Of a stretch of 64,000 nucleotides of DNA, positions 1-64,000 are shown piece after piece. A program made the translations under genes and the position numbers. Positions within the stretch are counted from its first letter, which is position 1; each line of letters begins with the position of its first letter. The notes below the pieces were generated by a model. That model saw only the letters and a program-made list of their open reading frames with translations, was not told where the DNA came from and did no database searches. This DNA comes from an uncultured Armatimonadota bacterium (lineage in GTDB: Bacteria; Armatimonadota; Armatimonadia; Armatimonadales; Armatimonadaceae). The stretch is from the NCBI GenBank assembly GCA_903910385.1, contig CAIVZM010000019.1, positions 1 to 64,000 of the forward strand, in the 5' to 3' direction.

Positions 1-426
1 AAGAAAAAAGACAAAGAGGGCGCTGACGACAAAGTACATTTTGAATGGTGAGACGTATTTGGCGCGTCGACCGGCATTATATTCTTGTGTCAATCTTCCG
101 GGGAAAAAGAGCAATAAACCCAGAGTTCTTAAGAGACGGCCGTCCCATTTGACAAATTCTTCCAGAATATCGGCGGTTAATTCGCCGATAGAAACGGCGT
201 GCGGCGTGTTTTCCTGACCGCAGTCGGGGCAGAATCGGGTCGTCAAGGATTGTCGTCCGCAGTTGAGGCAGTGATCGGGGCGTGGGCGGGAGTCATAACG
301 CTTTTTACGGCGCGTCGAAGCGTTGACCGCCACCGTTGCGGAAGATAGGGTTGATGAAGTCGCGGATTCCGACTTTGCCGGCGCCGTTTCCTGACCGATC
401 AAATAGGGCGCGGAAGTTTGATCCAT
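1..426 (-). CDS. DUF3667-type zinc-ribbon membrane protein (3' end off window)
   Basis: Partial gene: 142 codons are visible from an ATG at 426 and the frame is open through the left edge. After a low-complexity Ser/Ala/Thr N-terminus (about residues 1-40) comes a two-CxxC zinc ribbon (CLNC at 53-56, CPDC at 66-69), then a stretch with WDGRLLRTL, FFPGRLTQEY and AGRRAKYVSPFK, followed by the start of a hydrophobic segment (FVVSALFVFFL). This order matches what I know of DUF3667 proteins, integral membrane proteins of unknown function with an N-terminal zinc ribbon. It lies 76 bp downstream of the response regulator on the same strand, so the two could be co-transcribed. The family call rests on motif recall; no biochemical function can be assigned. 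Confidence 0.75.
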   Translation of the reverse strand, partial: MDQTSAPYLIGQETAPAKSESATSSTLSSATVAVNASTRRKKRYDSRPRPDHCLNCGRQSLTTRFCPDCGQENTPHAVSIGELTADILEEFVKWDGRLLRTLGLLLFFPGRLTQEYNAGRRAKYVSPFKMYFVVSALFVFFL

Positions 427-502
427 TGCCGTTACTGCCAGTATCCGCTTCTCTGCGCCCTATTGTCAAGTTTGAAGCGGAAATAGATCATCGAAAAACG
501 CC

Positions 503-1153
503 TTAAACCAGTCCCTGCCGCGCCGCGAGGAGCGCCGCTTCGGCGCGACTATTGACTTCCAATTTCGCGAAGATATTGGAAATATGGTTTTTGACCGTCT
601 TTTCGCTGATGAACAAAACGTCCGCAATTTCCTTATTTCGACGACCTTTTCCGACTTCCGTCAATACTTCGCGTTCACGGTCGGTCAACTCGGCAAAAAC
701 GGCGTTATCGGCGGCTTTTTGCGTCGAAAGGCGTCCGAACTCGGAAAGCACCCTACCTACCAGAGAGGGATTCATCAACGCCTCACCTTTTGCCACAGCG
801 CGAACGGCGGCGATAGTGTCTTCCGGTGGGGAGTCCTTCAGGACATATCCTCTTGCCCCCGCCTTGATTGCGGCGAACACACGCTCATCATCATTATAAA
901 TCGTCAGGATTACCACACCGACTCCAGGCATTTCCCGGCGCAGGATATCGGTAATGTCTATCCCGGTCAACTGTGGCATCCCGATATCGGTCAGGAGGAC
1001 GTCCGGTTTCTGTGCTCGCACCACTGAGAGGGCAAGTTTACCATCTCCTGCGGTTCCAACGACTTCCACATCCTCTTCCAGAGCGAACAATCGTGCGAGC
1101 ATCTCTCGTGTCAGACGCTCATCTTCAGCAATGACAACTCGCGTTTTCTGCAT
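503..1153 (-). CDS. NarL/FixJ-family response regulator
   Basis: 216 residues with a receiver domain (about 4-122) and a LuxR-type HTH (about 150-214). Receiver residues are complete: acidic pair E10/D11, phosphoacceptor D56, T84 and K106. The C-terminal half has LTDREREVL and the recognition-helix segment ISEKTVKNHISNIFAKL typical of NarL-type regulators. It should bind DNA when phosphorylated by a histidine kinase, but no kinase gene is present, so it is an orphan here. The ATG at 1153 is preceded by GGAG. It sits 42 bp downstream of the flavoprotein gene on the same strand and might be carried on that transcript. Target genes are unknown. Confidence 0.93.
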   Translation of the reverse strand: MQKTRVVIAEDERLTREMLARLFALEEDVEVVGTAGDGKLALSVVRAQKPDVLLTDIGMPQLTGIDITDILRREMPGVGVVILTIYNDDERVFAAIKAGARGYVLKDSPPEDTIAAVRAVAKGEALMNPSLVGRVLSEFGRLSTQKAADNAVFAELTDREREVLTEVGKGRRNKEIADVLFISEKTVKNHISNIFAKLEVNSRAEAALLAARQGLV

Positions 1154-1195
1154 TGTCTCCGCTCCTGTCCTGCGCTATACGCCGCTCTTAAAATA

Positions 1196-2437
1196 TCACG
1201 GAGCTAAAGCGCCAAAAATAAAATCGGGCAGAAGCAATCGTGCAGGATGCGACATGTCCCCGGTGACGCTTAAAAGCGCATCCATCAGGTGTGGGCGTCT
1301 CTCTAACCGGGGAGCCGCCCATGCCATAAAATTGGGAGAATGGATCGCCCGTTCCACAAGGTCGCAGACGGCGTATTTTGGGGTTAGCTCACGTCGCCGT
1401 TGTTCGGCATACGGCGATAATGACCGGACGCTGACATTATCGCTATGTAGCGCTTTGACCAGCGTCTCCGCCGCCAGTTCCGCGCCGCGAAGCGCGAAAT
1501 ACACGCCTTCGCCGGTAAAGGGATCGATAAAATTAGCGGCGTCTCCTACCAGTAACGCTCCCTCTGCGATAGGAGTGATGGTTCGATGCCCAAATGTCCC
1601 GCAGGTCTGTGCGCGGAGGAATGTCGCCCCGTGCAGGGACTCCGCAACAGAGGGAAACAGGGTTGCCAGCGCTTCCTGCACATACCCTTCCGCTCCCAGC
1701 GCTGCGACCCGTCGCGCTTCGGACTCCGGCATCGTGAGCGTAATGTTGCGAGCGCCGTATCGGGCGCCGCCTACGCCACAGACCATCACGCCGGAACGAT
1801 TCGGGAGAACGCCGACATGCATTTCAATGGCAGGAGAACTATTTTCCGGACGCCTCTCCTCAGAGGTGCATTGAAAATGACTGACGATGGCAATTTTTTG
1901 TAACCGGGCTATCGGTCGGACGACGCCCATTTCCCGTGCGACCCGTGAGCGTCCGCCGTCCGCGCCGATAAGGATACGGGCATGGAAATCGCCTGCATCG
2001 GTGCGGGCTCCCACAATGCGCCCGCTGTCGTTGCGTAACAGCGAACGCAATGCGATGTTCGAACGGGCGTCCGCACCGGATTGTACGGCGTTTTTCCAGA
2101 GGATTGCGTCGAGGATGCGCCGCTCTATAGAAAAACCTCCCGCTTTCGCCCAGGGATGTCGCGCTTCATCGAACCTTCCCGCGCAATGTCGCCCGGCGAT
2201 ATGCAAGGTGGCGGCGGGGAGACCGGAAATTCCCGCCGCAGCTACCGCGTCATATGCTCCCAGAGATGACAACAGGCCACGAACGGGTGGAGAATAAAAT
2301 TCGCCGCAGGGCTTATTTCGAGGAAATTCCGCCCGGTCCAGAAGCAACGCGGCAAAGCCATGGCGGGCAAGGTGGGTGGCGGTCGCCGCTCCTGCAGGAC
2401 CTCCGCCAATAATGATCGCATCGTAGTCGTTTCTCAT
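1196..2437 (-). CDS. FAD-dependent oxidoreductase, geranylgeranyl reductase family
   Basis: 413 residues. An N-terminal dinucleotide-binding motif (IIIGGGPAGAATA, residues 8-20), the KPCGE segment near 42-46 and a second FAD motif (LLVGDAANFIDPFTGEG, about 290-306) identify a p-hydroxybenzoate-hydroxylase-fold flavoprotein of the geranylgeranyl reductase/digeranylgeranylglycerophospholipid reductase group. Family members reduce isoprenoid double bonds or oxidise small aromatic or lipid substrates. Its start overlaps the stop of the upstream methyltransferase by 4 bp (ATGA), so the two are translationally coupled. In other bacteria similar flavoprotein/methyltransferase pairs accompany a type III polyketide synthase (alkylresorcinol-type lipids), but none is present here. 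The substrate is unknown. Confidence 0.85.
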   Translation of the reverse strand: MRNDYDAIIIGGGPAGAATATHLARHGFAALLLDRAEFPRNKPCGEFYSPPVRGLLSSLGAYDAVAAAGISGLPAATLHIAGRHCAGRFDEARHPWAKAGGFSIERRILDAILWKNAVQSGADARSNIALRSLLRNDSGRIVGARTDAGDFHARILIGADGGRSRVAREMGVVRPIARLQKIAIVSHFQCTSEERRPENSSPAIEMHVGVLPNRSGVMVCGVGGARYGARNITLTMPESEARRVAALGAEGYVQEALATLFPSVAESLHGATFLRAQTCGTFGHRTITPIAEGALLVGDAANFIDPFTGEGVYFALRGAELAAETLVKALHSDNVSVRSLSPYAEQRRRELTPKYAVCDLVERAIHSPNFMAWAAPRLERRPHLMDALLSVTGDMSHPARLLLPDFIFGALAP

Positions 2438-3231
2438 GTTGCTCTGTCAATCCGCTCTAAACGCTCAGGGGCGTGCGCGTCTCCCGATTTTTGTCGGGTG
2501 ATAACGGCGCGATACATCGGGTAGATGCGAATATCGCTCGCTTTACCGGGAATGCCCGCCGCTTGAAGCATTTCCGAATACTCCTGTTGTGTATAGGCGC
2601 GTAGAACTGAGAGCGGGGCGTCATGTTGTGTCAGACGGTTTGCCCCGACCACCCTTGTCAATGCCCATATTAGGCTGCAGGCGATTCGGTCTCGCAAGAG
2701 GTCGTTGACGATGAATCCCTGATCGGTCACCCGCTCCATTTCACGCAACAAGGCGACGCAACGTTCGAACCCAAAGTGATGAAACGCCAGAGAACACAGG
2801 GCGATATCGAATGCGCCGTCGCGGTAGGGGAGGTCGAACGCGTTGCCTTCGCGGATATCGATTTCCGGAAACTGGTTCGCGGGTGTTTGCGACCGAGCAA
2901 ACGCGAGGACTTTAGGATGGTTATCGATTGCCGTAATCTCGATGCGTCTCCCGTCGCCGAACCTTCCGCGCCGGACCGCCTCCGTAATCGCACGCGGAAT
3001 ATCCGCCGAACCGGTAGCGATATCCAGAATGCGTACCGGACGATTCTCGGAAAAGTCACGGAAAAAGGGCTTGAGAGCGGACAGGATCGCTGCCGTGCCG
3101 CCCAGAAAGCGGTTGACTCGCGCCACATCCTGAAAACTCGCTGCGAAATCTTCGTCGGAAGGCTCCAGCGAATCAATCATCTCCTCACGCTCAGCGCGAG
3201 GTGGGGTGAGAAAGGAATATGCGAACGACAT
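2434..3231 (-). CDS. SAM-dependent methyltransferase (class I)
   Basis: 265 residues from the ATG at 3231, which has an AGG 11-12 nt upstream; a TTG directly before it at 3234 is less likely to be the start. The Rossmann-fold SAM site is clear: motif I ILDIATGSADIPRA (about 68-81), an acidic motif II (ITAIDNHP) and a post-motif segment FDIALCSLAFHHF. The fold resembles UbiE/COQ5-like and Methyltransf_11/25 enzymes acting on small molecules or lipids. It is the first gene of a pair with the flavoprotein, overlapping it by 4 bp, so both probably modify the same compound. The substrate cannot be read from sequence. The 223 bp upstream, to the ClpS-like gene, contain no further gene. Confidence 0.85.
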   Translation of the reverse strand: MSFAYSFLTPPRAEREEMIDSLEPSDEDFAASFQDVARVNRFLGGTAAILSALKPFFRDFSENRPVRILDIATGSADIPRAITEAVRRGRFGDGRRIEITAIDNHPKVLAFARSQTPANQFPEIDIREGNAFDLPYRDGAFDIALCSLAFHHFGFERCVALLREMERVTDQGFIVNDLLRDRIACSLIWALTRVVGANRLTQHDAPLSVLRAYTQQEYSEMLQAAGIPGKASDIRIYPMYRAVITRQKSGDAHAPERLERIDRAT

Positions 3232-3454
3232 CAATGTTTACCTGATACCAAAAGAGAGAACGCTTCGCTTTTTTGTCGGAAGGCAGGAGAAAAGAGGCGT
3301 GAAGGGAAGAGGCGGACTGGCATTCTCCTGGGGGAGGGCGCCCGGTTGCGCGAATTTCCCCGACTTCGCTGTATCATTCGTTCCTTACGGCGTTTTTCAG
3401 AGGCGGAGAGGCGCGCAACCGGGATATCGGTCGTGATGGATATCGTGAGGCGGA

Positions 3455-3787
3455 TCAGGCGCGATCCGTCTCAACCTGCAGACGAATGGACGCGATAATC
3501 GACGCGACGCGCTCACACTCTTCCTGAGCGCCAGAATAACAGATTGCGCGTCCCGAAGTATCCACTTCGATTGCGATTTGCTGAGCTTTTTCGAGCGAAC
3601 AACCGGTCGCCTTCTGTAAGATCATTTCGACGTCATCAAAAGTGTGACATTCACAGTTATATAGAATAACAATCCAGGGACCGGTGACTTCGGAGCGTCC
3701 CTTCAAATCGTCTACTTCATCAAAGCCAGGGATATCGAGAGGTCCGTAGGGGCGCGTTGGCGCAACGGGAGTATCCAGTACGGGCAT
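3455..3787 (-). CDS. ClpS-like adaptor protein with altered N-degron pocket
   Basis: 110 residues. From about residue 37 the sequence follows the ClpS fold (PWIVILYN..., FDDVEMILQKATG, EKAQQIAIEVDTSGRAI, then CERVASIIASIRLQ). ClpS delivers N-end-rule substrates to the Clp ATPase. In canonical ClpS an Asn-Asp pair and a His in the V-H-x-x-G segment grip the substrate alpha-amino group. Here Asn44 is kept, but the Asp position is Cys45 (N-C-E-C-H-T) and the His position is Asp76 (VDTSGRA). The 36-residue N-terminal extension is Pro-rich. Start ATG at 3787. Fold confidence is good; classical N-degron recognition is doubtful, and it may instead bind another ligand or regulate Clp. No clpA/clpC is nearby. 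Confidence 0.75.
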   Translation of the reverse strand: MPVLDTPVAPTRPYGPLDIPGFDEVDDLKGRSEVTGPWIVILYNCECHTFDDVEMILQKATGCSLEKAQQIAIEVDTSGRAICYSGAQEECERVASIIASIRLQVETDRA

Positions 3788-4028
3788 AATGGTCAGTCCT
3801 TAGCTTAACTTGCAAAAATGAGCGAGGACGCCGCAGAGCGTCTCCTGAATCATACCATAAATACCACAAGAGGAAGGAATGTAGCAGTCACTTCACTTCG
3901 CAACGAAAGGAACGCATACCGAAATATCTGTGTAGTAACAAACGATGCAAGGGCGATATTATATAAAGAACTGACGTGGGAATCCCGTTGATTCGCGCGA
4001 AATGATTTAGACCGGAGCCTTGAGAAAT

Positions 4029-5243
4029 TTGAGCGTACTGACTCCTTACGATGATCTTCCCCTTACTTTCCCCCGGCGTAGGACGCGGGCGGTGCGCGTC
4101 GGTGGCGTCACCATCGGCGGCGGAAATCCGGTGGTAGTGCAAAGCATGATCACGGAAGAAACGCGCAATGTGGACGCCTGCGTTTCCCAGATCATTCAAA
4201 TGTACCGCGCCGGCGCAGAGATTGTGCGTGTCACGACGCCTACACTGGAGGAAGCGCACTGTCTGGGCGAAATCAAGCGTAAAGTGGAAGCGCGTTTACT
4301 CACCGGAAGCGTCCCGCTGGTGGCGGATGTCCATCATCAGGGGACGCGTATCGCTCAGGTGGTGGCGGAGTTTGTCGATAAAGTCCGACTGAATCCCGGT
4401 CTGTTCGTTTTCCGTAAGCCCCGAGGCAGGGCGGAGGAGTATTCGGCGGACGAGATCGCCGAAGAGGTTGCGGCAATCGAGGAATCGCTACTACCGGTCA
4501 TCCAGATTTGTAAACAGCGCGATATCGCCATGCGGATCGGCGTCAACCATGGTTCTCTGGCGGAACGTATGCTGGTCACTTACGGCGATACGCCTCAGGG
4601 CATGGTCGAATCCGCGATGGAATACCTGAAAATCTGTGAGAAGCATAACTTCCGGAATCTGGTGATTTCTCTAAAAGCGTCTCGCGTCCCGATCATGATT
4701 GCGGCGAACCGGTTGATGGTGAAACGCATGAATGAGGAAGGTATGGATTACCCGTTGCATCTGGGCGTCACGGAGGCGGGCGATGGGCAGTATGCCCGTG
4801 TAAAGTCCACCGCCGGAATTGCGACCTTGCTTTCGGAGGGGATCGGTGACACGATCCGGGTCAGTTTGTCGGAAGACCCGGTGAACGAGTTGCCGGTCTG
4901 TTACGAAATTTTGCAGGCGTTAGGGCTTCGGAAGACGCAGGTGGAGTACATCGCCTGCCCCTCGTGCGGTCGGACGAAGTTCGATTTGCCGACCATCCTC
5001 AATCAGGTGCGGGATGCGACCAAACATCTGGTTGGCCTGGATATTGCGGTCATGGGATGTATTGTCAATGGCCCCGGCGAAATGGCGGATGCTGACTACG
5101 GCTATGTGGGAAAAGCGGGCGGATTGATCACGCTGTATCGCAAGCGCGACCCCTTGAAGACCGTTCCTCAGGAGCAAGGCGTCGAAGAACTCATTTCCCT
5201 GATCCGCTCCGACGGCAAGTGGCAAGAGCCGCCTGCAGGATAA
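4029..5243 (+). CDS. ispG: 4-hydroxy-3-methylbut-2-en-1-yl diphosphate synthase (flavodoxin)
   Basis: About 404 residues. IspG (GcpE) converts methylerythritol cyclodiphosphate to HMBPP in the non-mevalonate isoprenoid pathway using a [4Fe-4S] cluster. Seen: N-terminal TIM-barrel landmarks ([36 protein letters not shown]), the LGVTEAGDG segment, and C-terminal cluster motifs CPSCGR and GCIVNGPGE. There is no ATG near the N-terminus. TTG codons lie at 4020 and 4029; the GGAG at 4014-4017 is 2 nt from the first and 11 nt from the second, so I prefer 4029. The gene precedes rpoB by 304 bp, but rpoB has its own promoter. It supplies precursors for quinone side chains such as those made by the prenyl synthase at 62.2-63.2 kb. 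Confidence 0.95.
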
Positions 5244-5253
5244 TCGTATTTGC

Positions 5254-5331
5254 GCATATGCTCGTGACTGCGTATGCTTGTGACCGCATATGCTCGTGAC
5301 CGCGTATGCTTGTGACCGCGTATACTTGTGA
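5254..5331. repeat. 16-bp tandem repeat, about 4.9 copies
   Basis: Contiguous units start at 5254, 5270, 5286, 5302 and 5318. The unit is GCGTATGCTTGTGACC; copies 1 and 3 carry GCATATGCTC in place of GCGTATGCTT, giving an alternating A-B-A-B pattern, and the last copy is GCGTATACTTGTGAC. There are no spacers, so this is not CRISPR. It lies directly upstream of the rpoB promoter, so it could be a binding array or simply a slippage-prone minisatellite. Confidence 0.9.
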
Positions 5332-5364
5332 CAATGGGCTTCTCGAAATTCATGCAAAAAGTTC

Positions 5365-5393
5365 TTGACATGAAAAGAAACCTGTTGTATGAT
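5365..5393 (+). promoter_or_regulatory. rpoB promoter (-35/-10)
   Basis: TTGACA at 5365-5370 and TATGAT at 5388-5393 are separated by exactly 17 bp, a near-perfect housekeeping sigma-factor promoter. Predicted transcription start is near 5400, giving a leader of about 148 nt before the rpoB ATG. Confidence 0.8.
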
Positions 5394-5547
5394 TAAGGTT
5401 CGTGTCATGCCGCCAGATAGATCGGTTCTCGCCGACCGCCGCCCGCTTAAATAACCGTTTTGCGCCATTTGCGCGTGGGAGGGCGTTTGCCGTTCTGGTC
5501 GCGTCTTGTCCGCTTTTGCGGACGACTCAGGAGGGGTCCTAATCCGT

Positions 5548-8500
5548 ATGGAGATTCAGCATTCCGCAAAGCGCGCGTCGCACGCTATCGGCATTCCTAA
5601 TCTTGTCGAACTGCAGCTGAATTCGTTCCGCTGGTTTCTTGAAGAAGGACTGAAGGAACTCTTTGAATCGTTCTCTCCCATCTACGATTTTACCAATACG
5701 ACCGGTATTGAACTCGTAGACTTCACACTCGGCGAACCCAAATATTCTTTGGCGCAATGCCGTTCCCGTGACGTTACCTTTGAATCGCCCATCAAGGCTA
5801 AGGTACGCCTGATCGGGCCTAACGATATCATCGAATCGGAAGTCTATCTTGGCGATCTGCCGCTGATGACCGATAAGGGAACCTTCGTCATCAATGGCGC
5901 GGAGCGCGTTGTCGTATCACAGCTTTCCCGTTCCGCTGGCATCTATTTCCGTGACTCGCTCAATCTCTCACTCAACTGGGAGTTCTTTGCGACTCTGATC
6001 CCGACCGAAGGGCCGTGGATGGAAATTGAGACGGACGCCACGGATGCTATCACTGTCCGCATTGGACAAAACAAAAAATTCGCAATCACGACGTTGCTTC
6101 GTGCGCTACATGCGTTCCCGGTCGCGCACCCAAACGGAATCTTCGAAGTCGGCTTCAATGAACTGATCGGTAAAACGCTGGCGGAACCTGTTGCAGACTC
6201 TGTGACGGGAGAACTTCTGCTGGAATCCGGTACGCTCGTCGATGCGGACTCTTACCGAACGACGCTCAATGCGCTGGGCGGCGAGGCCGCTTTGAGGACA
6301 TTGCCGAAGTTCAAAGTGCGTGTGGAGTCGGTATCGACCGAAACCGATGTGCAGATTCTTTCGCACTTTGGAACGCGGGAAACCATAGAAGCGCCGTCGG
6401 CGGAATCTCTGACCGGAAAGTACACCGTTGAAGAAGTGACGGACGCCGCCGGAAAGACGATCCTTCCCGCCTACGCCAAAATCGAAAAAGATGCGGCAAA
6501 GAAAATCGCCGCTCTCGAACTGTCTGCACTCGAAGTTCTCGAACTGCCCAAATACATCGCGGCGACGCTGGAAATGGAAGACTCGAAAGTAACGGACGCT
6601 CACACGGCGTTGCTGGACATCTACCATAAGATTCGTCCCGGCGACCCGGCGACTGCGGATTCTTCGCGCTCGCTGGTCAACTCGATGTTCTTCGATACGC
6701 GCCGCTACGACCTGGCGAAGGTCGGACGGCACAAAATCAACAAGAAGCTCAATCTTTCGATGCCGCTTTCGGTTCGCACGATCACGACGACAGATATTCT
6801 GGCGATTATGGATTACATCGTCAATCTGGCGTCGGTGAACATGGGCGGAGCGGAAGTCAGCGAGGAATTGCGACGCAAGTACTCGACCGACGATATCGAC
6901 CACCTGGAAAACAAGCGCGTTCGATCCGTCGGAGAACTCCTGTACTCGCAGTTGCGAATGGGCTTCCTGCGTATGGAGAAGGTCGCCAAAGAGCGCATGA
7001 CCAGTATGGACAGCGATAATATCCTGCCGCAGGTCGTCCTCTCGGTGAAACCGATCTCCGCCGCGATCAAATCATTCTTCGGATCATCGCAGCTTTCTCA
7101 GTTTATGGATCAGACCAACCCGCTTGCGGAACTGACCCATAAACGACGTTTGTCTGCGCTCGGACCGGGCGGTCTTTCCCGCCAGTCCGCGAAACTGGAA
7201 GTCCGTGACGTTCACCACTCTCACTACGGGCGCATCTGTCCGATTGAGACACCGGAAGGGCCGAACATCGGTCTGATCGGATCGCTCGCTGTCCATGCGC
7301 GGGTGGATCAGTTCGGATTTATTGAGACGCCGTATCGTCGTGTGGTCAATGGTAAGGTCTCCTTCGATATCGACTGGGTTCCGGCGGACAACGAGCATCA
7401 CTACAAGATCGTTCCGGCGTCCGTTCGTCTGACAGAGGATGGTTCGTTTGTTGAGAAGCAGGTTCAAGCCCGCTACAACAACGAATACCCGATTCTGCCG
7501 ACGAACCAGATCGACTACATGGACGTTTCGCCGCAACAGCTCGTTTCGGTCGCGACAGCCATGATTCCGTTCCTAGAAAATGACGACGCTAACCGCGCTC
7601 TGATGGGTGCGAACATGCAACGTCAGGCTGTTCCGACGCTTCGCCCGGATGCGCCATTGGTCAAGACGGGAATCGAGAAAAAGGCGGCTGTGGATTCTGG
7701 CGCTGTCATCGTCGCCAAACGGGGCGGGCGCGTTCGCAAGGTAACGTCTCAGGAGATCGTTATCGAAGCGGCGGGCGGCCGCATCGATTCCTACCCGCTT
7801 CTGAACATGATGCGTTCGAATCAGGCTACCTGTATCACGCAGCGCCCGATTGTCAGCAATGGTCAGCGAGTGCGTCAGGGCGATGTTCTGGCGGACGGGC
7901 CATGTACGGATGGTGGCGAACTGGCTCTGGGTCAGAACGTGCTTGTCGCGTTCATGCCCTGGAACGGTTACAACTACGAAGATGCTATCCTGCTATCTCA
8001 GCGATTGGTACGCGACGATATTTATACCTCGATTCACATTGAGAAGTATGAAGGCGAAGCGCGGGATACCAAGCTGGGACCGGAAGAAATGACCCGCGAC
8101 ATTCCGAATGTCGGTGAAGATGCTCTGAAAGACCTTGATGAGGACGGCGTTATCCGCGTCGGAGCCGAAGTTCGCGCCGATGATATTCTCATCGGGAAGG
8201 TCGCGCCCAAGGGGCAGGGAGAACTGACTGCTGAGGAACGTCTGATTATCGCTATCTTCGGTAAGAAGGCGGAAGAAACGCGCGACGTTTCGGTGCGTTT
8301 GCCGCACGGCGAAAAAGGTAAGGTCGTTGATGTTAAGGTATTCTCTCGCTTCAAGTATAAGGATGCGAGCGGAACTGTCTTCAACTTCTCGAAGAAGCCG
8401 GACACGCTGGATTCGCCCCACGATGGCTCAGAACTCGAAAAGTTGCCGCCGGATGAACTTCCTGCGGGTGTCAATAAGCTGGTGCGCGTCTACATTGCTC

Positions 8501-9621
8501 AGAAGCGTAAGGTCATGGAAGGCGACAAGATGGCGGGACGACATGGTAACAAGGGTGTCGTCTCCAAAATTCTGGCGGAAGCCGACATGCCTCACCTCGC
8601 AGATGGCACTCCGGTAGACATCGTGTTGAACCCATTGGGCGTTCCTTCTCGTATGAATATCGGTCAGATCATGGAAACGCACCTCGGTCTGGTGGCGAAA
8701 AAGTTCGGCGATCAATTCGTGGAACCGATCTTTGAAGGCTCGACTGAGGAAGAAATTCTCCGCGAAATGAAGCGCTATGGCGAGACATTGCGTCGGACGA
8801 TGCTGGCGAAATTCCTGAATTCCGACCTCGGTCTGAATATCACGCTGCCCGAAGAGACGGCGGAGGAAACGATCGAAGGACTGATGGGAGCGGTCGAAGC
8901 TGCGCTTCGTGACCTCCCCGCCCGTGAGTTGGAGCGAATCTCCGCCTTACTGGCAGGTCCAATGATCATGAACCCGGAAACGCCGGAAGACGCGGAAGTG
9001 ATAGTGCCGGATGATTTCCCTTATGGGAAGTTGCTGGCGACGATTCACGAGCGTGTTTGGAAGCGCGTCGGATTCTACGAAGAAACCTGTAAATCGGATG
9101 TGTACGATGGTAAGACGGGAGAAAAATTCAGTATGCCCGTTTCCGTTGGATATATCTATATGCTGAAACTGGCGCACCTTGTCGATGACAAGATTCACGC
9201 CCGTTCGACTGGTCCCTACTCGCTGGTCACGCAACAACCGTTGGGAGGCAAGGCGCAATTCGGCGGTCAGCGCTTCGGCGAAATGGAAGTATGGGCGCTG
9301 GAAGCATACGGCGCAGCATATACCCTACAGGAAATTCTGACTATCAAGTCCGATGACGTTCTCGGTCGCGTTAAAACCTACGAGAGTATTGTCAAGGGCG
9401 ACGCCATGTTGGAACCAGGCGTCCCGGAATCGTTTAAGATTCTGGTGAACGAACTGCAGTCACTGGGTCTGAAAGTTGCGGTGGAGGATGCGATGGGCAC
9501 CGAAATCGACCTGAAAGACAAAGATGAAGATTATATGGATGAGGACGCCGCCCGTCGCCGCTCCGCCTTGCGCAGGCTGGAACCAGCGGAAGACGCCCTG
9601 CCATTGCCCGAGTTGAGTTAG
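5548..9621 (+). CDS. rpoB: DNA-directed RNA polymerase subunit beta
   Basis: 1357 residues from the ATG at 5548, chosen because AGGAGGGG lies 11 nt upstream; the frame stays open upstream to a TTG at 5506 without a binding site. RpoB forms half of the RNA polymerase active cleft. Seen: N-terminal protrusion/lobe (FRWFLEEGL), the rifampicin-pocket region at about 512-545 ([15 protein letters not shown] ... [14 protein letters not shown]), [19 protein letters not shown], the [17 protein letters not shown] segment and the C-terminal clamp region ([21 protein letters not shown]). Classical rifampicin-resistance positions have the wild-type residues. An extra acidic/Ala-rich stretch around residues 200-380 makes it longer than typical Gram-positive RpoB. 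It is followed by rpoC after 147 bp. No rplJ/rplL lies upstream. Confidence 0.99.
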
Positions 9622-9634
9622 GAAGTCTGCAAAC

Positions 9635-9709
9635 GGCAGTCAGTAAGCGGTTGAAACTGAGAGCGGAAATAGATATTTCGCTCTCAGAATAACCCGTCCA
9701 CTGACTGCC
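9635..9709 (+). promoter_or_regulatory. nested inverted-repeat structure between rpoB and rpoC
   Basis: An outer perfect 10-bp stem (GGCAGTCAGT at 9635-9644 with ACTGACTGCC at 9700-9709) encloses an inner perfect 9-bp stem (CTGAGAGCG at 9657-9665 with CGCTCTCAG at 9679-9687). The inner stem extends further through AAAT/ATTT past one bulged base. The structure has no T-run, so it is unlikely to be an intrinsic terminator. It could be an RNase processing site or a translation/attenuation element acting between rpoB and rpoC. Confidence 0.75.
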
Positions 9710-9768
9710 TGTCGCCGATTGTCGCTCTGTGATTTGTTGTTTGCAAACGCGTTCAGGAAGGTGAGTAT

Positions 9769-12700
9769 ATGGCTGACGCATCTACATTTGATAAGATTCG
9801 TATTGGCATCGCGTCGCCGGACCAGATTCGTACCTGGTCGTATGGCGAAGTAAAGAAGCCGGAAACGATTAACTACCGGACATTTAAACCGGAACGGGAT
9901 GGTCTCTTCTGTGAAAAGATTTTCGGACCTACCAAAGACTGGGAATGCCACTGCGGGCGTTACAAAAAGGTAAAGTTCAAAGGCATCATCTGCGATCGTT
10001 GCGGCGTCGAAGTAACGCGGTCTAAAGTGCGACGTGAGCGGATGGGGCATATCGAACTTGCCTCTCCCGTTTGTCACATCTGGTATCTCAAGGGCGTTCC
10101 CTCGCCGCTTGCGCTGATACTGGATATGACGCCACGTCCTCTGGAGAAAGTGCTTTACTTCGCCTCCTACATTGTCACACACGTGGACAAAGGACGGACG
10201 ATGGCGGGGCTCGATCAATTCCGGGATGCCGTCGAGCAGGAAATCGCATCTCTGGAAGATGAGCGGGATGACATCATTCGTGAGTATCGCGACGATTTCG
10301 CCCGTGAGACCGCTCTGGGGCGTATCGTTGAAATCGGGGAGACAGAAACCGGCGAAGATGACGACGCGGAAGCGGCGGTTGTTCTGGACCCGGATGCGGA
10401 ACCTGAGCGCGTACCTTATACCGAAGAAGAAATCTTCGGTCGTCAGCGGCAGTTAGAAGATCGCATCAAGCAGGAAGAGAAGGACGCGACCGAACGCGCC
10501 GAAGAACTGCGTGAAGCGCTCAAGTTGTTGCAAACGCTGGAAAAGCGAATGCTTATCAACGAAGACCAGTGGCGTGCAATCGAGCGTCTGTTGCAAGTGC
10601 TCAGTGATCGCGTTTCGCCGGAACTCTATGACGGTATCAACGATGCTTCGTCCACTTCTATCGTTCGCGCTGGATTGGGCGGAGCGGCGATCAAAGAATT
10701 GCTGATGGAAGTAGACCTCGAATCCCTGCAACGGCAGTTGCGCAAAGATGTTGAGGAAACGCAGGGGCCACGCCGTCTCCGCGCCATCAAGCGTATCGAA
10801 GTTGTCAATGCGTTCCTGGAAAGCAAGGCGCGTCCGGAATGGATGATTCTGGATGCGGTGCCGGTCATTTCGCCGGAACTGCGCCCGATGGTGCAGTTGG
10901 ACGGTGGGCGCTTCGCGACATCTGACCTCAACGATTTGTATCGGCGTATCATCAACCGAAACAACCGTCTGAAGAAGATTACGGAGATTCGCGCCCCCGA
11001 AAGCATCGTCAACCATGAAAAACGATTGCTTCAGGAAGCGGTGGACGCCCTGATCGATAACGGACGTCGGACTCGACCGGTCACCGGCTCGAATGGTCGC
11101 CCGCTGAAGTCGCTTTCCGACATGCTCAAGGGCAAGGAAGGTCGCTTCCGCAAGAACCTGCTGGGCAAGCGTGTCGACTACTCCGGTCGGTCGGTCATCG
11201 TCGTCGGTCCGGACTTGCGATTGCATGAATGCGGTCTGCCGAAGGAGATGGCGCTGGAACTCTTCAAGCCCTTCGTCATGAAGACGCTGGTCGAGCGACA
11301 GTTTACGTCCAACATCAAAACGGCGAAGCGTATGATCGACAAGATGCGCCCGGAAGTGTGGGATGCGCTCGAAGAAGTGATCAAGGAACATCCGGTTCTT
11401 CTGAACCGGGCGCCAACCCTGCACCGACTCGGCATTCAGGCGTTCGAACCGAAACTGGTGGATGGTAAAGCGATCCAACTGCACCCACTCGTCTGTAAGG
11501 CGTTCAACGCCGACTTCGACGGTGACCAGATGGCGGTGCATATTCCGTTGTCGGCGACGGCTCAGGCGGAAGCTCGCATTCTGATGCTTTCGACGCATAA
11601 CCTGTTCTCACCAGCGGATGGTTCGCCAATCGTTTCGCCGCAACAGGACATCGTTCTGGGAAACTACTTCCTGACGATGGAAAAGAAAACGTTACGTCTG
11701 GATCGTGACTTCAAGGGGGCGACAGGAACCGAACTGGCGGATCAACTGGTTGGTTCGAAAGTTCTCGTTGATATCCTGCATCCGGAAACGTCAGAAGTGA
11801 TCGTCGCTAAGGGCGTCCGAATCTCTCCGGATGCGGCGATGGCGATTGCGGCGAACGCGGTAGCGATTCGTGATGTCGCTATTGTTCGGCATAAGCCGTT
11901 CGCCTCGCCGGAAGATGCCTTGATGGCGTATGACCGGGGGCTTCTGGACTTACATGACTATATCGAAGTCCGTCTTCCTGTTTACGGTACAACGGATCGT
12001 GAACTGGTGACGATCACGGCGGGACGTCTGGTGTTCAACCATGAGGTCGTGCCGGAACCGCTTCGTTATGTCAACAAGACGATGGAGAAGAACTCGCTCA
12101 TCAAGCTCATTTCCGAGGCGCATGACGCTGTCGGCGATGAAGGAACGATCATTCTTCTGGACGCGATCAAGTCTACGGGTTTCAAATGGGCTTGTAAGGC
12201 GGGGATCACGTTCGCTCTGACGGACATGAAATCGCCGCCGTCCCGCGCCGCTATTCTGAAGCAGACGGAAGACGATGTCAACAAGGTCAGCCAGAACTTC
12301 CGACGTGGCATGTATTCGCCGGGTGAGAAGAAACAGCGCGTCATCGAATTGTGGACGGGGGCTTCCGCCAAGATTGCCGATGAGATTATCGGCAATATTG
12401 AGCAGTTCAACCCGATCAACATCATCACGGACTCCAAAGCCCGAGGCTCCAAAAAGCAGCTGGCGCAGTTGTCCGGTATGCGCGGTCTGATGTCCGACCC
12501 ATTCGGGAACATTATTGACTCTCTGCCAGTGAAGTCGAACTTCCATGAAGGTCTGTCCGTTCTGGAATACTTCGTCACCACGCACGGAGCGCGAAAGGGT
12601 CTGGCGGATACCGCCCTTCGTACTGCGGACGCCGGATACCTTACCCGTCGTCTGGTAGACGTTGCACAGGATGTCATTGTTCGCGAAATCGACTGTGGCA

Positions 12701-14313
12701 CAGAGCAGGGAATTTTCGTCTCCGAACTCCGTGAAGGAAATGACACGCTCGAATCGCTCGGTGACCGCATCAAGGGACGAACGGCGCTGGAGGAAATCCT
12801 GCACCCGGAAACCAGCGAGATCATCGTCGGTAAGGGACAACCCATCAGTGATGAGAAGGCGATTGAAGTGCAGATGGCAGGCGTCAAGCGTGTCGGTCTG
12901 CGTTCCGTCCTGACCTGTGAATCGCGTCAGGGAGTCTGCTCTACCTGTTATGGTCGTGATCTTGCAACCGGCAAACCGGTGGAAATCGGCGTGGCGGTAG
13001 GTATTATCGCAGCGCAGTCCATCGGCGAACCCGGAACGCAGTTGACCATGCGAACGTTCCACACCGGCGGTATCGCCTCGGCGAACCAGTTGACGGGCGT
13101 TGCGAACGTCCGCCGACAACGCGCTCAGAGCCTCGGAATCCTGTATGAAGATCAGGAGAAGGGGCGAATCTCCCTCGGTAGCGAGGAAGGTCATGAGCGA
13201 GAGCGTCAGCGACAGGTTCAGCAGTTGCTCAAGGTTGCGGAAGAGCAGGTCGGCGGTCTTCTGCGCGTCGTCGAACTCTTTGAGGCCCGGAAGCCCAAGG
13301 GGCAGGCGATTGTCACCGAGTTCGGCGGACTGGTAGCGGACATTACGATGCAGGGGCTTCGTAAGGTCGTTATCCACTCGCCGGTCAAGGTGTCCGAAGA
13401 CGCCAAGAGCATTCGTGAGCAAGTGGCGGCGGAATCCATTTATCTGCCCGGCGCAGATGGCGGCGAAGCGGCGACTCCGATTGTACCTGCTGGAGAAAAC
13501 ATTCCGGAACGTATCGCCAAGAAGATCGCGGCGGCGGGCATTGAGTATGTCAAAGTCCGTAAGGAAAAGGTTGTCCCGTACCGTGGCGAACTGGAAGTCA
13601 AGCCGGGCGATGAGGTAGAACCGGGTCACCGACTTACTGCTGGTCCGCTGGATCCGCAGAGCGTTCTGGAACTGCAGGGCGTTCGTGGCGTGCAGGAATA
13701 CATGGTCAAGGAAGTGCAAAGCGTCTACAAACAACAGGGCGTAGATATCAACGACAAGCACATCGAGGTCATTATTCGGCAGATGCTCCGTCGCCGAAAG
13801 GTTGCGGAACCGGGCGATTGCCAGTTCCTGCCGGGTCAACAGTTAGACCGCTTCGAGATTGAGGATGCGAACCGCGAAGTGGAATCGCGCCCGACTCCCG
13901 GACGTCCGGCGACTTCTATGCCGGTGCTTCTGGGAATCACCGAAGCGTCTCTGGCTACCGACTCGTTCCTGTCGGCGGCATCGTTCCAGAAGACGACTCG
14001 TGTCCTGACGGAAGCGGCAGTGCGCGGTAAGAAGGACTACCTGGTCGGGTTGAAGGAGAACGTCATTATTGGACGCCTTATTCCCGCCGGAACCGGTCTG
14101 GCGCAGTACCGTGCTCTGGATGTCGTCTCTACCGATGGACGGAAACTGGAACCGGAGCGCCCGTCGCGCCGCATGCTCGATATCGAGCGTCTGGACGACG
14201 AGTTAGCGGAACTGGACTCCCTGAAGGCGGCGGCGGCGACCATGCTGGGCGCCGAATCCCCCGACCCGGAGGAATCCACGTCTCCCAGCCCGCTCGAACT
14301 CCTCGGTGGCTAA
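9769..14313 (+). CDS. rpoC: DNA-directed RNA polymerase subunit beta'
   Basis: 1514 residues; ATG at 9769 with AGGAAGGTGAG upstream. RpoC carries the catalytic Mg2+ site. Seen: N-terminal zinc ribbon (C60, C62, C75, C78), the rudder/lid region with [18 protein letters not shown], the catalytic NADFDGDQ (Asp582, Asp584, Asp586), bridge-helix/trigger-loop regions including [11 protein letters not shown], and the second zinc site ([13 protein letters not shown]). A segment [12 protein letters not shown] near 668-679 and a near-copy [12 protein letters not shown] near 1008-1019 suggest a duplicated sandwich-barrel module. The acidic insert around 190-250 ([11 protein letters not shown]) is probably surface exposed. 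It ends 130 bp before an intrinsic terminator. Confidence 0.99.
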
Positions 14314-14331
14314 ACAGGTAGGCTCGGCTAA

Positions 14332-14433
14332 GAGCGCCTAACAAAACCTTTGTTACGAGGCGCTAAAGAGCCTCGCCCAGAAGCTTCGCCAACCGTCCTC
14401 TGGACGGAATAAAGGATGTTTTGTTAGGTGCTC
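14332..14433. mobile_element. MITE-like element, 102 bp, 16-bp TIRs, TAA target duplication
   Basis: Left terminus GAGCGCCTAACAAAAC (14332-14347) and right terminus GTTTTGTTAGGTGCTC (14418-14433) are inverted repeats with one mismatch. TAA flanks both ends (14329-14331 and 14434-14436), as expected of a 3-bp target-site duplication. Internal hairpins GAGGC...GCCTC (14357-14374) and CCGTCC-TCT-GGACGG (14393-14407) leave no coding capacity. GAG termini with TNA duplications recall the IS1031-type branch of the IS5 family, so a matching transposase is expected elsewhere in the genome. It lies between the rpoC stop and the rpoC terminator. Alternatively it could be a structured 3' UTR, but the duplication favours insertion. 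Confidence 0.65.
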
Positions 14434-14442
14434 TAAAGCAAA

Positions 14443-14477
14443 AAACGCCGGACGGCTTAGGCCGTCCGGCGTTTCTT
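14443..14477 (+). terminator. rpoBC intrinsic terminator
   Basis: A perfect 14-bp stem (14443-14456 with 14461-14474, core ACGCCGGACGGC) with a TTAG loop is followed by TTTCTTT. This is a strong Rho-independent terminator 130 bp after the rpoC stop codon. Confidence 0.92.
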
Positions 14478-14577
14478 TATATCTTTTGGCAGGAACCGTC
14501 AAGCCAATCAGTGAAGTAAGATTCTTAGCTCCCTGTATAGCTACGGAAGCTTGTGAAGAAAGGAGATGCCAGACCAG

Positions 14578-15462
14578 ATGAATATACAACTGTCCGAAAT
14601 TGACCCTGTGATCGCTGAGGCAATTCGAGTTCAAAAACATTCTTTGGAAAAAAGTTGGCGCATGACAGACTTACATAGAAAATTAGAGGCGGTGCGCAAC
14701 AGACGTCAAAAAGAAAAGGTAGGACAAAGGAGCTACGCTTTTATGGGAGTATGGCTTTCGGTAGTACTCTGCGCCGGTATTATCGCCTTAAACTCTACTA
14801 CTCCCGGGTATCTTGTTGTTCTTGCCCTGCTATTCATTTTCTGCGCCTGTATCAGCGCCTATCTATTTAATCTACCAGACCTTCATTTTTATAATAGCTA
14901 TAATCTGGCGCATCAGGTTGAGTTCTTCGGGTACATACCGACCGCCGTTGAAGCCTCGTATCTGAAATTAGTGTCTGAACTCACCAATACCGATGCAACG
15001 CAAGAACTAGCGGCCCGTAAACTGCTTGATCAGGCGAACCATTTGATGGCAGATTATCACAGGCTGACAAAACGCTTTGACATCAATCAAAGCGTTTTGT
15101 CAGAGAGCAAAGATTCGCTGGAAGCGGAATACGATACGCTGATCAAGCGACTGCAAACGGTCACCGATCCGGAAACTCAAATGACGCTGGAACAGACAAA
15201 GGCTTTGTACGAACAACGTATGGAAAGTATTGCCGTCGTGTCTGTGGAACGGCAGCGGATGAAGTCCCGGTTCGATGCGATTCAGCAGACCTTTGAATCG
15301 GTTCGCGCCATGCTCGTCCGCGAACGAAGCGTGCAGGGAATATCCGTTAATCCATCGGAGAATATAGCGCATATGACGGCAACCCTCGCACAAATGCGGA
15401 CACAAACCGTCGCCGTAGAAAAAGCCCTTGAGGAAGTAGCGACTTTGCACATCGAAAGATAA
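14578..15462 (+). CDS. hypothetical membrane protein with C-terminal coiled coil
   Basis: 294 residues from the ATG at 14578, which has AGGAGAT at 14561-14567; an ATG at 14566 touches that binding site and is rejected. Visible architecture: a charged N-terminus (about 1-50), two adjacent hydrophobic helices (about 55-75 and 78-96, GVWLSVVLCAGIIAL and YLVVLALLFIFCACI), then about 190 mostly helical, charged residues rich in Glu, Gln, Lys and Leu, with probable coiled coil around 145-290. No family was recognised. It follows the rpoC terminator and precedes a convergent gene, so it is probably transcribed alone. A scaffold or stress/envelope role would be speculation. Confidence 0.7.
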   Translation: MNIQLSEIDPVIAEAIRVQKHSLEKSWRMTDLHRKLEAVRNRRQKEKVGQRSYAFMGVWLSVVLCAGIIALNSTTPGYLVVLALLFIFCACISAYLFNLPDLHFYNSYNLAHQVEFFGYIPTAVEASYLKLVSELTNTDATQELAARKLLDQANHLMADYHRLTKRFDINQSVLSESKDSLEAEYDTLIKRLQTVTDPETQMTLEQTKALYEQRMESIAVVSVERQRMKSRFDAIQQTFESVRAMLVRERSVQGISVNPSENIAHMTATLAQMRTQTVAVEKALEEVATLHIER

Positions 15463-15496
15463 AACGCCTGATGTCTTTCACAGGATATACGGCGTG

Positions 15497-16987
15497 TCAT
15501 AAAACGCCGCCGTCAGGGACTTCATTATAGTAAATGGCGGGTTCACTTTGCCCCGGTAAGGTAAGACCAAAGTTCAGTCTTGGTTTTCCGTGTGATTCTT
15601 GCTCTTTATTAGCAAAAATCTTTGTGTCGTCGGTAAATTGTTGCATTCGGGCTATTTCCGCCTGTATTTTTGGAATCACAGGAATAAATTGGTTGACAAG
15701 GATAAGGCCGAGAAGCGTTCTCTGAGTTGTGTTTAGCGAAGATACAGGTTGTTTTTCTCCCACCTCTAAATTTCGCAGGGAGTCATTGAACAGACGGGTG
15801 GCGTTCGCGCTGATCTGAAAACCACGAGTGGTCGCGGAAGATGCCTCGTTCTGTAACGGATTTTGTTGCAGTGGTCCCGACGCTCTCGAAGGCGTCGCAA
15901 AAAGGGCAGTGCGAACCGGTAAAGGTAACGCCTGAAAAAGAGAGGGGATGACAGTAGAATAGGTCTGTGGAATGTTTGGGCGCATTCGAGCAAGAAGCAA
16001 ACCTGATGTCCGACGCTCAATTTTCAGACCATAGAGCGCCTTGACGGCGGTTGCAGCCTGTTGCGCGGAGACATATTGCACTCCGGCGAAAACAACCGGC
16101 TTTTGTTGTAGCGAGGAGGACGCTTCGAGTCGCGGTTCACCTGGTTTGACGTCTGCACTGACCGCTTTTGTCAGATCAGCGAGTGTCTGCCCCGACTCTA
16201 AGCCATTTGTGAGAATAGACTGCGTTTCTTCGTCAAGCGTTCTGCCCTCGCCAAAATTTACCTTGAAGGGACGAAGGACATAGCCCGTCCGCACTACAGA
16301 TTCTGGGTAGCGTAGTGTGGTAAACTTTTCGCTTTTTTGACGGTAAATATAACCCCTTGTTGCGCCTGTTAGTTGTCTACTGGCTTCCCGCGCCAGAGGA
16401 AGATTACCGCCAAATGCTCCGTCCGCCAGAATGTCTTGAAATCGGTCACGTTGGGCCTCTGTCAAATCCCCAACCCGCAATCCGGTCTTTTTTACCGTGC
16501 GAAGCTGCTCCGGGGACAGACTTTTGAGAAACAGATGGATATAAAGCGCCCAGGTGTGAAGTTTCTTTTCTGCTTCCGGAGAACCCGGTGGCGCATCCGT
16601 CGGTGGGCATATCGCGCTCAAAATCGCTGTCACATCCGCCATGCTTTCCTGTAGTTCTTCATAGGTGATGCAGGGAATTTCGCCGGGACGTTCATACGTG
16701 CGATTCAGAAGAAAGTAGCCTTTTGCGGCAGTGGCGCGATAGCCGCAAAGAGCACCTATCTGTGCGATCTTCATCACGCCGCTTTGACCCTGTGAAGCGA
16801 GAATTTTGTCTATTTCACCGATCTGGGAGTCGGATGATATACCCTCGCCTTCGGCGAGGATAAAGACCTTTTCCTGCTGGGAAAGACGCTGTAACGCCTT
16901 CTCTAAGGTACTCCCCTTTGCGTAAGTCGGAGCCATAGACAAACAGAGAAAACATACAACGGTTAATGCTACTATCGTTTTGACCAT
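15497..16987 (-). CDS. hypothetical secreted protein
   Basis: 496 residues from the ATG at 16987, chosen because AGGAG lies 10 nt upstream and a signal peptide follows immediately (MVKTIVALTVVCFLCLSMAP, cleavage near TYA-KG at about 23). The open frame continues 71 codons further upstream without a signal or binding site. The mature protein is soluble-looking, with low-complexity Ser/Gln/Pro patches around 290-390 and no recognised catalytic motif. It is probably periplasmic or exported. It converges on the coiled-coil protein gene with 34 bp between the stops. No family was recognised. Confidence 0.65.
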   Translation of the reverse strand: MVKTIVALTVVCFLCLSMAPTYAKGSTLEKALQRLSQQEKVFILAEGEGISSDSQIGEIDKILASQGQSGVMKIAQIGALCGYRATAAKGYFLLNRTYERPGEIPCITYEELQESMADVTAILSAICPPTDAPPGSPEAEKKLHTWALYIHLFLKSLSPEQLRTVKKTGLRVGDLTEAQRDRFQDILADGAFGGNLPLAREASRQLTGATRGYIYRQKSEKFTTLRYPESVVRTGYVLRPFKVNFGEGRTLDEETQSILTNGLESGQTLADLTKAVSADVKPGEPRLEASSSLQQKPVVFAGVQYVSAQQAATAVKALYGLKIERRTSGLLLARMRPNIPQTYSTVIPSLFQALPLPVRTALFATPSRASGPLQQNPLQNEASSATTRGFQISANATRLFNDSLRNLEVGEKQPVSSLNTTQRTLLGLILVNQFIPVIPKIQAEIARMQQFTDDTKIFANKEQESHGKPRLNFGLTLPGQSEPAIYYNEVPDGGVL

Positions 16988-17279
16988 AATTGGATAACTC
17001 CTAAAACGGGCGAGAAGGCTTGGTTGTACTATGATAAGTCTCCCGTTAATGATAGCAACGTCAGGGTAAAACTTCCAACCACGACCATGAACGAGATAGT
17101 CGAATAATACCCCCCATTTACTATTGTCAAGGATTGTGAATAATATCACACTGGCAAATGGTTCAGGAGTTGTGCGCAAGTCCTGAACTTCATCATCCAA
17201 GTGAATAGACCATGTGCCTTAACAATGTCTTAATCTATTTTGGGTATAGTACGTGTATTGATCTCTCTGGAGGAATGGT
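16988..17279. other. intergenic region between divergent genes
   Basis: 292 bp separating the secreted protein (minus) from the prepilin gene (plus). A -10-like TATAGT at 17245-17250 lies 29 bp before the prepilin ATG, without a convincing -35. GGAGGA at 17269-17274 is the prepilin ribosome binding site. No gene, RNA or repeat was recognised in the rest. Confidence 0.4.
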
Positions 17280-18053
17280 ATGGGGCGCCGCGCTTTTACG
17301 CTCATTGAACTTCTCGTCGTTATCGCCATCATAGCGATACTTGCCGCTATTCTTTTTCCGGTCTTCGCACAGGCACGTGAGAAGGCGCGTTCTATCTCTT
17401 GTCTGTCTAATATGAAGCAGATAGGTCTTGCCACACAGATGTATGTGCAGGATAATGATGAGAAACTGTTTTTCTATGCCAGTACGGCGAACCCGTCGCG
17501 CTCCCATACCGGGGCGATTATGCCGAACGCAAACGCGGTCAACCCGGTGCGATGGTGGAACGCCCTGATGCCCTATATGAAAAACGGGCAAATTCTGGCC
17601 TGTCCCAGCGATGAACTGCCCGCCGACAGCAAGAACGCCGATGGCGTAAACGCGTATAAGCGCTCTTATATCGCCGTTCGCGCCGCTGAGGGATTGGGAT
17701 TAGCGCAAATAGAACTGCCTGTTGAGACAATTGTCGTCACGGAAAAGTGGGGGAAGGATACCGCCGGGCAACCGATTGGCGATAGCTGGATCGAACCGAC
17801 CGGCGGCGATTTCAACTATGACCCGATTGCTAAAAGGATGAGCCTTGCCGGGAACCGCCATCAAGGCGGGCTGAACGCCGCTTTCTTCGATGGGCACGCG
17901 AAGTGGATGCAACCGACCGCCATCACCGCCAGCAAAACTCTCACGGGTTGTGAACTCATTCACCAGTATCCGGTCGGCGATATGTGCGAGTCTACACTAC
18001 CGGGATGCACGAACTCCGGAAGCGAGAACCTGTGTAATTCGTTTGTCTATTAG
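17280..18053 (+). CDS. type IV prepilin-like protein (DUF1559-like/H-X9-DG class)
   Basis: 257 residues. The N-terminus [14 protein letters not shown] is a class III prepilin signal: a short basic leader, cleavage before Phe6, Glu at mature position 5, then a hydrophobic helix ([16 protein letters not shown]). The AREKAR...[11 protein letters not shown] stretch and the C-terminal [17 protein letters not shown] are typical of the large pseudopilin families of Planctomycetota and Armatimonadota. The last 40 residues hold four Cys, which may form disulfides. It would be processed by a prepilin peptidase and assembled in a pilus or type II secretion pseudopilus; no assembly ATPase gene is present. 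GGAGGA at 17269-17274 precedes the ATG. Confidence 0.9.
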
Positions 18054-18080
18054 GTGAGAAGCGAATACGAAGTAACGTAA

Positions 18081-18491
18081 ATGAGAAGGCGTATCGGTGT
18101 TATTCCGGCGTTAATTGGCGCGGCGATTGTCGCTGGGGTTTTGATGGGCAACGCCACGGTCAGGGCACAGAGTGGGGGAAGCGGGGATCGTTCCCAGCTT
18201 CTTCCTCCCTCGCTTGCCAGAGTGAAGGGGAAGACAAAAGCGTCCGGAAAATCGGAAATACGTAAACCTGCAACGCCTGCTCCTACCGCACACCTGGTAG
18301 CATATGATGCCCACGACAGGAGGTATTATTCGTTACAGTGGGCGAAAAAGAATGGAATGCGTGATCCCGGCGGGGATCCGCTGGTTATTCTGCCTTTAGA
18401 AAAATTGCCTAAGGGGACGAATCCCGCTATCGCGCAATCATCGCTCTGGTTTGTAAAGCCCCGCTTATTTTCAGCGCCGTCACAGCATTAA
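18081..18491 (+). CDS. hypothetical small exported protein
   Basis: 136 residues. A signal peptide or membrane anchor is clear (MRRRIGVIPALIGAAIVAGV, possible cleavage after VRA-Q near 29). The rest is basic and rich in Ser, Lys and Pro, with a short segment YDAHDRRYYSLQWAKKNGMRD near 92-112 that is the most protein-like part. It starts 27 bp after the prepilin stop on the same strand and is probably co-transcribed, so an accessory role to the pilin is possible. No binding-site match is strong and no family was recognised. Confidence 0.55.
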   Translation: MRRRIGVIPALIGAAIVAGVLMGNATVRAQSGGSGDRSQLLPPSLARVKGKTKASGKSEIRKPATPAPTAHLVAYDAHDRRYYSLQWAKKNGMRDPGGDPLVILPLEKLPKGTNPAIAQSSLWFVKPRLFSAPSQH

Positions 18492-18520
18492 TAGCGGTGT
18501 ACGGTCTAGCGAACTACGGT

Positions 18521-18778
18521 CTAAATGCCAGTGTCGTCTTCGGGAAATCCGCCTTCGCCACAATGCTCGCCGACCTCGATTTCAATAAACTGGATATGTT
18601 CGGTGCGTAGAATGACACGTCCTTCGCGTTCGGAATCGAAGGCGAAGGAGGGGAATTCCATCCGACGTTGAACGAACTTGGTCGCTTCATCCAGAGATTC
18701 GGCGGTCATTTTTTCGCAAATTGAGACGCCTTTATCTCCGCGATGCAACCAGTAATACACCATGAACTTCTGTTTCAT
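18521..18778 (-). CDS. hypothetical small protein
   Basis: 85 residues, acidic at the C-terminus, no signal peptide or membrane segment. The ATG at 18778 has AGGAAAAC about 9 nt upstream. Segments such as MVYYWLHRGDKGVSICEKM and VILRTEHIQFIEIEV suggest a small alpha/beta fold. It converges on the preceding small exported gene. No family was recognised; coding is supported mainly by the binding site and an uninterrupted frame. Confidence 0.5.
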   Translation of the reverse strand: MKQKFMVYYWLHRGDKGVSICEKMTAESLDEATKFVQRRMEFPSFAFDSEREGRVILRTEHIQFIEIEVGEHCGEGGFPEDDTGI

Positions 18779-18904
18779 CGTTCCGTTTTCCTGCGTTCGA
18801 TGCGGCTTGCTGGCGTAAAACCATACAAGGTGGATGCGATTTTATTATACACGAAGTGGGGCTTCGATTAAATATCGCCTTGTCGGACAGACCCGAAATT
18901 TTCT

Positions 18905-19903
18905 TCAGGATTCGCTTTTCGCCGGGGGATATGTCCCGTTGATGACCATTTCCGCCTCACGGTGAAAAAGCAGTAATTCGTGTCGATTGTTCTGATTCTG
19001 ATCTGTCCCGAAGGTGTCGATCATCAGTTTGCGTAGCTGTAACAACCATTTCTGGGATTCCGCTTTATTTCCCTGTCGGAAATACGCCAGGGCGAGAAAC
19101 GGCCAGTTGAAGGGGTCTTTGACCACGCGTTCGGATTCCGCTAATGCCTGAATCGCGTTTGCATCGTCTCCAGCGCGGTAGAGGGCGACGCCCAGCGTAT
19201 TGAGGTAGAGGGCGCGTTCCAGTCGCCCGTCTGTACGCCCCGCGCTTCTTTCAGTGGAACCTGCTCTGTTTAACGCCTCCCGTGCGAGCGTGATCGGTAG
19301 GGAATAATCGGTAAGACCGTCGCGTAAAAGGATACACATCCAGGCAAGGTTGTTCGCATCCGCACCGGGATTGATACGTAGAGAGGATTGATCTTTCGTG
19401 TTTTTGCGATCCGCCAGAAATGATTCGCAATGGGCTTTGTAGGCGATACGATCCCCTTGCAACGCCAATTTTCCGGCAATACTGACCGGGTCTTTCCCGA
19501 TAAGGATTTTGCTGAAAACTTCAATGGATTTCTGCGTTTCTCCCGCTCGAAATAGCGCTTCTCCTTTCATCGCCAGTAGACCGAATCGATTTCGGTCATC
19601 CTCTGAAATCAAACTTCCGGCGATGTCGGCTGCCTTCAGCCATTGACCTTGCTGTCCGAACCGCGCGGCTTGGTCTCTTGTCGCACGTAACCTGGTGGCG
19701 TGTTCTCGCATCTCCGCGATGCGTTTGGGATTGATCTCTTCTTTTGATGGTTCTTCCTGAGCCGGATTCCTGGCAAAGAATCGCTCCAGAGGGCCAGAAA
19801 TCGCTAACCCACCCAGAAGACAGCCAATAACGGCGATAAGCGTAAGGATTCGTTGCCGCGTTGCATTATCCGCTTGCATACTTGACTTCGTTTCTATTGC
19901 CAT
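18905..19903 (-). CDS. membrane-anchored TPR-like protein
   Basis: 332 residues. One N-terminal membrane helix (ILTLIAVIGCLLGGLAI, about 19-35) is followed by a long alpha-helical domain with repeat-like pairs: GQQGQWLKAADIAGSLI, GEALFRAGETQKSIEVFSKIL, LGVALYRAGDDANAIQALAES and LAYFRQGNKAESQKWLLQL. These resemble degenerate tetratricopeptide repeats used for protein-protein contacts. The bulk is probably outside the cytoplasmic membrane. It is 98 bp downstream of the carboxypeptidase gene on the same strand. The start ATG at 19903 lacks a strong binding site; ATG at 19879 is an alternative. No specific partner can be named. Confidence 0.7.
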   Translation of the reverse strand: MAIETKSSMQADNATRQRILTLIAVIGCLLGGLAISGPLERFFARNPAQEEPSKEEINPKRIAEMREHATRLRATRDQAARFGQQGQWLKAADIAGSLISEDDRNRFGLLAMKGEALFRAGETQKSIEVFSKILIGKDPVSIAGKLALQGDRIAYKAHCESFLADRKNTKDQSSLRINPGADANNLAWMCILLRDGLTDYSLPITLAREALNRAGSTERSAGRTDGRLERALYLNTLGVALYRAGDDANAIQALAESERVVKDPFNWPFLALAYFRQGNKAESQKWLLQLRKLMIDTFGTDQNQNNRHELLLFHREAEMVINGTYPPAKSES

Positions 19904-20000
19904 TCGGGCAAAATTCTCAGGTTCCCTCGTTATTCTTCGTTGTTAGTGATGTCCTTTTTTCGGTCATTGTTCTGAAATAGGGATTCTGCGAATGCCGACA

Positions 20001-21746
20001 TCAACCGGTCGAGGACGGCGAAGGAAGAGTAATGGTTCGACTGTGTTGTCCAGCGCGTTCATGACGAGCGGACAGGGTCACTGTCCCGCCTTGGGGGGCG
20101 TTGATGATCCATTCAATCTTCGCTCGGTCTTCGGTGAAATCCGTTGCATATCCATTGTTTCCTGCGGCTTTGTTGGCTTTGCCTTCCAGTTGCGATAGTT
20201 CTTCTCTGCTTTTGCCAGTGATCAGAGTCGCGCCATCCGGCAGTGTTATTTCCGCTATGACCGGGCGTACGACTTTACGTTCCAGCGCTTTTTTACTGCC
20301 ATAGGTCGGTAGCCATCCGGTATTCTGCACAACGAGTCGTACCCGATAATGTTCCTTACCCAGCGGAGTCGCTTCAGCAGCGTAAATGGTCAACTGTGGG
20401 GAACATAGCGCCATGTGGAGAAGCCAGTCCGCAAACGGGGCGATTTCCGCTTGCAGAAATTGCGGCGGCGGATTGCGGAAGGCGTAAAAGATATTCCACC
20501 CGCCAATTTCGACCATGCCCAGTTCGGGATGATCGAATTTTTGCCAGTCGTAATAACCTTTGCCTTCCAGTTTTTCATCCGCCCAGCGCACCAGTTTCAA
20601 ATCGTCGTCGGGATCATGATCGCGGGAAAAGGTGGTGAATCGAAAGGCTCCGGGTTTCGTTTCCTTATCAAAGCCCTCAGTGATTCCCGCTTGCCGATGC
20701 GGCGACCAGATTTCTGTCGTCCATGCGAAAATACCGAGGTGTTCGTAGCACCAGTCATCGAATACCCCGGTGATGACTTCCTTCGGGTGATACTTGAAAT
20801 CATGAAAGACGGAGACGGCAGGATAGCCTGTAAGTTCCGTCGCTACCTTGCCAAACTTCTGATAGACCCAGAGATCCTCGGCAGGAAAAGTGTCATCCGG
20901 CGAGGTTCCATAGGGGCGCAGGTGAACGCCGCTGAATGTATGGAAGGTGACCGCGGAGCAGATATTGAGATGATCGGTGATAAAGGCGACCAGAGCGCGC
21001 GCTTCCGGTTCTGATGTCGGGTAAGGACCAGCGCCGGGCTGTTCCTGCTCCGGTCGCCAGTGCGCCGGGAAGTTCCGGTTGAGGTCGAGGCCTTCCTTTA
21101 TCCGTTGAACGCCGAAAGTGACGCCATCGTAATTGGTAATCCTTCCTTCCGGGAGAAGACGGAAATATTCGCCGCCGTCTTCTGTAGGCTCACGCCGTAT
21201 CATGATCCGGGAATCCTGAGGATGCTTCTTCCAGGCGCCGTTTTCATCCGGGACGCGCATTTGCAGGGACAGACCGTCTCCGTTGATATCTTCGCGCTTA
21301 ATTCCTTCGACTGGTTCCTCATCGAAGGGGTAGGGGCGCGTCGATGACCGCAGATACCGGGGCGTATCGGAAAGGAATAACTCCGCGCCGTCCGGATTCA
21401 CTCGCGGGATAAGGTAAAAAGCGCGGGTATCGAGGGCGCGTGTAATTTGCGGATCGGATTCGTATTCGGTCAGCAATTTATGAAGCAGATAGAGGCAGGC
21501 GGTGGTTGGGGAGACTTCGGTTGCGTGTATGTTGCCGTCGGCGTAGAAAGCTGGCTTTTCTCTGTCTGATCCCGTCGCGAAATTCGTGACGGTTACGCAC
21601 CAGATATCGCGTCCTTCGTAGGACTTTCCGATACTTTCCAGCCGGCATCGCTCAGGATGCGCCTTTGCTGTCTCGGTGAGCAGGGCAGTCAGTTCGCCAT
21701 AGCGAATATAGCGGTCAAAGGGAAATTCTGGCAACGAGGAAGGCAT
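20001..21746 (-). CDS. M14-family zinc carboxypeptidase
   Basis: 581 residues from the ATG at 21746; the frame extends 45 codons upstream, but that part overlaps the start region of the divergent PPK2 gene. M14 enzymes remove C-terminal residues from peptides. Seen: zinc ligands His74 and Glu77 in GNIHATEVSP, NPDGAELF, the substrate-binding DLNRNFP segment, the third ligand His in VTFHTFSGVHLRPYG, and a TTEIWSP segment holding the probable catalytic Glu. The last 110 residues (after about 470) form an additional beta-rich domain with ARHERAGQHSRTITLP. No signal peptide is evident, so it may act in the cytoplasm or use another export route. Cleavage preference is unknown. Confidence 0.9.
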   Translation of the reverse strand: MPSSLPEFPFDRYIRYGELTALLTETAKAHPERCRLESIGKSYEGRDIWCVTVTNFATGSDREKPAFYADGNIHATEVSPTTACLYLLHKLLTEYESDPQITRALDTRAFYLIPRVNPDGAELFLSDTPRYLRSSTRPYPFDEEPVEGIKREDINGDGLSLQMRVPDENGAWKKHPQDSRIMIRREPTEDGGEYFRLLPEGRITNYDGVTFGVQRIKEGLDLNRNFPAHWRPEQEQPGAGPYPTSEPEARALVAFITDHLNICSAVTFHTFSGVHLRPYGTSPDDTFPAEDLWVYQKFGKVATELTGYPAVSVFHDFKYHPKEVITGVFDDWCYEHLGIFAWTTEIWSPHRQAGITEGFDKETKPGAFRFTTFSRDHDPDDDLKLVRWADEKLEGKGYYDWQKFDHPELGMVEIGGWNIFYAFRNPPPQFLQAEIAPFADWLLHMALCSPQLTIYAAEATPLGKEHYRVRLVVQNTGWLPTYGSKKALERKVVRPVIAEITLPDGATLITGKSREELSQLEGKANKAAGNNGYATDFTEDRAKIEWIINAPQGGTVTLSARHERAGQHSRTITLPSPSSTG

Positions 21747-21822
21747 AGAGGTGTTTTCTTCGCCATAGGGCAATCTTCCTGCCTGCGATTTCCCCGGAAG
21801 GTAAGGGGTAAAAGAAAATAGT

Positions 21823-22650
21823 ATGCTGGCTATAAAGTGTGATAAGCCCGGGAAAATCAAATTGAGAGATATCCCGACCAATTCTGATGGCGGTTTGAAA
21901 CGAGAAGAAAGCCCGACCCGGTTTGCAGCACTGGCGACTCAGTTAGCTGAGCTACAGGAGCTATGCTACGCCGCAGGGACGCAAAGTCTCCTGATAGTCG
22001 TTCAGGGAATGGATACAGCAGGGAAAGACGGGACTCTCAAATCTATCGCCGGAGCGATGAACCCGGTCGGAATTCGCGTCGCCTCGTTCAAAGTCCCTAC
22101 CGCTTTTGAAGCGGGACATGACTTTCTATGGCGTGTCCATCAGCAGACCCCAGTAAGGGGCGAGACGGTCTTCTTCAATCGCTCGCACTATGAGGATGTT
22201 CTGGTCGTTCGTGTACATAATCTGGTTCCGGAGACGCAGTGGCAGGAACGCTATGGTCACATCAATGACTTTGAGGAACTTCTGACAGAGAGCGGAACAA
22301 TCGTCCTGAAGTTTTTCCTACACATTTCCAAAGAGGAACAGGAGCGACGGTTGCTATCGCGGGAAGAAAACCTGGCGAAGGCATGGAAGCTTAATGTAGG
22401 GGACTGGAAAGAGCGTGAATTCTGGGACGATTATCAGCAAGCTTATGACGATGCCATTGAAAAATGCGCTGCGAAAGACGCCCCCTGGTTTATCATTCCC
22501 GCCGATAAAAAATGGTTTCGCGATATTGCGGTGGCTGAGGCGATTGTAGAAACTCTCAAACCGCATCGTCAGAAATGGGAGCAGATCCTCGCCGGTATTG
22601 GTGAAACGCGTAAAGCGGAATTGGCAGCGTACCGGAAAGGCGTCTCCTAA
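21823..22650 (+). CDS. polyphosphate kinase 2 family protein
   Basis: 275 residues. PPK2 enzymes transfer phosphate between polyphosphate and nucleotides. Seen: Walker A GMDTAGKDG (62-70), Walker B region FFNRSHYEDVLV (118-128) and the lid segment SREENLAKAWKLNVGDWKER (about 183-202). The length and single domain fit class I or III PPK2, which phosphorylate NDP or NMP at the expense of polyphosphate; the exact class cannot be settled by eye. AAGGGG lies about 15 nt before the ATG. It is divergent from the M14 gene with 76 bp between the starts and convergent with the AAA ATPase. Confidence 0.93.
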   Translation: MLAIKCDKPGKIKLRDIPTNSDGGLKREESPTRFAALATQLAELQELCYAAGTQSLLIVVQGMDTAGKDGTLKSIAGAMNPVGIRVASFKVPTAFEAGHDFLWRVHQQTPVRGETVFFNRSHYEDVLVVRVHNLVPETQWQERYGHINDFEELLTESGTIVLKFFLHISKEEQERRLLSREENLAKAWKLNVGDWKEREFWDDYQQAYDDAIEKCAAKDAPWFIIPADKKWFRDIAVAEAIVETLKPHRQKWEQILAGIGETRKAELAAYRKGVS

Positions 22651-22660
22651 AATCTCCGCA

Positions 22661-22680
22661 GCGGCGTGGTGAAACGCCGC
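22661..22680. other. short hairpin between convergent genes
   Basis: GCGGCGT (22661-22667) and ACGCCGC (22674-22680) form a 7-bp stem in the 91-bp gap between the PPK2 and ATPase stop codons. There is no T-run on either strand, so a terminator function is uncertain. Confidence 0.35.
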
Positions 22681-22741
22681 GCCGCTTCCGAAGAAGGACG
22701 CTTTCAGAAAAGAGTAACCCGGACTTTGCCTGATTGGAGCT

Positions 22742-23821
22742 TCAGAGAGCGATGCGCGTTTCGCCATCCGTTTTGATCAGGCGGACTGGAGGTATGCCGG
22801 AGAAGCGTTGGATCGCATCGGACAGGGGAACCGAGTGAGTCGCAAGCCATATCTGGCAACGCGATGCCGCCTGAGAAATCGCGGCGGCGAGCGGCGGAAT
22901 CAGATCGGGGTGCAGACTGGTTTCCGGCTCGTTCAGGGCGAGCAACTGTGGAGGACGCGGCGATAGCAGGGCGGCGAGCAGGCAGAGATAACGCAGAGTA
23001 CCGTCGGACATTTCCCATGCTTCCAGAGGTCGGTGAAGGCCGGGAGTATGCAGGAGAACCCGAAAGCGGTAATCGTCGCTGATGACGATTTCCAACTCCG
23101 CCCCGCTCAGTCCGCTACGGATTGCCTGCTCCAGCGCGGGTCTATCGCCGATTTCCTGTATGGTAAGCAGGGCGGCGGCAAGGTCTGCGCCATCGTGCGC
23201 GAGGGCGGGTGTGAAGACGCCGACCTGCGGCTGACGTAGCGGTCCTCCATCATCGGTACGGAAATGATGATAGAAGCGCCATCCAGAGAGACGATCCCGC
23301 AACAGCGAAAGGTGAGGGTAACGGTGTGGTTCCGAAATCTGCGTCAGTGCGGACTCGTGGCGTGATAGGGTCATCGGAAGGGAAACGCGTTTTCCGCTGG
23401 AATCGCGCAACATCACGCCGCTTTTCCCGCGATCCATCAGAGTGACCAGAGAGCCACCTTCTCGAAAGAGGATGCTTTCCTCTTTGATCAGGGGATCGAG
23501 TTTGAAACGAGAGGGCAGATCGTTCGGTTCCGGCAAGCCGCACACCAGTTCATATGACAGGTTTTCGGACGTGATGATACCGAGTTTGAGCCGTACCGGA
23601 CCCCTGTGACGAGCGCCTGCCCAGAGCAGGCTCGACATACCGCCTTCGCTCGCCATCGTTCGCGCCAGACGACCCTGCGCGGCGGCGTGTAAAAGGTACA
23701 GGGAACGATGCAGATTGGATTTGCCGCAACCATTCGCGCCGACGATGACGGTCAGGCGGCCCAGTGGAAGCGTGATTTCGCGCAGGGAGCGATACCCGGC
23801 GATTGTAAGTTCGGAAAGCAT
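22742..23821 (-). CDS. predicted AAA-type ATPase (AAA_21/RecF-like)
   Basis: 359 residues. Walker A GANGCGKSN (28-36), an ABC-like signature SDGTLRYL near 274-281, Walker B LLALNEPETSLHP near 298-310 and a final H-loop-like LATHSVPL define an ABC/SMC-like ATPase of the AAA_21 group (COG4637-like). The usual Walker B Asp is Asn here, followed by the catalytic Glu. Relatives are poorly characterised; some work in DNA repair or defence, but no nuclease partner or toxin is adjacent, so a defence role is not supported. The ATG at 23821 has no recognisable Shine-Dalgarno sequence and lies 9 bp from a perfect hairpin. Confidence 0.85.
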   Translation of the reverse strand: MLSELTIAGYRSLREITLPLGRLTVIVGANGCGKSNLHRSLYLLHAAAQGRLARTMASEGGMSSLLWAGARHRGPVRLKLGIITSENLSYELVCGLPEPNDLPSRFKLDPLIKEESILFREGGSLVTLMDRGKSGVMLRDSSGKRVSLPMTLSRHESALTQISEPHRYPHLSLLRDRLSGWRFYHHFRTDDGGPLRQPQVGVFTPALAHDGADLAAALLTIQEIGDRPALEQAIRSGLSGAELEIVISDDYRFRVLLHTPGLHRPLEAWEMSDGTLRYLCLLAALLSPRPPQLLALNEPETSLHPDLIPPLAAAISQAASRCQIWLATHSVPLSDAIQRFSGIPPVRLIKTDGETRIAL

Positions 23822-23830
23822 ATATCAGTT

Positions 23831-23871
23831 ATGTTACGCGGCATACCGTAGAGCGGTAAGCCGCGTAACAT
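23831..23871 (-). promoter_or_regulatory. stem-loop between thioredoxin-like gene and ATPase gene
   Basis: ATGTTACGCGGC (23831-23842) pairs perfectly with GCCGCGTAACAT (23860-23871). Inside, TACCG pairs with CGGTA around the loop TAGAG, separated from the outer stem by an A/A mismatch. The 41-nt hairpin fills most of the 56 bp between the two minus-strand genes. It lacks a downstream T-run. It may end or process the upstream transcript, or control the ATPase start. Confidence 0.7.
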
Positions 23872-23877
23872 CATTCC

Positions 23878-25188
23878 TTATTTTTTCGCCAGAGCTTTCT
23901 TGACTGCAGGCTCCAGTTCAGCGCCGCGTGCGCCAACGGCGGCGATTTTCCCGTCCTTGCCAATCAGCATGGTAAAGGGAATGGCTCGGATGCCGTAAGT
24001 GGTTGCGACCGCGTTCTGCCATCCTTTTCCGTCATAGATCTGACGCCAGGGCATCTTGTTCTCTTTGGCGAAGGCGGCTACCTTGGCGTTCGCATTCGCA
24101 TCATCCAGAGAAACGCCCAGAATATCGAATCCCTGCGATTTGTACTTTCCGTAGACGGTGACAACATTGGGAATCTCTTCGCGGCAGGGACCGCACCAGG
24201 TCGCCCAAAAATCGACCAGGACTACTTTGCCTTTATAGTCGGCGAGCGTTACGGTCTTACCGTTCAGGTCTTTGCCGGAAAGCGGGAGCGGCATGGCGCC
24301 CACTTTGATGCGGGGGTCGAAAAAGTCTGACTGGGCGACTTTTTCGGTTTTCTCTTTCGCGCCGGGCGCGGGCTTGAACGTAAAGTCCGCTGCCGTCAGT
24401 TCGGGGTTGATCTTGATATCCGAGTATTCTTCGGTGAGCAGGAGGACGGGCTCGACGGCGCTGGCGTCAATGGTCAGACGTCGTAGAATATTGTCTCCTT
24501 TCCCGATGACAAAGGTGATGGAATAGGGGCGTGGTTTGCTGAATTCCGCCTTGATGGAACGCACCGCAATGCCGTCGAGAGTCTCCTCTGTTGGGGCGCC
24601 CAGTTTGCTGACGTTCGGCCCCAGAATCTGATTTTTCGCGATTTCCGGTTTCGATCCCAGAAGCACTGCAGGCATCAGGCCGGTTCCGCCGCCGCCGCTC
24701 AGGGAGAGGGCGCGTCCGATGTTTTGCGCATCGGGCAGAGCGGTCGACTTTGTGTAGGAAAGCGCATCGCTCGACACCGTCTGAAATGAAGATTTTCCAT
24801 CAGAAACTACCATGCGGGTGACGCTGGTTCCGCCCTGTGTTCCGGTTACTTTCACCAGATTGGGACGTGCAAAGGCGATGACGGCATTCGTGGTTTCGTT
24901 CTTCTCGCCCTGTTTGGCGCTGAAGTTGAGGCGGGCGGAAAACGATTTGAGGTTGGCGTAGGCTTCCACCATAGCGTCAATCGCTTTTTTGGCTTCGGCG
25001 TCGATCTCTGGCGCTGTGGGAGAAACCGCTTTGATCGCTTCTGGCTTTGTCGGTTCTTTCGGCGCCTCTTTGGGAGGTTCAGGTTTGTTCGCCGCGTCCT
25101 GAGCGAGAACGGGCATGGTTGGCGTAAATCCTGTCAGTACTGCCAGGGCTGCTGTCAATACGAAGGGATGGGAGTAGCGGTGGTTCAT
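23878..25188 (-). CDS. exported protein: LolA-like domain fused to TlpA/ResA thioredoxin domain
   Basis: 436 residues. A signal peptide (about 1-29, ending VLAQD) and a Pro/Lys/Glu linker (30-60) precede a beta-rich domain (about 65-270, e.g. AYANLKSFSARLNFSA and ITFVIGKGDNILRRLTI) that resembles LolA/DUF2092-type lipoprotein-binding folds. The C-terminal 150 residues are a TlpA/ResA-type thioredoxin domain with VDFWATWCGPCREE containing the CGPC redox centre, and a conserved cis-Pro region (IRAIPFTMLIGKDGKI). It is probably a periplasmic thiol-disulfide reductase with an attached hydrophobic-ligand or protein-binding module. AAAGG lies about 12 nt before the ATG. The N-terminal domain call is less sure than the redoxin. 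Confidence 0.85.
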   Translation of the reverse strand: MNHRYSHPFVLTAALAVLTGFTPTMPVLAQDAANKPEPPKEAPKEPTKPEAIKAVSPTAPEIDAEAKKAIDAMVEAYANLKSFSARLNFSAKQGEKNETTNAVIAFARPNLVKVTGTQGGTSVTRMVVSDGKSSFQTVSSDALSYTKSTALPDAQNIGRALSLSGGGGTGLMPAVLLGSKPEIAKNQILGPNVSKLGAPTEETLDGIAVRSIKAEFSKPRPYSITFVIGKGDNILRRLTIDASAVEPVLLLTEEYSDIKINPELTAADFTFKPAPGAKEKTEKVAQSDFFDPRIKVGAMPLPLSGKDLNGKTVTLADYKGKVVLVDFWATWCGPCREEIPNVVTVYGKYKSQGFDILGVSLDDANANAKVAAFAKENKMPWRQIYDGKGWQNAVATTYGIRAIPFTMLIGKDGKIAAVGARGAELEPAVKKALAKK

Positions 25189-25297
25189 AAATAAACGGCC
25201 TTTCTAAACATTTCGGAGCCGGGGCGCATTGAGTTTTGGGAAGGGTAAGCTTCCGTTCAGGGTAGAGCGCTTCTTCGCCAGCGTCAAGTTTGTAACG

Positions 25298-26650
25298 TTA
25301 AGCCTGAGACGAACAAGTCGCAGATAAAGCGGAATCCATTTGCTGTACGGCAAAATCTATCTGTGCAGTTTCGATTATCAACGGTGGTGTAAATTCCAGA
25401 ATATCACCGGGACCCGCTGGCAGAACGATCAATCCCCGCTTCAACAGATCCGTGACCAGCGATAGCGCCAGAGTACGGGAGGCGAAGCGTAATCCGAGCA
25501 TCAGACCACGGCCCCGCACCTCGATAATCGCCTCCGGATGGCGAGCCTGCAATTCCAGTAGTTTTGCCTTGAAATAATCGCCGGTGATACGTGCGCGAGT
25601 CGGCAGATCATTGTCTTCCATCTCCGCAATTGCGGCAAGTGCGGCGGCGCATCCCAGAGGGCTGCCAAGGAAGGTGGAGGTATGAAGCGCCTCGCCGGTC
25701 GAAACGCCCCAGGCGTCCGCGATTGCGGGACGCATCACACACGCTGAGATTGGAAAGCCTCCACCCATTGCCTTACCGATACACATGATATCGGGAACGA
25801 TATTTTCCCGGTTGCAGGCAAACCAGTCCCCGGTGCGTCCCCATCCGGTAAAAATCTCGTCGGCTATAAGGAGAACCCCATACGCATCACATAACTGTCG
25901 CAGCCGGGTCAGCCATCCATCGGGGGGAACGACAATGCCTCCGCGCCCCTGTATAGGTTCGAAGAGGACAGCGCCAATATCGGATCGCTTGAGCGCCTCC
26001 TCCACAAATTGTAGGCAGGCTACCATACAGGAAGCGTTTCGCCGGGGAGAATCGCTCTCCTCCGCGCAAAGAGAACAGAATCGGGGTTCCGCATAGGGGA
26101 CATGGACGGCAAAAGGCGGCATTTGCCCGGAAAAGGGCTCTTTGAAATCCGAGCGTCCGGTTGCGGCGAGAGCCCCGAAGGTGAGACCATGATACCCGGT
26201 GCGAAAGGAGACGATACCGGGCTTCCCCGTATATAATCGCGCCGATTTTATCGCTGCCTCCACCGCATCTCCTCCGTTGAGACCGAAGATCGTGAATCCC
26301 AGATCGCCCGGAGTCATTTCCGCTATCCTCTGAGCCAGCTTTACTTTTAGTGAAGACGGATGGACATCACCCATGCCATGTATCAATTTCTGGGATTGTG
26401 CCGCGATGGCGGCGACGACACGAGGATTCGTATGACCGACTGCTGCGACGCCAAAGGCGGCGGTCAGGTCAAGAAAAGAGTTGCCATCTGCATCTATCAC
26501 CATACATCCTGAGGCGGATTCCCAGAAAACGGGAAAATCACCCTCCGGGGATATATAAGTGATATTGGGATTCTCATATTTTCGTAGCGTATCCGCGAGG
26601 GCGCGGGAAGCGGGACCGGGGATTTCCGTTCGCTTTACAGGTAGTCGCAT
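25298..26650 (-). CDS. class III pyridoxal-phosphate aminotransferase
   Basis: 450 residues. The fold is clear from FLDLTAAFGVAAVGHTNP, the cofactor-contacting FGLNGGDAVEAAIKSAR and SFRTGYHG, LIADEIFTGWGRTG with the PLP-binding Asp, and the Schiff-base Lys in CIGKAMGGGFP. Class III enzymes move amino groups from omega-amino acids or ornithine/GABA-type donors to 2-oxoglutarate or pyruvate. The closest look is 4-aminobutyrate or acetylornithine aminotransferase, but substrate-determining residues cannot be judged here. An unusual Cys-rich insert (RFCSLCAEES...CMVAC) around 190-215 could be a small metal site. GGAG lies 12 nt before the ATG. The gene stands alone. Confidence 0.88.
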   Translation of the reverse strand: MRLPVKRTEIPGPASRALADTLRKYENPNITYISPEGDFPVFWESASGCMVIDADGNSFLDLTAAFGVAAVGHTNPRVVAAIAAQSQKLIHGMGDVHPSSLKVKLAQRIAEMTPGDLGFTIFGLNGGDAVEAAIKSARLYTGKPGIVSFRTGYHGLTFGALAATGRSDFKEPFSGQMPPFAVHVPYAEPRFCSLCAEESDSPRRNASCMVACLQFVEEALKRSDIGAVLFEPIQGRGGIVVPPDGWLTRLRQLCDAYGVLLIADEIFTGWGRTGDWFACNRENIVPDIMCIGKAMGGGFPISACVMRPAIADAWGVSTGEALHTSTFLGSPLGCAAALAAIAEMEDNDLPTRARITGDYFKAKLLELQARHPEAIIEVRGRGLMLGLRFASRTLALSLVTDLLKRGLIVLPAGPGDILEFTPPLIIETAQIDFAVQQMDSALSATCSSQA

Positions 26651-26770
26651 TTTCTGATAAACTCCGTAAAAGATTATAAGGAAGAGCCACGTATTCTTCG
26701 CTAATTTAGCTGGGGAACGATGGTCTCTCGTACTGTAGCGTCGTCTTAATTTTGAGGAAGGTTTAATTTC

Positions 26771-28285
26771 ATGTGTCCGCTCCGTGATTTCCGGCGCGGG
26801 ATGGTATTCAGCATCGTTACCGCTCTAGCGACGCTGGGTTCTTTCTCTGCGGCCCAAGCAGACGGCGTCGTTCTGACCAGCTTTAGTAGCGGTATTGTCG
26901 GAGGTAAAGCGGGCGCCTTTCCACTGACCAGCAATTATATTCCACCAGACACCCAACTCGCCGTTGGTACGCAAACTCTTGTTCATCTCACCAATGGCGC
27001 CGCTGCTTTTTACAACAAATCGGGCGCTGTTCTTCGCCCGATTGTCACTCTGGATCAATTCTGGACTGACGCTGGCATTGCGAACGTCAATGGCGCAGTC
27101 GAGCCTCGTGTCATTTACGACCCGTCCAGCAAACTTTACTATGCAAGTTCGCTGGATGCGCCGCGACCGGGTCAGAATGCCAATAACCTTCTCCTCGCAG
27201 TCTCCAGGACATCGAATCCCCTTGATGGCTGGCAGGGATACAAAATTCCAGTGAATTTTGGGAACAGAGACCATTTTGGCGACGCGAATGCGCTGGGATT
27301 CAATGCGCAAGGCGTCTTTCTGTCACTGTCATCCTTTCAGAGTGTCAATGGCGCTTTTATCGGATCGACTACATTCGCCATCGCTAAATCTGACCTGCTT
27401 GCCTTCCCCAATTCCCTGAAACCCATCGCTGCGTATGAAAAGAGCGCTACGCTGACCGGATTTTCGCTACAACCGGTAGTAGATTACAGCAGTGGCTCCA
27501 TAGACGCTAGCGGACGCTTTGTCGCTCGTTATTTTGATAACTCCTTTGCCGTCTCGCGCTTTACGGGGTCTCTGGAAAATCATTCAGCGATCTATCAGGC
27601 GACAGGTCAGAATGTTTTCGCCACAAACTATGCGCCGCCGCCACCGGAAGGCGCGATTCAAAAAGGAACCAATCAGACGATTGATGCCGGTGACAACCTG
27701 CTGACAAGCGCTGTTATTCAACGGGGCGACAATATTTATCTGGTTCAGGGCGTTTCGTCCCCGGTAGGACGAGCGGCGATTCGTTTGCTGGTCTTCCGCG
27801 CTTCGGACAATGTGGTTCTGCTGGACAAGCTAGTCAGTGATCCAAACCGGGACTTATATTTTCCCTCTGTCGCTGTGAACGATACCGGTGACCTGGTTAT
27901 CGGATATTCCGCATCTGGCGCGGACGCCTACGCAAGCGCTTATGCTGTCGTAGGGAAATTGAATGCGAGTCGATCTTCTGTCGCCTTCGAAACGCCGATT
28001 TTACTGGCGGCGGGAGTAGCGACCTACAGAGTTCCTTCCTCCGGATTGAATCGCTGGGGAGAATACAGCGCGACTTGGATCGATCCCACTGATCCTAATC
28101 GCTTCTGGACGGCGCAGGAATACGCTATTGCCAAAGACCAGTGGGGAACCTATATCAGCCAGATCAGCGTCCATGGCGATTCCGGCGCAACAAACGCTCC
28201 TGAACCCGCTACCATCTTCCTATTTGCGCTCGGAGGAACGTGTACTCTACTGACGCGCCGCCGGAAATCGCCGCGCCGCTCCTGA
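26771..28285 (+). CDS. PEP-CTERM sorting-domain protein
   Basis: 504 residues. A signal peptide (about 1-31, ending AAQADG) leads into a large extracellular beta-rich domain with motifs such as DTQLAVGTQTLVHLTNG and EYSATWIDPTDPNRFWTAQEY, suggesting a beta-propeller-like or sialidase-like fold. The C-terminus has the sorting signal PEPATIFLFALGGTCTLL followed by TRRRK: PEP box, hydrophobic helix, basic tail. It is expected to be processed by an exosortase and exported, often into exopolysaccharide. No exosortase gene is in the window. GAGGAAGG precedes the ATG. No enzyme activity can be assigned. Confidence 0.85.
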   Translation: MCPLRDFRRGMVFSIVTALATLGSFSAAQADGVVLTSFSSGIVGGKAGAFPLTSNYIPPDTQLAVGTQTLVHLTNGAAAFYNKSGAVLRPIVTLDQFWTDAGIANVNGAVEPRVIYDPSSKLYYASSLDAPRPGQNANNLLLAVSRTSNPLDGWQGYKIPVNFGNRDHFGDANALGFNAQGVFLSLSSFQSVNGAFIGSTTFAIAKSDLLAFPNSLKPIAAYEKSATLTGFSLQPVVDYSSGSIDASGRFVARYFDNSFAVSRFTGSLENHSAIYQATGQNVFATNYAPPPPEGAIQKGTNQTIDAGDNLLTSAVIQRGDNIYLVQGVSSPVGRAAIRLLVFRASDNVVLLDKLVSDPNRDLYFPSVAVNDTGDLVIGYSASGADAYASAYAVVGKLNASRSSVAFETPILLAAGVATYRVPSSGLNRWGEYSATWIDPTDPNRFWTAQEYAIAKDQWGTYISQISVHGDSGATNAPEPATIFLFALGGTCTLLTRRRKSPRRS

Positions 28286-28305
28286 CAAGGATGTGCAAGA
28301 CGCGA

Positions 28306-28331
28306 CTGATCGATTTCATCGGATCGATCAG
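28306..28331. other. hairpin between convergent PEP-CTERM and cysNC genes
   Basis: CTGATCGAT (28306-28314) and ATCGATCAG (28323-28331) form a perfect 9-bp stem that overlaps the cysNC stop codon at 28328-28330. Neither side has a T-run, so termination is only a possibility. Confidence 0.4.
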
Positions 28332-30220
28332 ACGCTCCAATCCTCATATCGCGAGTTGGATAGTCGTTCGCGGATTTCCTGAACCAGCGTCGCGACGGAT
28401 TCTTCCTGACTTTGTTCTGCCGTTCGTATAGTGACTTCCGGAGCCTCTGGCGTCTCATAAGGCGCGTCGATTCCGGTAAACTGGGGAATCTCACCCGCCC
28501 GCGCTTTCTTGTAGAGCCCTTTGGGATCACGGCTTTCGCATACTTCCAGAGGCGTATCGACAAATATCTCAATAAACGGAACGTCCGCTTGAAGCGCGAT
28601 TGCACGGGCATTCTGACGATCGTTGCGATAGGGCGAGATGAACGCCGTCAACGCTATGACGCCCGATTCGGCGAAGAGCGCCGCCACATGCGCCGCCCGA
28701 CGGATGTTTTCGGAGCGGTCTTCCTGAGAAAAGCCCAGATCGGCGTTCAATCCATGCCGGAGATTATCGCCATCCAGAAATGTGGCGCTGATTCCATGGT
28801 CGAACAGGGTGCGGTTGACAGCGCTGGCGAGAGTGGATTTCCCGGAACCGGAAAGACCGGTCAGCCAGACGACTGCACCCTTATGCCCGTTCCGTCGTTC
28901 GCGTTCCTGTCGGCTAACCCGGGAGTCTGCCGGGACGATATTTCGATCTTCCGCCAGAATGTCTGCGCCGGTAAGAATTCCGCCACCGGCGACCCGCCGA
29001 TTCAGCACCAGGACAAAACGCCCTAACGCCTCAGAAATATCATGGGTATCGAATGCAATCGGCTTATCGGTTTCGATGATCGCCTCAGCGACATCATGCC
29101 GGGCGAGTTCGGTTGTGTCGCCATCGGCATCCGCGAGGGTGGAAGCATCGATACGACGTTCGATGGTCGCGATACGGCATCCCACTTCCTGGGTCGCCAG
29201 ACGAAGCCGCAATTTGTCGCCTACCTTGACCGTTTCCGGCCCCATCCAGAAGAGGTTGACTCGCAGACGATGGGCGACTGTCGGCATGGAGGCGCCGCTC
29301 AGGGACGCTATCTGCCCACGCTCAACGAATAACTGCTCTTCCAGCGTGATGGCGACGCTTTCTCCGGCAAGCGCATAATCGCGAGCTGGCCCCTGCCAGC
29401 GCTCGAATGATGCTACCCGACTCTCACGACCACCGGGTGAAAATCGCAGTCGGTCGCCGATGCGCAGCGTTCCCGATTCAACTCGTCCTGCGATTATGCG
29501 ACGAGCATCGAAACGGAAGATATCCTGTACGGGAAACCGTAGAGGCTGGTGGGTCACCAGCGCCGCCGGCGCAAATTGGTCCAGTCTCTGGAGAATTGTG
29601 GGACCGTCATACCAGGGCATTTTGTCCGACGCCTGACGTGCGATGTTGTCTCCTTCACGGGCGGAGATAGGAATGAATTGTTGCGCCGTCAAACCGATTT
29701 GCGTCAGGAAATCCGTGTATTCTGTCTTTACCGCTTCGAAGGCGGCTTCAGAATAATCCACAAGATCCATCTTATTGACGGCGACGACGATCTGTCGCAA
29801 ACCGAGCAGGCGAAGCAGATAGCTGTGCCGTCGGGATTGTTCCCGGACACCTTCATTGGCGGCGACCAGCAAAATAGCGGCATCCGCGCTTGCCGCTCCG
29901 GTCACCATATTCTTCAGGAATTCCCGGTGCCCGGGCGCGTCGATCAGCACATAGCCGCGCTTTTCCGTTCGGAAAGGAATCTGTGTGGTGTCGATCGTGA
30001 TGTTCTGCGCCTGTTCTTCCAGCAAGGCGTCCAGTAGAAAGGCGTATTCGAATTCCATGCCCTCAAGGGCGCTCGCTTTTTTGATCGCCTCGACTTTACC
30101 TTCCGGCAGGGAATCTGTGTCGTAGAAAATCCGCCCGATCAGGGTGGATTTACCGTGATCCACATGACCGACGACAACGATTCGGAGTTTGGGGGCTTCG
30201 CTCATTTCAACCACGCTCAT
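28328..30220 (-). CDS. cysNC: sulfate adenylyltransferase subunit 1 / adenylylsulfate kinase fusion
   Basis: 630 residues from the ATG at 30220, which overlaps the cysD stop by one base (TGATG). The N-terminal half (about 10-420) is an elongation-factor-like GTPase: [21 protein letters not shown] and beta-barrel domains. The C-terminal part (about 445-630) is CysC with P-loop [26 protein letters not shown] and a lid [11 protein letters not shown]. CysN couples GTP hydrolysis to APS formation by CysD, and the kinase makes PAPS. CysN-CysC fusions are well known (NodQ-type). Last gene of the cysH-cysD-cysNC operon. Confidence 0.97.
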
Positions 30221-31095
30221 CACATAAATCCTTTGGCGCGAAGTTTCTGCATCGCATTCCGCTCATGATGATCCTGAGCGCGTCCGGCGCGTTCAGGGAC
30301 GCGCGTGGTTTCGAGTTCGGCGATAATATCATCAATGGTCGCCGCATCGCTATCGACTGGGTGGGTAATCGGCATACATCCCAGAGAACGGAAACGCTTC
30401 CCATTTCGGGCGAAATACATCTGCGGAATAGGGATATTCTCGCGCTGGATATACCGCCAGATGTCCACTTCTGTCCAGTCGAGAATCGCCTGGACGCGGA
30501 TATGTTCTCCGGGAAGGATATCCGTGGTGAATTGTCCCCAGAATTCCGGTGGCTGATCCCGGTAATCCCATTCATACTGTGCGGAGCGGGGGGAAAAGTA
30601 GCGTTCTTTCGCACGGGTGGAATCTTCGTCGCGTCGAATACCGGTAATCAGGGCGTCGAACTTCCGTTCTGCCAGCACCTGTTGCAGGGCGACGGATTTC
30701 AGTTCGTGCGTCACGGTGACCGGGTCATGCGTCTCATAGCTGACGCCGCGTCCGTATCGCGCCTCCTCATTGATCTTGACGATCAGATCGAGGTTGTACT
30801 CACGGGTAGCCCAATCGCGGAATTCCAGCATTTCGGGAAATTCGTAGGTCGTGTCGATATGCAGCACAGGAAACGGAATATGACCGCAGAATGCCTTCTT
30901 TGCCAGCCATAGAAGGACATTGGAATCCTTGCCCATGCTCCAGGGCATGCAAAGGTTCGAGAAAGCGTGGTACGCCTCCCGCAAAATATAGATACTCTGA
31001 TTTTCCAGACTGTCCAGATGAGACAGGGCGACATCCGCTGCATCGTCTGGCGTCTCCATATCGGTCTGCGGTTTTCCCAACGAATTTCCGTTCAT
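30220..31095 (-). CDS. cysD: sulfate adenylyltransferase subunit 2
   Basis: 291 residues from the ATG at 31095, chosen because AGGA sits 6 nt upstream; a GTG at 31128 is possible but has no binding site. CysD is the PP-loop ATP pyrophosphatase that forms adenylylsulfate from ATP and sulfate together with CysN. Seen: the PP-loop [15 protein letters not shown] (about 51-65), [34 protein letters not shown] and the C-terminal [13 protein letters not shown] typical of CysD. It overlaps cysNC by one base and lies 81 bp behind cysH, consistent with a single sulfate assimilation transcript. Confidence 0.97.
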
Positions 31096-31176
31096 AAAAT
31101 TTCCTGTAACATCAACTATGTCCGACACCGTGGATGTCCGTACGAACTGCGTTCTGAAATGGCGCTGAAAGTTGTT

Positions 31177-31917
31177 TTAGCGAGTCACTGCCATCGGCAA
31201 GAAAGTGTGAATTCCGCATTCTTTTTTATCGAAACCGGTCCATCGCCCGGCGCGTTCATTTTCGCCTTCCGCGACGGGACGTGTACAGGGCCAGCATCCA
31301 ATAGAGCGGTAGCCTTGTGAAAGTAACGCATTTTGCGGAATGTCGTGTCGCTTCAGGAACTCCTGCACTTTATCTCTAGACCAGGCCGCCATCGGGTTGA
31401 GTTTGTAGATATATTCATCCCGTAACGGATCGAACTGGTAAAGCTCCAGAACGCTGACATTTTCCCGTGTTTCCGCCTGCTGTCGGCGCACACCGGTAAT
31501 CCAGACATCCAGAGTCGAAAGCCGATTCTGAAGCGGCGCAACCTTCCGGAGATAGCAGCAGAGGTCGGGGCGTGTATTCCAGAGCTCCGGACTTTCCTCC
31601 GCGCTTTGTTCTTCTACCGTTTTCTCGGGCGTCACCGCTTCGATTGTGATACCGAAGAAATCTTCCAGGCGCCGCTTCAAATCGAGCGTTTCTGGAAATA
31701 GCAGTCCAGTGTCGAGTGTAAAGACTGGCAAGGGAATTCCCGCCTCACGGGCATGATGAAGCATCACCAGCCCGGCTCCCTGAAAGCTGGTGCCAATCGC
31801 CGCCCGCTGTCCGAAATTTTCCCAGGCCCAGCGGAGCGAATCCGTTACCGTTCCCTGCTCCAACCGGTCTGAGAGGGTACGGCGTTCGTCTTCCGTTAAT
31901 GTAAGCGTAAATGCCAT
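31177..31917 (-). CDS. cysH: phosphoadenylyl/adenylyl-sulfate reductase (iron-sulfur type)
   Basis: 246 residues. CysH reduces APS or PAPS to sulfite with thioredoxin. The PP-loop-like SFQGAGLVMLH, FTLDTGLLFPET and TGVRRQQAETR are present. Two cysteine pairs (C120-C121 and C208-x-x-C211) match the [4Fe-4S] ligands of APS reductases, and the C-terminal KKECGIH (Cys234) is the catalytic thiol motif. The cluster indicates an APS-reducing enzyme, yet the operon also encodes an APS kinase domain, so both routes are possible. It is the first gene of the operon. The ATG lies 6 nt after a -10-like TAATAA, and no Shine-Dalgarno sequence is evident, so translation may be leaderless. Confidence 0.95.
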   Translation of the reverse strand: MAFTLTLTEDERRTLSDRLEQGTVTDSLRWAWENFGQRAAIGTSFQGAGLVMLHHAREAGIPLPVFTLDTGLLFPETLDLKRRLEDFFGITIEAVTPEKTVEEQSAEESPELWNTRPDLCCYLRKVAPLQNRLSTLDVWITGVRRQQAETRENVSVLELYQFDPLRDEYIYKLNPMAAWSRDKVQEFLKRHDIPQNALLSQGYRSIGCWPCTRPVAEGENERAGRWTGFDKKECGIHTFLPMAVTR

Positions 31918-31923
31918 CGATCT

Positions 31924-31952
31924 TTATTACCATACCTGACCGAAATGGTCAA
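31924..31952 (-). promoter_or_regulatory. cysH promoter, probably leaderless
   Basis: On the minus strand TTGACC (31952-31947) and TAATAA (31929-31924) are spaced by exactly 17 bp, and the cysH ATG begins 6 nt after the -10 box. Transcription would start at or next to the A of the ATG. Confidence 0.55.
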
Positions 31953-31974
31953 GTTTATCGAAATAGTCAGGTAT
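31932..31974 (-). promoter_or_regulatory. operator-like repeat at the cysH promoter
   Basis: ATACCTGAC (31932-31940) and GTCAGGTAT (31966-31974) are perfect 9-bp inverted repeats. Between and within them the motif TGACYATTTCGRT occurs twice in direct orientation on the minus strand (plus positions 31939-31951 and 31957-31969), 18 bp apart. The block covers the -35 box and spacer, so a bound protein would repress. The ATACCTGAC half-site resembles Rrf2-family (IscR/CymR) sites, but the regulator is not in the window. Confidence 0.6.
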
Positions 31975-32312
31975 ACTTTCTATACTTTCCAGGGAATAAT
32001 TTGCAACGCAACATAAATCGTTTCTGGCAAGCATCACCTGGAGTGTCGCGCTTTCCTGTGTAGCAGATAAATCAAGCGCGACTATTCGCTTTAGGGAAGC
32101 GGGTTACGAAAACGGGAAAGTATAATCAAAGCCAACATCATTGGAGAATTGAACGTATTATCGTGTCCTGACGCAGGTTTCCTGAACAGGGTAAGGGAGA
32201 AGACCTTTCTGTCGGACAAGAGCGTATGATCGATCAATACATGAGGTTGTCTCAGGAGGGGGAATCGTCTCGGAACTATCTCGTACCGACGCTTGACCGA
32301 ATTTCGATTACA

Positions 32313-32341
32313 TTGACGCGAACGACTGTTTGTGGTACAAT
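32313..32341 (+). promoter_or_regulatory. gyrB promoter (-35/-10)
   Basis: TTGACG at 32313-32318 and TACAAT at 32336-32341 with a 17-bp spacer. Predicted start near 32348 gives a leader of about 80 nt to the TTG start codon. Confidence 0.75.
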
Positions 32342-32385
32342 GCAAGTGGTATTTTTGACAAAATTTTGATAACTGATATCAATAA

Positions 32386-34563
<2,178 letters not shown>

Positions 34564-34643
34564 GATCGATTTCTAGGATCGATACGGATAGCGAGGGCAT
34601 CCGAATCTACGGCGCGATAATCGCTACCGTAGAGCGGGAAAAA

Positions 34644-34682
34644 GGGCGTCAGGGAAATCTCTGACGCCCGCTTTCTTTCCTT
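34644..34682 (+). terminator. gyrB intrinsic terminator
   Basis: GGGCGTCAG (34644-34652) pairs with CTGACGCCC (34661-34669), with an 8-nt loop, followed by a T-rich tail (CTTTCTTTCCTT). It sits about 80 bp after the gyrB stop codon. Confidence 0.88.
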
Positions 34683-34787
34683 ATTCTTGAGGGAATTCCT
34701 GTGCAGTCAGGAAATAGCCCCGTGAAATGTAAACTCAAGCTTCCTGTCGATTTCATCTCTTTTCTGCCTTGAGGTCTCTGTTTTGTC

Positions 34788-35735
34788 ATGATCTACGCAA
34801 TATTAACTCATGACCGACAAGTCATCGAATCCCGTATTCGCCTTCCGTTTTTTCTTGCCTCCATCTTTTTCCTGTTCTCTTTATCGCTGGCGGGATGTGG
34901 GAAACCGTCTCCGAAGAGTGTAGATATCGCTCCGGGAATCGTTTTTCGTCGGGATGAGACGGTGGGAGTACAGACGGTCTCTGTCGATCTGCAGACCGCC
35001 GCCGTTCGCCCGGTATTTGTGGCGGAAAATATTGAGCGGCGCGGCAATAATTTCGTCGGCGATTGTAAAACGGTGCGTGAATGGTCAGAAAAATATGGGG
35101 CGATAGTCGGAATGAACGCCACCTTTTTCGGCAATACTTATGACGAGGTTGGCAGACGCAAACAGATTGTCGGTCTGCTTGTTCGTGAGGGGCGTGTGGT
35201 CGCGCCGTTCAGTTTTATCAAAGCATCGGATACCTCTGGGGCGAAATATACCCGTTCCGCTCTGGGATTCGGAGCGGACGGCAAACCGCAAATCGCGTGG
35301 GTGACCGGAACGATGAGCGCGCCGCCAAAACGTTACAATTCCGCTGTCTCCCCTCCGGAGGGCGCTCCCTGGCAAACGCTTTTTGCAGGGGGTTGCGGTC
35401 CCCGATTGTTTGCGGCGGGAAGTAAATATATCGCCGACCGTGACGAACGATTGGTCAGTCCTGGAAAACTCAATCGTGCATTTGTCGCTTATGATTGGGA
35501 TAGGGGCGGTCCGCAACATATGGTTCTCGGTCGCGCCGAAGCAATGGAGTTCTCTGAAATCGCAGATTACCTGACGGTTCTGTTTCGTAGAGAATTCAAT
35601 TCCGCACCAGAAGAAGCGATGTGCATGGATGGCGGTCCTTCAGCGCAACTGGTCTACCGCAATAGCGGAAGCCTTGAAGATGCGGAACCGACCGGAGTGC
35701 TTGTGCCAACCGCTCTCCTCCTACTGCCAAAATAA
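34788..35735 (+). CDS. lipoprotein with phosphodiester glycosidase (NAGPA/DUF2233) domain
   Basis: 315 residues. The N-terminus has a hydrophobic stretch ending in the lipobox LAGC with Cys37, so the protein is a predicted lipoprotein. The domain shows VQTVSVDLQTA, IVGMNATFF, RSALGFGADGKP, an AGGCGPRLF segment and AMCMDGGPSAQLVYR near the C-terminus. These match the NAGPA-type fold (phosphodiester glycosidase, DUF2233), whose founding enzyme removes GlcNAc from phosphodiesters; bacterial roles probably involve cell-wall or exopolysaccharide linkages. GAGG lies about 13 nt upstream of the ATG; a later start would still leave the lipobox intact. It follows the gyrB terminator. Confidence 0.85.
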   Translation: MIYAILTHDRQVIESRIRLPFFLASIFFLFSLSLAGCGKPSPKSVDIAPGIVFRRDETVGVQTVSVDLQTAAVRPVFVAENIERRGNNFVGDCKTVREWSEKYGAIVGMNATFFGNTYDEVGRRKQIVGLLVREGRVVAPFSFIKASDTSGAKYTRSALGFGADGKPQIAWVTGTMSAPPKRYNSAVSPPEGAPWQTLFAGGCGPRLFAAGSKYIADRDERLVSPGKLNRAFVAYDWDRGGPQHMVLGRAEAMEFSEIADYLTVLFRREFNSAPEEAMCMDGGPSAQLVYRNSGSLEDAEPTGVLVPTALLLLPK

Positions 35736-35779
35736 CCTTGCGGGCGCTCAGCGTCCCGCACGACGCCGCCGGGTTCCGC

Positions 35780-35785
35780 TATAAT
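35780..35785 (+). promoter_or_regulatory. -10 box of DinB gene, leaderless arrangement
   Basis: A consensus TATAAT lies 6 nt before the ATG at 35792 and there is no Shine-Dalgarno sequence, so the transcript would begin at the start codon. No good -35 hexamer was found. Confidence 0.5.
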
Positions 35786-35791
35786 ATCTTT

Positions 35792-36283
35792 ATGACACTG
35801 CAAGATTTTGACCGATGGCTGACGCACTCGGATAAATGTAACCTCCTTCTTTTGAACACCCTGAACCGCGCTCCGCAAACGCTGGAGGCATCGTTTGAAA
35901 CGGAGTCTGACTATAACTGCGTCCGGAAAATTATGGCGCATATTATCGGCGCGGAAGAGCGATGGATCAAATACCGTATTGGCGGCGAGGAAATACCCGT
36001 CATTTATGAACAGCGGGCTGCGACGGATGCCGATGGTCTGTTTTCCGATGCGGCGACGATTCGCAACCAGACCCGTGAGTATCTTGCCGGACTCAAGGAC
36101 GAAGACCTGTTACGCACTATACAGGTTGATATGCCTCGCTGGAATTACTCAGCGACCTTAACCATCGAAGAAGTCCTTTTTCACCTTTTGACCCATGAGA
36201 CCCACCATCGCGGACAAATCATTATGGCCCTTCAGCGGAAAGAGGTGGACACGCCGAATCTGGATTATATTTTGATCCGGTAA
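35792..36283 (+). CDS. DinB-family protein
   Basis: 163 residues from the ATG at 35792. The four-helix DinB/YfiT fold is indicated by a first helix TLQDFDRWLTHSDKCNLLLL, a His in KIMAHIIGAEERWI, and the C-terminal HxxxH (LLTHETHHRGQII). The three His normally bind a divalent metal; members act as thiol-dependent transferases (e.g. with bacillithiol or mycothiol) or have unknown roles. The open frame continues 18 codons upstream, overlapping the end of the lipoprotein gene region, but a TATAAT 6 nt before this ATG argues for this start. The substrate is unknown. Confidence 0.85.
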   Translation: MTLQDFDRWLTHSDKCNLLLLNTLNRAPQTLEASFETESDYNCVRKIMAHIIGAEERWIKYRIGGEEIPVIYEQRAATDADGLFSDAATIRNQTREYLAGLKDEDLLRTIQVDMPRWNYSATLTIEEVLFHLLTHETHHRGQIIMALQRKEVDTPNLDYILIR

Positions 36284-36356
36284 GGTCTTCGCCTATCGGG
36301 AACGGGCTTGCTTTCGGGAGGATTTCCCTCGCTATTTCACGAACGTTCGATATGAA

Positions 36357-39300
36357 ATGACCTATGACATATCTGACCTTTCCGAGTTGATTACCTCTGA
36401 TGACCCGGCGATCCGAAATCAATCGCTCGAGGGAATCTGCCGGGAAATGTCGTTTGCGCGGTTGCTTCTGGAAGCGGAGCGACTGGAAGGATTCCGGCAT
36501 AACCGGGAAAATCTTTACGAACGAGTCCGGGCATGCTTTTTCCTGTACTCAATATACCGTTTCCACCTGCCGACCCGTCCGGAACTTTCCGACAGCGGTC
36601 TTATACCCTTTGTCGGGTATGAACATTTGCTGGAGCGTCGCTTTGAAGAAGCGATTGCGGTGTTTCTGCGGCAACAACGACAGGGCGGGCCGTCCGACGC
36701 TTTATCGTCCGCCCTTGCCTCAGCGTATCACCGGTTAGCGTTTCAGACGCTGGCAGATCAGGTGCGTCGAAGCGTCCGCACCGTTCGGGGCAATCAATGG
36801 ATGTTTCGCGTCGGTCATCCCGATGATCAGCCTCTGCGAGTCCGTAAGGAATTGACGGATCGACCTTCTCCGGACGCCGCCTTTCCGATCCTGCGTGAAC
36901 GAACGCCTGTGCGGATGGATCTGACGCATTCCGGTTGGAGCGATATCTTCTTCCTCGGTATGGATTATCCGGAGGGCGCGAGGGTACTAAATGTTTCCAT
37001 CGACCTTGCCGTTCATGGACGGGACTCCGAACCTCGCCCACCGGTCGAAGCCTATTTCCGGGTACTGGATGAACCTGTTTTGCGGCTTGCCAGTGTGGAT
37101 TTAGGGGTTTCCGCCGATATCACGTCTCTGGCGGAAGTTTTCGATTTCGCCCGTGATTATCTGGGGTTGCTAAAGGCGGCATTGATCGCTTCCGGTTTGA
37201 CTCCGCCCGGTATTGAAGGGGCACAGGCGAGTTTGCCGCATCTGCTGGAGAATCTGGTGGGACCGGGACGAGGCATCGAACTGGTTTCCAATGTTAACGG
37301 GATTCCCAAGGGTTCCCGTTTGGCGGTTTCCACGAACCTGCTTGCTGCGCTCATCTCCGCCTGTATGCGGGCGACCGGACAGGCGCGTTCCCTGACCGGC
37401 CCCTTGACCGAACCGGAACGTCGCCTGGTGGCGGCACGCGCCATTCTTGGGGAGTGGATCGCCGGGAGCGGTGGAGGATGGCAGGATTCCGGCGGAGTAT
37501 GGCCGGGAATCAAATTGATCGAAGGGCAGTTCGCTTCGGCAAACGATCCTGAGTTCGGAATCAGCCGGGGTAGGTTATTGCCAGCGCACACCATTCTCGG
37601 ATTTGCGCCGCCTGCGGATGCCAATGCTGAAGGCGTCACGCCTCCTCCTTATGCGACGCCCGAAACGCGCCAGAAATTGCAGGATTCTCTTGTGCTCGTC
37701 CACGGTGGAATGGCGCAGAATGTCGGACCGATTCTGGAAATGGTGACGGAAAAGTATCTGTTGCGTTCGGAACCGGAATGGACAGCGCGGCAGGAAGCGC
37801 AGGGTATCCTTGAAGAAATTCTGGATTGTCTGCGAAGAGGAGACATCAAGTCCCTCGGCGCGGCGACAACGCGTAATTTCTTCGGACCGATACAGACCAT
37901 CATTCCTTGGGCAAGCAATTTATATACCGATACGCTCATCGAAGAAGCGAAGGCGGCGTTCGGCGAAGATTTCTGGGGATTCTGGATGCTCGGTGGCATG
38001 AGCGGCGGCGGTATGGGCTTTATTTTTGCGCCGGAGCGAAAAGCGGAAGCGCAGGAGAAACTGGCGGAAATACTTACTGTCAACAAGCGCAAGTTCGAAC
38101 AAGCGTTACCGTATGCCATGGAACCCGTTATTTATGACTTCGCCATCAATAACGACGGGACTTTTGCGGAAATGCTGGCAGGCGACGAAGCTCCTATGCC
38201 CGCCGGTTATTACGCCCACATTGTCCCGAGCGTACTCCGTGAAGACCCCCGATCTCTCACTCCCGCACGGCGTGCGGAACTTGCAGCCCTGAGTACGGCG
38301 ACCCGCAGACGAAATGACCTGGGAAGTATGGCGCAAACGCTCTTCGATCGGTTGATGCCCGATACCGGAAAGTCCGACCGTAGTGGACGTGACCTGATGG
38401 GGCTACTGAAAGAAAACGGATTCGACGCTATCGCTCATGAGCAGATACGCGCCGCCCTGATCAACGGGCGTATTGGGCTTGCGCAAAACCGCCTCCCGGT
38501 GAATGCCAGTATCCAAGATGTCGAACCGGAGGATGTCTTCGACGCAACCGGCGCGATTCCGGAAGAGTATCTCGAGATCGCTAAAGCGTCCCTCGCACGT
38601 GGCGAAGTGGCGGTAGTGACGCTGGCGGCTGGAGTCGGTTCACGGTGGACGCAAGGAGCGGGCGTCGTCAAAGCGTTGCACCCTTTCGCAAAATTAGGCG
38701 GAAAAAGGCGAACGTTTCTGGAAACGCACCTGGCGAAAAGCCGCCGTGTCGGCAGGGAAAACGACGCTCCTATCCCGCATCTCTTTACCACCAGTTATCT
38801 AACGCACGACGCCATCGCTGATTATCTGCGAACGGAAAACGATTACCGCTACCCCGGTCCGCTTTTGCTTTCTCCCGGACGCGCTATCGGGCTTCGTATG
38901 ATACCGACGGTGCGTGATTTACGTTACCACTGGGAAGAAACGCCGCAACAGGTGTTGGATGTGCAGGCGCAAAAGATGCGCTCTTCTGTCCGTACAGCGC
39001 TAATGAACTGGGCGATTTCTACCGGGGAGGGTAGGGATTACACCGATAACGCTCCTTCCCAATGCTTGCATCCGGTCGGGCACTGGTACGAAATCCCGAA
39101 CATGCTGAAGAACGGTGTTTTATATGACTTGCTCGCCGAACATCCGAATCTGAAGTACTTGATGGTGCATAATATCGATACTCTGGGAGCGGATGTCGAT
39201 ACAGGCATTCTGGGAAGGCATATCGCTTCGCAAAACGATTTCTCCGTCGAGGTTATTTCCCGACGACTGGAAGACCGTGGCGGTGGGCTGGCGCGGGTGG

Positions 39301-39731
39301 ATGGTCGTCCCCGTCTGGTCGAAGGTTTGGCGATGCCTCGTGAGGAAGATGAGTTCGATCTGACCTACTATAATTCTCTCACGACATGGGTGTCTATAGA
39401 CCCTTTACTTGCTCTCTTCGGCTTGACGCGGGAGACGCTTGCCGATCAGGAGCGTGTGCAGGAGGGAATTCGCAATATCGCCGCCCGCATGCCCACGTAT
39501 ATTACGATCAAGGAAGTGAAAAAGCGCTGGGGACATGGGCAGGAAGATGTATTTCCGGTGACGCAGTTTGAAAAGCTCTGGGGAGACATGACCGCACTAC
39601 CCGACTGGAAATCGGGTTATATCGCCGTTCCCCGTTTGCGTGGTCAACAACTCAAGGATCAGGCGCAATTGGACGGCTGGCTGCGCGACGGCTCCGCAAG
39701 CTATATCGAATCTCTGTGCGCTTGGGATTAA
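36357..39731 (+). CDS. fusion of GHMP (fucokinase-like) sugar kinase and UDP-sugar pyrophosphorylase-like domain
   Basis: 1124 residues. The middle of the protein carries GHMP-kinase signatures like those of L-fucokinase: GSRLAVSTNLLAALISA (319-335), GGGWQDSGGVWPGIK (372-386) and the C-terminal glycine motif GGMSGGGMGF (546-555). The last 380 residues resemble UTP-sugar-1-phosphate uridylyltransferases: LAAGVGSRW (756-764), the activating Lys in GVVKALHPF (Lys772), PHLFTTSYLTHDAI, and QCLHPVGHWYEIPN before VHNIDTLGAD. The N-terminal 200 residues are unassigned. The architecture suggests sequential sugar phosphorylation and nucleotide activation, as in Bacteroides FKP but with reversed domain order and a UDPGP-type transferase. 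Sugar and nucleotide are unknown. No clear ribosome binding site precedes the ATG. Confidence 0.8.
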   Translation: MTYDISDLSELITSDDPAIRNQSLEGICREMSFARLLLEAERLEGFRHNRENLYERVRACFFLYSIYRFHLPTRPELSDSGLIPFVGYEHLLERRFEEAIAVFLRQQRQGGPSDALSSALASAYHRLAFQTLADQVRRSVRTVRGNQWMFRVGHPDDQPLRVRKELTDRPSPDAAFPILRERTPVRMDLTHSGWSDIFFLGMDYPEGARVLNVSIDLAVHGRDSEPRPPVEAYFRVLDEPVLRLASVDLGVSADITSLAEVFDFARDYLGLLKAALIASGLTPPGIEGAQASLPHLLENLVGPGRGIELVSNVNGIPKGSRLAVSTNLLAALISACMRATGQARSLTGPLTEPERRLVAARAILGEWIAGSGGGWQDSGGVWPGIKLIEGQFASANDPEFGISRGRLLPAHTILGFAPPADANAEGVTPPPYATPETRQKLQDSLVLVHGGMAQNVGPILEMVTEKYLLRSEPEWTARQEAQGILEEILDCLRRGDIKSLGAATTRNFFGPIQTIIPWASNLYTDTLIEEAKAAFGEDFWGFWMLGGMSGGGMGFIFAPERKAEAQEKLAEILTVNKRKFEQALPYAMEPVIYDFAINNDGTFAEMLAGDEAPMPAGYYAHIVPSVLREDPRSLTPARRAELAALSTATRRRNDLGSMAQTLFDRLMPDTGKSDRSGRDLMGLLKENGFDAIAHEQIRAALINGRIGLAQNRLPVNASIQDVEPEDVFDATGAIPEEYLEIAKASLARGEVAVVTLAAGVGSRWTQGAGVVKALHPFAKLGGKRRTFLETHLAKSRRVGRENDAPIPHLFTTSYLTHDAIADYLRTENDYRYPGPLLLSPGRAIGLRMIPTVRDLRYHWEETPQQVLDVQAQKMRSSVRTALMNWAISTGEGRDYTDNAPSQCLHPVGHWYEIPNMLKNGVLYDLLAEHPNLKYLMVHNIDTLGADVDTGILGRHIASQNDFSVEVISRRLEDRGGGLARVDGRPRLVEGLAMPREEDEFDLTYYNSLTTWVSIDPLLALFGLTRETLADQERVQEGIRNIAARMPTYITIKEVKKRWGHGQEDVFPVTQFEKLWGDMTALPDWKSGYIAVPRLRGQQLKDQAQLDGWLRDGSASYIESLCAWD

Positions 39732-39959
39732 GCGAATACCGTTAGATCAGAAATTACGATCACAGGCCGTGCACATTAGCGTTCTTAAAAGTCATAATGG
39801 TATCTGGGCGGCGTTATGATTATGCCATCCGCTTTTCGGCGTTCCGCTAAAGCGCTTCAGTCTCAGGATATTTAGTAAATAAAATCACCGCCTTTCTATT
39901 TGTCGTACCTGTCCAGAATTTAAAAGTTCATTATTGGATACGTATATTTTGTATATAGC

Positions 39960-39987
39960 TTGACATTTATGTATATTTTTATATACT
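39960..39987 (+). promoter_or_regulatory. orphan promoter-like sequence
   Basis: TTGACA (39960-39965) and TATACT (39982-39987) with a 16-bp spacer. No credible gene follows for about 900 bp, so the product, if any, may be a non-coding RNA. Confidence 0.45.
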
Positions 39988-40718
39988 GTAATTGTGTCTG
40001 ATTTCTACTCTTGTGCAATGGCTATAGATTCGGTTGACCCAGAATATTGCAGTCAATCGATTGTGTATTCAGTTACTAATCGAGTGTATTAAGTCAGCGA
40101 GCGGCGCTTGCTCTATCTGACGACCATACTATTCTCTATCTATCCGACAAACCCGGACGAAATACAAAATACTCTCGCCAAGTCGGGGGGAGAGCGGATG
40201 CGATCACCGCGACAAAACTTTCTTCCTGCTATTTGGCAGTCGCGAAAATTTCCATCTCTACGTTCCGGATTCCATTTCTTATTTTACACTCCCTCTCATT
40301 TTGATCTCCAGTTGGGCGTTGTCCAGATTATCGATTAGTGGATGGTGTATCTTTAGCGCCATCGCTATTCGAAAAAAACAGGTGGCGCGTTGCGTCTCTT
40401 AGGACGAAAAATACATGCCCTCTACCGCATATTAGGGGTAATAGGGGTGACTCTATGTTCATTATTACCTCTAAAAACCTCCACGATTTTGCAGATTCTG
40501 CCGCTCTTTTCTTCCCTTCAACTGAATCCATCGCTGTTTGTTAATGGAATTATTTTTATAATAATGCCAATCAGGTTTATGTAATTTTTTGAAAATTAAG
40601 TTTGATTGCCTCGTTGAGATTAGGATTTCCTCTCAAAATACTTCCGAATGACGCAATTATTTATAAAAATAACTTTTTGAAAAAATTACGAAAACAGTTG
40701 AAAGTATTAAAAATTGGG

Positions 40719-40724
40719 TATAAT
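40719..40724 (+). promoter_or_regulatory. -10 box upstream of small PEP-CTERM gene
   Basis: A consensus TATAAT with TTGAAA 15 bp upstream (40698-40703). The start would lie near 40731, giving a leader of about 140 nt. Confidence 0.45.
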
Positions 40725-40872
40725 CCAAGTGTCATTTTGACTCATCGCCCTGATGTCAACTCATGACAGCCTCCCGGAACGGGAGAGCTTTCCTGCATCC
40801 CGAGACACGACAAGACTTTTAGCGCTACCTTGTCACTCCACGTCTCCTTGCGCTCTAGAGGAAGGATTGAAA

Positions 40873-41484
40873 ATGAATATTTCGAGACTTGCCGCAATCT
40901 CTTGTGCGACGATTGCATTTGCATCTCTCTCATCAGGCGTCTATGCCCAAACCTGGACAGAAACTGGTGATGCGGGCGAAACGCTCAACGATTACCAGAT
41001 CACGTCCGGGTCGGGTTCTATCACGACTATCACAGGTTCTATTGCAACCGATATGGATGCGGACGTCTACAGAATTCATCTGGATGGTGGCGTCTTTACC
41101 GCAACGACCGTGGGTAATGGCACAACTCTGGATACCATTCTGGCGTTGTTCACTCTGGATGGGGATAAATTGGTCGATAATGATGACGCATCGTCAGGCG
41201 TCTCCCAATCTACTATCACTTATACTCCGCTTGCTGCGGGCGATTACCTGATTGGTATCTCGTCCTATAATAACGCTCCGTTTTCCGCCGATGTCTTTAA
41301 TCCTAATTTCTATGACGGACAGGGAGGGCAGAGCTCCGGGGATTACAAAATAACCCTTGGGGGCGCCTCGTTTTCCGACAATACTACGCCGCTTGTCCCT
41401 GAACCGGGCACGTTGGCGACCACCGCTATTATATGTACCGGTCTGGGAATGGGACTTCTCGTTGGACGTCGTAAAAACCGCTAA
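40873..41484 (+). CDS. small PEP-CTERM protein with pre-peptidase C-terminal-like domain
   Basis: 203 residues from the ATG at 40873, chosen for the upstream GAGGAAGGA and the signal peptide that follows (MNISRLAAISCATIAFASLS, cleavage after VYA-Q near 26). The mature part is a beta-sandwich like the bacterial pre-peptidase C-terminal domain: DADVYRIHLDGGVF, LDTILALFTLDGDKL, YTPLAAGDYLIGISSYNN. It ends with the sorting signal VPEPGTLA, a hydrophobic helix and GRRKNR. Probably exported by an exosortase route and retained at the surface or matrix. Two hairpins follow, the second a strong terminator. It is separate from the downstream ABC operon. Confidence 0.88.
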   Translation: MNISRLAAISCATIAFASLSSGVYAQTWTETGDAGETLNDYQITSGSGSITTITGSIATDMDADVYRIHLDGGVFTATTVGNGTTLDTILALFTLDGDKLVDNDDASSGVSQSTITYTPLAAGDYLIGISSYNNAPFSADVFNPNFYDGQGGQSSGDYKITLGGASFSDNTTPLVPEPGTLATTAIICTGLGMGLLVGRRKNR

Positions 41485-41485
41485 G

Positions 41486-41506
41486 CTTTTGCAGCGATTG
41501 CAAAAG
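41486..41506 (+). other. hairpin immediately after PEP-CTERM stop
   Basis: CTTTTGCA (41486-41493) pairs with TGCAAAAG (41499-41506) around a 5-nt loop. There is no T-run, so it may serve in mRNA 3'-end stability ahead of the main terminator. Confidence 0.5.
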
Positions 41507-41616
41507 ATGGTTTTCGTGATGCCCAACTGGTTTTTAGCGCAAGATCTCGTCAAAATTTGATGCCAATCTTGCAATGGTGGCAAAGGCTCTCTCGCACCTT
41601 TTGAACACCTTCCCTT

Positions 41617-41681
41617 GCGCCGCCCGATAGGGTGATATCATCTCACAATGACATCACCGGGCGGCGCCTTTTTCTTTTTTT
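41617..41681 (+). terminator. intrinsic terminator after the small PEP-CTERM gene
   Basis: GCGCCGCCCG (41617-41626) pairs with CGGGCGGCGC, and inside it GGTGAT pairs with ATCACC. The long stem is followed by CTTTTTCTTTTTTT. Confidence 0.9.
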
Positions 41682-41902
41682 ATGGTTAATCTTCTCCTGT
41701 AATCGTCATCCTGCTCGGAAGCTCTTACCTCCTTTAGTTTTGTCTTCGAAAGTATTGCAAGGCAGGGTGTTGCTGTAGAAGCGTCCGATGTGCTAAAATA
41801 AGACGTATCCCTCGGTGAAAGCCCCCGATGATGGTAGGGTGAAGAGTGTGAATCGCCTAAGTTGGCTCAGGGTGTGTTTTGGAAATTAAGGAATCCCTCT
41901 CG

Positions 41903-44900
41903 ATGACGACCTCCGCCCGGTGCGGTCATGCTTTCCGGTTTGTCGCCGGTTTTATCTGTTGGGTTGTTGTCGCCAGTCTCGGTCGGACGGCGGCAGCGGA
42001 TGTTGACGCTAAGCTGGCAGAGAAGTATCGTCAGATTTCCGCCTCTGTCGATGCTGCGGTGATGGCTGACACCATCAAGACGCTTTCCTCGAATGGCTCC
42101 CGTGTGGTCGGCTATCCCGGCGAACGAGCGGCAGCGGAGTATGTCAAGGCGCAACTGGGAGAGATTCTGGGCGCCGGTAATGTTTCGGAAGAAAAATTTG
42201 AAGCGACGGTTCCGATGGATCGGGGAGCCTCGCTGACGGCGGGCGGTAAGACCTATAACCTGAACTGCCTGTGGCCTAATCTGCTACGGACTTCACAACT
42301 TCCTCCTGAAGGATTGAGCGGTAAACTTATCTATGCCGGACGTGGAGCCCTGTCCTCTTTCAATGGTAAGGACATCGAAGGCTCGATCGTTCTGCTGGAT
42401 TTCAACTGCGGTTTGGACTGGATGAATGCGCCACGATTGGGCGCGAAGGCAGTTGTATTCATCGAGCCGACGCAAACCCTGCGCGGCGAAGCGGAAGCGA
42501 AATATGTCACTGTACCGCTTTCGATCCCCCGGTTTTATATCAAGCGTTCCGATGCCGCTGCGCTTCAGGCTCTTGCTCTGGGTCGTAAAGATGTTCAGGC
42601 TTCGCTAAAAGCCGACATGAAGTGGGAGCGCACTGAGGCACGAAACTTCCTCGGTGTTTTGCCCGGTCAGAGCAAAGATCCCAAAATTGCGAAGCAGATC
42701 ATTGTGGTACAGGCGTACTACGATGGCATCTCAGCGGTTCCTGCACTGGCTCCGGCGGCGGATGCCGCTTCTGGAATCGCAGGATTACTACAGACGGCGC
42801 GAACCTTCAAGAAATTAGGGAATGAGCGCACAATATGGTTTGTCGCCACTACAGGTCATTATCTGGGTCTGCAAGGCGTTCGGGAATTCATAGACCGCCG
42901 TATCGATGGATGGCAGGTTCCTGGGCCTTTCGCACGACTTTTCGGGGCGGCGACGGAGCCAAAAGACCCGGTGTACCTGTGGGCGGGACTGGATTTAGCC
43001 ACGCAGAGCGGAGCCGTTGGTATCTTTTACAAGGGATGGTTTTACGATGTCCGTGAAGATATTCAGAGCAACTACTCCGATATCGCTCGCGTCGCTCGTG
43101 AGAATAACGAAAAGGTCGCTCAGGTGTTCGGGTATGATCCGAAAAAACGGTTTTCGGATGGCGTTAACCCGGTAGATGGTAAAAACTGGCGCAACTTTAT
43201 TCCTGGTAAACCAGCGTTTGATGCCGAGGCGGTCTCAATGGCGGGCGGCGCAGGCGTCACCTTTGCAACCGTCGATGACTCCCGGAACCGGACTGATACG
43301 CCTTTCGATACCTTCGAAAAGGTCAATATCGCGAACCTTTCGCTTCAGATGCAGACATTCCTGTGTCTGTTTCAGCACTATGTAAACGATTCTAACGACC
43401 CGAATGCGCCTCCGGCGACAACCGTGCCATTGTTCAAGGTCTCCCAGTTTACTCGAATGGGACTTCGTAATGGCTTCGCGACGGTACACGGTCGGGTACG
43501 TGAATATAATCCCCGAAAATCGCTGACTCCCGCCGATCCGGTTTCGGACGCGCTCGCTGTTTATCCTTCGTTGACTCCCGGTGGTGGGACGAAACCGGCG
43601 GATAAATCCTATCTGGGCGTTCGTGGATACTGGGTGCAGTATGTCAACAATGGTGACGGCAAAGGGGAAAATAGCGCTACCTTCGATTTCAAAGGCGTTC
43701 CTCCGCGAACCGCCGACAATACAAATCACTCTATCGGGGCTTACCGCGTCGACAAAGAGACGGGCGATATCGACTTTGCTCCGGATAAAGGCGTCAATGG
43801 GCAGGACTACCCGACCGATATCTCGATCACTACAGCGAAGAAAGATACGACTATTGTCGTTTTTCCCTGTGTAGCGACTGCCATTTACGATCTGGTAGAC
43901 CAGCAGGCGCTGAGAACGCTCTCTGACATACGCATTTTTGATGGGGCCAGCAACGGAGAACCGCGTCAGTTTGGTTACACGCTTTCTCGCCCGGAGCAGG
44001 GAGTCAGTTATGTAGAAGCGGCGGCGCTGGTCTTTGCGCGTCGTGGCGACGAGTATGCTGGTACGGCTCCCGCATTGATACCGGGGGTGACGCCACCGGC
44101 AGGCGCAACGCCGTCTTCCGACAAGAGTACGACGGCGGCAGCCGATAAGCTACGGCAGTTCAAGATTCTGATGGGACCCGGAGCCGGAGCAACCCGCTTT
44201 CTGTTGATTAACAGTACGGAGAAATTCCCGGAAGGTGAAGGGTACGTGATGGGTGCGGGTGGAGCGGGAGCAATCGATTCCTCCCGTTCCTCCGCCATTA
44301 TCAATACCCCGCTCAAGGTCGCAAAAGATATGTGGGCGCTGGACGAATTCCGTATCCAGCGCTTGCTGAAAAACCATATCGAAAACAAGGGTGTTGTCAC
44401 TCTGCATGCCGACGCGAAAGAAGCGATAGCCAAAGCGGATGCCGCTTTCGCCGCCAAGGACTACGAAGCCTTCGACTCGTGGTCTCGCGCCGCCTGGGGG
44501 TATGAATCGCGTGCGTATCCGAATGTCGCCAAGACGCAACAGGATGTCGTCAACGGCGTTATTTTCTACCTTGCGTTGATGATTCCGTTCGCGTACTTCC
44601 TCGAACGGCTACTATTTGGTTACTCCGACCTCAAACGTCAATTGCTGGCAGCGGGCTTGATTTTTGTCGGTGTCTTCGCGATTTTCGCGCTAATCCACCC
44701 GGCTTTCCAGATATCGCTGAATCCGGGCATCATCTTGCTTTCCTTTATCATGCTCGCGTTATCCGTTCTGGTAACTGTGCTGGTATGGCAAAAGTTTGAA
44801 GCGCAACTGAAGGAACAGGCGCGTGAAACGCAGGGGACGCACGATAAAGGGGCTGGCGCAGGCACTATCGCTCTGGCGGCATTCTCCCTCGGCGTTTCCA

Positions 44901-46633
44901 ATATGCGGCGGCGCATGACGCGAACCTGGCTGACCTGTATCACCCTGATTATGTTGACCTTCACGGTGCTGGCGTTCACGTCCATTGTGGAAGATTTGCG
45001 TTTCAATCAGGTTCCCGCACCCGGAACGCCGCGTTATGCGGGAATCCTGATGCGTGATCCCAACTGGAACGCCTTGCAACAGGTCGCTTATCAGCAGCTT
45101 TCCGATGAATTTGGGAAGACACGCACAGTCGCTCCGCGTGGATGGTTCCTCGGCACCTCGCCCGGAGAGCAAACGTTCCTGACTCTGAAGCGTGCAGACC
45201 GTGACTTCGGAGCAAAGGGACTGGTAGGTCTTTCTCCGCAGGAAGCGTCCGTAACAGGAGCGGACAAGGCGTTGGCGGCGGGACGTTGGTTCGAGGCGGG
45301 GGATCGTCTTTCCATGATTATCCCGCGAAAAATCGCGGACTCCCTGCGTATCACTGACGCTGATGTAGGGAGCGCCAAAGTCTCCTTCTCCGGTCTGGAT
45401 TATACGGTCATTGGCATTCTGGATCAGGATCGGTTCAAGGCGGTCACCGACTTGGATCAGGAACCGCTCACGCCGGTCGATTTCGTGCAAATGGCGCAGT
45501 TGCAAAAACAGGGCAAAACGGATTCCGCCTCCGGCTTCCAGCAATATCTGCACCTTGACCCGGATGTGGTGTTCTTCATTCCTTACCGGACGATGGTTTC
45601 TCTTGGTGGCGACCTGCGTTCAGTGGCAATCGGGTACGCCAAGGATGATGCAGCAGTTATCAGCGACCTCAAGGGCAACCTGATGAAGCGGTTCGATATG
45701 AACCTGTATGCTTCGTCCGACGGGAAAATAGACCGGTTCTCCTCGATAGGCGCGAACAGTGGCAAGGGTTTCGAGACTATCGTGATTCCGATCCTGATTG
45801 CGGCGCTGATCGTACTCAATACCATGCTGACATCAGTGTATGAACGCACCAAAGAAATCCATACATTCTCCTCTATCGGACTCTCGCCGACAAATATCGG
45901 AACCCTGTTCATGGCGGAGGCTCTGGTATTCGGGATTCTGGGTGCGGTGTCCGGATATATTCTCGGTCAGGGAGTGGCGCAGTTCCTGGCAAACTTCTTC
46001 CCGAACAGTGGATTGTCTCTGAACTTCTCGTCCCTGTCAGCAGTTCTTTCGACCTTGATCATTATCGGCGTCGTTCTGCTTTCGACGCTGTTCCCGGCAA
46101 ATCAGGCCGCTAAAGTAGCGACCCCGGCGATTCAGCGCACCTGGCAGGTTCCTGATCCCGAAGGTGACACCTGGACTATACGGTTGCCTTTTGCAGTTAC
46201 TGGCGATCAGGCGCGTGGCGTCAATGGCTTCCTGGCAGAGTGGTTCCGTTCCTACGAAGGGTACTCTGTCGGTGACTTCATTACCGAGGGAATCCATCGG
46301 GAAACTTTTGAATCGGAGTATGGAGAATCGTTCCGGGTAGGGTGTAAGGCATGGCTTGCGCCGTTCGACCTCGGAGTTTCTCAGATGATCAATCTGGAAA
46401 CGATCCCTACGGACTATCCAGACGTTTATGATTTGAAACTCCACCTGACCCGTATTTCCGGGGACGTATCCAACTGGAAACGCGTCAATCGACGCTTCCT
46501 GAATACGCTCCGTAAGCAGTTCCTTATCTGGCGGACTCTGTCAACGGCGGAACGTGAAAAATACGCTTCGGCGGCGGAGACAGTAGAGAATCCCAAAACG
46601 GGCGATGCAGCGACCGCCCCGGCGATGGCATAA
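41903..46633 (+). CDS. degenerate M28-like peptidase fused to FtsX/MacB-type ABC permease
   Basis: 1576 residues from the ATG at 41903 (AAGGAA 9 nt upstream; the TTG at 41879 is less likely). After a signal/anchor helix (about 13-30) comes an M28-like aminopeptidase domain (about 35-400: SNGSRVVGYPGERAAAEYV, QIIVVQAYYDG, ADAASGIAGLLQTA). Catalytic positions are altered: the HxD His is Tyr272 and the usual Glu-Glu pair is His319-Tyr320, so hydrolysis is doubtful. A long beta-rich part follows (400-860), then membrane helices (about 880-970), then an FtsX-type permease (about 1000-1405) with a periplasmic domain between its first two helices, and an extra 160-residue cytosolic tail. First gene of a six-gene operon ending with its ATPase. 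Confidence 0.85.
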   Translation: MTTSARCGHAFRFVAGFICWVVVASLGRTAAADVDAKLAEKYRQISASVDAAVMADTIKTLSSNGSRVVGYPGERAAAEYVKAQLGEILGAGNVSEEKFEATVPMDRGASLTAGGKTYNLNCLWPNLLRTSQLPPEGLSGKLIYAGRGALSSFNGKDIEGSIVLLDFNCGLDWMNAPRLGAKAVVFIEPTQTLRGEAEAKYVTVPLSIPRFYIKRSDAAALQALALGRKDVQASLKADMKWERTEARNFLGVLPGQSKDPKIAKQIIVVQAYYDGISAVPALAPAADAASGIAGLLQTARTFKKLGNERTIWFVATTGHYLGLQGVREFIDRRIDGWQVPGPFARLFGAATEPKDPVYLWAGLDLATQSGAVGIFYKGWFYDVREDIQSNYSDIARVARENNEKVAQVFGYDPKKRFSDGVNPVDGKNWRNFIPGKPAFDAEAVSMAGGAGVTFATVDDSRNRTDTPFDTFEKVNIANLSLQMQTFLCLFQHYVNDSNDPNAPPATTVPLFKVSQFTRMGLRNGFATVHGRVREYNPRKSLTPADPVSDALAVYPSLTPGGGTKPADKSYLGVRGYWVQYVNNGDGKGENSATFDFKGVPPRTADNTNHSIGAYRVDKETGDIDFAPDKGVNGQDYPTDISITTAKKDTTIVVFPCVATAIYDLVDQQALRTLSDIRIFDGASNGEPRQFGYTLSRPEQGVSYVEAAALVFARRGDEYAGTAPALIPGVTPPAGATPSSDKSTTAAADKLRQFKILMGPGAGATRFLLINSTEKFPEGEGYVMGAGGAGAIDSSRSSAIINTPLKVAKDMWALDEFRIQRLLKNHIENKGVVTLHADAKEAIAKADAAFAAKDYEAFDSWSRAAWGYESRAYPNVAKTQQDVVNGVIFYLALMIPFAYFLERLLFGYSDLKRQLLAAGLIFVGVFAIFALIHPAFQISLNPGIILLSFIMLALSVLVTVLVWQKFEAQLKEQARETQGTHDKGAGAGTIALAAFSLGVSNMRRRMTRTWLTCITLIMLTFTVLAFTSIVEDLRFNQVPAPGTPRYAGILMRDPNWNALQQVAYQQLSDEFGKTRTVAPRGWFLGTSPGEQTFLTLKRADRDFGAKGLVGLSPQEASVTGADKALAAGRWFEAGDRLSMIIPRKIADSLRITDADVGSAKVSFSGLDYTVIGILDQDRFKAVTDLDQEPLTPVDFVQMAQLQKQGKTDSASGFQQYLHLDPDVVFFIPYRTMVSLGGDLRSVAIGYAKDDAAVISDLKGNLMKRFDMNLYASSDGKIDRFSSIGANSGKGFETIVIPILIAALIVLNTMLTSVYERTKEIHTFSSIGLSPTNIGTLFMAEALVFGILGAVSGYILGQGVAQFLANFFPNSGLSLNFSSLSAVLSTLIIIGVVLLSTLFPANQAAKVATPAIQRTWQVPDPEGDTWTIRLPFAVTGDQARGVNGFLAEWFRSYEGYSVGDFITEGIHRETFESEYGESFRVGCKAWLAPFDLGVSQMINLETIPTDYPDVYDLKLHLTRISGDVSNWKRVNRRFLNTLRKQFLIWRTLSTAEREKYASAAETVENPKTGDAATAPAMA

Positions 46634-46651
46634 AACTCAGGCGCTCTGCTG

Positions 46652-46676
46652 GCGTCGGGCGCATAACGCCCGACGC
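46652..46676 (+). other. stem-loop between first and second gene of the ABC operon
   Basis: GCGTCGGGCG (46652-46661) and CGCCCGACGC (46667-46676) form a perfect 10-bp stem with loop CATAA. There is no T-run, so it may mark an mRNA processing or stability site separating unequal expression of the two genes. Confidence 0.65.
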
Positions 46677-46704
46677 ACAACAGAATTCCCTTTAGGAAAA
46701 CAAC

Positions 46705-48765
46705 GTGGCGGAACTAGACGAAGAAAAATTTGATGAACAGCGGGAAGCCAGACGCGAAGATATGGAAGCGCATGGCGATGACGTTGCGGCGGCCCGTGAT
46801 CGCGTGGACGATGTATCTGGCGAAGAACAGTCTCCGTTTGAGGATGGGTTTACTGTCAAGACGCTAATCGGATCGCTGTTTGTCGGTCTGATCATGATGC
46901 CAGGCGCGATTTATCTGGGTCTGGTCGCCGGACAGGGTCTCGGATCTGCGGCGCAATGGGTGACCATTGTTCTCTTCGCGGAAATCTGCCGACGGTCTTT
47001 CCTACCGCTTTCGCGGCAGGAAATCTTCATGCTGTACTATGTTGCGGGTGGGTTGGCATACGCCGCACTGGGCGACCGTGGCATCTCCGGCGGTCCTATG
47101 GGCTATCTGATCTGGAACCAGTACTTCGTTCAGAGTCCACAGGCGGCGCTCATCGCGCATGAGATACCCTGGTTTGCGACGCCGCAACCGGAATCGAACG
47201 CCCTGATCCAACGTACTTTCCTGCATCCGGATTGGTGGGGGCCGATCTGGGTTCTGGTTGCCTCGCAGTTACTGGAACGAGTGTCGTGGATTCCTGCCGG
47301 GTATATTCTCTTCCGGGCGACATCGGATGTCGAACGGTTGCCGTTTCCGCTGGCGTCGGTTGCGGCATCGGGCGCGACAGCCCTTGCCGAGGCTTCCTCT
47401 CAAGAGGAATCCTGGCGCTGGCGGATATTCTCTACTGGCACTGTTATCGGTCTGGTATTCGGCGCGTTCTATATTGCGATTCCGGTTCTTACTGGTGTCG
47501 GTTTCGGTACGGCGCTGACCTTGATCCCGATTCCATTTACCGATTTGATGAGCAGCACCGAGACGATTCTGCCCGCCGCGCCGTTTGGCATCAACGGGAA
47601 TATCGGTCTGGCGTTGACAGGCTTCGTCCTTCCCTTTGAAATGGTCACGGGTTCATTCATCGCCTCCTTGCTGGCGCAAGTAGGGTTGAACCCTGTTTTC
47701 TATCGCGCCGGACTTCTGCCAAACTGGCATCCGGGTATGGGCACCATTCCGACCCGTATTACCAACAACTTCGATATGTGGCTTTCCATCGGCGTCGGTT
47801 CGCAGATCGCGATCGCTCTGATTGGTCTGACGATTGTTATCAAGGGGGCGTATGATGCCAGCCGTAACCGGGATAGGGGAGATCGCGGCGCGTGGAATAC
47901 CGTTCCAGCGGGTCGTGGCGATAAAGCAAGCTACTTGAAGATCGCAATCGGTATCTGGCTTATGGCGACCATCGCCTATATCGCTTTTACCCACTACCTG
48001 TTGCCTGGATTCCCGTTACTACTGTTGCTTGGTTATGGTCTGATCTGGACACCGCTCAACTCCTTTGTTGCAGCTCGTATGGTGGGGCTGACGTCGCAGG
48101 GAATCTCGTTCCCGTTCCTGAAAGAATTGACGATTATCAAGTCTGGTTATACCAATGTCGATGTCTGGTATGCGCCGATGCCTCTGCATGACTACGGTGG
48201 GTTGGCGCAAACATTCCGTGAGATCGAACTGACACGTACCAAATTCACCTCTATTCTGAAGGCGGAAATGGTGATGTTTCCGATCATTATCGTATTCGGT
48301 CTGATCTACTGGCAGTTCATCTGGAACTCGTCGCCGATTCCCTCGCCACAATACCCGTTCGCGCAGAAAATGTGGTCGGTTATCGGATCGCAGACCGCTA
48401 TCTGGAACCAGATCAACAAGCCGGGTGGGGCGTCCTGGGTTCTCGATGCCATCAAGCCGACAGTCATTGCGATTTCCGGCGTTGCGACTCTGGCATTGTA
48501 TGCGGTCATGACGCTGATCAAGGCGCCGACCCTGGCGTTCTATGGCGCCGTCGGTGGGACAGGGGCGTTGCCGCATGACACGATCCCAATGTTCATCGGA
48601 GCCTGTTTTGGCAAGTTCTATTTCGCAAAGCGACTGGGACGTGAGAGATGGTCGAACTACGCGCCGGTATTGCTGGCGGGATTCGCCTGTGGAACCGGAC
48701 TTGTGAGCATGGGTTCTATCGCGCTGGCGTTGATCTCCAAAGCGGTTCACCCGCTCCCATTCTAA
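46705..48765 (+). CDS. OPT/DUF6785-like polytopic membrane transporter
   Basis: 686 residues; GTG start at 46705 with AGGAAAA upstream. The first 50 residues are a charged, Glu/Arg-rich cytosolic tail. The rest holds about 12-14 hydrophobic helices (e.g. LIGSLFVGLIMMPGAIYLGL, IFSTGTVIGLVFGAFYIAIP, LLLLLGYGLIWTPLNSFVAA). Patterns such as FAEICRRSFLPLSRQEIFMLYY fit the OPT-related DUF6785 proteins of Planctomycetota-like bacteria. OPT proteins import oligopeptides or metal chelates, but DUF6785 members are uncharacterised. Position between the peptidase-permease and PqqD-like genes suggests a peptide or peptide-like cargo, which is inference. Confidence 0.75.
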   Translation: MAELDEEKFDEQREARREDMEAHGDDVAAARDRVDDVSGEEQSPFEDGFTVKTLIGSLFVGLIMMPGAIYLGLVAGQGLGSAAQWVTIVLFAEICRRSFLPLSRQEIFMLYYVAGGLAYAALGDRGISGGPMGYLIWNQYFVQSPQAALIAHEIPWFATPQPESNALIQRTFLHPDWWGPIWVLVASQLLERVSWIPAGYILFRATSDVERLPFPLASVAASGATALAEASSQEESWRWRIFSTGTVIGLVFGAFYIAIPVLTGVGFGTALTLIPIPFTDLMSSTETILPAAPFGINGNIGLALTGFVLPFEMVTGSFIASLLAQVGLNPVFYRAGLLPNWHPGMGTIPTRITNNFDMWLSIGVGSQIAIALIGLTIVIKGAYDASRNRDRGDRGAWNTVPAGRGDKASYLKIAIGIWLMATIAYIAFTHYLLPGFPLLLLLGYGLIWTPLNSFVAARMVGLTSQGISFPFLKELTIIKSGYTNVDVWYAPMPLHDYGGLAQTFREIELTRTKFTSILKAEMVMFPIIIVFGLIYWQFIWNSSPIPSPQYPFAQKMWSVIGSQTAIWNQINKPGGASWVLDAIKPTVIAISGVATLALYAVMTLIKAPTLAFYGAVGGTGALPHDTIPMFIGACFGKFYFAKRLGRERWSNYAPVLLAGFACGTGLVSMGSIALALISKAVHPLPF

Positions 48766-48793
48766 TGCTGGTCGGGGAGGGGTTACGGAGGTT

Positions 48794-49735
48794 TTGAGAA
48801 TCATCGGCTGGCAGGGGTTCACACTGGAAACGCCGGAATCCTGCGATCTGACCGGATATTCCGGCGATTTCAAGAGCGGCTACTTTCGAGTGGATGATAG
48901 CGAAGAGTTATCGGTCGAAATCCGCTGGGGAACCGAATCGGAGCGTTCTAAAAAAGAGCCAGACCCTGAGGCGCGGCGCGATACATATTTTCAATCGCTT
49001 CAAAAAGAAGCCCGAAAAAAGAAACTCAGCGTCCAGACCAAAGAGTCCGATGCGCCGAAGCGGACTCAACGACCGGAACGGCTGGTTTCCGGGTTTACCT
49101 GGACCGGAGACAAGAAAGCGTATGGCGTCGCCTGGTACTGCCGCACATGCCGACGGATGACGCTGGCGCAGGTCATGGGGCCGCGTTCCGGAAAGTCTGG
49201 AATCGGAAATACGGCGGAAGCTATCCTGGGATCGATCGTCTGCCATAGCGACGACCCGGAATGGCGCGTATGGGCGATTTATGATTTGCAGACGCAGATT
49301 CCTGCGGAGTATGATCTGGTCTCGCAACAACTGATGAACGTTTATCTGAGATTGACGTTCGCACGAGGCGCGGCGCGATTATCGGTGGAGCAGTGGTCTC
49401 TGGCAAATGTTGCGCGGCGTGGCGCGTATCTGGATCTATGGCTTGCGGCGAACGCCAAGGGAGAAATGCGGCAGGCTCGCTATACGGTGGACGAAACAGA
49501 GACGCAGGGACATCCGGCGATCGCCTTGACCGGCGGTCCTGCATTTGGAACGCCAATGATGGAATTGATGAAACAGACGAGTCGAATGCAAATGCCGGCG
49601 ACCCGATTTTCGGCGCAGGCGTGGGAATGTGAAGACTCTAATAAGCTGTATCTTATAGAGGGAATGCGAACATTTCGCGGCAGAGATTGGGTGGGGGACG
49701 TGGTTCGGCGAACGCTGTGCCATACGAATATATGA
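48794..49735 (+). CDS. hypothetical protein of the ABC operon
   Basis: 313 residues with no signal peptide or membrane helix. The start is uncertain: TTG at 48794 follows GGAGG by only 2 nt, and no ATG or GTG is close, so a rarer codon such as the ATC at 48800 is conceivable. The N-terminus IIGWQGFTLETPESCDL and a WYCRTC pair (two Cys that could bind metal) are notable; a basic, charged linker lies near 55-95. The gene begins 28 bp after the transporter and its stop overlaps the PqqD-like start by 4 bp (ATGA). No family was recognised; it is probably a cytosolic partner of the transport machine. Confidence 0.7.
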   Translation: MRIIGWQGFTLETPESCDLTGYSGDFKSGYFRVDDSEELSVEIRWGTESERSKKEPDPEARRDTYFQSLQKEARKKKLSVQTKESDAPKRTQRPERLVSGFTWTGDKKAYGVAWYCRTCRRMTLAQVMGPRSGKSGIGNTAEAILGSIVCHSDDPEWRVWAIYDLQTQIPAEYDLVSQQLMNVYLRLTFARGAARLSVEQWSLANVARRGAYLDLWLAANAKGEMRQARYTVDETETQGHPAIALTGGPAFGTPMMELMKQTSRMQMPATRFSAQAWECEDSNKLYLIEGMRTFRGRDWVGDVVRRTLCHTNI

Positions 49736-50214
49736 TAGTCCAATTCTTGAAGGATCGACTCGGCGGTTCGAAGCCCAAAGCTTCCCGCGTCGAGGTCATG
49801 GCGGCAAGGCCATTTCGGAATCCTGCGGTTTCCTGGGCAAGGGAAACGCGGGATGAAAATGCGCCGCCTATCGCGCTCCTGAAGATTCCGCGCCGCAAAG
49901 ACAAATTTGGAAACCTGATGGCGAAGATTTTTCGCTTGCCGGAGTATCGCCGCCTGGAACTGGACGAAATCGGCTCGGATGTGTGGGAACTCTGTGATGG
50001 CGAAACGCCCGTGGAGTCCCTTACGAAAGCGATTTGTGATCGTTATAAACTGAACCGTCGTCAGGCGGAAACGTCTGTAACGGCATATCTGAAAATGCTG
50101 GCGGAACGGAATCTGATCGCCCTGAAAGCGGGGCAAGGACAACGGACAACGGACGCCCGAGTGGATAAGAAGCGGAAAAGCGCCGCCGGGACAAAGAGGC
50201 ATCGAACAATATGA
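49732..50214 (+). CDS. PqqD-like protein
   Basis: 160 residues from the ATG at 49732, overlapping the previous stop (ATGA). The N-terminal 80 residues include PRRKDKFGNLMAKIFRLPE; the domain at about 82-140 (VWELCDGETPVESLTKAI, YKLNRRQAETSVTAYLKML) matches the PqqD fold, a winged-helix peptide-binding module also called a RiPP recognition element. In RiPP pathways it presents a leader peptide to a radical SAM or other modifying enzyme. No radical SAM gene or precursor is seen here, so this copy more likely binds a peptide or the transporter itself. The basic C-terminal tail ends at the start of the short permease gene, again overlapping by 4 bp. Confidence 0.82.
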   Translation: MIVQFLKDRLGGSKPKASRVEVMAARPFRNPAVSWARETRDENAPPIALLKIPRRKDKFGNLMAKIFRLPEYRRLELDEIGSDVWELCDGETPVESLTKAICDRYKLNRRQAETSVTAYLKMLAERNLIALKAGQGQRTTDARVDKKRKSAAGTKRHRTI

Positions 50215-50855
50215 GCGTTGAAGCGCGGCGGGGCGGCGTGCGAAAGCAGGTCGCTCTGCCCTGGAATAAGTCCATCGAGTTCGCTTATAAATCGGTCAAG
50301 ACCCGGTTTGGGCGGTCAATGGTCACTGCCGGGGGCGTCTTTCTGGGAATCGCCTTTCTGGCATCGGTTCTGATCAGCAAGGCAATCGCCGGGTCGAATA
50401 TCGAACCTGGGGAAAGCGCACGTCTGAACTGGCTGGTAGGTCTGTCACTGGCGGTATGCGTCGTCGGTATCACCAACGCCATGTTGATGAGCGTCACCGA
50501 GCGATTCCGTGAAATCGGGACGATGAAGTGTTTGGGAGCGTTGGATGGCTTTGTCGTCCGCATCTTCATGCTGGAAGCGGTAGCCATGGGCTTTATGGCT
50601 TCCGTAATGGGATGGACGGTCGGGACTCTGTTGATGGTTTTGACCAAATTTCTGGTCGGGGTTCCCAAGAATGCGCCCCTTGGAACGGTGTGGTACGGTT
50701 CGCTAGACTGGCTCGATCTCTTTGGAGTCTGGCCGGTCGGATCATTCTGGTTCTGTGTGATTCTGGGCGCGGGTCTTACCGCTCTGGCTACGTTTATTCC
50801 GGCGCGTCAGGCGGCGAACATTCCCCCTGCCGCCGCGCTTCGTACGGATGTTTAG
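50211..50855 (+). CDS. minimal FtsX-type ABC permease without ectodomain
   Basis: 214 residues; ATG at 50211 overlaps the PqqD-like stop. Four membrane helices are visible (about 41-62, 77-98, 122-150, 181-203) with the FtsX/MacB landmarks TERFREIGTMKCLGA after the second helix and FIPARQAANIPPAAALRTD at the end. MacB/LolC-type permeases normally have a 200-residue periplasmic domain between helices 1 and 2; here only about 15 residues separate them. It would pair with the peptidase-permease fusion, which does have the ectodomain, to form an asymmetric heterodimer driven by the next gene's ATPase. Confidence 0.88.
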   Translation: MSVEARRGGVRKQVALPWNKSIEFAYKSVKTRFGRSMVTAGGVFLGIAFLASVLISKAIAGSNIEPGESARLNWLVGLSLAVCVVGITNAMLMSVTERFREIGTMKCLGALDGFVVRIFMLEAVAMGFMASVMGWTVGTLLMVLTKFLVGVPKNAPLGTVWYGSLDWLDLFGVWPVGSFWFCVILGAGLTALATFIPARQAANIPPAAALRTDV

Positions 50856-50873
50856 TAAGGATTTTCAATCATA

Positions 50874-51671
50874 ATGACTATGGTACAGGAACAATCGCAG
50901 GCTCAGACCAACGGCGCGGCTTCCGTCAATGGCGAAAAGGGCGCGGAGTATGTCGTTCGCGCCAAGGATGTCACCAAAGTATTTAAAATGGGAACGGAGG
51001 AAGTCCATGCGTTGCGAGGAATTTCTCTGGACATCCGCCGAGGCGAATATATTTCCATTATGGGGCCGTCCGGTTCCGGCAAGTCGACATTCTTTAATAT
51101 GATCGGCGGACTGGATAAACCCAATAATGGGTCTGTTTTCATCAACGATACCGATATGGCGCAACTGGATGCACAGGAACTCGCCTTCCTCCGTTGTCAT
51201 ACCATCGGCTATATCTTCCAGACCTTTAACCTGATCCCGGTCATGACGGCGCTGGAAAACGTCACCCTGCCGACTATTTTCGCCGGAATGCCAGCCGAAG
51301 AAGGCACCCATCGGGCGATCGAATTGTTGGAAACGGTCGGGTTGGGGCACCGCCTGCACAACAAGCCGTCGCAGTTGTCCGGGGGGCAGCAACAGCGTGT
51401 GGCAATCGCCCGTTCGCTGGCGAACCGCCCCAGTATCATTCTGGCGGACGAACCGACCGGGAACCTGGATGAAAAGACGGGACGCGCTATTATCGAACTG
51501 TTGCGCGAACTGAACAAAAAGGAAAACGTCACCATTATTTCGGCGACGCACGACCACAAAATGCTGGACGTCTCCGACCGTATCGTCTGGATTCGTGATG
51601 GTCTGGTGGACAAAATCCAGAATCGCGAAGATATCGAAATTCAGGTCGGCGGTATCGAAGAAGGCCATTAA
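50874..51671 (+). CDS. ABC transporter ATP-binding protein (LolD/MacB type)
   Basis: 265 residues. Canonical motifs: Walker A GPSGSGKST (about 63-71), Q-loop IFQTFNLIP, signature LSGGQQQRVAIARSLA, Walker B IILADEPTGNLD and H-loop SATHDHKML. The LolD/MacB/FtsE subgroup is recognised from DEPTGNLDEKTG and the surrounding pattern; these ATPases act as mechanotransmission motors rather than classical pumps. A 28-residue hydrophilic N-terminal extension precedes VVRAKDVTKVFKMG. It starts 18 bp after the short permease and ends the operon, followed by an intrinsic terminator. The permease partners are the 214-residue protein and the large fusion. Confidence 0.96.
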   Translation: MTMVQEQSQAQTNGAASVNGEKGAEYVVRAKDVTKVFKMGTEEVHALRGISLDIRRGEYISIMGPSGSGKSTFFNMIGGLDKPNNGSVFINDTDMAQLDAQELAFLRCHTIGYIFQTFNLIPVMTALENVTLPTIFAGMPAEEGTHRAIELLETVGLGHRLHNKPSQLSGGQQQRVAIARSLANRPSIILADEPTGNLDEKTGRAIIELLRELNKKENVTIISATHDHKMLDVSDRIVWIRDGLVDKIQNREDIEIQVGGIEEGH

Positions 51672-51729
51672 TAGGCATATTCAATGCTTCCGATTCCTGT
51701 TCACGGTAAGGTAAACAGGGAAATGCGTG

Positions 51730-51770
51730 AAGGGGGGAGTGCAGGGGATCTGCATTCCCCCTTTATTTTT
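51730..51770 (+). terminator. intrinsic terminator of the six-gene ABC operon
   Basis: A stem of GGGGGAGTGCAG with CTGCATTCCCCC (one G-T wobble), extended by flanking A/T pairs, and a short GGGAT loop is followed by TTTATTTTT. It lies about 60 bp after the ATPase stop. Confidence 0.9.
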
Positions 51771-51806
51771 GGTGGAGAACGCAATCCGAAAACGCTGAAG
51801 AATTTG

Positions 51807-53060
51807 CTAATCCGGCATTTTATGATCTTCCATACGGAAGCGTCGCAGATGGGGTTGCGCCGCCGCAACATAGGCGGTGTACAAAACTGTCGCTACTCCG
51901 CCACTGACCACCGAGAAGAGCGGGCCGAACCATTTGGCTACTGCCCCCGCTTCCAGTTCGCCGAGTTGCGGCCCTCCCATAAAGAAAACCATGCTGATCG
52001 AAACCATACGACCCCGCATACGATCTGGCGTCACCATCTGCCGTAGTGTATTTCGCAAAACGGCGCTGACCATGTCCGTTGCGCCAGTCAGGGCAAGAAA
52101 GATAAACGCCATGGCAAAGGTGGTGACGAAGCCAAAGCCGATAGTCGCACAACCGAACCCGGCGACCGCCCACAGCAACGCCCTGCCGGAGTTCTTTATC
52201 GGTGGCAGGAAGTTCAATGCGATAGCCGTCGTCAGAGAACCGACCGAAGGCGCAGCAGACAGCCATCCGTACCCCTCAGCGCCAACATGCAGAATATCCC
52301 TGGCAAAGACGGGCAATAGAGAGTTTGCAGATGCGAAAAACGTCGCCACAAAATCAAGGCTCATGGTCGACCAGAGAATCGGTGTGGAACGGACGAAAGC
52401 GATACCTTCTTTCAGCGATTCCAGAAAACCGGGACGCTCTTCGGACGGATTACGCGGTTCCGGGCGATAGGTAAGCAGGGCAAGGGCGATAAGCGGAGCG
52501 ATAAAGGTTGTGGCATTGATAATATACGCCCAACCCGTTCCGAGACGTCCGATAACGACCCCCGCCATAGCCGGACCGATAACGGTCGCCGCCTGAAATC
52601 CTGTCGAGCCGAGAGTAATAGCGCTCTGTAATCGTTCCCGCCCGACCAGATTCGGGACGAGCGCCTGATACGCCGGATTATTGAACGCTGTCGCCGCCGC
52701 GCCGCAGGCGGAAAGGATATAGATTCCCGCCACCGAAATGTGATGTGTCAACGTGAGAATGCCGAGGGTGATCGCAATCAACGCCATCACGGACTGTGTG
52801 AGAATCAGCAGTTTCCGACGGTCGCTCTGATCCGCAATTGTCCCTGCCAGCAAAGAGAAGCAAATAATGGGGAGAACGCGGACGATGCCCATGGCGCCCA
52901 GCGCCAGCGGCGACCCGGTGAGATCATAAATCTGCCAGTGTAGCGCCGCATTCTGCATCATCGAACCGGCATTCGAGAAGGAGTTCGCCATCCATAACCG
53001 CCGGAAATCCTGAATCTGCAAGGCGGGGAATCGTTCTGCGAAATACTCCGACAATGGCAT
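51807..53060 (-). CDS. MFS transporter (EntS/MFS_3-like)
   Basis: 417 residues from the ATG at 53060; an in-frame ATG at 53114 would add 18 unlikely residues, and neither has a good ribosome binding site. About 12 hydrophobic helices are present, with the MFS loop signature GTIADQSDRRKLLIL between helices 2 and 3 and the repeated-half landmark TPDRMRGRMVSIS in the second half. The pattern FRRLWMANSFSNAGSMMQNAALHWQIYDLTGS is typical of the EntS-like (MFS_3) exporters of siderophores and other small molecules. The cargo is unknown. It converges on the ABC operon. Confidence 0.9.
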   Translation of the reverse strand: MPLSEYFAERFPALQIQDFRRLWMANSFSNAGSMMQNAALHWQIYDLTGSPLALGAMGIVRVLPIICFSLLAGTIADQSDRRKLLILTQSVMALIAITLGILTLTHHISVAGIYILSACGAAATAFNNPAYQALVPNLVGRERLQSAITLGSTGFQAATVIGPAMAGVVIGRLGTGWAYIINATTFIAPLIALALLTYRPEPRNPSEERPGFLESLKEGIAFVRSTPILWSTMSLDFVATFFASANSLLPVFARDILHVGAEGYGWLSAAPSVGSLTTAIALNFLPPIKNSGRALLWAVAGFGCATIGFGFVTTFAMAFIFLALTGATDMVSAVLRNTLRQMVTPDRMRGRMVSISMVFFMGGPQLGELEAGAVAKWFGPLFSVVSGGVATVLYTAYVAAAQPHLRRFRMEDHKMPD

Positions 53061-53146
53061 AGCATTTAGATAGTACCACCCCGTCTCCTTAGTTTCCGTG
53101 TCCGGCCTTCCCATGCCAGGAACGGAAAAACTCAGAGGGTGAAAAA

Positions 53147-53887
53147 CTACGGACAGACCGGACGAGGACTTCCCGTTTGCAGTACGGCTAACTGATTATT
53201 ACCTTTGAGCGGTTTTGTATGACCGTCCACGAAAAGCAGAACGGAACCGCCTGTATGACGCTCCGTGAGGAAATTGCCGACTTCAATGTTCTGGAAGCCG
53301 TCGTCCGTGGAAGATCGGTGGATTTCGTCCCAGACCGGATCATCCTGATGCGAGGCTTCTTCCGTCAGTAGCGTAATCTCGGAGGGCGAAGTCGTCAGGG
53401 TAGCCAGAGAGCGACCGGGACGGTAGCCCGTCATCGATGGTTCGGTAAGGCACGAGTTGAGAGCATAAGAATCGCCCGCCTGCTGTCCCTGATAATCATC
53501 CGGGCAGATATAGATGCGCGGGTCAAGCGTGTAGGGGTAGATCGCCCCTTTGCGAGGAATTGCGCTACCGGGGGTTCGGTTGAGCGGGAATACGGTGTAA
53601 TAGAGCCAGCCTCCCTCGGTATTTGCGCCCGGTTTGCCATCCGTTGCGGCGGGCAGACGTTCGTCATAGTCCTGAGCGTAGACGGCGAAGGCGAGACCAA
53701 GCTGATGCAGATTGGATAAACAAGCCGTTCGTCGTCCATTCTCTCTCGCCTGTGAAAAGACGGGGAAAAGAATCGCTGCCAGAACGGCGATAATGCCAAT
53801 AACCGTCAGCAGTTCAATCAGGGTAAATCCCGAAAAACGCCGAACGCCGCTATGATGTCGAAAACGCGGAAAACGCTTGCTGTACAT
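53147..53887 (-). CDS. type IV prepilin-like protein
   Basis: 246 residues from the ATG at 53887, chosen because AAGGAG lies 9 nt upstream. The leader is longer than usual (about 20 residues, very basic) and ends at SG before [15 protein letters not shown], so cleavage follows Gly20. The typical [36 protein letters not shown] and a C-terminal [10 protein letters not shown] are present. It belongs to the same large class as the prepilin at 17.3 kb but shares little beyond these motifs. It would be cleaved by a prepilin peptidase and inserted in the membrane or a pseudopilus. No pilus assembly genes are near. Confidence 0.88.
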
Positions 53888-54057
53888 TCCCGTTCGCTCC
53901 TTACCCACTTGCCTGAGGGAAGCGGATCGCTTTGTTCCACTTCTCTGTGCCGGGTTGCGTTTGAAACGCGCCCATTCACACTATGGGACGCGCCATGACG
54001 AATAAGGTGACATGTTACGGAAAAATAGAAGGGATGGGAGCGATCCGTAGACTCTTT

Positions 54058-54708
54058 CTATGACTCCAGAGCGGAAACGAACGCCGCCAGCTTTTCTCCA
54101 TCTAATGCGTCCCCGGTACGCACTCCGGAACAGACGTCCAGAGCGTATGGGCGAACGATTTCAATCACCTCAGACACATTGTCCGGGCGCAACCCGCCTG
54201 CAAGAAAGACAGGGGTGGGGAAAATCGCATCCCGAATACGGCGACTGATCTTCCAGTCGTGGCGTCGCCCGGTTCCGCCGAGTTCTTTCACCGGTAGGGA
54301 GGGATTGCCGGAGTCCAGTAAGATAGCATCGACGCAAGGCGCCAGCCGAACCGCTTCCTGAAACGATTCCTCACCGACCACATGGACCACCTGAATCAGG
54401 GCGATTCCTGGTAATGCGTCCCGCAAAACGGGATAAACCTCCGCCGAGACGCTATCGACGAGTTGTATCGCGTTTGTTCGACAACGGCGATGCTGTGCAA
54501 TGATCGTGTCAGCATCCGTTTCGCTGGTTAAAAGGAAGGTCGCGACTCCCGGCGGAACAGTGGTTGCAATTCGGGCGATTCGCTCTTCCGGAATCGGACC
54601 CGGTCCACTGGGCATGGTGGATACCAGACCGATCGCTGAGGCTCCGTAGCGGACGGCGGACTGCGCTTCCTCGATTGTGGCGATACAGCAAACTTTGAAT
54701 CGTGTCAT
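54058..54708 (-). CDS. phosphoribosylanthranilate isomerase-like protein (TrpF family)
   Basis: 216 residues. TrpF carries out the Amadori rearrangement in tryptophan synthesis. The TIM-barrel shows FKVCCIATIEEA with the general-base Cys position near the N-terminus, AILLDS with the catalytic Asp, GGTGRRHDW and FLAGGLRPDNVSEVIEIVRPYALDVCSGVRT, all fitting TrpF. Differences are the Cys-Cys in place of the usual Cys-Gly and the loss of the common Thr (CGIT to CCIA). No other trp gene is nearby. It is either the genome's TrpF at a detached locus or a paralogue; a second trpF elsewhere would favour the latter. Confidence 0.75.
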   Translation of the reverse strand: MTRFKVCCIATIEEAQSAVRYGASAIGLVSTMPSGPGPIPEERIARIATTVPPGVATFLLTSETDADTIIAQHRRCRTNAIQLVDSVSAEVYPVLRDALPGIALIQVVHVVGEESFQEAVRLAPCVDAILLDSGNPSLPVKELGGTGRRHDWKISRRIRDAIFPTPVFLAGGLRPDNVSEVIEIVRPYALDVCSGVRTGDALDGEKLAAFVSALES

Positions 54709-54765
54709 GGACCCGCCTCATCCTGTTCCATCAAAAATGAGGGACTGTTTTTCCGGCGACAGCGG

Positions 54766-54794
54766 TTGATATTATCGTATCGCTTCGTTATATA
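54766..54794 (+). promoter_or_regulatory. promoter of AraC-type regulator gene
   Basis: TTGATA (54766-54771) and TATATA (54789-54794) with a 17-bp spacer lie about 80 bp before the regulator's ATG. Confidence 0.5.
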
Positions 54795-54876
54795 TTATAT
54801 CTACGATAGCGGATCAACGGCACACACTGAAGGAAGTCCCTGTCCCGTCGGATAAGGCTAATACGAGGAAGAATGT

Positions 54877-55761
54877 ATGCAGTTTCTCAATGGCGGCTAT
54901 GCAGGGGAGAAGGAAGCCTTTCGTGATCTGGCCGGAATGCGTCTGATTGAGTCCCGGTATACGCGGCAGGTGGCGATGAAGAAACATAGTCATCGGTTTG
55001 CGTTTTTACATATCGTTCTGCGCGGAACAACGCGCGAGGAGTCTTCGCTTCCGGTAAACGATCTCAGTGTCGCTGAGGCGGTCTTTCATCCGGCGAGGTC
55101 GCCTCATGCAACGGTGTGGCAAGGCGATAGCGCCGGGTTTGCGGTGGAATTCGGCGCGGGAATCGATTCAGAACTTCGTGATCGACTTGCGGAGCGTCCG
55201 GTCGCCCTGCCGATCAGTCAGGTTTCGGGGTTGATGATCGCTTTACGCCGCGAAGCCTATCGCGCGGATAATTGCGCTTCGCTTGCTGCGGAATGTTATG
55301 CGGCGGAGATTCTGAGCCTGGTGGAAAAGCGTTCGGCGGAAAAAATGGAGACGCAAACGCCGCAATGGCTTCGCCAGGCGCGTGAGATGATCTATGACTC
55401 CGGTGTGATCCCCCTCTCACTGACACAGATCGCCCGAACTGTGCAGATTCATCCTGTTCATCTTTCGCGGGCATTCCGCCAGCATTATCAAGAGACTCTG
55501 GGGGATTGTCTCCGTCGCCGACGTATCCAGTTCGCCTGCCAACAGATCGGCGCCAGAGATATTGCATTGACCGAAATCGCTCAGGAAGCGGGATTCGCAG
55601 ATCATGCGCACTTTTCCCGCACCTTCCGACACTATATCGGCATGACGCCGTCCGAGTATCTGACCCTGTTAAAACCGCAATCGAAACGCGGTAAAGACTG
55701 CGAATCGCGAAAACACGGTGGTCAGAACGATGATGTTAAATCCGTTCAAGCATTACGCTAA
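54877..55761 (+). CDS. AraC-family transcriptional regulator
   Basis: 294 residues. The N-terminal half (about 10-150) is a cupin-like sensing domain (HSHRFAFLHIVLRGTTREE, VFHPARSPHATVWQG). The C-terminal 100 residues contain two helix-turn-helix units with the AraC pattern: LSLTQIARTVQIHPVHLSRAFRQHY and ALTEIAQEAGFADHAHFSRTFRHYIGMTPSEY. GAGGAAGA precedes the ATG. The beta-lactamase-fold hydrolase gene begins 20 bp downstream and is probably co-transcribed, perhaps regulated by this protein. The inducer is unknown. Confidence 0.93.
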   Translation: MQFLNGGYAGEKEAFRDLAGMRLIESRYTRQVAMKKHSHRFAFLHIVLRGTTREESSLPVNDLSVAEAVFHPARSPHATVWQGDSAGFAVEFGAGIDSELRDRLAERPVALPISQVSGLMIALRREAYRADNCASLAAECYAAEILSLVEKRSAEKMETQTPQWLRQAREMIYDSGVIPLSLTQIARTVQIHPVHLSRAFRQHYQETLGDCLRRRRIQFACQQIGARDIALTEIAQEAGFADHAHFSRTFRHYIGMTPSEYLTLLKPQSKRGKDCESRKHGGQNDDVKSVQALR

Positions 55762-55781
55762 ATCTGGGTTACGTTAGGGGT

Positions 55782-57050
55782 ATGGAAAACACGATACGAA
55801 ATTTATTGCGAATAGGAATTTCCTCCCGAAGTCTTGCTGTCCTCACTGGTTTCCTTCTCTGTCTGTCAGGAAGGGTATCCGCCTTCGATACCGAACCGTT
55901 AACAGCATCGGATGCGCGACGCGGCGCGGTAGAGCGGTCTTATTTCCCCGATTCTCCTATCGCCGGGGAAAAGGGGTGGCTTCTGCAGGATAGATTAAAG
56001 CGCTACCGGGTCCCCGGAGTGCAAATCGCTGTCGTAAAAGGCGGCGTCCTCGACTGGACACAGGGCTATGGATTAGCGGACACAAAGACGGGCCGCCGTG
56101 TCACCGCACGAACGGTTTTCGATGCAGGTTCCACCAGCAAAGCGGTGACCGCAATGCTAATTATGAAACTGGCGGATCAGGGCAAAGTTCGACTGGATGA
56201 TCCGGTCAATAACTACCTGATTTCGTGGAAAATTCCCGAGAACGAGTTCACTCGCAAAACGCCGGTAACGATCCGGCATCTGTTATCGCACACAGCAGGA
56301 ACGAATGTTTCTGGATTCTGGGGGTATCTGGAAAGCGATCCCTTACCGAATCTGGCGCAAATTCTGGAGGGAGCCCCGCCCGCCGCCAACGCGCCCATTC
56401 GGGTCGAAGCGGAACCGGGCGTCAAATGGCGATACTCTGGTGGCGGTTTTGTCATTCTTCAGCAAATGATCGAAGATGTAACTAAAAAACCCTTCGCCGA
56501 GGCGGCGAACGCGATGATATTCCGACCTCTGGGCATGAAACGAAGCTCCTTTGTGCAGGGTTTACCGCCGGAACTGCATTCTGATGTCGCTGTGCCGTTT
56601 TCTGAGGCGTCTTATTTTAAAGGGAAACGGTTGCATCCTCATGCTGCGGCGGCGGGACTATACTCTACCTCCGCTGATCTGGCGCTCCTTATCGGAGCGA
56701 TGTCGGCTTCGCTTCAAGGCAGGCAGGGAGCCTTTTTCACCCGTGATGCCGCCCAACAACTGATTACTCCCCTGATTCGCGACCGGGAGCCGTGGAATCG
56801 GAGCGAACCGAACCGACGAAACACGCAAAAAGATCAGGCGGCAGGATTCATGTCGCTCAGTCGCAATGGTCTGGCAAACGAGGCGAGTTATGCCTATTAC
56901 GATGGACTAAATGCAGGTTTCCGCTCCCGGTTGATGTTCGATCCTGCAACGGGAGTGGGTTATTTTTTGGGAGTTTCGTACAGGTCTTTGAGGTCTGCGA
57001 AAGCGAACAACTTCGCCGCGACGAACTTGTCCGTGGCATTCCCGCTGTAG
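55782..57050 (+). CDS. serine beta-lactamase-fold hydrolase, C-terminus apparently replaced
   Basis: 422 residues. A signal peptide (about 15-34) precedes a class C beta-lactamase/CubicO-type domain: SxxK motif with Ser117 and Lys120 (AGSTSK), a YSG motif in KWRYSGGGF, and PLGMKRSSF. Members are esterases, DD-peptidases or lactamases. Homologous sequence appears to run to about residue 395 (DPATGVGYF), after which family members continue with a tail around a V-x-T-N segment. Here the final 30 residues are instead read antisense through the 3' end of the convergent choloylglycine-hydrolase-family gene (91-bp overlap). The gene is probably a 3'-truncated remnant or still active with an odd tail. 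Co-directional with the AraC gene. Confidence 0.8.
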   Translation: MENTIRNLLRIGISSRSLAVLTGFLLCLSGRVSAFDTEPLTASDARRGAVERSYFPDSPIAGEKGWLLQDRLKRYRVPGVQIAVVKGGVLDWTQGYGLADTKTGRRVTARTVFDAGSTSKAVTAMLIMKLADQGKVRLDDPVNNYLISWKIPENEFTRKTPVTIRHLLSHTAGTNVSGFWGYLESDPLPNLAQILEGAPPAANAPIRVEAEPGVKWRYSGGGFVILQQMIEDVTKKPFAEAANAMIFRPLGMKRSSFVQGLPPELHSDVAVPFSEASYFKGKRLHPHAAAAGLYSTSADLALLIGAMSASLQGRQGAFFTRDAAQQLITPLIRDREPWNRSEPNRRNTQKDQAAGFMSLSRNGLANEASYAYYDGLNAGFRSRLMFDPATGVGYFLGVSYRSLRSAKANNFAATNLSVAFPL

Positions 57051-58081
57051 CTCTTCCCGCCCACCAGTTCCATTTTCTTGACCGAAGCCCCTTGCTTGAA
57101 ATCCAGGTCATCCAGGCGTACCCAGAAAGTCGCCGGGGACAGCGCAGAGTCAAAGAGCACGACGCGATTGGTACTGTCGCTCACGGTCCGCCATACCGTA
57201 GACGAGACCCAGGGCTGCTCTTCATTAGAAAAACCCAACGGAGTGCCAACGCTACGCATTAGAGATAATACCGCCATCGCCGCCTGATATTGGAACTTCT
57301 GCTGCGGAGCCCCGGTGATGTACTTCGGGGCCGCCTCGACCGGAACCTCTTCGAGCAAGTACGAAGCGCGGACGAAGCGGTCGGCGGCGCGTGAGGTGCC
57401 GGGGAGGGACTTGTTGATACCGCCCGCCTCCTTCCAATATTCCATGATTGCCAACTGCTTGTCGTAGGTGGGAGAGTTGGTCATCACCTTGTACTGCTTG
57501 CCGTGGTGAATGACCAACTTGCCATTGACGTACTCTAAGACCGCCGAGTCGCCCGTGCGGTCAGAAATCGCCAGATGCATATTCGCGGGGCGACCCGTCG
57601 CCAATACCACGGTTTGCACGCGGAAATTCTCTTTCCGAAGGTCGGCGACCGCATCAGCGACCGTGGCGAAGTTATCCAGGACGTACTGCGCCCATGTGCT
57701 CATGCAGATGACTTTACCGCCTTCGGCGGGCTTGCCGTAGTCCGACTCAACCAGGGCGAGCAGATTGACGACCAACCCCTTCTCGTTCATCCCTTCGCTG
57801 GTTCCAATGTCGTAGCCCGTGACAATCAGGCTGCCGTACTTGGATTCCCACGTGACGGTGTTCTTCCCGCCCATCCCGTCGCGCTTCATCCCGCGGGGCA
57901 GGACCCACATATTGGAATGGAGATCCTCGCCCCAGTCCATCGAACGTCCGGTGAGGACAGTGCCATCTTTGGCGATGTAGAGCGCCCGTGTGCAGGCCTT
58001 TACAGCAGCAGGAATGGCCGCCAGTGCGACCGCGGCGATGAGGGCGATCAAGAGACAGAGATACTTGCGATTAGTTTTCAT
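56960..58081 (-). CDS. choloylglycine hydrolase/penicillin V acylase family protein
   Basis: 373 residues from the ATG at 58081 (a TTG at 58093 is also in frame). The signal peptide ends at VKA so that Cys30 becomes the N-terminal nucleophile of the Ntn-hydrolase (ACTRALY). Also seen: Arg and Asp in TGRSMDWGED, Asn in VMTNSPTYDKQ, and the Arg in SRAADRFVRASY, all family landmarks. Members cleave linear amides: bile-salt conjugates, penicillin V or N-acyl homoserine lactones. The substrate is not predictable. Its last 91 bp overlap the beta-lactamase-fold gene tail-to-tail. Base composition looks a little GC-richer and more regular than nearby genes. Confidence 0.93.
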   Translation of the reverse strand: MKTNRKYLCLLIALIAAVALAAIPAAVKACTRALYIAKDGTVLTGRSMDWGEDLHSNMWVLPRGMKRDGMGGKNTVTWESKYGSLIVTGYDIGTSEGMNEKGLVVNLLALVESDYGKPAEGGKVICMSTWAQYVLDNFATVADAVADLRKENFRVQTVVLATGRPANMHLAISDRTGDSAVLEYVNGKLVIHHGKQYKVMTNSPTYDKQLAIMEYWKEAGGINKSLPGTSRAADRFVRASYLLEEVPVEAAPKYITGAPQQKFQYQAAMAVLSLMRSVGTPLGFSNEEQPWVSSTVWRTVSDSTNRVVLFDSALSPATFWVRLDDLDFKQGASVKKMELVGGKSYSGNATDKFVAAKLFAFADLKDLYETPKK

Positions 58082-58279
58082 AGATTTCTTCAATTCGAAA
58101 TTGGCGCTCCAAGGGCAAAGTAGTCATTACGCCCAGTCAAAACGCCAAAAGTCTGCGGACTGCCGAATTTACGGCGGCGGATAGGCAATTCGCTGATTCC
58201 ATCAAGCCTGACTAACGATTCAATTCAGAAGGGCGCTTTAGAGACCTTCCATTGAATTAGCATTCAGGCATTTGGCAAG

Positions 58280-59668
58280 TTACTTCATCATGTTCTTATA
58301 AATCTTGCCATTTTTCATAATGATGAGGAAGTTCTTCGCCGGGTCTTCGATGAGTTTGATGTTGGCGATAGGGTCGCCGTCCACTAACAGCAAATCAGCC
58401 AGAGCGCCCTCTTCGACGACGCCCAATTTGCCGGGATAGGGGTTGCGCGGGCCGGAAAGCGCGAGGAGTTCCGCGTTGTCCGCCGTCGCCATCTTGAAAA
58501 TCTCGGCGGGCGTGTACCACCGCGTCATTTTGGAGAGTTCGCGGCCCTGTTGGGCGGCGTTTGAAGCGCTGAACAGGTTGTCGGTTCCCCAGGCGGTCTT
58601 GACCCGGTACTTCTTCGCCAGCTTATAGGCGTTGTCCGTGCCACCGAACATCTCCAGTTGCTTGATCCGGTTAGGAGAACCCTCCGGGAACGCCGACGGT
58701 TTATCCGGGTCTTCGACAAACGGTTGCAGACTCCACCAGATGCCTTTGTCCGCCATCAGTTTGACCGTGGCGTCGTCCAGCAATTGCCCGTGGTCGATAC
58801 ATTTGACTCCGGCCTCTATCGCCTGCCGGACGGCGCGGGGCGTGTAGGCGTGCACCGTGACATAGGTTCCCCAGTTTTCCGCCGCCTCGACCGCCGCCCG
58901 CAGTTCGGGGACCGTGTACTGCGTCACGTCCAGCGGGTCGTAGGACGACGACACGCCGCCGCCCGCCATCAGTTTAATCTGCGATGCGCCCAGCGCCAGC
59001 AGTTCTCGGCTCCGTTTTCGCACCGTGTCGGCATCATCGGCGATGACCGCTCCGCCGATGCGTTCGCTGTAGGAGTAGTAACCGGGCGGCGCGGGCAATT
59101 CGTTCGGGAGGCGGAAGTCGCCATGCCCGCCGGTCTGGGAAATAAAAGCGCCGCAGGGATAAATACGAGGGCCGGGGCAAAGACCTGTATCAATGCCGCG
59201 CTTCAGACCAAAGATGGGGCCGCCCAGATCGCGGGCGGTGGTAAAGCCGCGCATCAGCATATCGCTGGCCGCCTTGACGGCGGCGACATTGACAAAACCA
59301 ATATCGGCGGTTAGGAGCGCGACCTGCGGCACGGTGGAGAACATGATGTGGGTATGGGCGTCAATCAGGCCGGGCATCAGGGTGCGGCCTTTGCCATTGA
59401 TGACAGTTGCGCCCGGCGCATTGATCGCGGAAGCGGAGATTCGGGCGATTTTATTGCCTTCAACCAGCACGTTCTGGCTACCGCTCAGCATGCCTGACTT
59501 GCTATCGAAGATACGTACATCCTGAAAAAGCGTGGTAGGTGGCTTTTGCGCCTGCGCGTGCGCCATGGGAGAGGAGATGAGGGAAGCGAGCGCAAAAAGG
59601 ACAGAAAAGAACGCCCGCCTTCCATGGGGTCTGGCGCTGTCATAGCATAGCGGTTTCATAGAGAGCAT
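58280..59668 (-). CDS. amidohydrolase (imidazolonepropionase/Xaa-Pro dipeptidase-like)
   Basis: 462 residues from the ATG at 59668 (AAAGG 6-10 nt upstream; the frame opens 19 codons earlier). A signal peptide (about 12-36, ending AHA-QA) suggests export. Metal-site motifs: HxH in LIDAHTHIMF, Lys in IKLMAGGGV, His in VTVHAYTPRAV and IDHGQL, and Asp in WGTDNLF. The C-terminal VVEEGALADLLLVDGDP closes the composite beta-sandwich. Relatives hydrolyse imide, amide or dipeptide bonds (e.g. prolidase-like enzymes). It precedes the choloylglycine-hydrolase gene on the same strand by about 200 bp; both are exported amide hydrolases and may work together. Confidence 0.92.
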   Translation of the reverse strand: MLSMKPLCYDSARPHGRRAFFSVLFALASLISSPMAHAQAQKPPTTLFQDVRIFDSKSGMLSGSQNVLVEGNKIARISASAINAPGATVINGKGRTLMPGLIDAHTHIMFSTVPQVALLTADIGFVNVAAVKAASDMLMRGFTTARDLGGPIFGLKRGIDTGLCPGPRIYPCGAFISQTGGHGDFRLPNELPAPPGYYSYSERIGGAVIADDADTVRKRSRELLALGASQIKLMAGGGVSSSYDPLDVTQYTVPELRAAVEAAENWGTYVTVHAYTPRAVRQAIEAGVKCIDHGQLLDDATVKLMADKGIWWSLQPFVEDPDKPSAFPEGSPNRIKQLEMFGGTDNAYKLAKKYRVKTAWGTDNLFSASNAAQQGRELSKMTRWYTPAEIFKMATADNAELLALSGPRNPYPGKLGVVEEGALADLLLVDGDPIANIKLIEDPAKNFLIIMKNGKIYKNMMK

Positions 59669-59742
59669 TTTACCTTTCGTTTCGACCTGAGTGATGAATT
59701 TTGACTTCTGGTGAAAGGGACTCATTCTCCACTACGGGGAAG

Positions 59743-59812
59743 GATGCTCCATTTATCGGAAGTGGAAACTTCCCGACCCTCCTTCAGGATGTTTTCGTCC
59801 TAAAGGAGCATC
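59743..59812. other. three-way-junction-like inverted repeat
   Basis: GATGCTCC (59743-59750) pairs with GGAGCATC (59805-59812). Inside are hairpins GGAAGT-GGAA-ACTTCC (59758-59773) and AGGATG/CGTCCT with a TTTT loop and one mismatch. The structure sits 17 bp after the stop of the mannonate dehydratase gene and may end or stabilise its mRNA. No T-run follows on the minus strand. Confidence 0.55.
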
Positions 59813-59828
59813 GGAAGGGGCAATCCGG

Positions 59829-60881
59829 TTAGATAGCGCCGCCGTATTCGTTATTGACCGCCTGCACCAGCGCGCGCATATAAGCGATGGAGTAGGCGAG
59901 ACCGGGCCGACCGCCGCCGACCATCTGCGGAATATGATCCGGGATGATGCATCCATCGTATTCCACTTCGCGCAGGGCGCGCATGACCAGATGCATATCC
60001 TGGTATCCGTCGTCGATGAAGGTTTCGCGCCATGGCTCCGGCATCGGATTGCTGACATTGCGGAAATGGACTTTGAATAATTTGCCCTGCTTGCCAAAGT
60101 AACGGACGGCTTCGATAACATCGCCGCCCATGCCTTCTGGTCCGCCTTCCAGCCAGCAACCAACGCACAAACAGACGCCAATATTGGGGCTGTTCGCTAT
60201 TTCCAAAGCGCGTTTGTATCCGGCGAACGTCCCAAAGATACAACGAGGAACGCCCCCCAGAGCGTAGACCGGCGGGTCATCCGGATGAATGCCGACAAAG
60301 ACGCCCGCTTCCTCCGCGACCGGAGCCACCTGACGGATCATATATTCATAGTTTTCCCAGATTTCGTCCTCGCTGTAGGGTCGTCCATGAGTCAGGTCGC
60401 CCATGAATTCCTTGCCATTCCAGATGCCTTTTGCATTGGCGATATCCAGCACCCGAGCCGTGACTCCGCCCCGACCCGGCGTATGCCCGGTACTCCAGAT
60501 GCCATTGCCCATGTGGGCGTAGGTGTGGTAGTGGATGCCAGCGTCGCCCAGATCGCGGATGAAAGCGCACAATTGCGCGATTTTTTCATCGCGTCCCGGT
60601 AAGCCCAGCGTGATTTCCGGCACATTGTGAACTTCATGGTTGGCGATCCGATAAATCTGAATGCCATAGGGGCGCAGACGTTCGGCGATCCGTTTATAGT
60701 GTTCAACGGAATGGTGGGTCGGGTCGTTGATGTTGACCATCGCCCACTCGACGCCCAACTGCTGCAGAAACTGCAAGTCCTCATCAGTAGCGTCCGAGGA
60801 AACATAGGTCCCGATCTGAATACCGGGATGTGTAGCGAGATAGCCCGGCACAGACCGAAGCGGAAAGACGTTTGGATTCAC
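59829..60881 (-). CDS. mannonate dehydratase-like TIM-barrel protein (UxuA family)
   Basis: 350 residues; GTG start at 60881 with AAGGA 7 nt upstream. UxuA dehydrates D-mannonate to 2-keto-3-deoxygluconate in hexuronate degradation. Family landmarks: GIHPDDPPVYALGGVPR, the metal/substrate Cys in CLCVGCW, KVHFRNVSNPMP, DDGYQDMHLVMRAL and IPDHIPQM. These follow the UxuA pattern closely, though some core positions differ (e.g. CVGCWLEGG in place of CTGSLG), so a related sugar-acid dehydratase is possible. It is divergent from myo-inositol oxygenase with 327 bp between, and the two enzymes can be linked through glucuronate. Confidence 0.85.
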   Translation of the reverse strand: MNPNVFPLRSVPGYLATHPGIQIGTYVSSDATDEDLQFLQQLGVEWAMVNINDPTHHSVEHYKRIAERLRPYGIQIYRIANHEVHNVPEITLGLPGRDEKIAQLCAFIRDLGDAGIHYHTYAHMGNGIWSTGHTPGRGGVTARVLDIANAKGIWNGKEFMGDLTHGRPYSEDEIWENYEYMIRQVAPVAEEAGVFVGIHPDDPPVYALGGVPRCIFGTFAGYKRALEIANSPNIGVCLCVGCWLEGGPEGMGGDVIEAVRYFGKQGKLFKVHFRNVSNPMPEPWRETFIDDGYQDMHLVMRALREVEYDGCIIPDHIPQMVGGGRPGLAYSIAYMRALVQAVNNEYGGAI

Positions 60882-61208
60882 GATTTATTCCTTCACTGGA
60901 AGCGATGAATAGCGCGGATGATACAAACCGGCGCGTTCCTGCTCCTATTGTCGTACAAAGGACGTTGCAGGTCAAGTATTTAGTGACAAATAGCAATCAA
61001 TGTTCCGACGTTTAACGATCCGGATGGTATCGAATCCTTTCACAGCGGGCAAAGAGGTGACGGGATATATTGGAGGAGAGCCCTGAAGTACTATGTAAGA
61101 CGACGTAATTCCGGTAAAATACAGGGAAGCGCGAAAATGGCGGAATTCCGCTTCACTGACGCGGTACTATATATCGAAGCGAAAAAGAGCGGATAAGGAA
61201 CGAGAACT
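60882..61208. other. divergent control region of uxuA-like and inositol oxygenase genes
   Basis: 327 bp with no gene. It contains a minus-strand promoter (60947-60975), a perfect 12-bp palindrome GCGGAATTCCGC at 61140-61151 that could be an operator, an AT-rich segment TACTATATATCG near 61166-61178 and the AAGGA binding site for the plus gene near 61195. Nothing else was recognised. Confidence 0.55.
60947..60975 (-). promoter_or_regulatory. promoter of uxuA-like gene
   Basis: On the minus strand TTGACC (60975-60970), a 17-bp spacer and GACAAT (60952-60947). The start would lie about 60 nt before the GTG. Confidence 0.5.
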
Positions 61209-62111
61209 ATGTCAGCGACGACCCAAACGAGCGAGACAAACGCTCCTCTGGCATCCCTGGATGAGTGGGAAGATTTTTTACAGCAACGCTACCCGGAAAC
61301 GGACGGCGAAACGGCGGTTCCCTCGGTAAAGGCGAACGCGGATCAGCATGAGTATCGGGACTACCGTGCGGAGGCAAGGGCGAGCGTCAAGGAATTTTAC
61401 CGTTTGAATCATCGGTACCAGACTTTTGATTTCGTTCAGGAGAAACGCGCGGAATATCTTCCGTTGAACCATCGTACGATGGGAATCTGGGAAGCGATGG
61501 AATATCTGAACACGCTGGTGGATGATTCCGACCCGGATACCGACCTGACGCAAATCGAGCACCTGTTACAGACCGCCGAAGCGATCCGTGCGGACGGACA
61601 TCCGCGCTGGTTCATTCTGACAGGGTTGATCCACGATCTGGGCAAGATTCTCTGTCTGTGGGGCGAACCGCAGTGGGCGGTCGTCGGCGACACGTTCCCG
61701 GTAGGTTGTCGCTTCAGCGATAAGATCGTTTTTCCCGAGTTTTTCGCCGATAACCCGGATAGCGCGACGCCGAAATATCAAACGGAAAACGGTATCTACG
61801 AACCGGGCGCTGGATTGGATAAAGTATTCCTTTCCTGGGGGCATGATGAGTACCTGTACCATGTAACAAAGGATTATCTACCCGACGAAGCGTTGTACAT
61901 GATCCGGTACCATTCTTTTTATCCCGCGCATACGGAAGGGGCTTATGGTCACCTGATGAATGCGGAGGATCGTCGTCTTTTTGACGCCGTTCGCGCCTTC
62001 AACCCGTATGACCTTTACTCCAAGACGCCGGTACGCCCGGATGTGAAAGAACTCCGACCGTACTATGAGGATTTGATCGCGGAATATTTCCCGCCGACGC
62101 TACGGTGGTAA
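61209..62111 (+). CDS. inositol oxygenase
   Basis: 300 residues. Myo-inositol oxygenase opens myo-inositol to D-glucuronate using a mixed-valent di-iron site and O2. The HD-domain-like ligands are all present by comparison with mammalian MIOX: His118 ([13 protein letters not shown]), His142-Asp143 (LIHDLGK), His212 (SWGHDEYLY), His235 ([11 protein letters not shown]) and Asp268 (FNPYDLY). The N-terminal ~45 residues are less conserved. AAGGA lies upstream of the ATG. The product glucuronate could be fed, after isomerisation and reduction to mannonate, into the adjacent UxuA-like step, but the intermediate enzymes are not in the window. An intrinsic terminator follows directly. Confidence 0.95.
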
Positions 62112-62124
62112 GTGGAAGCAGAAG

Positions 62125-62166
62125 AAAAAGCGCGGCGGGGCATACAGCCCTGCCGCGCTTTTTTTA
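62125..62166 (+). terminator. intrinsic terminator after inositol oxygenase
   Basis: AAAGCGCGGCGGGGC pairs with GCCCTGCCGCGCTTT (one mismatch) around ATACA and runs into TTTTTTT. It may also serve the convergent prenyl synthase gene, since the minus strand has an A/T-rich tail. Confidence 0.9.
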
Positions 62167-62181
62167 TTCGTGTGAAGGAAA

Positions 62182-63243
62182 CTATTTGTCCCGAACGACG
62201 ACGAACCGGGCAAGGTGTTCCATCGCATCCCGATAGGGATTGTGTGGGAAGCGAGAAAGCTCCAGAACGGCGCGTTCGGCGCGTTCCAGAGCGGTCTGAT
62301 GCGCGGCGGCGAACCCGCCCAGGCGGGCGATAATCGCCGTAATCGTCGCGATATCCGCATCGGTCAACGACGGCAGAGCGAGAAGGCCGCGCAATTGTGT
62401 CCGAGATTCGGCGTCGCCTGTTCGGAGGGCGTGAAGTAGGGGCAGGGTCACGCGCCCGTCCCGTAAGTCCGTGCCCAGCGGTTTGCCCGTCTTCTTGGGA
62501 TCGCCAACAAAGTCAAGCAAGTCATCCGCAATCTGGAACGCCATGCCCAGATGATGCCCGTAGGCTCGCAGAGCGGCGGCTTCCGCTTCTGTCGCATCGC
62601 CTAAAAGACCACCCATCTCACAGCATCCTGCCAGAAACCGGGCTGTCTTCCTTTCGATCACTTCATTGTAAGTCTCGACCGGAATGTCCATATTGTGAGC
62701 GATGGACGCCTGCAAGACTTCGCCTTCCGCCATCGCGACGCAGATATCGGAAAAGACACGGACGATGTGGAGGTTTTCATCGTTGTGCGCCAGCAGGGAG
62801 ATAGATTTCGCCAGCAGGAAATCCCCGGTCAGGACGGCGATCCCATTGCCATAGACGGAACCGGCGGTAGCGACTCCCCGTCGCTCTGGCGCTTCATCGA
62901 CCACGTCGTCATGCATCAGGGTCGCCATATGAATCAATTCGGCGGCGGCGGCGGCGGCATAGGCGCGGTTAGCGGGAAAGGTCCGCTCCACAACTCGTCC
63001 GCAAAGCAACGCCAGAGCCGGGCGCAGGCGTTTTCCGCCCGCCAGTAGCGTATGGTCGGAGATTTCGCGAACGGCGCCGATATCCGAGCGGGTTTCCTGA
63101 CGGAGCCGATCCTCGACCTGTTTCAGGTCGTTCTCAATACTGTCGAGAAGACCGACAGCGATTTTAGCGTCTCCATGTTCCGAATCCATATCGTCGGTTT
63201 GTAATAGTGATGGCGGCGGCGTGGTCAGCATAGTAGCGTTCAT
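62182..63243 (-). CDS. polyprenyl diphosphate synthase (heptaprenyl-type, component II-like)
   Basis: 353 residues. Trans-isoprenyl diphosphate synthases elongate farnesyl/geranylgeranyl diphosphate for quinone side chains. The first Asp-rich motif MHDDVVD and the second QIADDLLDFVGD are clear, along with GGKRLRPALALL and FLAGCCEMGGLLG. The first 40 residues are extra. The start codon overlaps the stop of the methyltransferase gene by 4 bp (ATGA). With MenG upstream the pair supplies the tail and final methylation of menaquinone. Chain length cannot be fixed from sequence alone; heptaprenyl or octaprenyl is likely. Confidence 0.93.
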   Translation of the reverse strand: MNATMLTTPPPSLLQTDDMDSEHGDAKIAVGLLDSIENDLKQVEDRLRQETRSDIGAVREISDHTLLAGGKRLRPALALLCGRVVERTFPANRAYAAAAAAELIHMATLMHDDVVDEAPERRGVATAGSVYGNGIAVLTGDFLLAKSISLLAHNDENLHIVRVFSDICVAMAEGEVLQASIAHNMDIPVETYNEVIERKTARFLAGCCEMGGLLGDATEAEAAALRAYGHHLGMAFQIADDLLDFVGDPKKTGKPLGTDLRDGRVTLPLLHALRTGDAESRTQLRGLLALPSLTDADIATITAIIARLGGFAAAHQTALERAERAVLELSRFPHNPYRDAMEHLARFVVVRDK

Positions 63244-64000
63244 TTCGACTTTACTCCCCGGTGAACAACTACCGAGCCAAAAGTCAGGTCCGTAATTGTA
63301 ACGTTCTTCAGTCCGGCTCGTTCCATCATCTCTTTTATTTCTTCTCGGCTGTAGAAGGCTTTGACGGATGAGGGGAGGTAATTATAAGCCGCTCGGCGTC
63401 CAGAAATCAGTCCGCCAAGTCGGGGTAAGACGTTAAAAGAATACCACTGGTATAATGCGGCGAAAACGGGATTACGCGGCGAATTGAATTCCAGAATGAC
63501 GACTTTTCCATCCGGCGTCGTCACCCGTGCCATTTCGCGGATTCCCGCTTCAACATCGGCGACATTACGAATGCCGAAGGCGACGGTGACCGCATCGAAG
63601 GCGTTTTCCGGGAAGGGAAGTTTCAAGGCGTCCGCAAGCACAAATTCTAACGCAGGGACGCTCCGTTGGGCTTTCTTTTTTTCGCCCAGTTGGAGCATCG
63701 GAGCGGAAAAATCGCTACCGATCACTAACCCCTTAGCGCCAGCGCGTCGCGCCAGCTCAAGCGCGAGATCGCCTGTGCCAGTACAGATATCCAGCGCGAC
63801 GCCGCCCGATTTCAGCTGGGCTTTATCTGCGGCTACTCGCCGCCATCCGTGATGCATGCGTACGGAAAGTACGGAATTGAGCAGGTCATAGCGGGGCGCA
63901 ATGGCGTCAAACATCGCCTGCACGTAACCCGCTTTTTCTTCTGGCGCTGGCAAAGCGTTGACTGCACGCTCTGTCGAATTTTTCCCCGACGCTTGGATTG
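63240..64000 (-). CDS. menG: demethylmenaquinone methyltransferase (UbiE/MenG), 5' end off window
   Basis: At least 250 residues visible. MenG methylates demethylmenaquinone. Landmarks: GYVQAMFDAIAPRYDLLN, SAM motif ALDICTGTGDLAL, AFGIRNVADVEAGI and KVVILEFNSP, followed by a C-terminal YNYLPSSVKAFYSREEIKEMM. The frame is open to the right edge; a TTG at 63953 is in frame but lacks a binding site, and no ATG or GTG occurs in the visible upstream codons, so the true start probably lies beyond 64000. It is coupled to the prenyl synthase by a 4-bp overlap. Confidence 0.94.
   Translation of the reverse strand, partial: IQASGKNSTERAVNALPAPEEKAGYVQAMFDAIAPRYDLLNSVLSVRMHHGWRRVAADKAQLKSGGVALDICTGTGDLALELARRAGAKGLVIGSDFSAPMLQLGEKKKAQRSVPALEFVLADALKLPFPENAFDAVTVAFGIRNVADVEAGIREMARVTTPDGKVVILEFNSPRNPVFAALYQWYSFNVLPRLGGLISGRRAAYNYLPSSVKAFYSREEIKEMMERAGLKNVTITDLTFGSVVVHRGVKSK

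Follow-up and report, generated by a model that had tools for sequence, protein, structure and literature searches.

A probable IS5-family MITE with a REP-like interior unit in the rpoC 3' untranslated region of an uncultured Armatimonadota bacterium

REPtrons and TIRtrons have been described as HUH tyrosine transposase genes with palindromic repeats on either side (Di Nocera 2013, PMC3733652; Quentin 2018, PMC6006769). The TIRtrons (Di Nocera 2013, PMC3733652) have later been placed mostly in subclass 2.1 of these transposases (Quentin 2018, PMC6006769). On the same list, TnpAY1 subclass 1.2, which displays the motifs DH[IV]H, WQ and Y---Q--HH, appears as a subclass without REP-like repeats (Quentin 2018, PMC6006769).

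Here, a 102-bp element at the 3' end of rpoC was analyzed within a 64-kb window, the whole stretch of DNA under study. The genome from which the window originates (G000) is a 4.47-Mb assembly of 84 contigs and is ~95% complete. Among its relatives, G006, from the same family, matches the Armatimonadaceae bin YX3bin16, and G018, from the same order, matches a Capsulimonas bin. The element is very likely a non-autonomous IS5-family DDE MITE, the interior of which is a REP-like unit of the kind flanking an HUH transposase gene on contig C48 of the same genome. For a MITE, a transposase with matching ends in the same genome is usual, although not required.

The element between rpoC and its terminator

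The initial annotation had described 16-bp terminal inverted repeats (TIRs) with one mismatch and a TAA on either side, and these features as well as their coordinates are borne out by the sequence (Table 1). The arms GAGCGCCTAACAAAAC and GTTTTGTTAGGTGCTC enclose positions 14332-14433, called the C19 copy below, and their pairing reaches one A/T pair further out, resulting in 17 nt. When the window was scanned for inverted arms of 16 nt, 60-90 nt apart and with no more than a single mismatch, this structure turned out to be the only one. It was found there in two registers, of which only the TAA/TAA-flanked one starts with GAG. Hairpin folding and a lack of coding capacity had also been claimed. 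Indeed, the fold of the 102 nt differs clearly from that of shuffled sequences (z = -5.8, 0/200, DNA parameters) and no gene-like ORF is present inside the element; a 95-aa ORF on the minus strand only runs across it. An Rfam search with the element gave sub-threshold matches only and no family at gathering score, and a promoter-like site was not detected.

Table 1. Positions of the element, its parts and the neighboring rpoC features in the window.
Feature	Position	Strand	Evidence
rpoC, host gene for the RNA polymerase beta' subunit, preceding the element	9769..14313	+	Pfam RNA_pol_Rpb1 domains 1-5
Left TAA copy of the target-site duplication	14329..14331	.	Sequence; like the TNA duplications around ISs and MITEs with the GAGCGCCTAACAAAAC TIR
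Left TIR, GAGCGCCTAACAAAAC	14332..14347	+	16/16 to one of the two TIRs of the Microvirga IS5-family IS and to the Massilia and G022 MITE TIRs
Left subterminal stretch, CTTTGTTA (C28: CCTTGTAA), linking TIR and hairpin unit	14348..14355	+	Copy alignment
Hairpin A of the REP-like unit, CGAGGCGCTAAAGAGCCTCG	14356..14375	+	7 mismatch-free genome places; compensatory changes
Hairpin B of the REP-like unit, weak here, GAAGCTTCGCC	14380..14390	+	Alignments A1/A2
Hairpin C of the REP-like unit, CCGTCCTCTGGACGG	14393..14407	+	Alignments A1/A2, compensatory changes
AAGGAT tail of the unit, abutting the right TIR	14412..14417	+	Common to most own-genome units and G022 units
Right TIR, GAGCACCTAACAAAAC on the minus strand	14418..14433	-	Sequence
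Right TAA copy of the target-site duplication	14434..14436	.	Sequence
Intrinsic terminator ending the rpoC transcript, not part of the element	14443..14474	+	14 pairs, T-rich tail

The position between rpoC, the stop codon of which occupies 14311-14313, and the intrinsic terminator downstream of the element is likewise as first reported. Stop codon and terminator are 129 nt apart. If 105 nt are subtracted, that is the 102 bp and one TAA, 24 nt remain. For comparison, 29 other rpoC loci were inspected, and in the 21 loci with a clear nearby terminator this terminator starts 3-44 nt past the rpoC stop. Among the remaining loci, six have no terminator call and two are doubtful (L055, weak; L061, at 183 nt, an apparent tRNA gene). 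The 24 nt without the element therefore lie within the range of the relatives, as predicted by an insertion into a short spacer between stop and terminator. Even the nearest genome shares only ~74% identity over the end of RpoC; the spacing to the terminator agrees with an insertion.

Within the rpoC transcript, the TIR arms are predicted to pair almost fully, forming a hairpin of ~20 pairs directly ahead of the intact terminator. The C19 element in the rpoC mRNA would most likely be neutral or a mild stabilizer of the mRNA end. Little effect on the transcript would be expected, possibly a slower 3' decay.

The terminal inverted repeats in other genomes and in the own genome

The TIR of the C19 element is found on complete IS5-family ISs of 0.85-0.9 kb with TNA duplications in Microvirga, Methylorubrum, Sphaerotilus and a prophage contig. 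The IS of Microvirga terrae pR24_1, the gene of which (HPT29_RS25830) is annotated as 'IS5 family transposase', carries TIRs matching at 16/16 and 15/16 positions and is flanked by TAA/TAA. Complete ISs bounded by the same ends are present in Methylorubrum extorquens AM1 and Sphaerotilus sulfidivorans, and a further complete one, flanked by TTA/TTA, lies on the prophage contig (IMG/VR contig L310). Two reading frames, one with PF13340 and one with PF01609, encode the Microvirga transposase, and the scores of both exceed the NF033580 ('IS5 family transposase') cut-off; the protein of the L310 IS belongs to PF13340. The closest transposases to that of Microvirga within the phylum show 72% (G052), 68% (G003, a member of the own family) and 59% identity (G014) over the N-terminal part. 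The ends of these three ISs are close variants of the same type as the C19 TIR, and the flanks read TAA/TAA in G052 and G003 and TTA/TAA, hence unmatched, in G014.

Furthermore, the same TIR with TAA/TAA flanks bounds short MITEs. These were found in G022, a genome of another Armatimonadota family (L040:1504-1601, 98 bp, exact TIR, unrelated interior), on a plasmid of Massilia litorea (L312:1508-1608, NZ_CP062942.1, 101 bp, perfect GAGCGCCTAACAAAAC ends) and in Aureimonas (L316:1505-1666, 162 bp). In their size of 98-162 bp, their TIR and their flanks they resemble the C19 element, and those of Massilia and G022 also fold on themselves like it. In contrast, the interiors of these elements are mutually unrelated. 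The Microvirga-type ISs have the TIR and the TAA duplication in common with the C19 element, whereas the latter is without a transposase gene and has nothing visible in common with them inside the TIRs, where no subterminal likeness to the ISs was seen. Identical TIRs and TNA duplications on complete IS5-family ISs and on other short MITEs support the IS5-family MITE that had been proposed for this site. The more specific label 'IS1031-like' fares less well: the TNA duplication is present, but the partner transposases are of the two-frame NF033580 type, PF13340 followed by DDE, and this subgroup is not established.

Among 291 genomes of the phylum, the paired-TIR pattern occurs in two, that is in G022 and as the window element, with none for the reversed-pattern control. 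The exact paired pattern did not bound any MITE in viral contigs, and phage records gave no informative match. L309 and L029 (G025:C9) each have a single TIR match that lacks a partner end and falls in what appears to be a coding region; these were taken as chance. As a separate observation, the interior of the Massilia MITE has ~80% similarity to a repeat present in Neisseria gonorrhoeae records, which resembles the Correia/NEMIS element; possibly, a Correia-type core is present there under different ends.

A search for copies of the element and for an IS with the same ends in the own genome, as the initial annotation had recommended, was successful for the former only. Contig C28 carries a second full copy with both TIRs and 87% identity and C74 a decayed copy, while interior-only partial matches lie on C41 and C48. 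Matching 3-bp flanks, i.e., a TNA duplication, are absent at C28 and C74. Searches with the TIR pattern, PF01609 and PF13340 did not reveal an IS bounded by the TIR of the element in the ~95%-complete assembly. PF13340 is present at four places (C21, C75, C65 and C40), none of which has the ends of the element, and three of which bear a TIR of the GTGTTATGAAC type. The latter are resident IS5-like DDE elements (L280, L281 and L282 on C75, C21 and C65, respectively), with duplications of TTA at C75 and TAA at C21. They were rejected as parents of the C19 element, being distant and having ends with little beyond AGAGCG in common with it. Genome-wide, TIR matches with up to three mismatches are not commoner than matches to the reversed pattern. 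One place on contig C23 (L279, G000:C23:266-287, GGATGTTTTGTCCGGCGCTC) may be a lone right end of the composite MITE, combining 14/16 TIR positions with GGAT, a weak match (E = 2.8).

The interior unit and the HUH transposase gene

The interior does not derive from an IS: rather than a shortened transposase gene, it is a REP-like unit with three hairpins, such as those flanking the HUH gene on C48. This unit (14356-14417) consists of the hairpins CGAGGCGCTAAAGAGCCTCG, GGC..GCC and CCGTCC..GGACGG, followed by the AAGGAT tail. The pattern of hairpin A occurs without mismatch at exactly seven places of the genome, in five loci. On C48, a gene of 154 aa is enclosed by two units that form an inverted repeat of 131 nt. 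Contig C41 (L020:3987-4130; G000:C41:14486-14629) displays two facing units that enclose no gene and form a REPIN-like inverted dimer, and facing units are also found in G022, G006, G005 and G014. A compound of several diverged units, in which one hairpin A is stretched to ~15 pairs, lies on C46 (L273:1133-1356; G000:C46:21632-21855).

An alignment of 44 unit copies from the own genome and relatives showed pairing in 95% of the base-pair cells and changes on both sides in 13 of 16 pairs. All pairing measures were above those of all shuffles and slid controls; the alignment had been fitted to the structure, so that these numbers lean toward it. Of 101 genomes searched with a model of the unit, 24 contain it, a single genome yielding as many as 48 matches at the chosen cut-off, and the unit is dispersed across the Armatimonadota, often as inverted pairs. 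A relative of the C48 transposase is present in 22 of the 24 unit-bearing genomes versus 61 of 201 genomes overall (binomial p ~6e-10, ignoring relatedness). The TIR and the unit cannot be separated quite cleanly, since the unit tails of the left C48 unit (C48L, AAGGATGTTTTATAGGTGC) and of C46 (AGGCGCTC) resemble the right TIR.

The C48 gene (P0001; L021:3670-4299, corresponding to G000:C48:66669-67298, gene plus repeats) is of the IS200/IS605 HUH type, scoring 81 bits with PF01797 and 68 bits with NF033573, the cut-off of which is 55. Its motifs DHVH, KWQ and YVKNQKRHH are those of TnpAY1 subclass 1.2. Among loci related to P0001, the Y---Q--HH motif is present in 104 of 110. Inverted repeats counted at 40 bits or more flank 59 of 108 such loci, a number which includes a few same places reached via two collections, and these loci belong to many phyla. 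Controls gave 0/106 when the flanks of different loci were paired and 0/86 when the windows were shifted 700 bp outwards.

The C48-type unit is similar to the repeats of REPtrons and TIRtrons in two respects: its copies flank an HUH gene in opposite orientations, and it is scattered through the genome both singly and as inverted dimers. Unlike in REPtrons, the gene carries subclass 1.2 motifs, and the unit has three hairpins and no GTAG/GTGG foot; this tetranucleotide is absent from the hairpin foot in the aligned own-genome units. To the extent of the literature searchable here, an association of subclass 1.2 with repeats is new.

Origin and meaning of the element

Because the TIR equals that of IS5-family ISs and a TNA duplication is present at the C19 site, movement by an IS5 transposase in trans is suggested. 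Such a transposase would have cut at the GAG ends, and the element would have been inserted at a TNA site in the ~24-nt spacer between rpoC stop and terminator. The site prior to insertion would read GGCTAAAGC with one TAA. The C19 and C28 copies have both TIR-unit junctions in common, so that the composite TIR-unit-TIR arose once and later moved as a whole, presumably spreading as a DDE MITE. Against an IS5-type MITE stand the missing TNA duplications at C28 and C74 and the absence of an IS with these ends from the own assembly, and also the lack of likeness to the ISs beyond the TIR and the unit tails on C48 and C46 that resemble the right TIR. The partner IS may since have been lost, or may reside in the unassembled part of the genome.

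A quite different origin would apply if the C48 HUH (Y1) transposase itself moved the element as a single-stranded REP/PATE-like palindrome. The TIRs would then be a unit tail and its inverted copy, and the TAA/TAA flanks would be due to chance. Indeed, the interior unit and a part of the tail share homology with the repeats on both sides of the C48 tnpA, the hairpins of the unit covary, and HUH elements make no target duplication, as is the case at C28 and C74. However, in other genomes and phyla IS5-family ISs, as well as MITEs whose interiors are unrelated, carry the exact 16-nt TIR together with TNA duplications, and an HUH-derived tail would not be expected there. This largely refutes a mobilization by the HUH transposase, which we regard as quite unlikely. 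An origin from HUH activity only, as deduced from the common interior, was dropped for the same reason, namely the exact TIR and TAA around the different interior in G022 and on IS5-family ISs. Far more remote is a conserved element of the rpoC 3' UTR, such as an RNA processing or attenuation signal. Although the position in the 3' UTR and the strong fold would fit, the element is absent from the rpoC 3' ends of all relatives tested, including five of the same family, copies lie elsewhere in the genome and no Rfam family is reached at gathering score. The initial annotation had named a lack of further copies or of a matching IS together with conservation at orthologous rpoC ends as the signs of such a UTR element; instead, the copy on C28 was found and the orthologous sites are without the structure, and the UTR element was rejected.

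A true IS5-type MITE could also have been kept for a function at rpoC, for example to shield the 3' end of the polymerase mRNA from exonucleases. The near-full pairing of the TIRs, which would place a long hairpin in the transcript just ahead of the terminator, is in line with this idea. Nevertheless, other copies are decaying and the relatives manage without the element, so that a retained function appears unlikely. The IS5-family MITE at rpoC is probably a relic that is carried along passively in the 3' UTR.

As a MITE, the C19 element is ordinary. It is located in the 3' UTR of an essential operon, where an insertion between stop and terminator is tolerated. Its core is of wider interest: a DDE MITE, the whole core of which is the repeat unit of an HUH, i.e., single-strand, transposase, would imply that small palindromes can pass between unrelated mobile systems. 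That a DDE MITE captured the repeat unit of an HUH transposase and spread it as cargo, and that in addition subclass 1.2 HUH genes are widely REPtron-like with multi-hairpin inverted repeats, is a joint proposal to which we assign about even chances. If true, two unrelated transposition systems have one palindromic unit in common. Furthermore, the core leads to repeats tied to subclass 1.2 HUH genes in many phyla, which makes it directly testable whether palindromic DNA is processed by subclass 1.2 enzymes.
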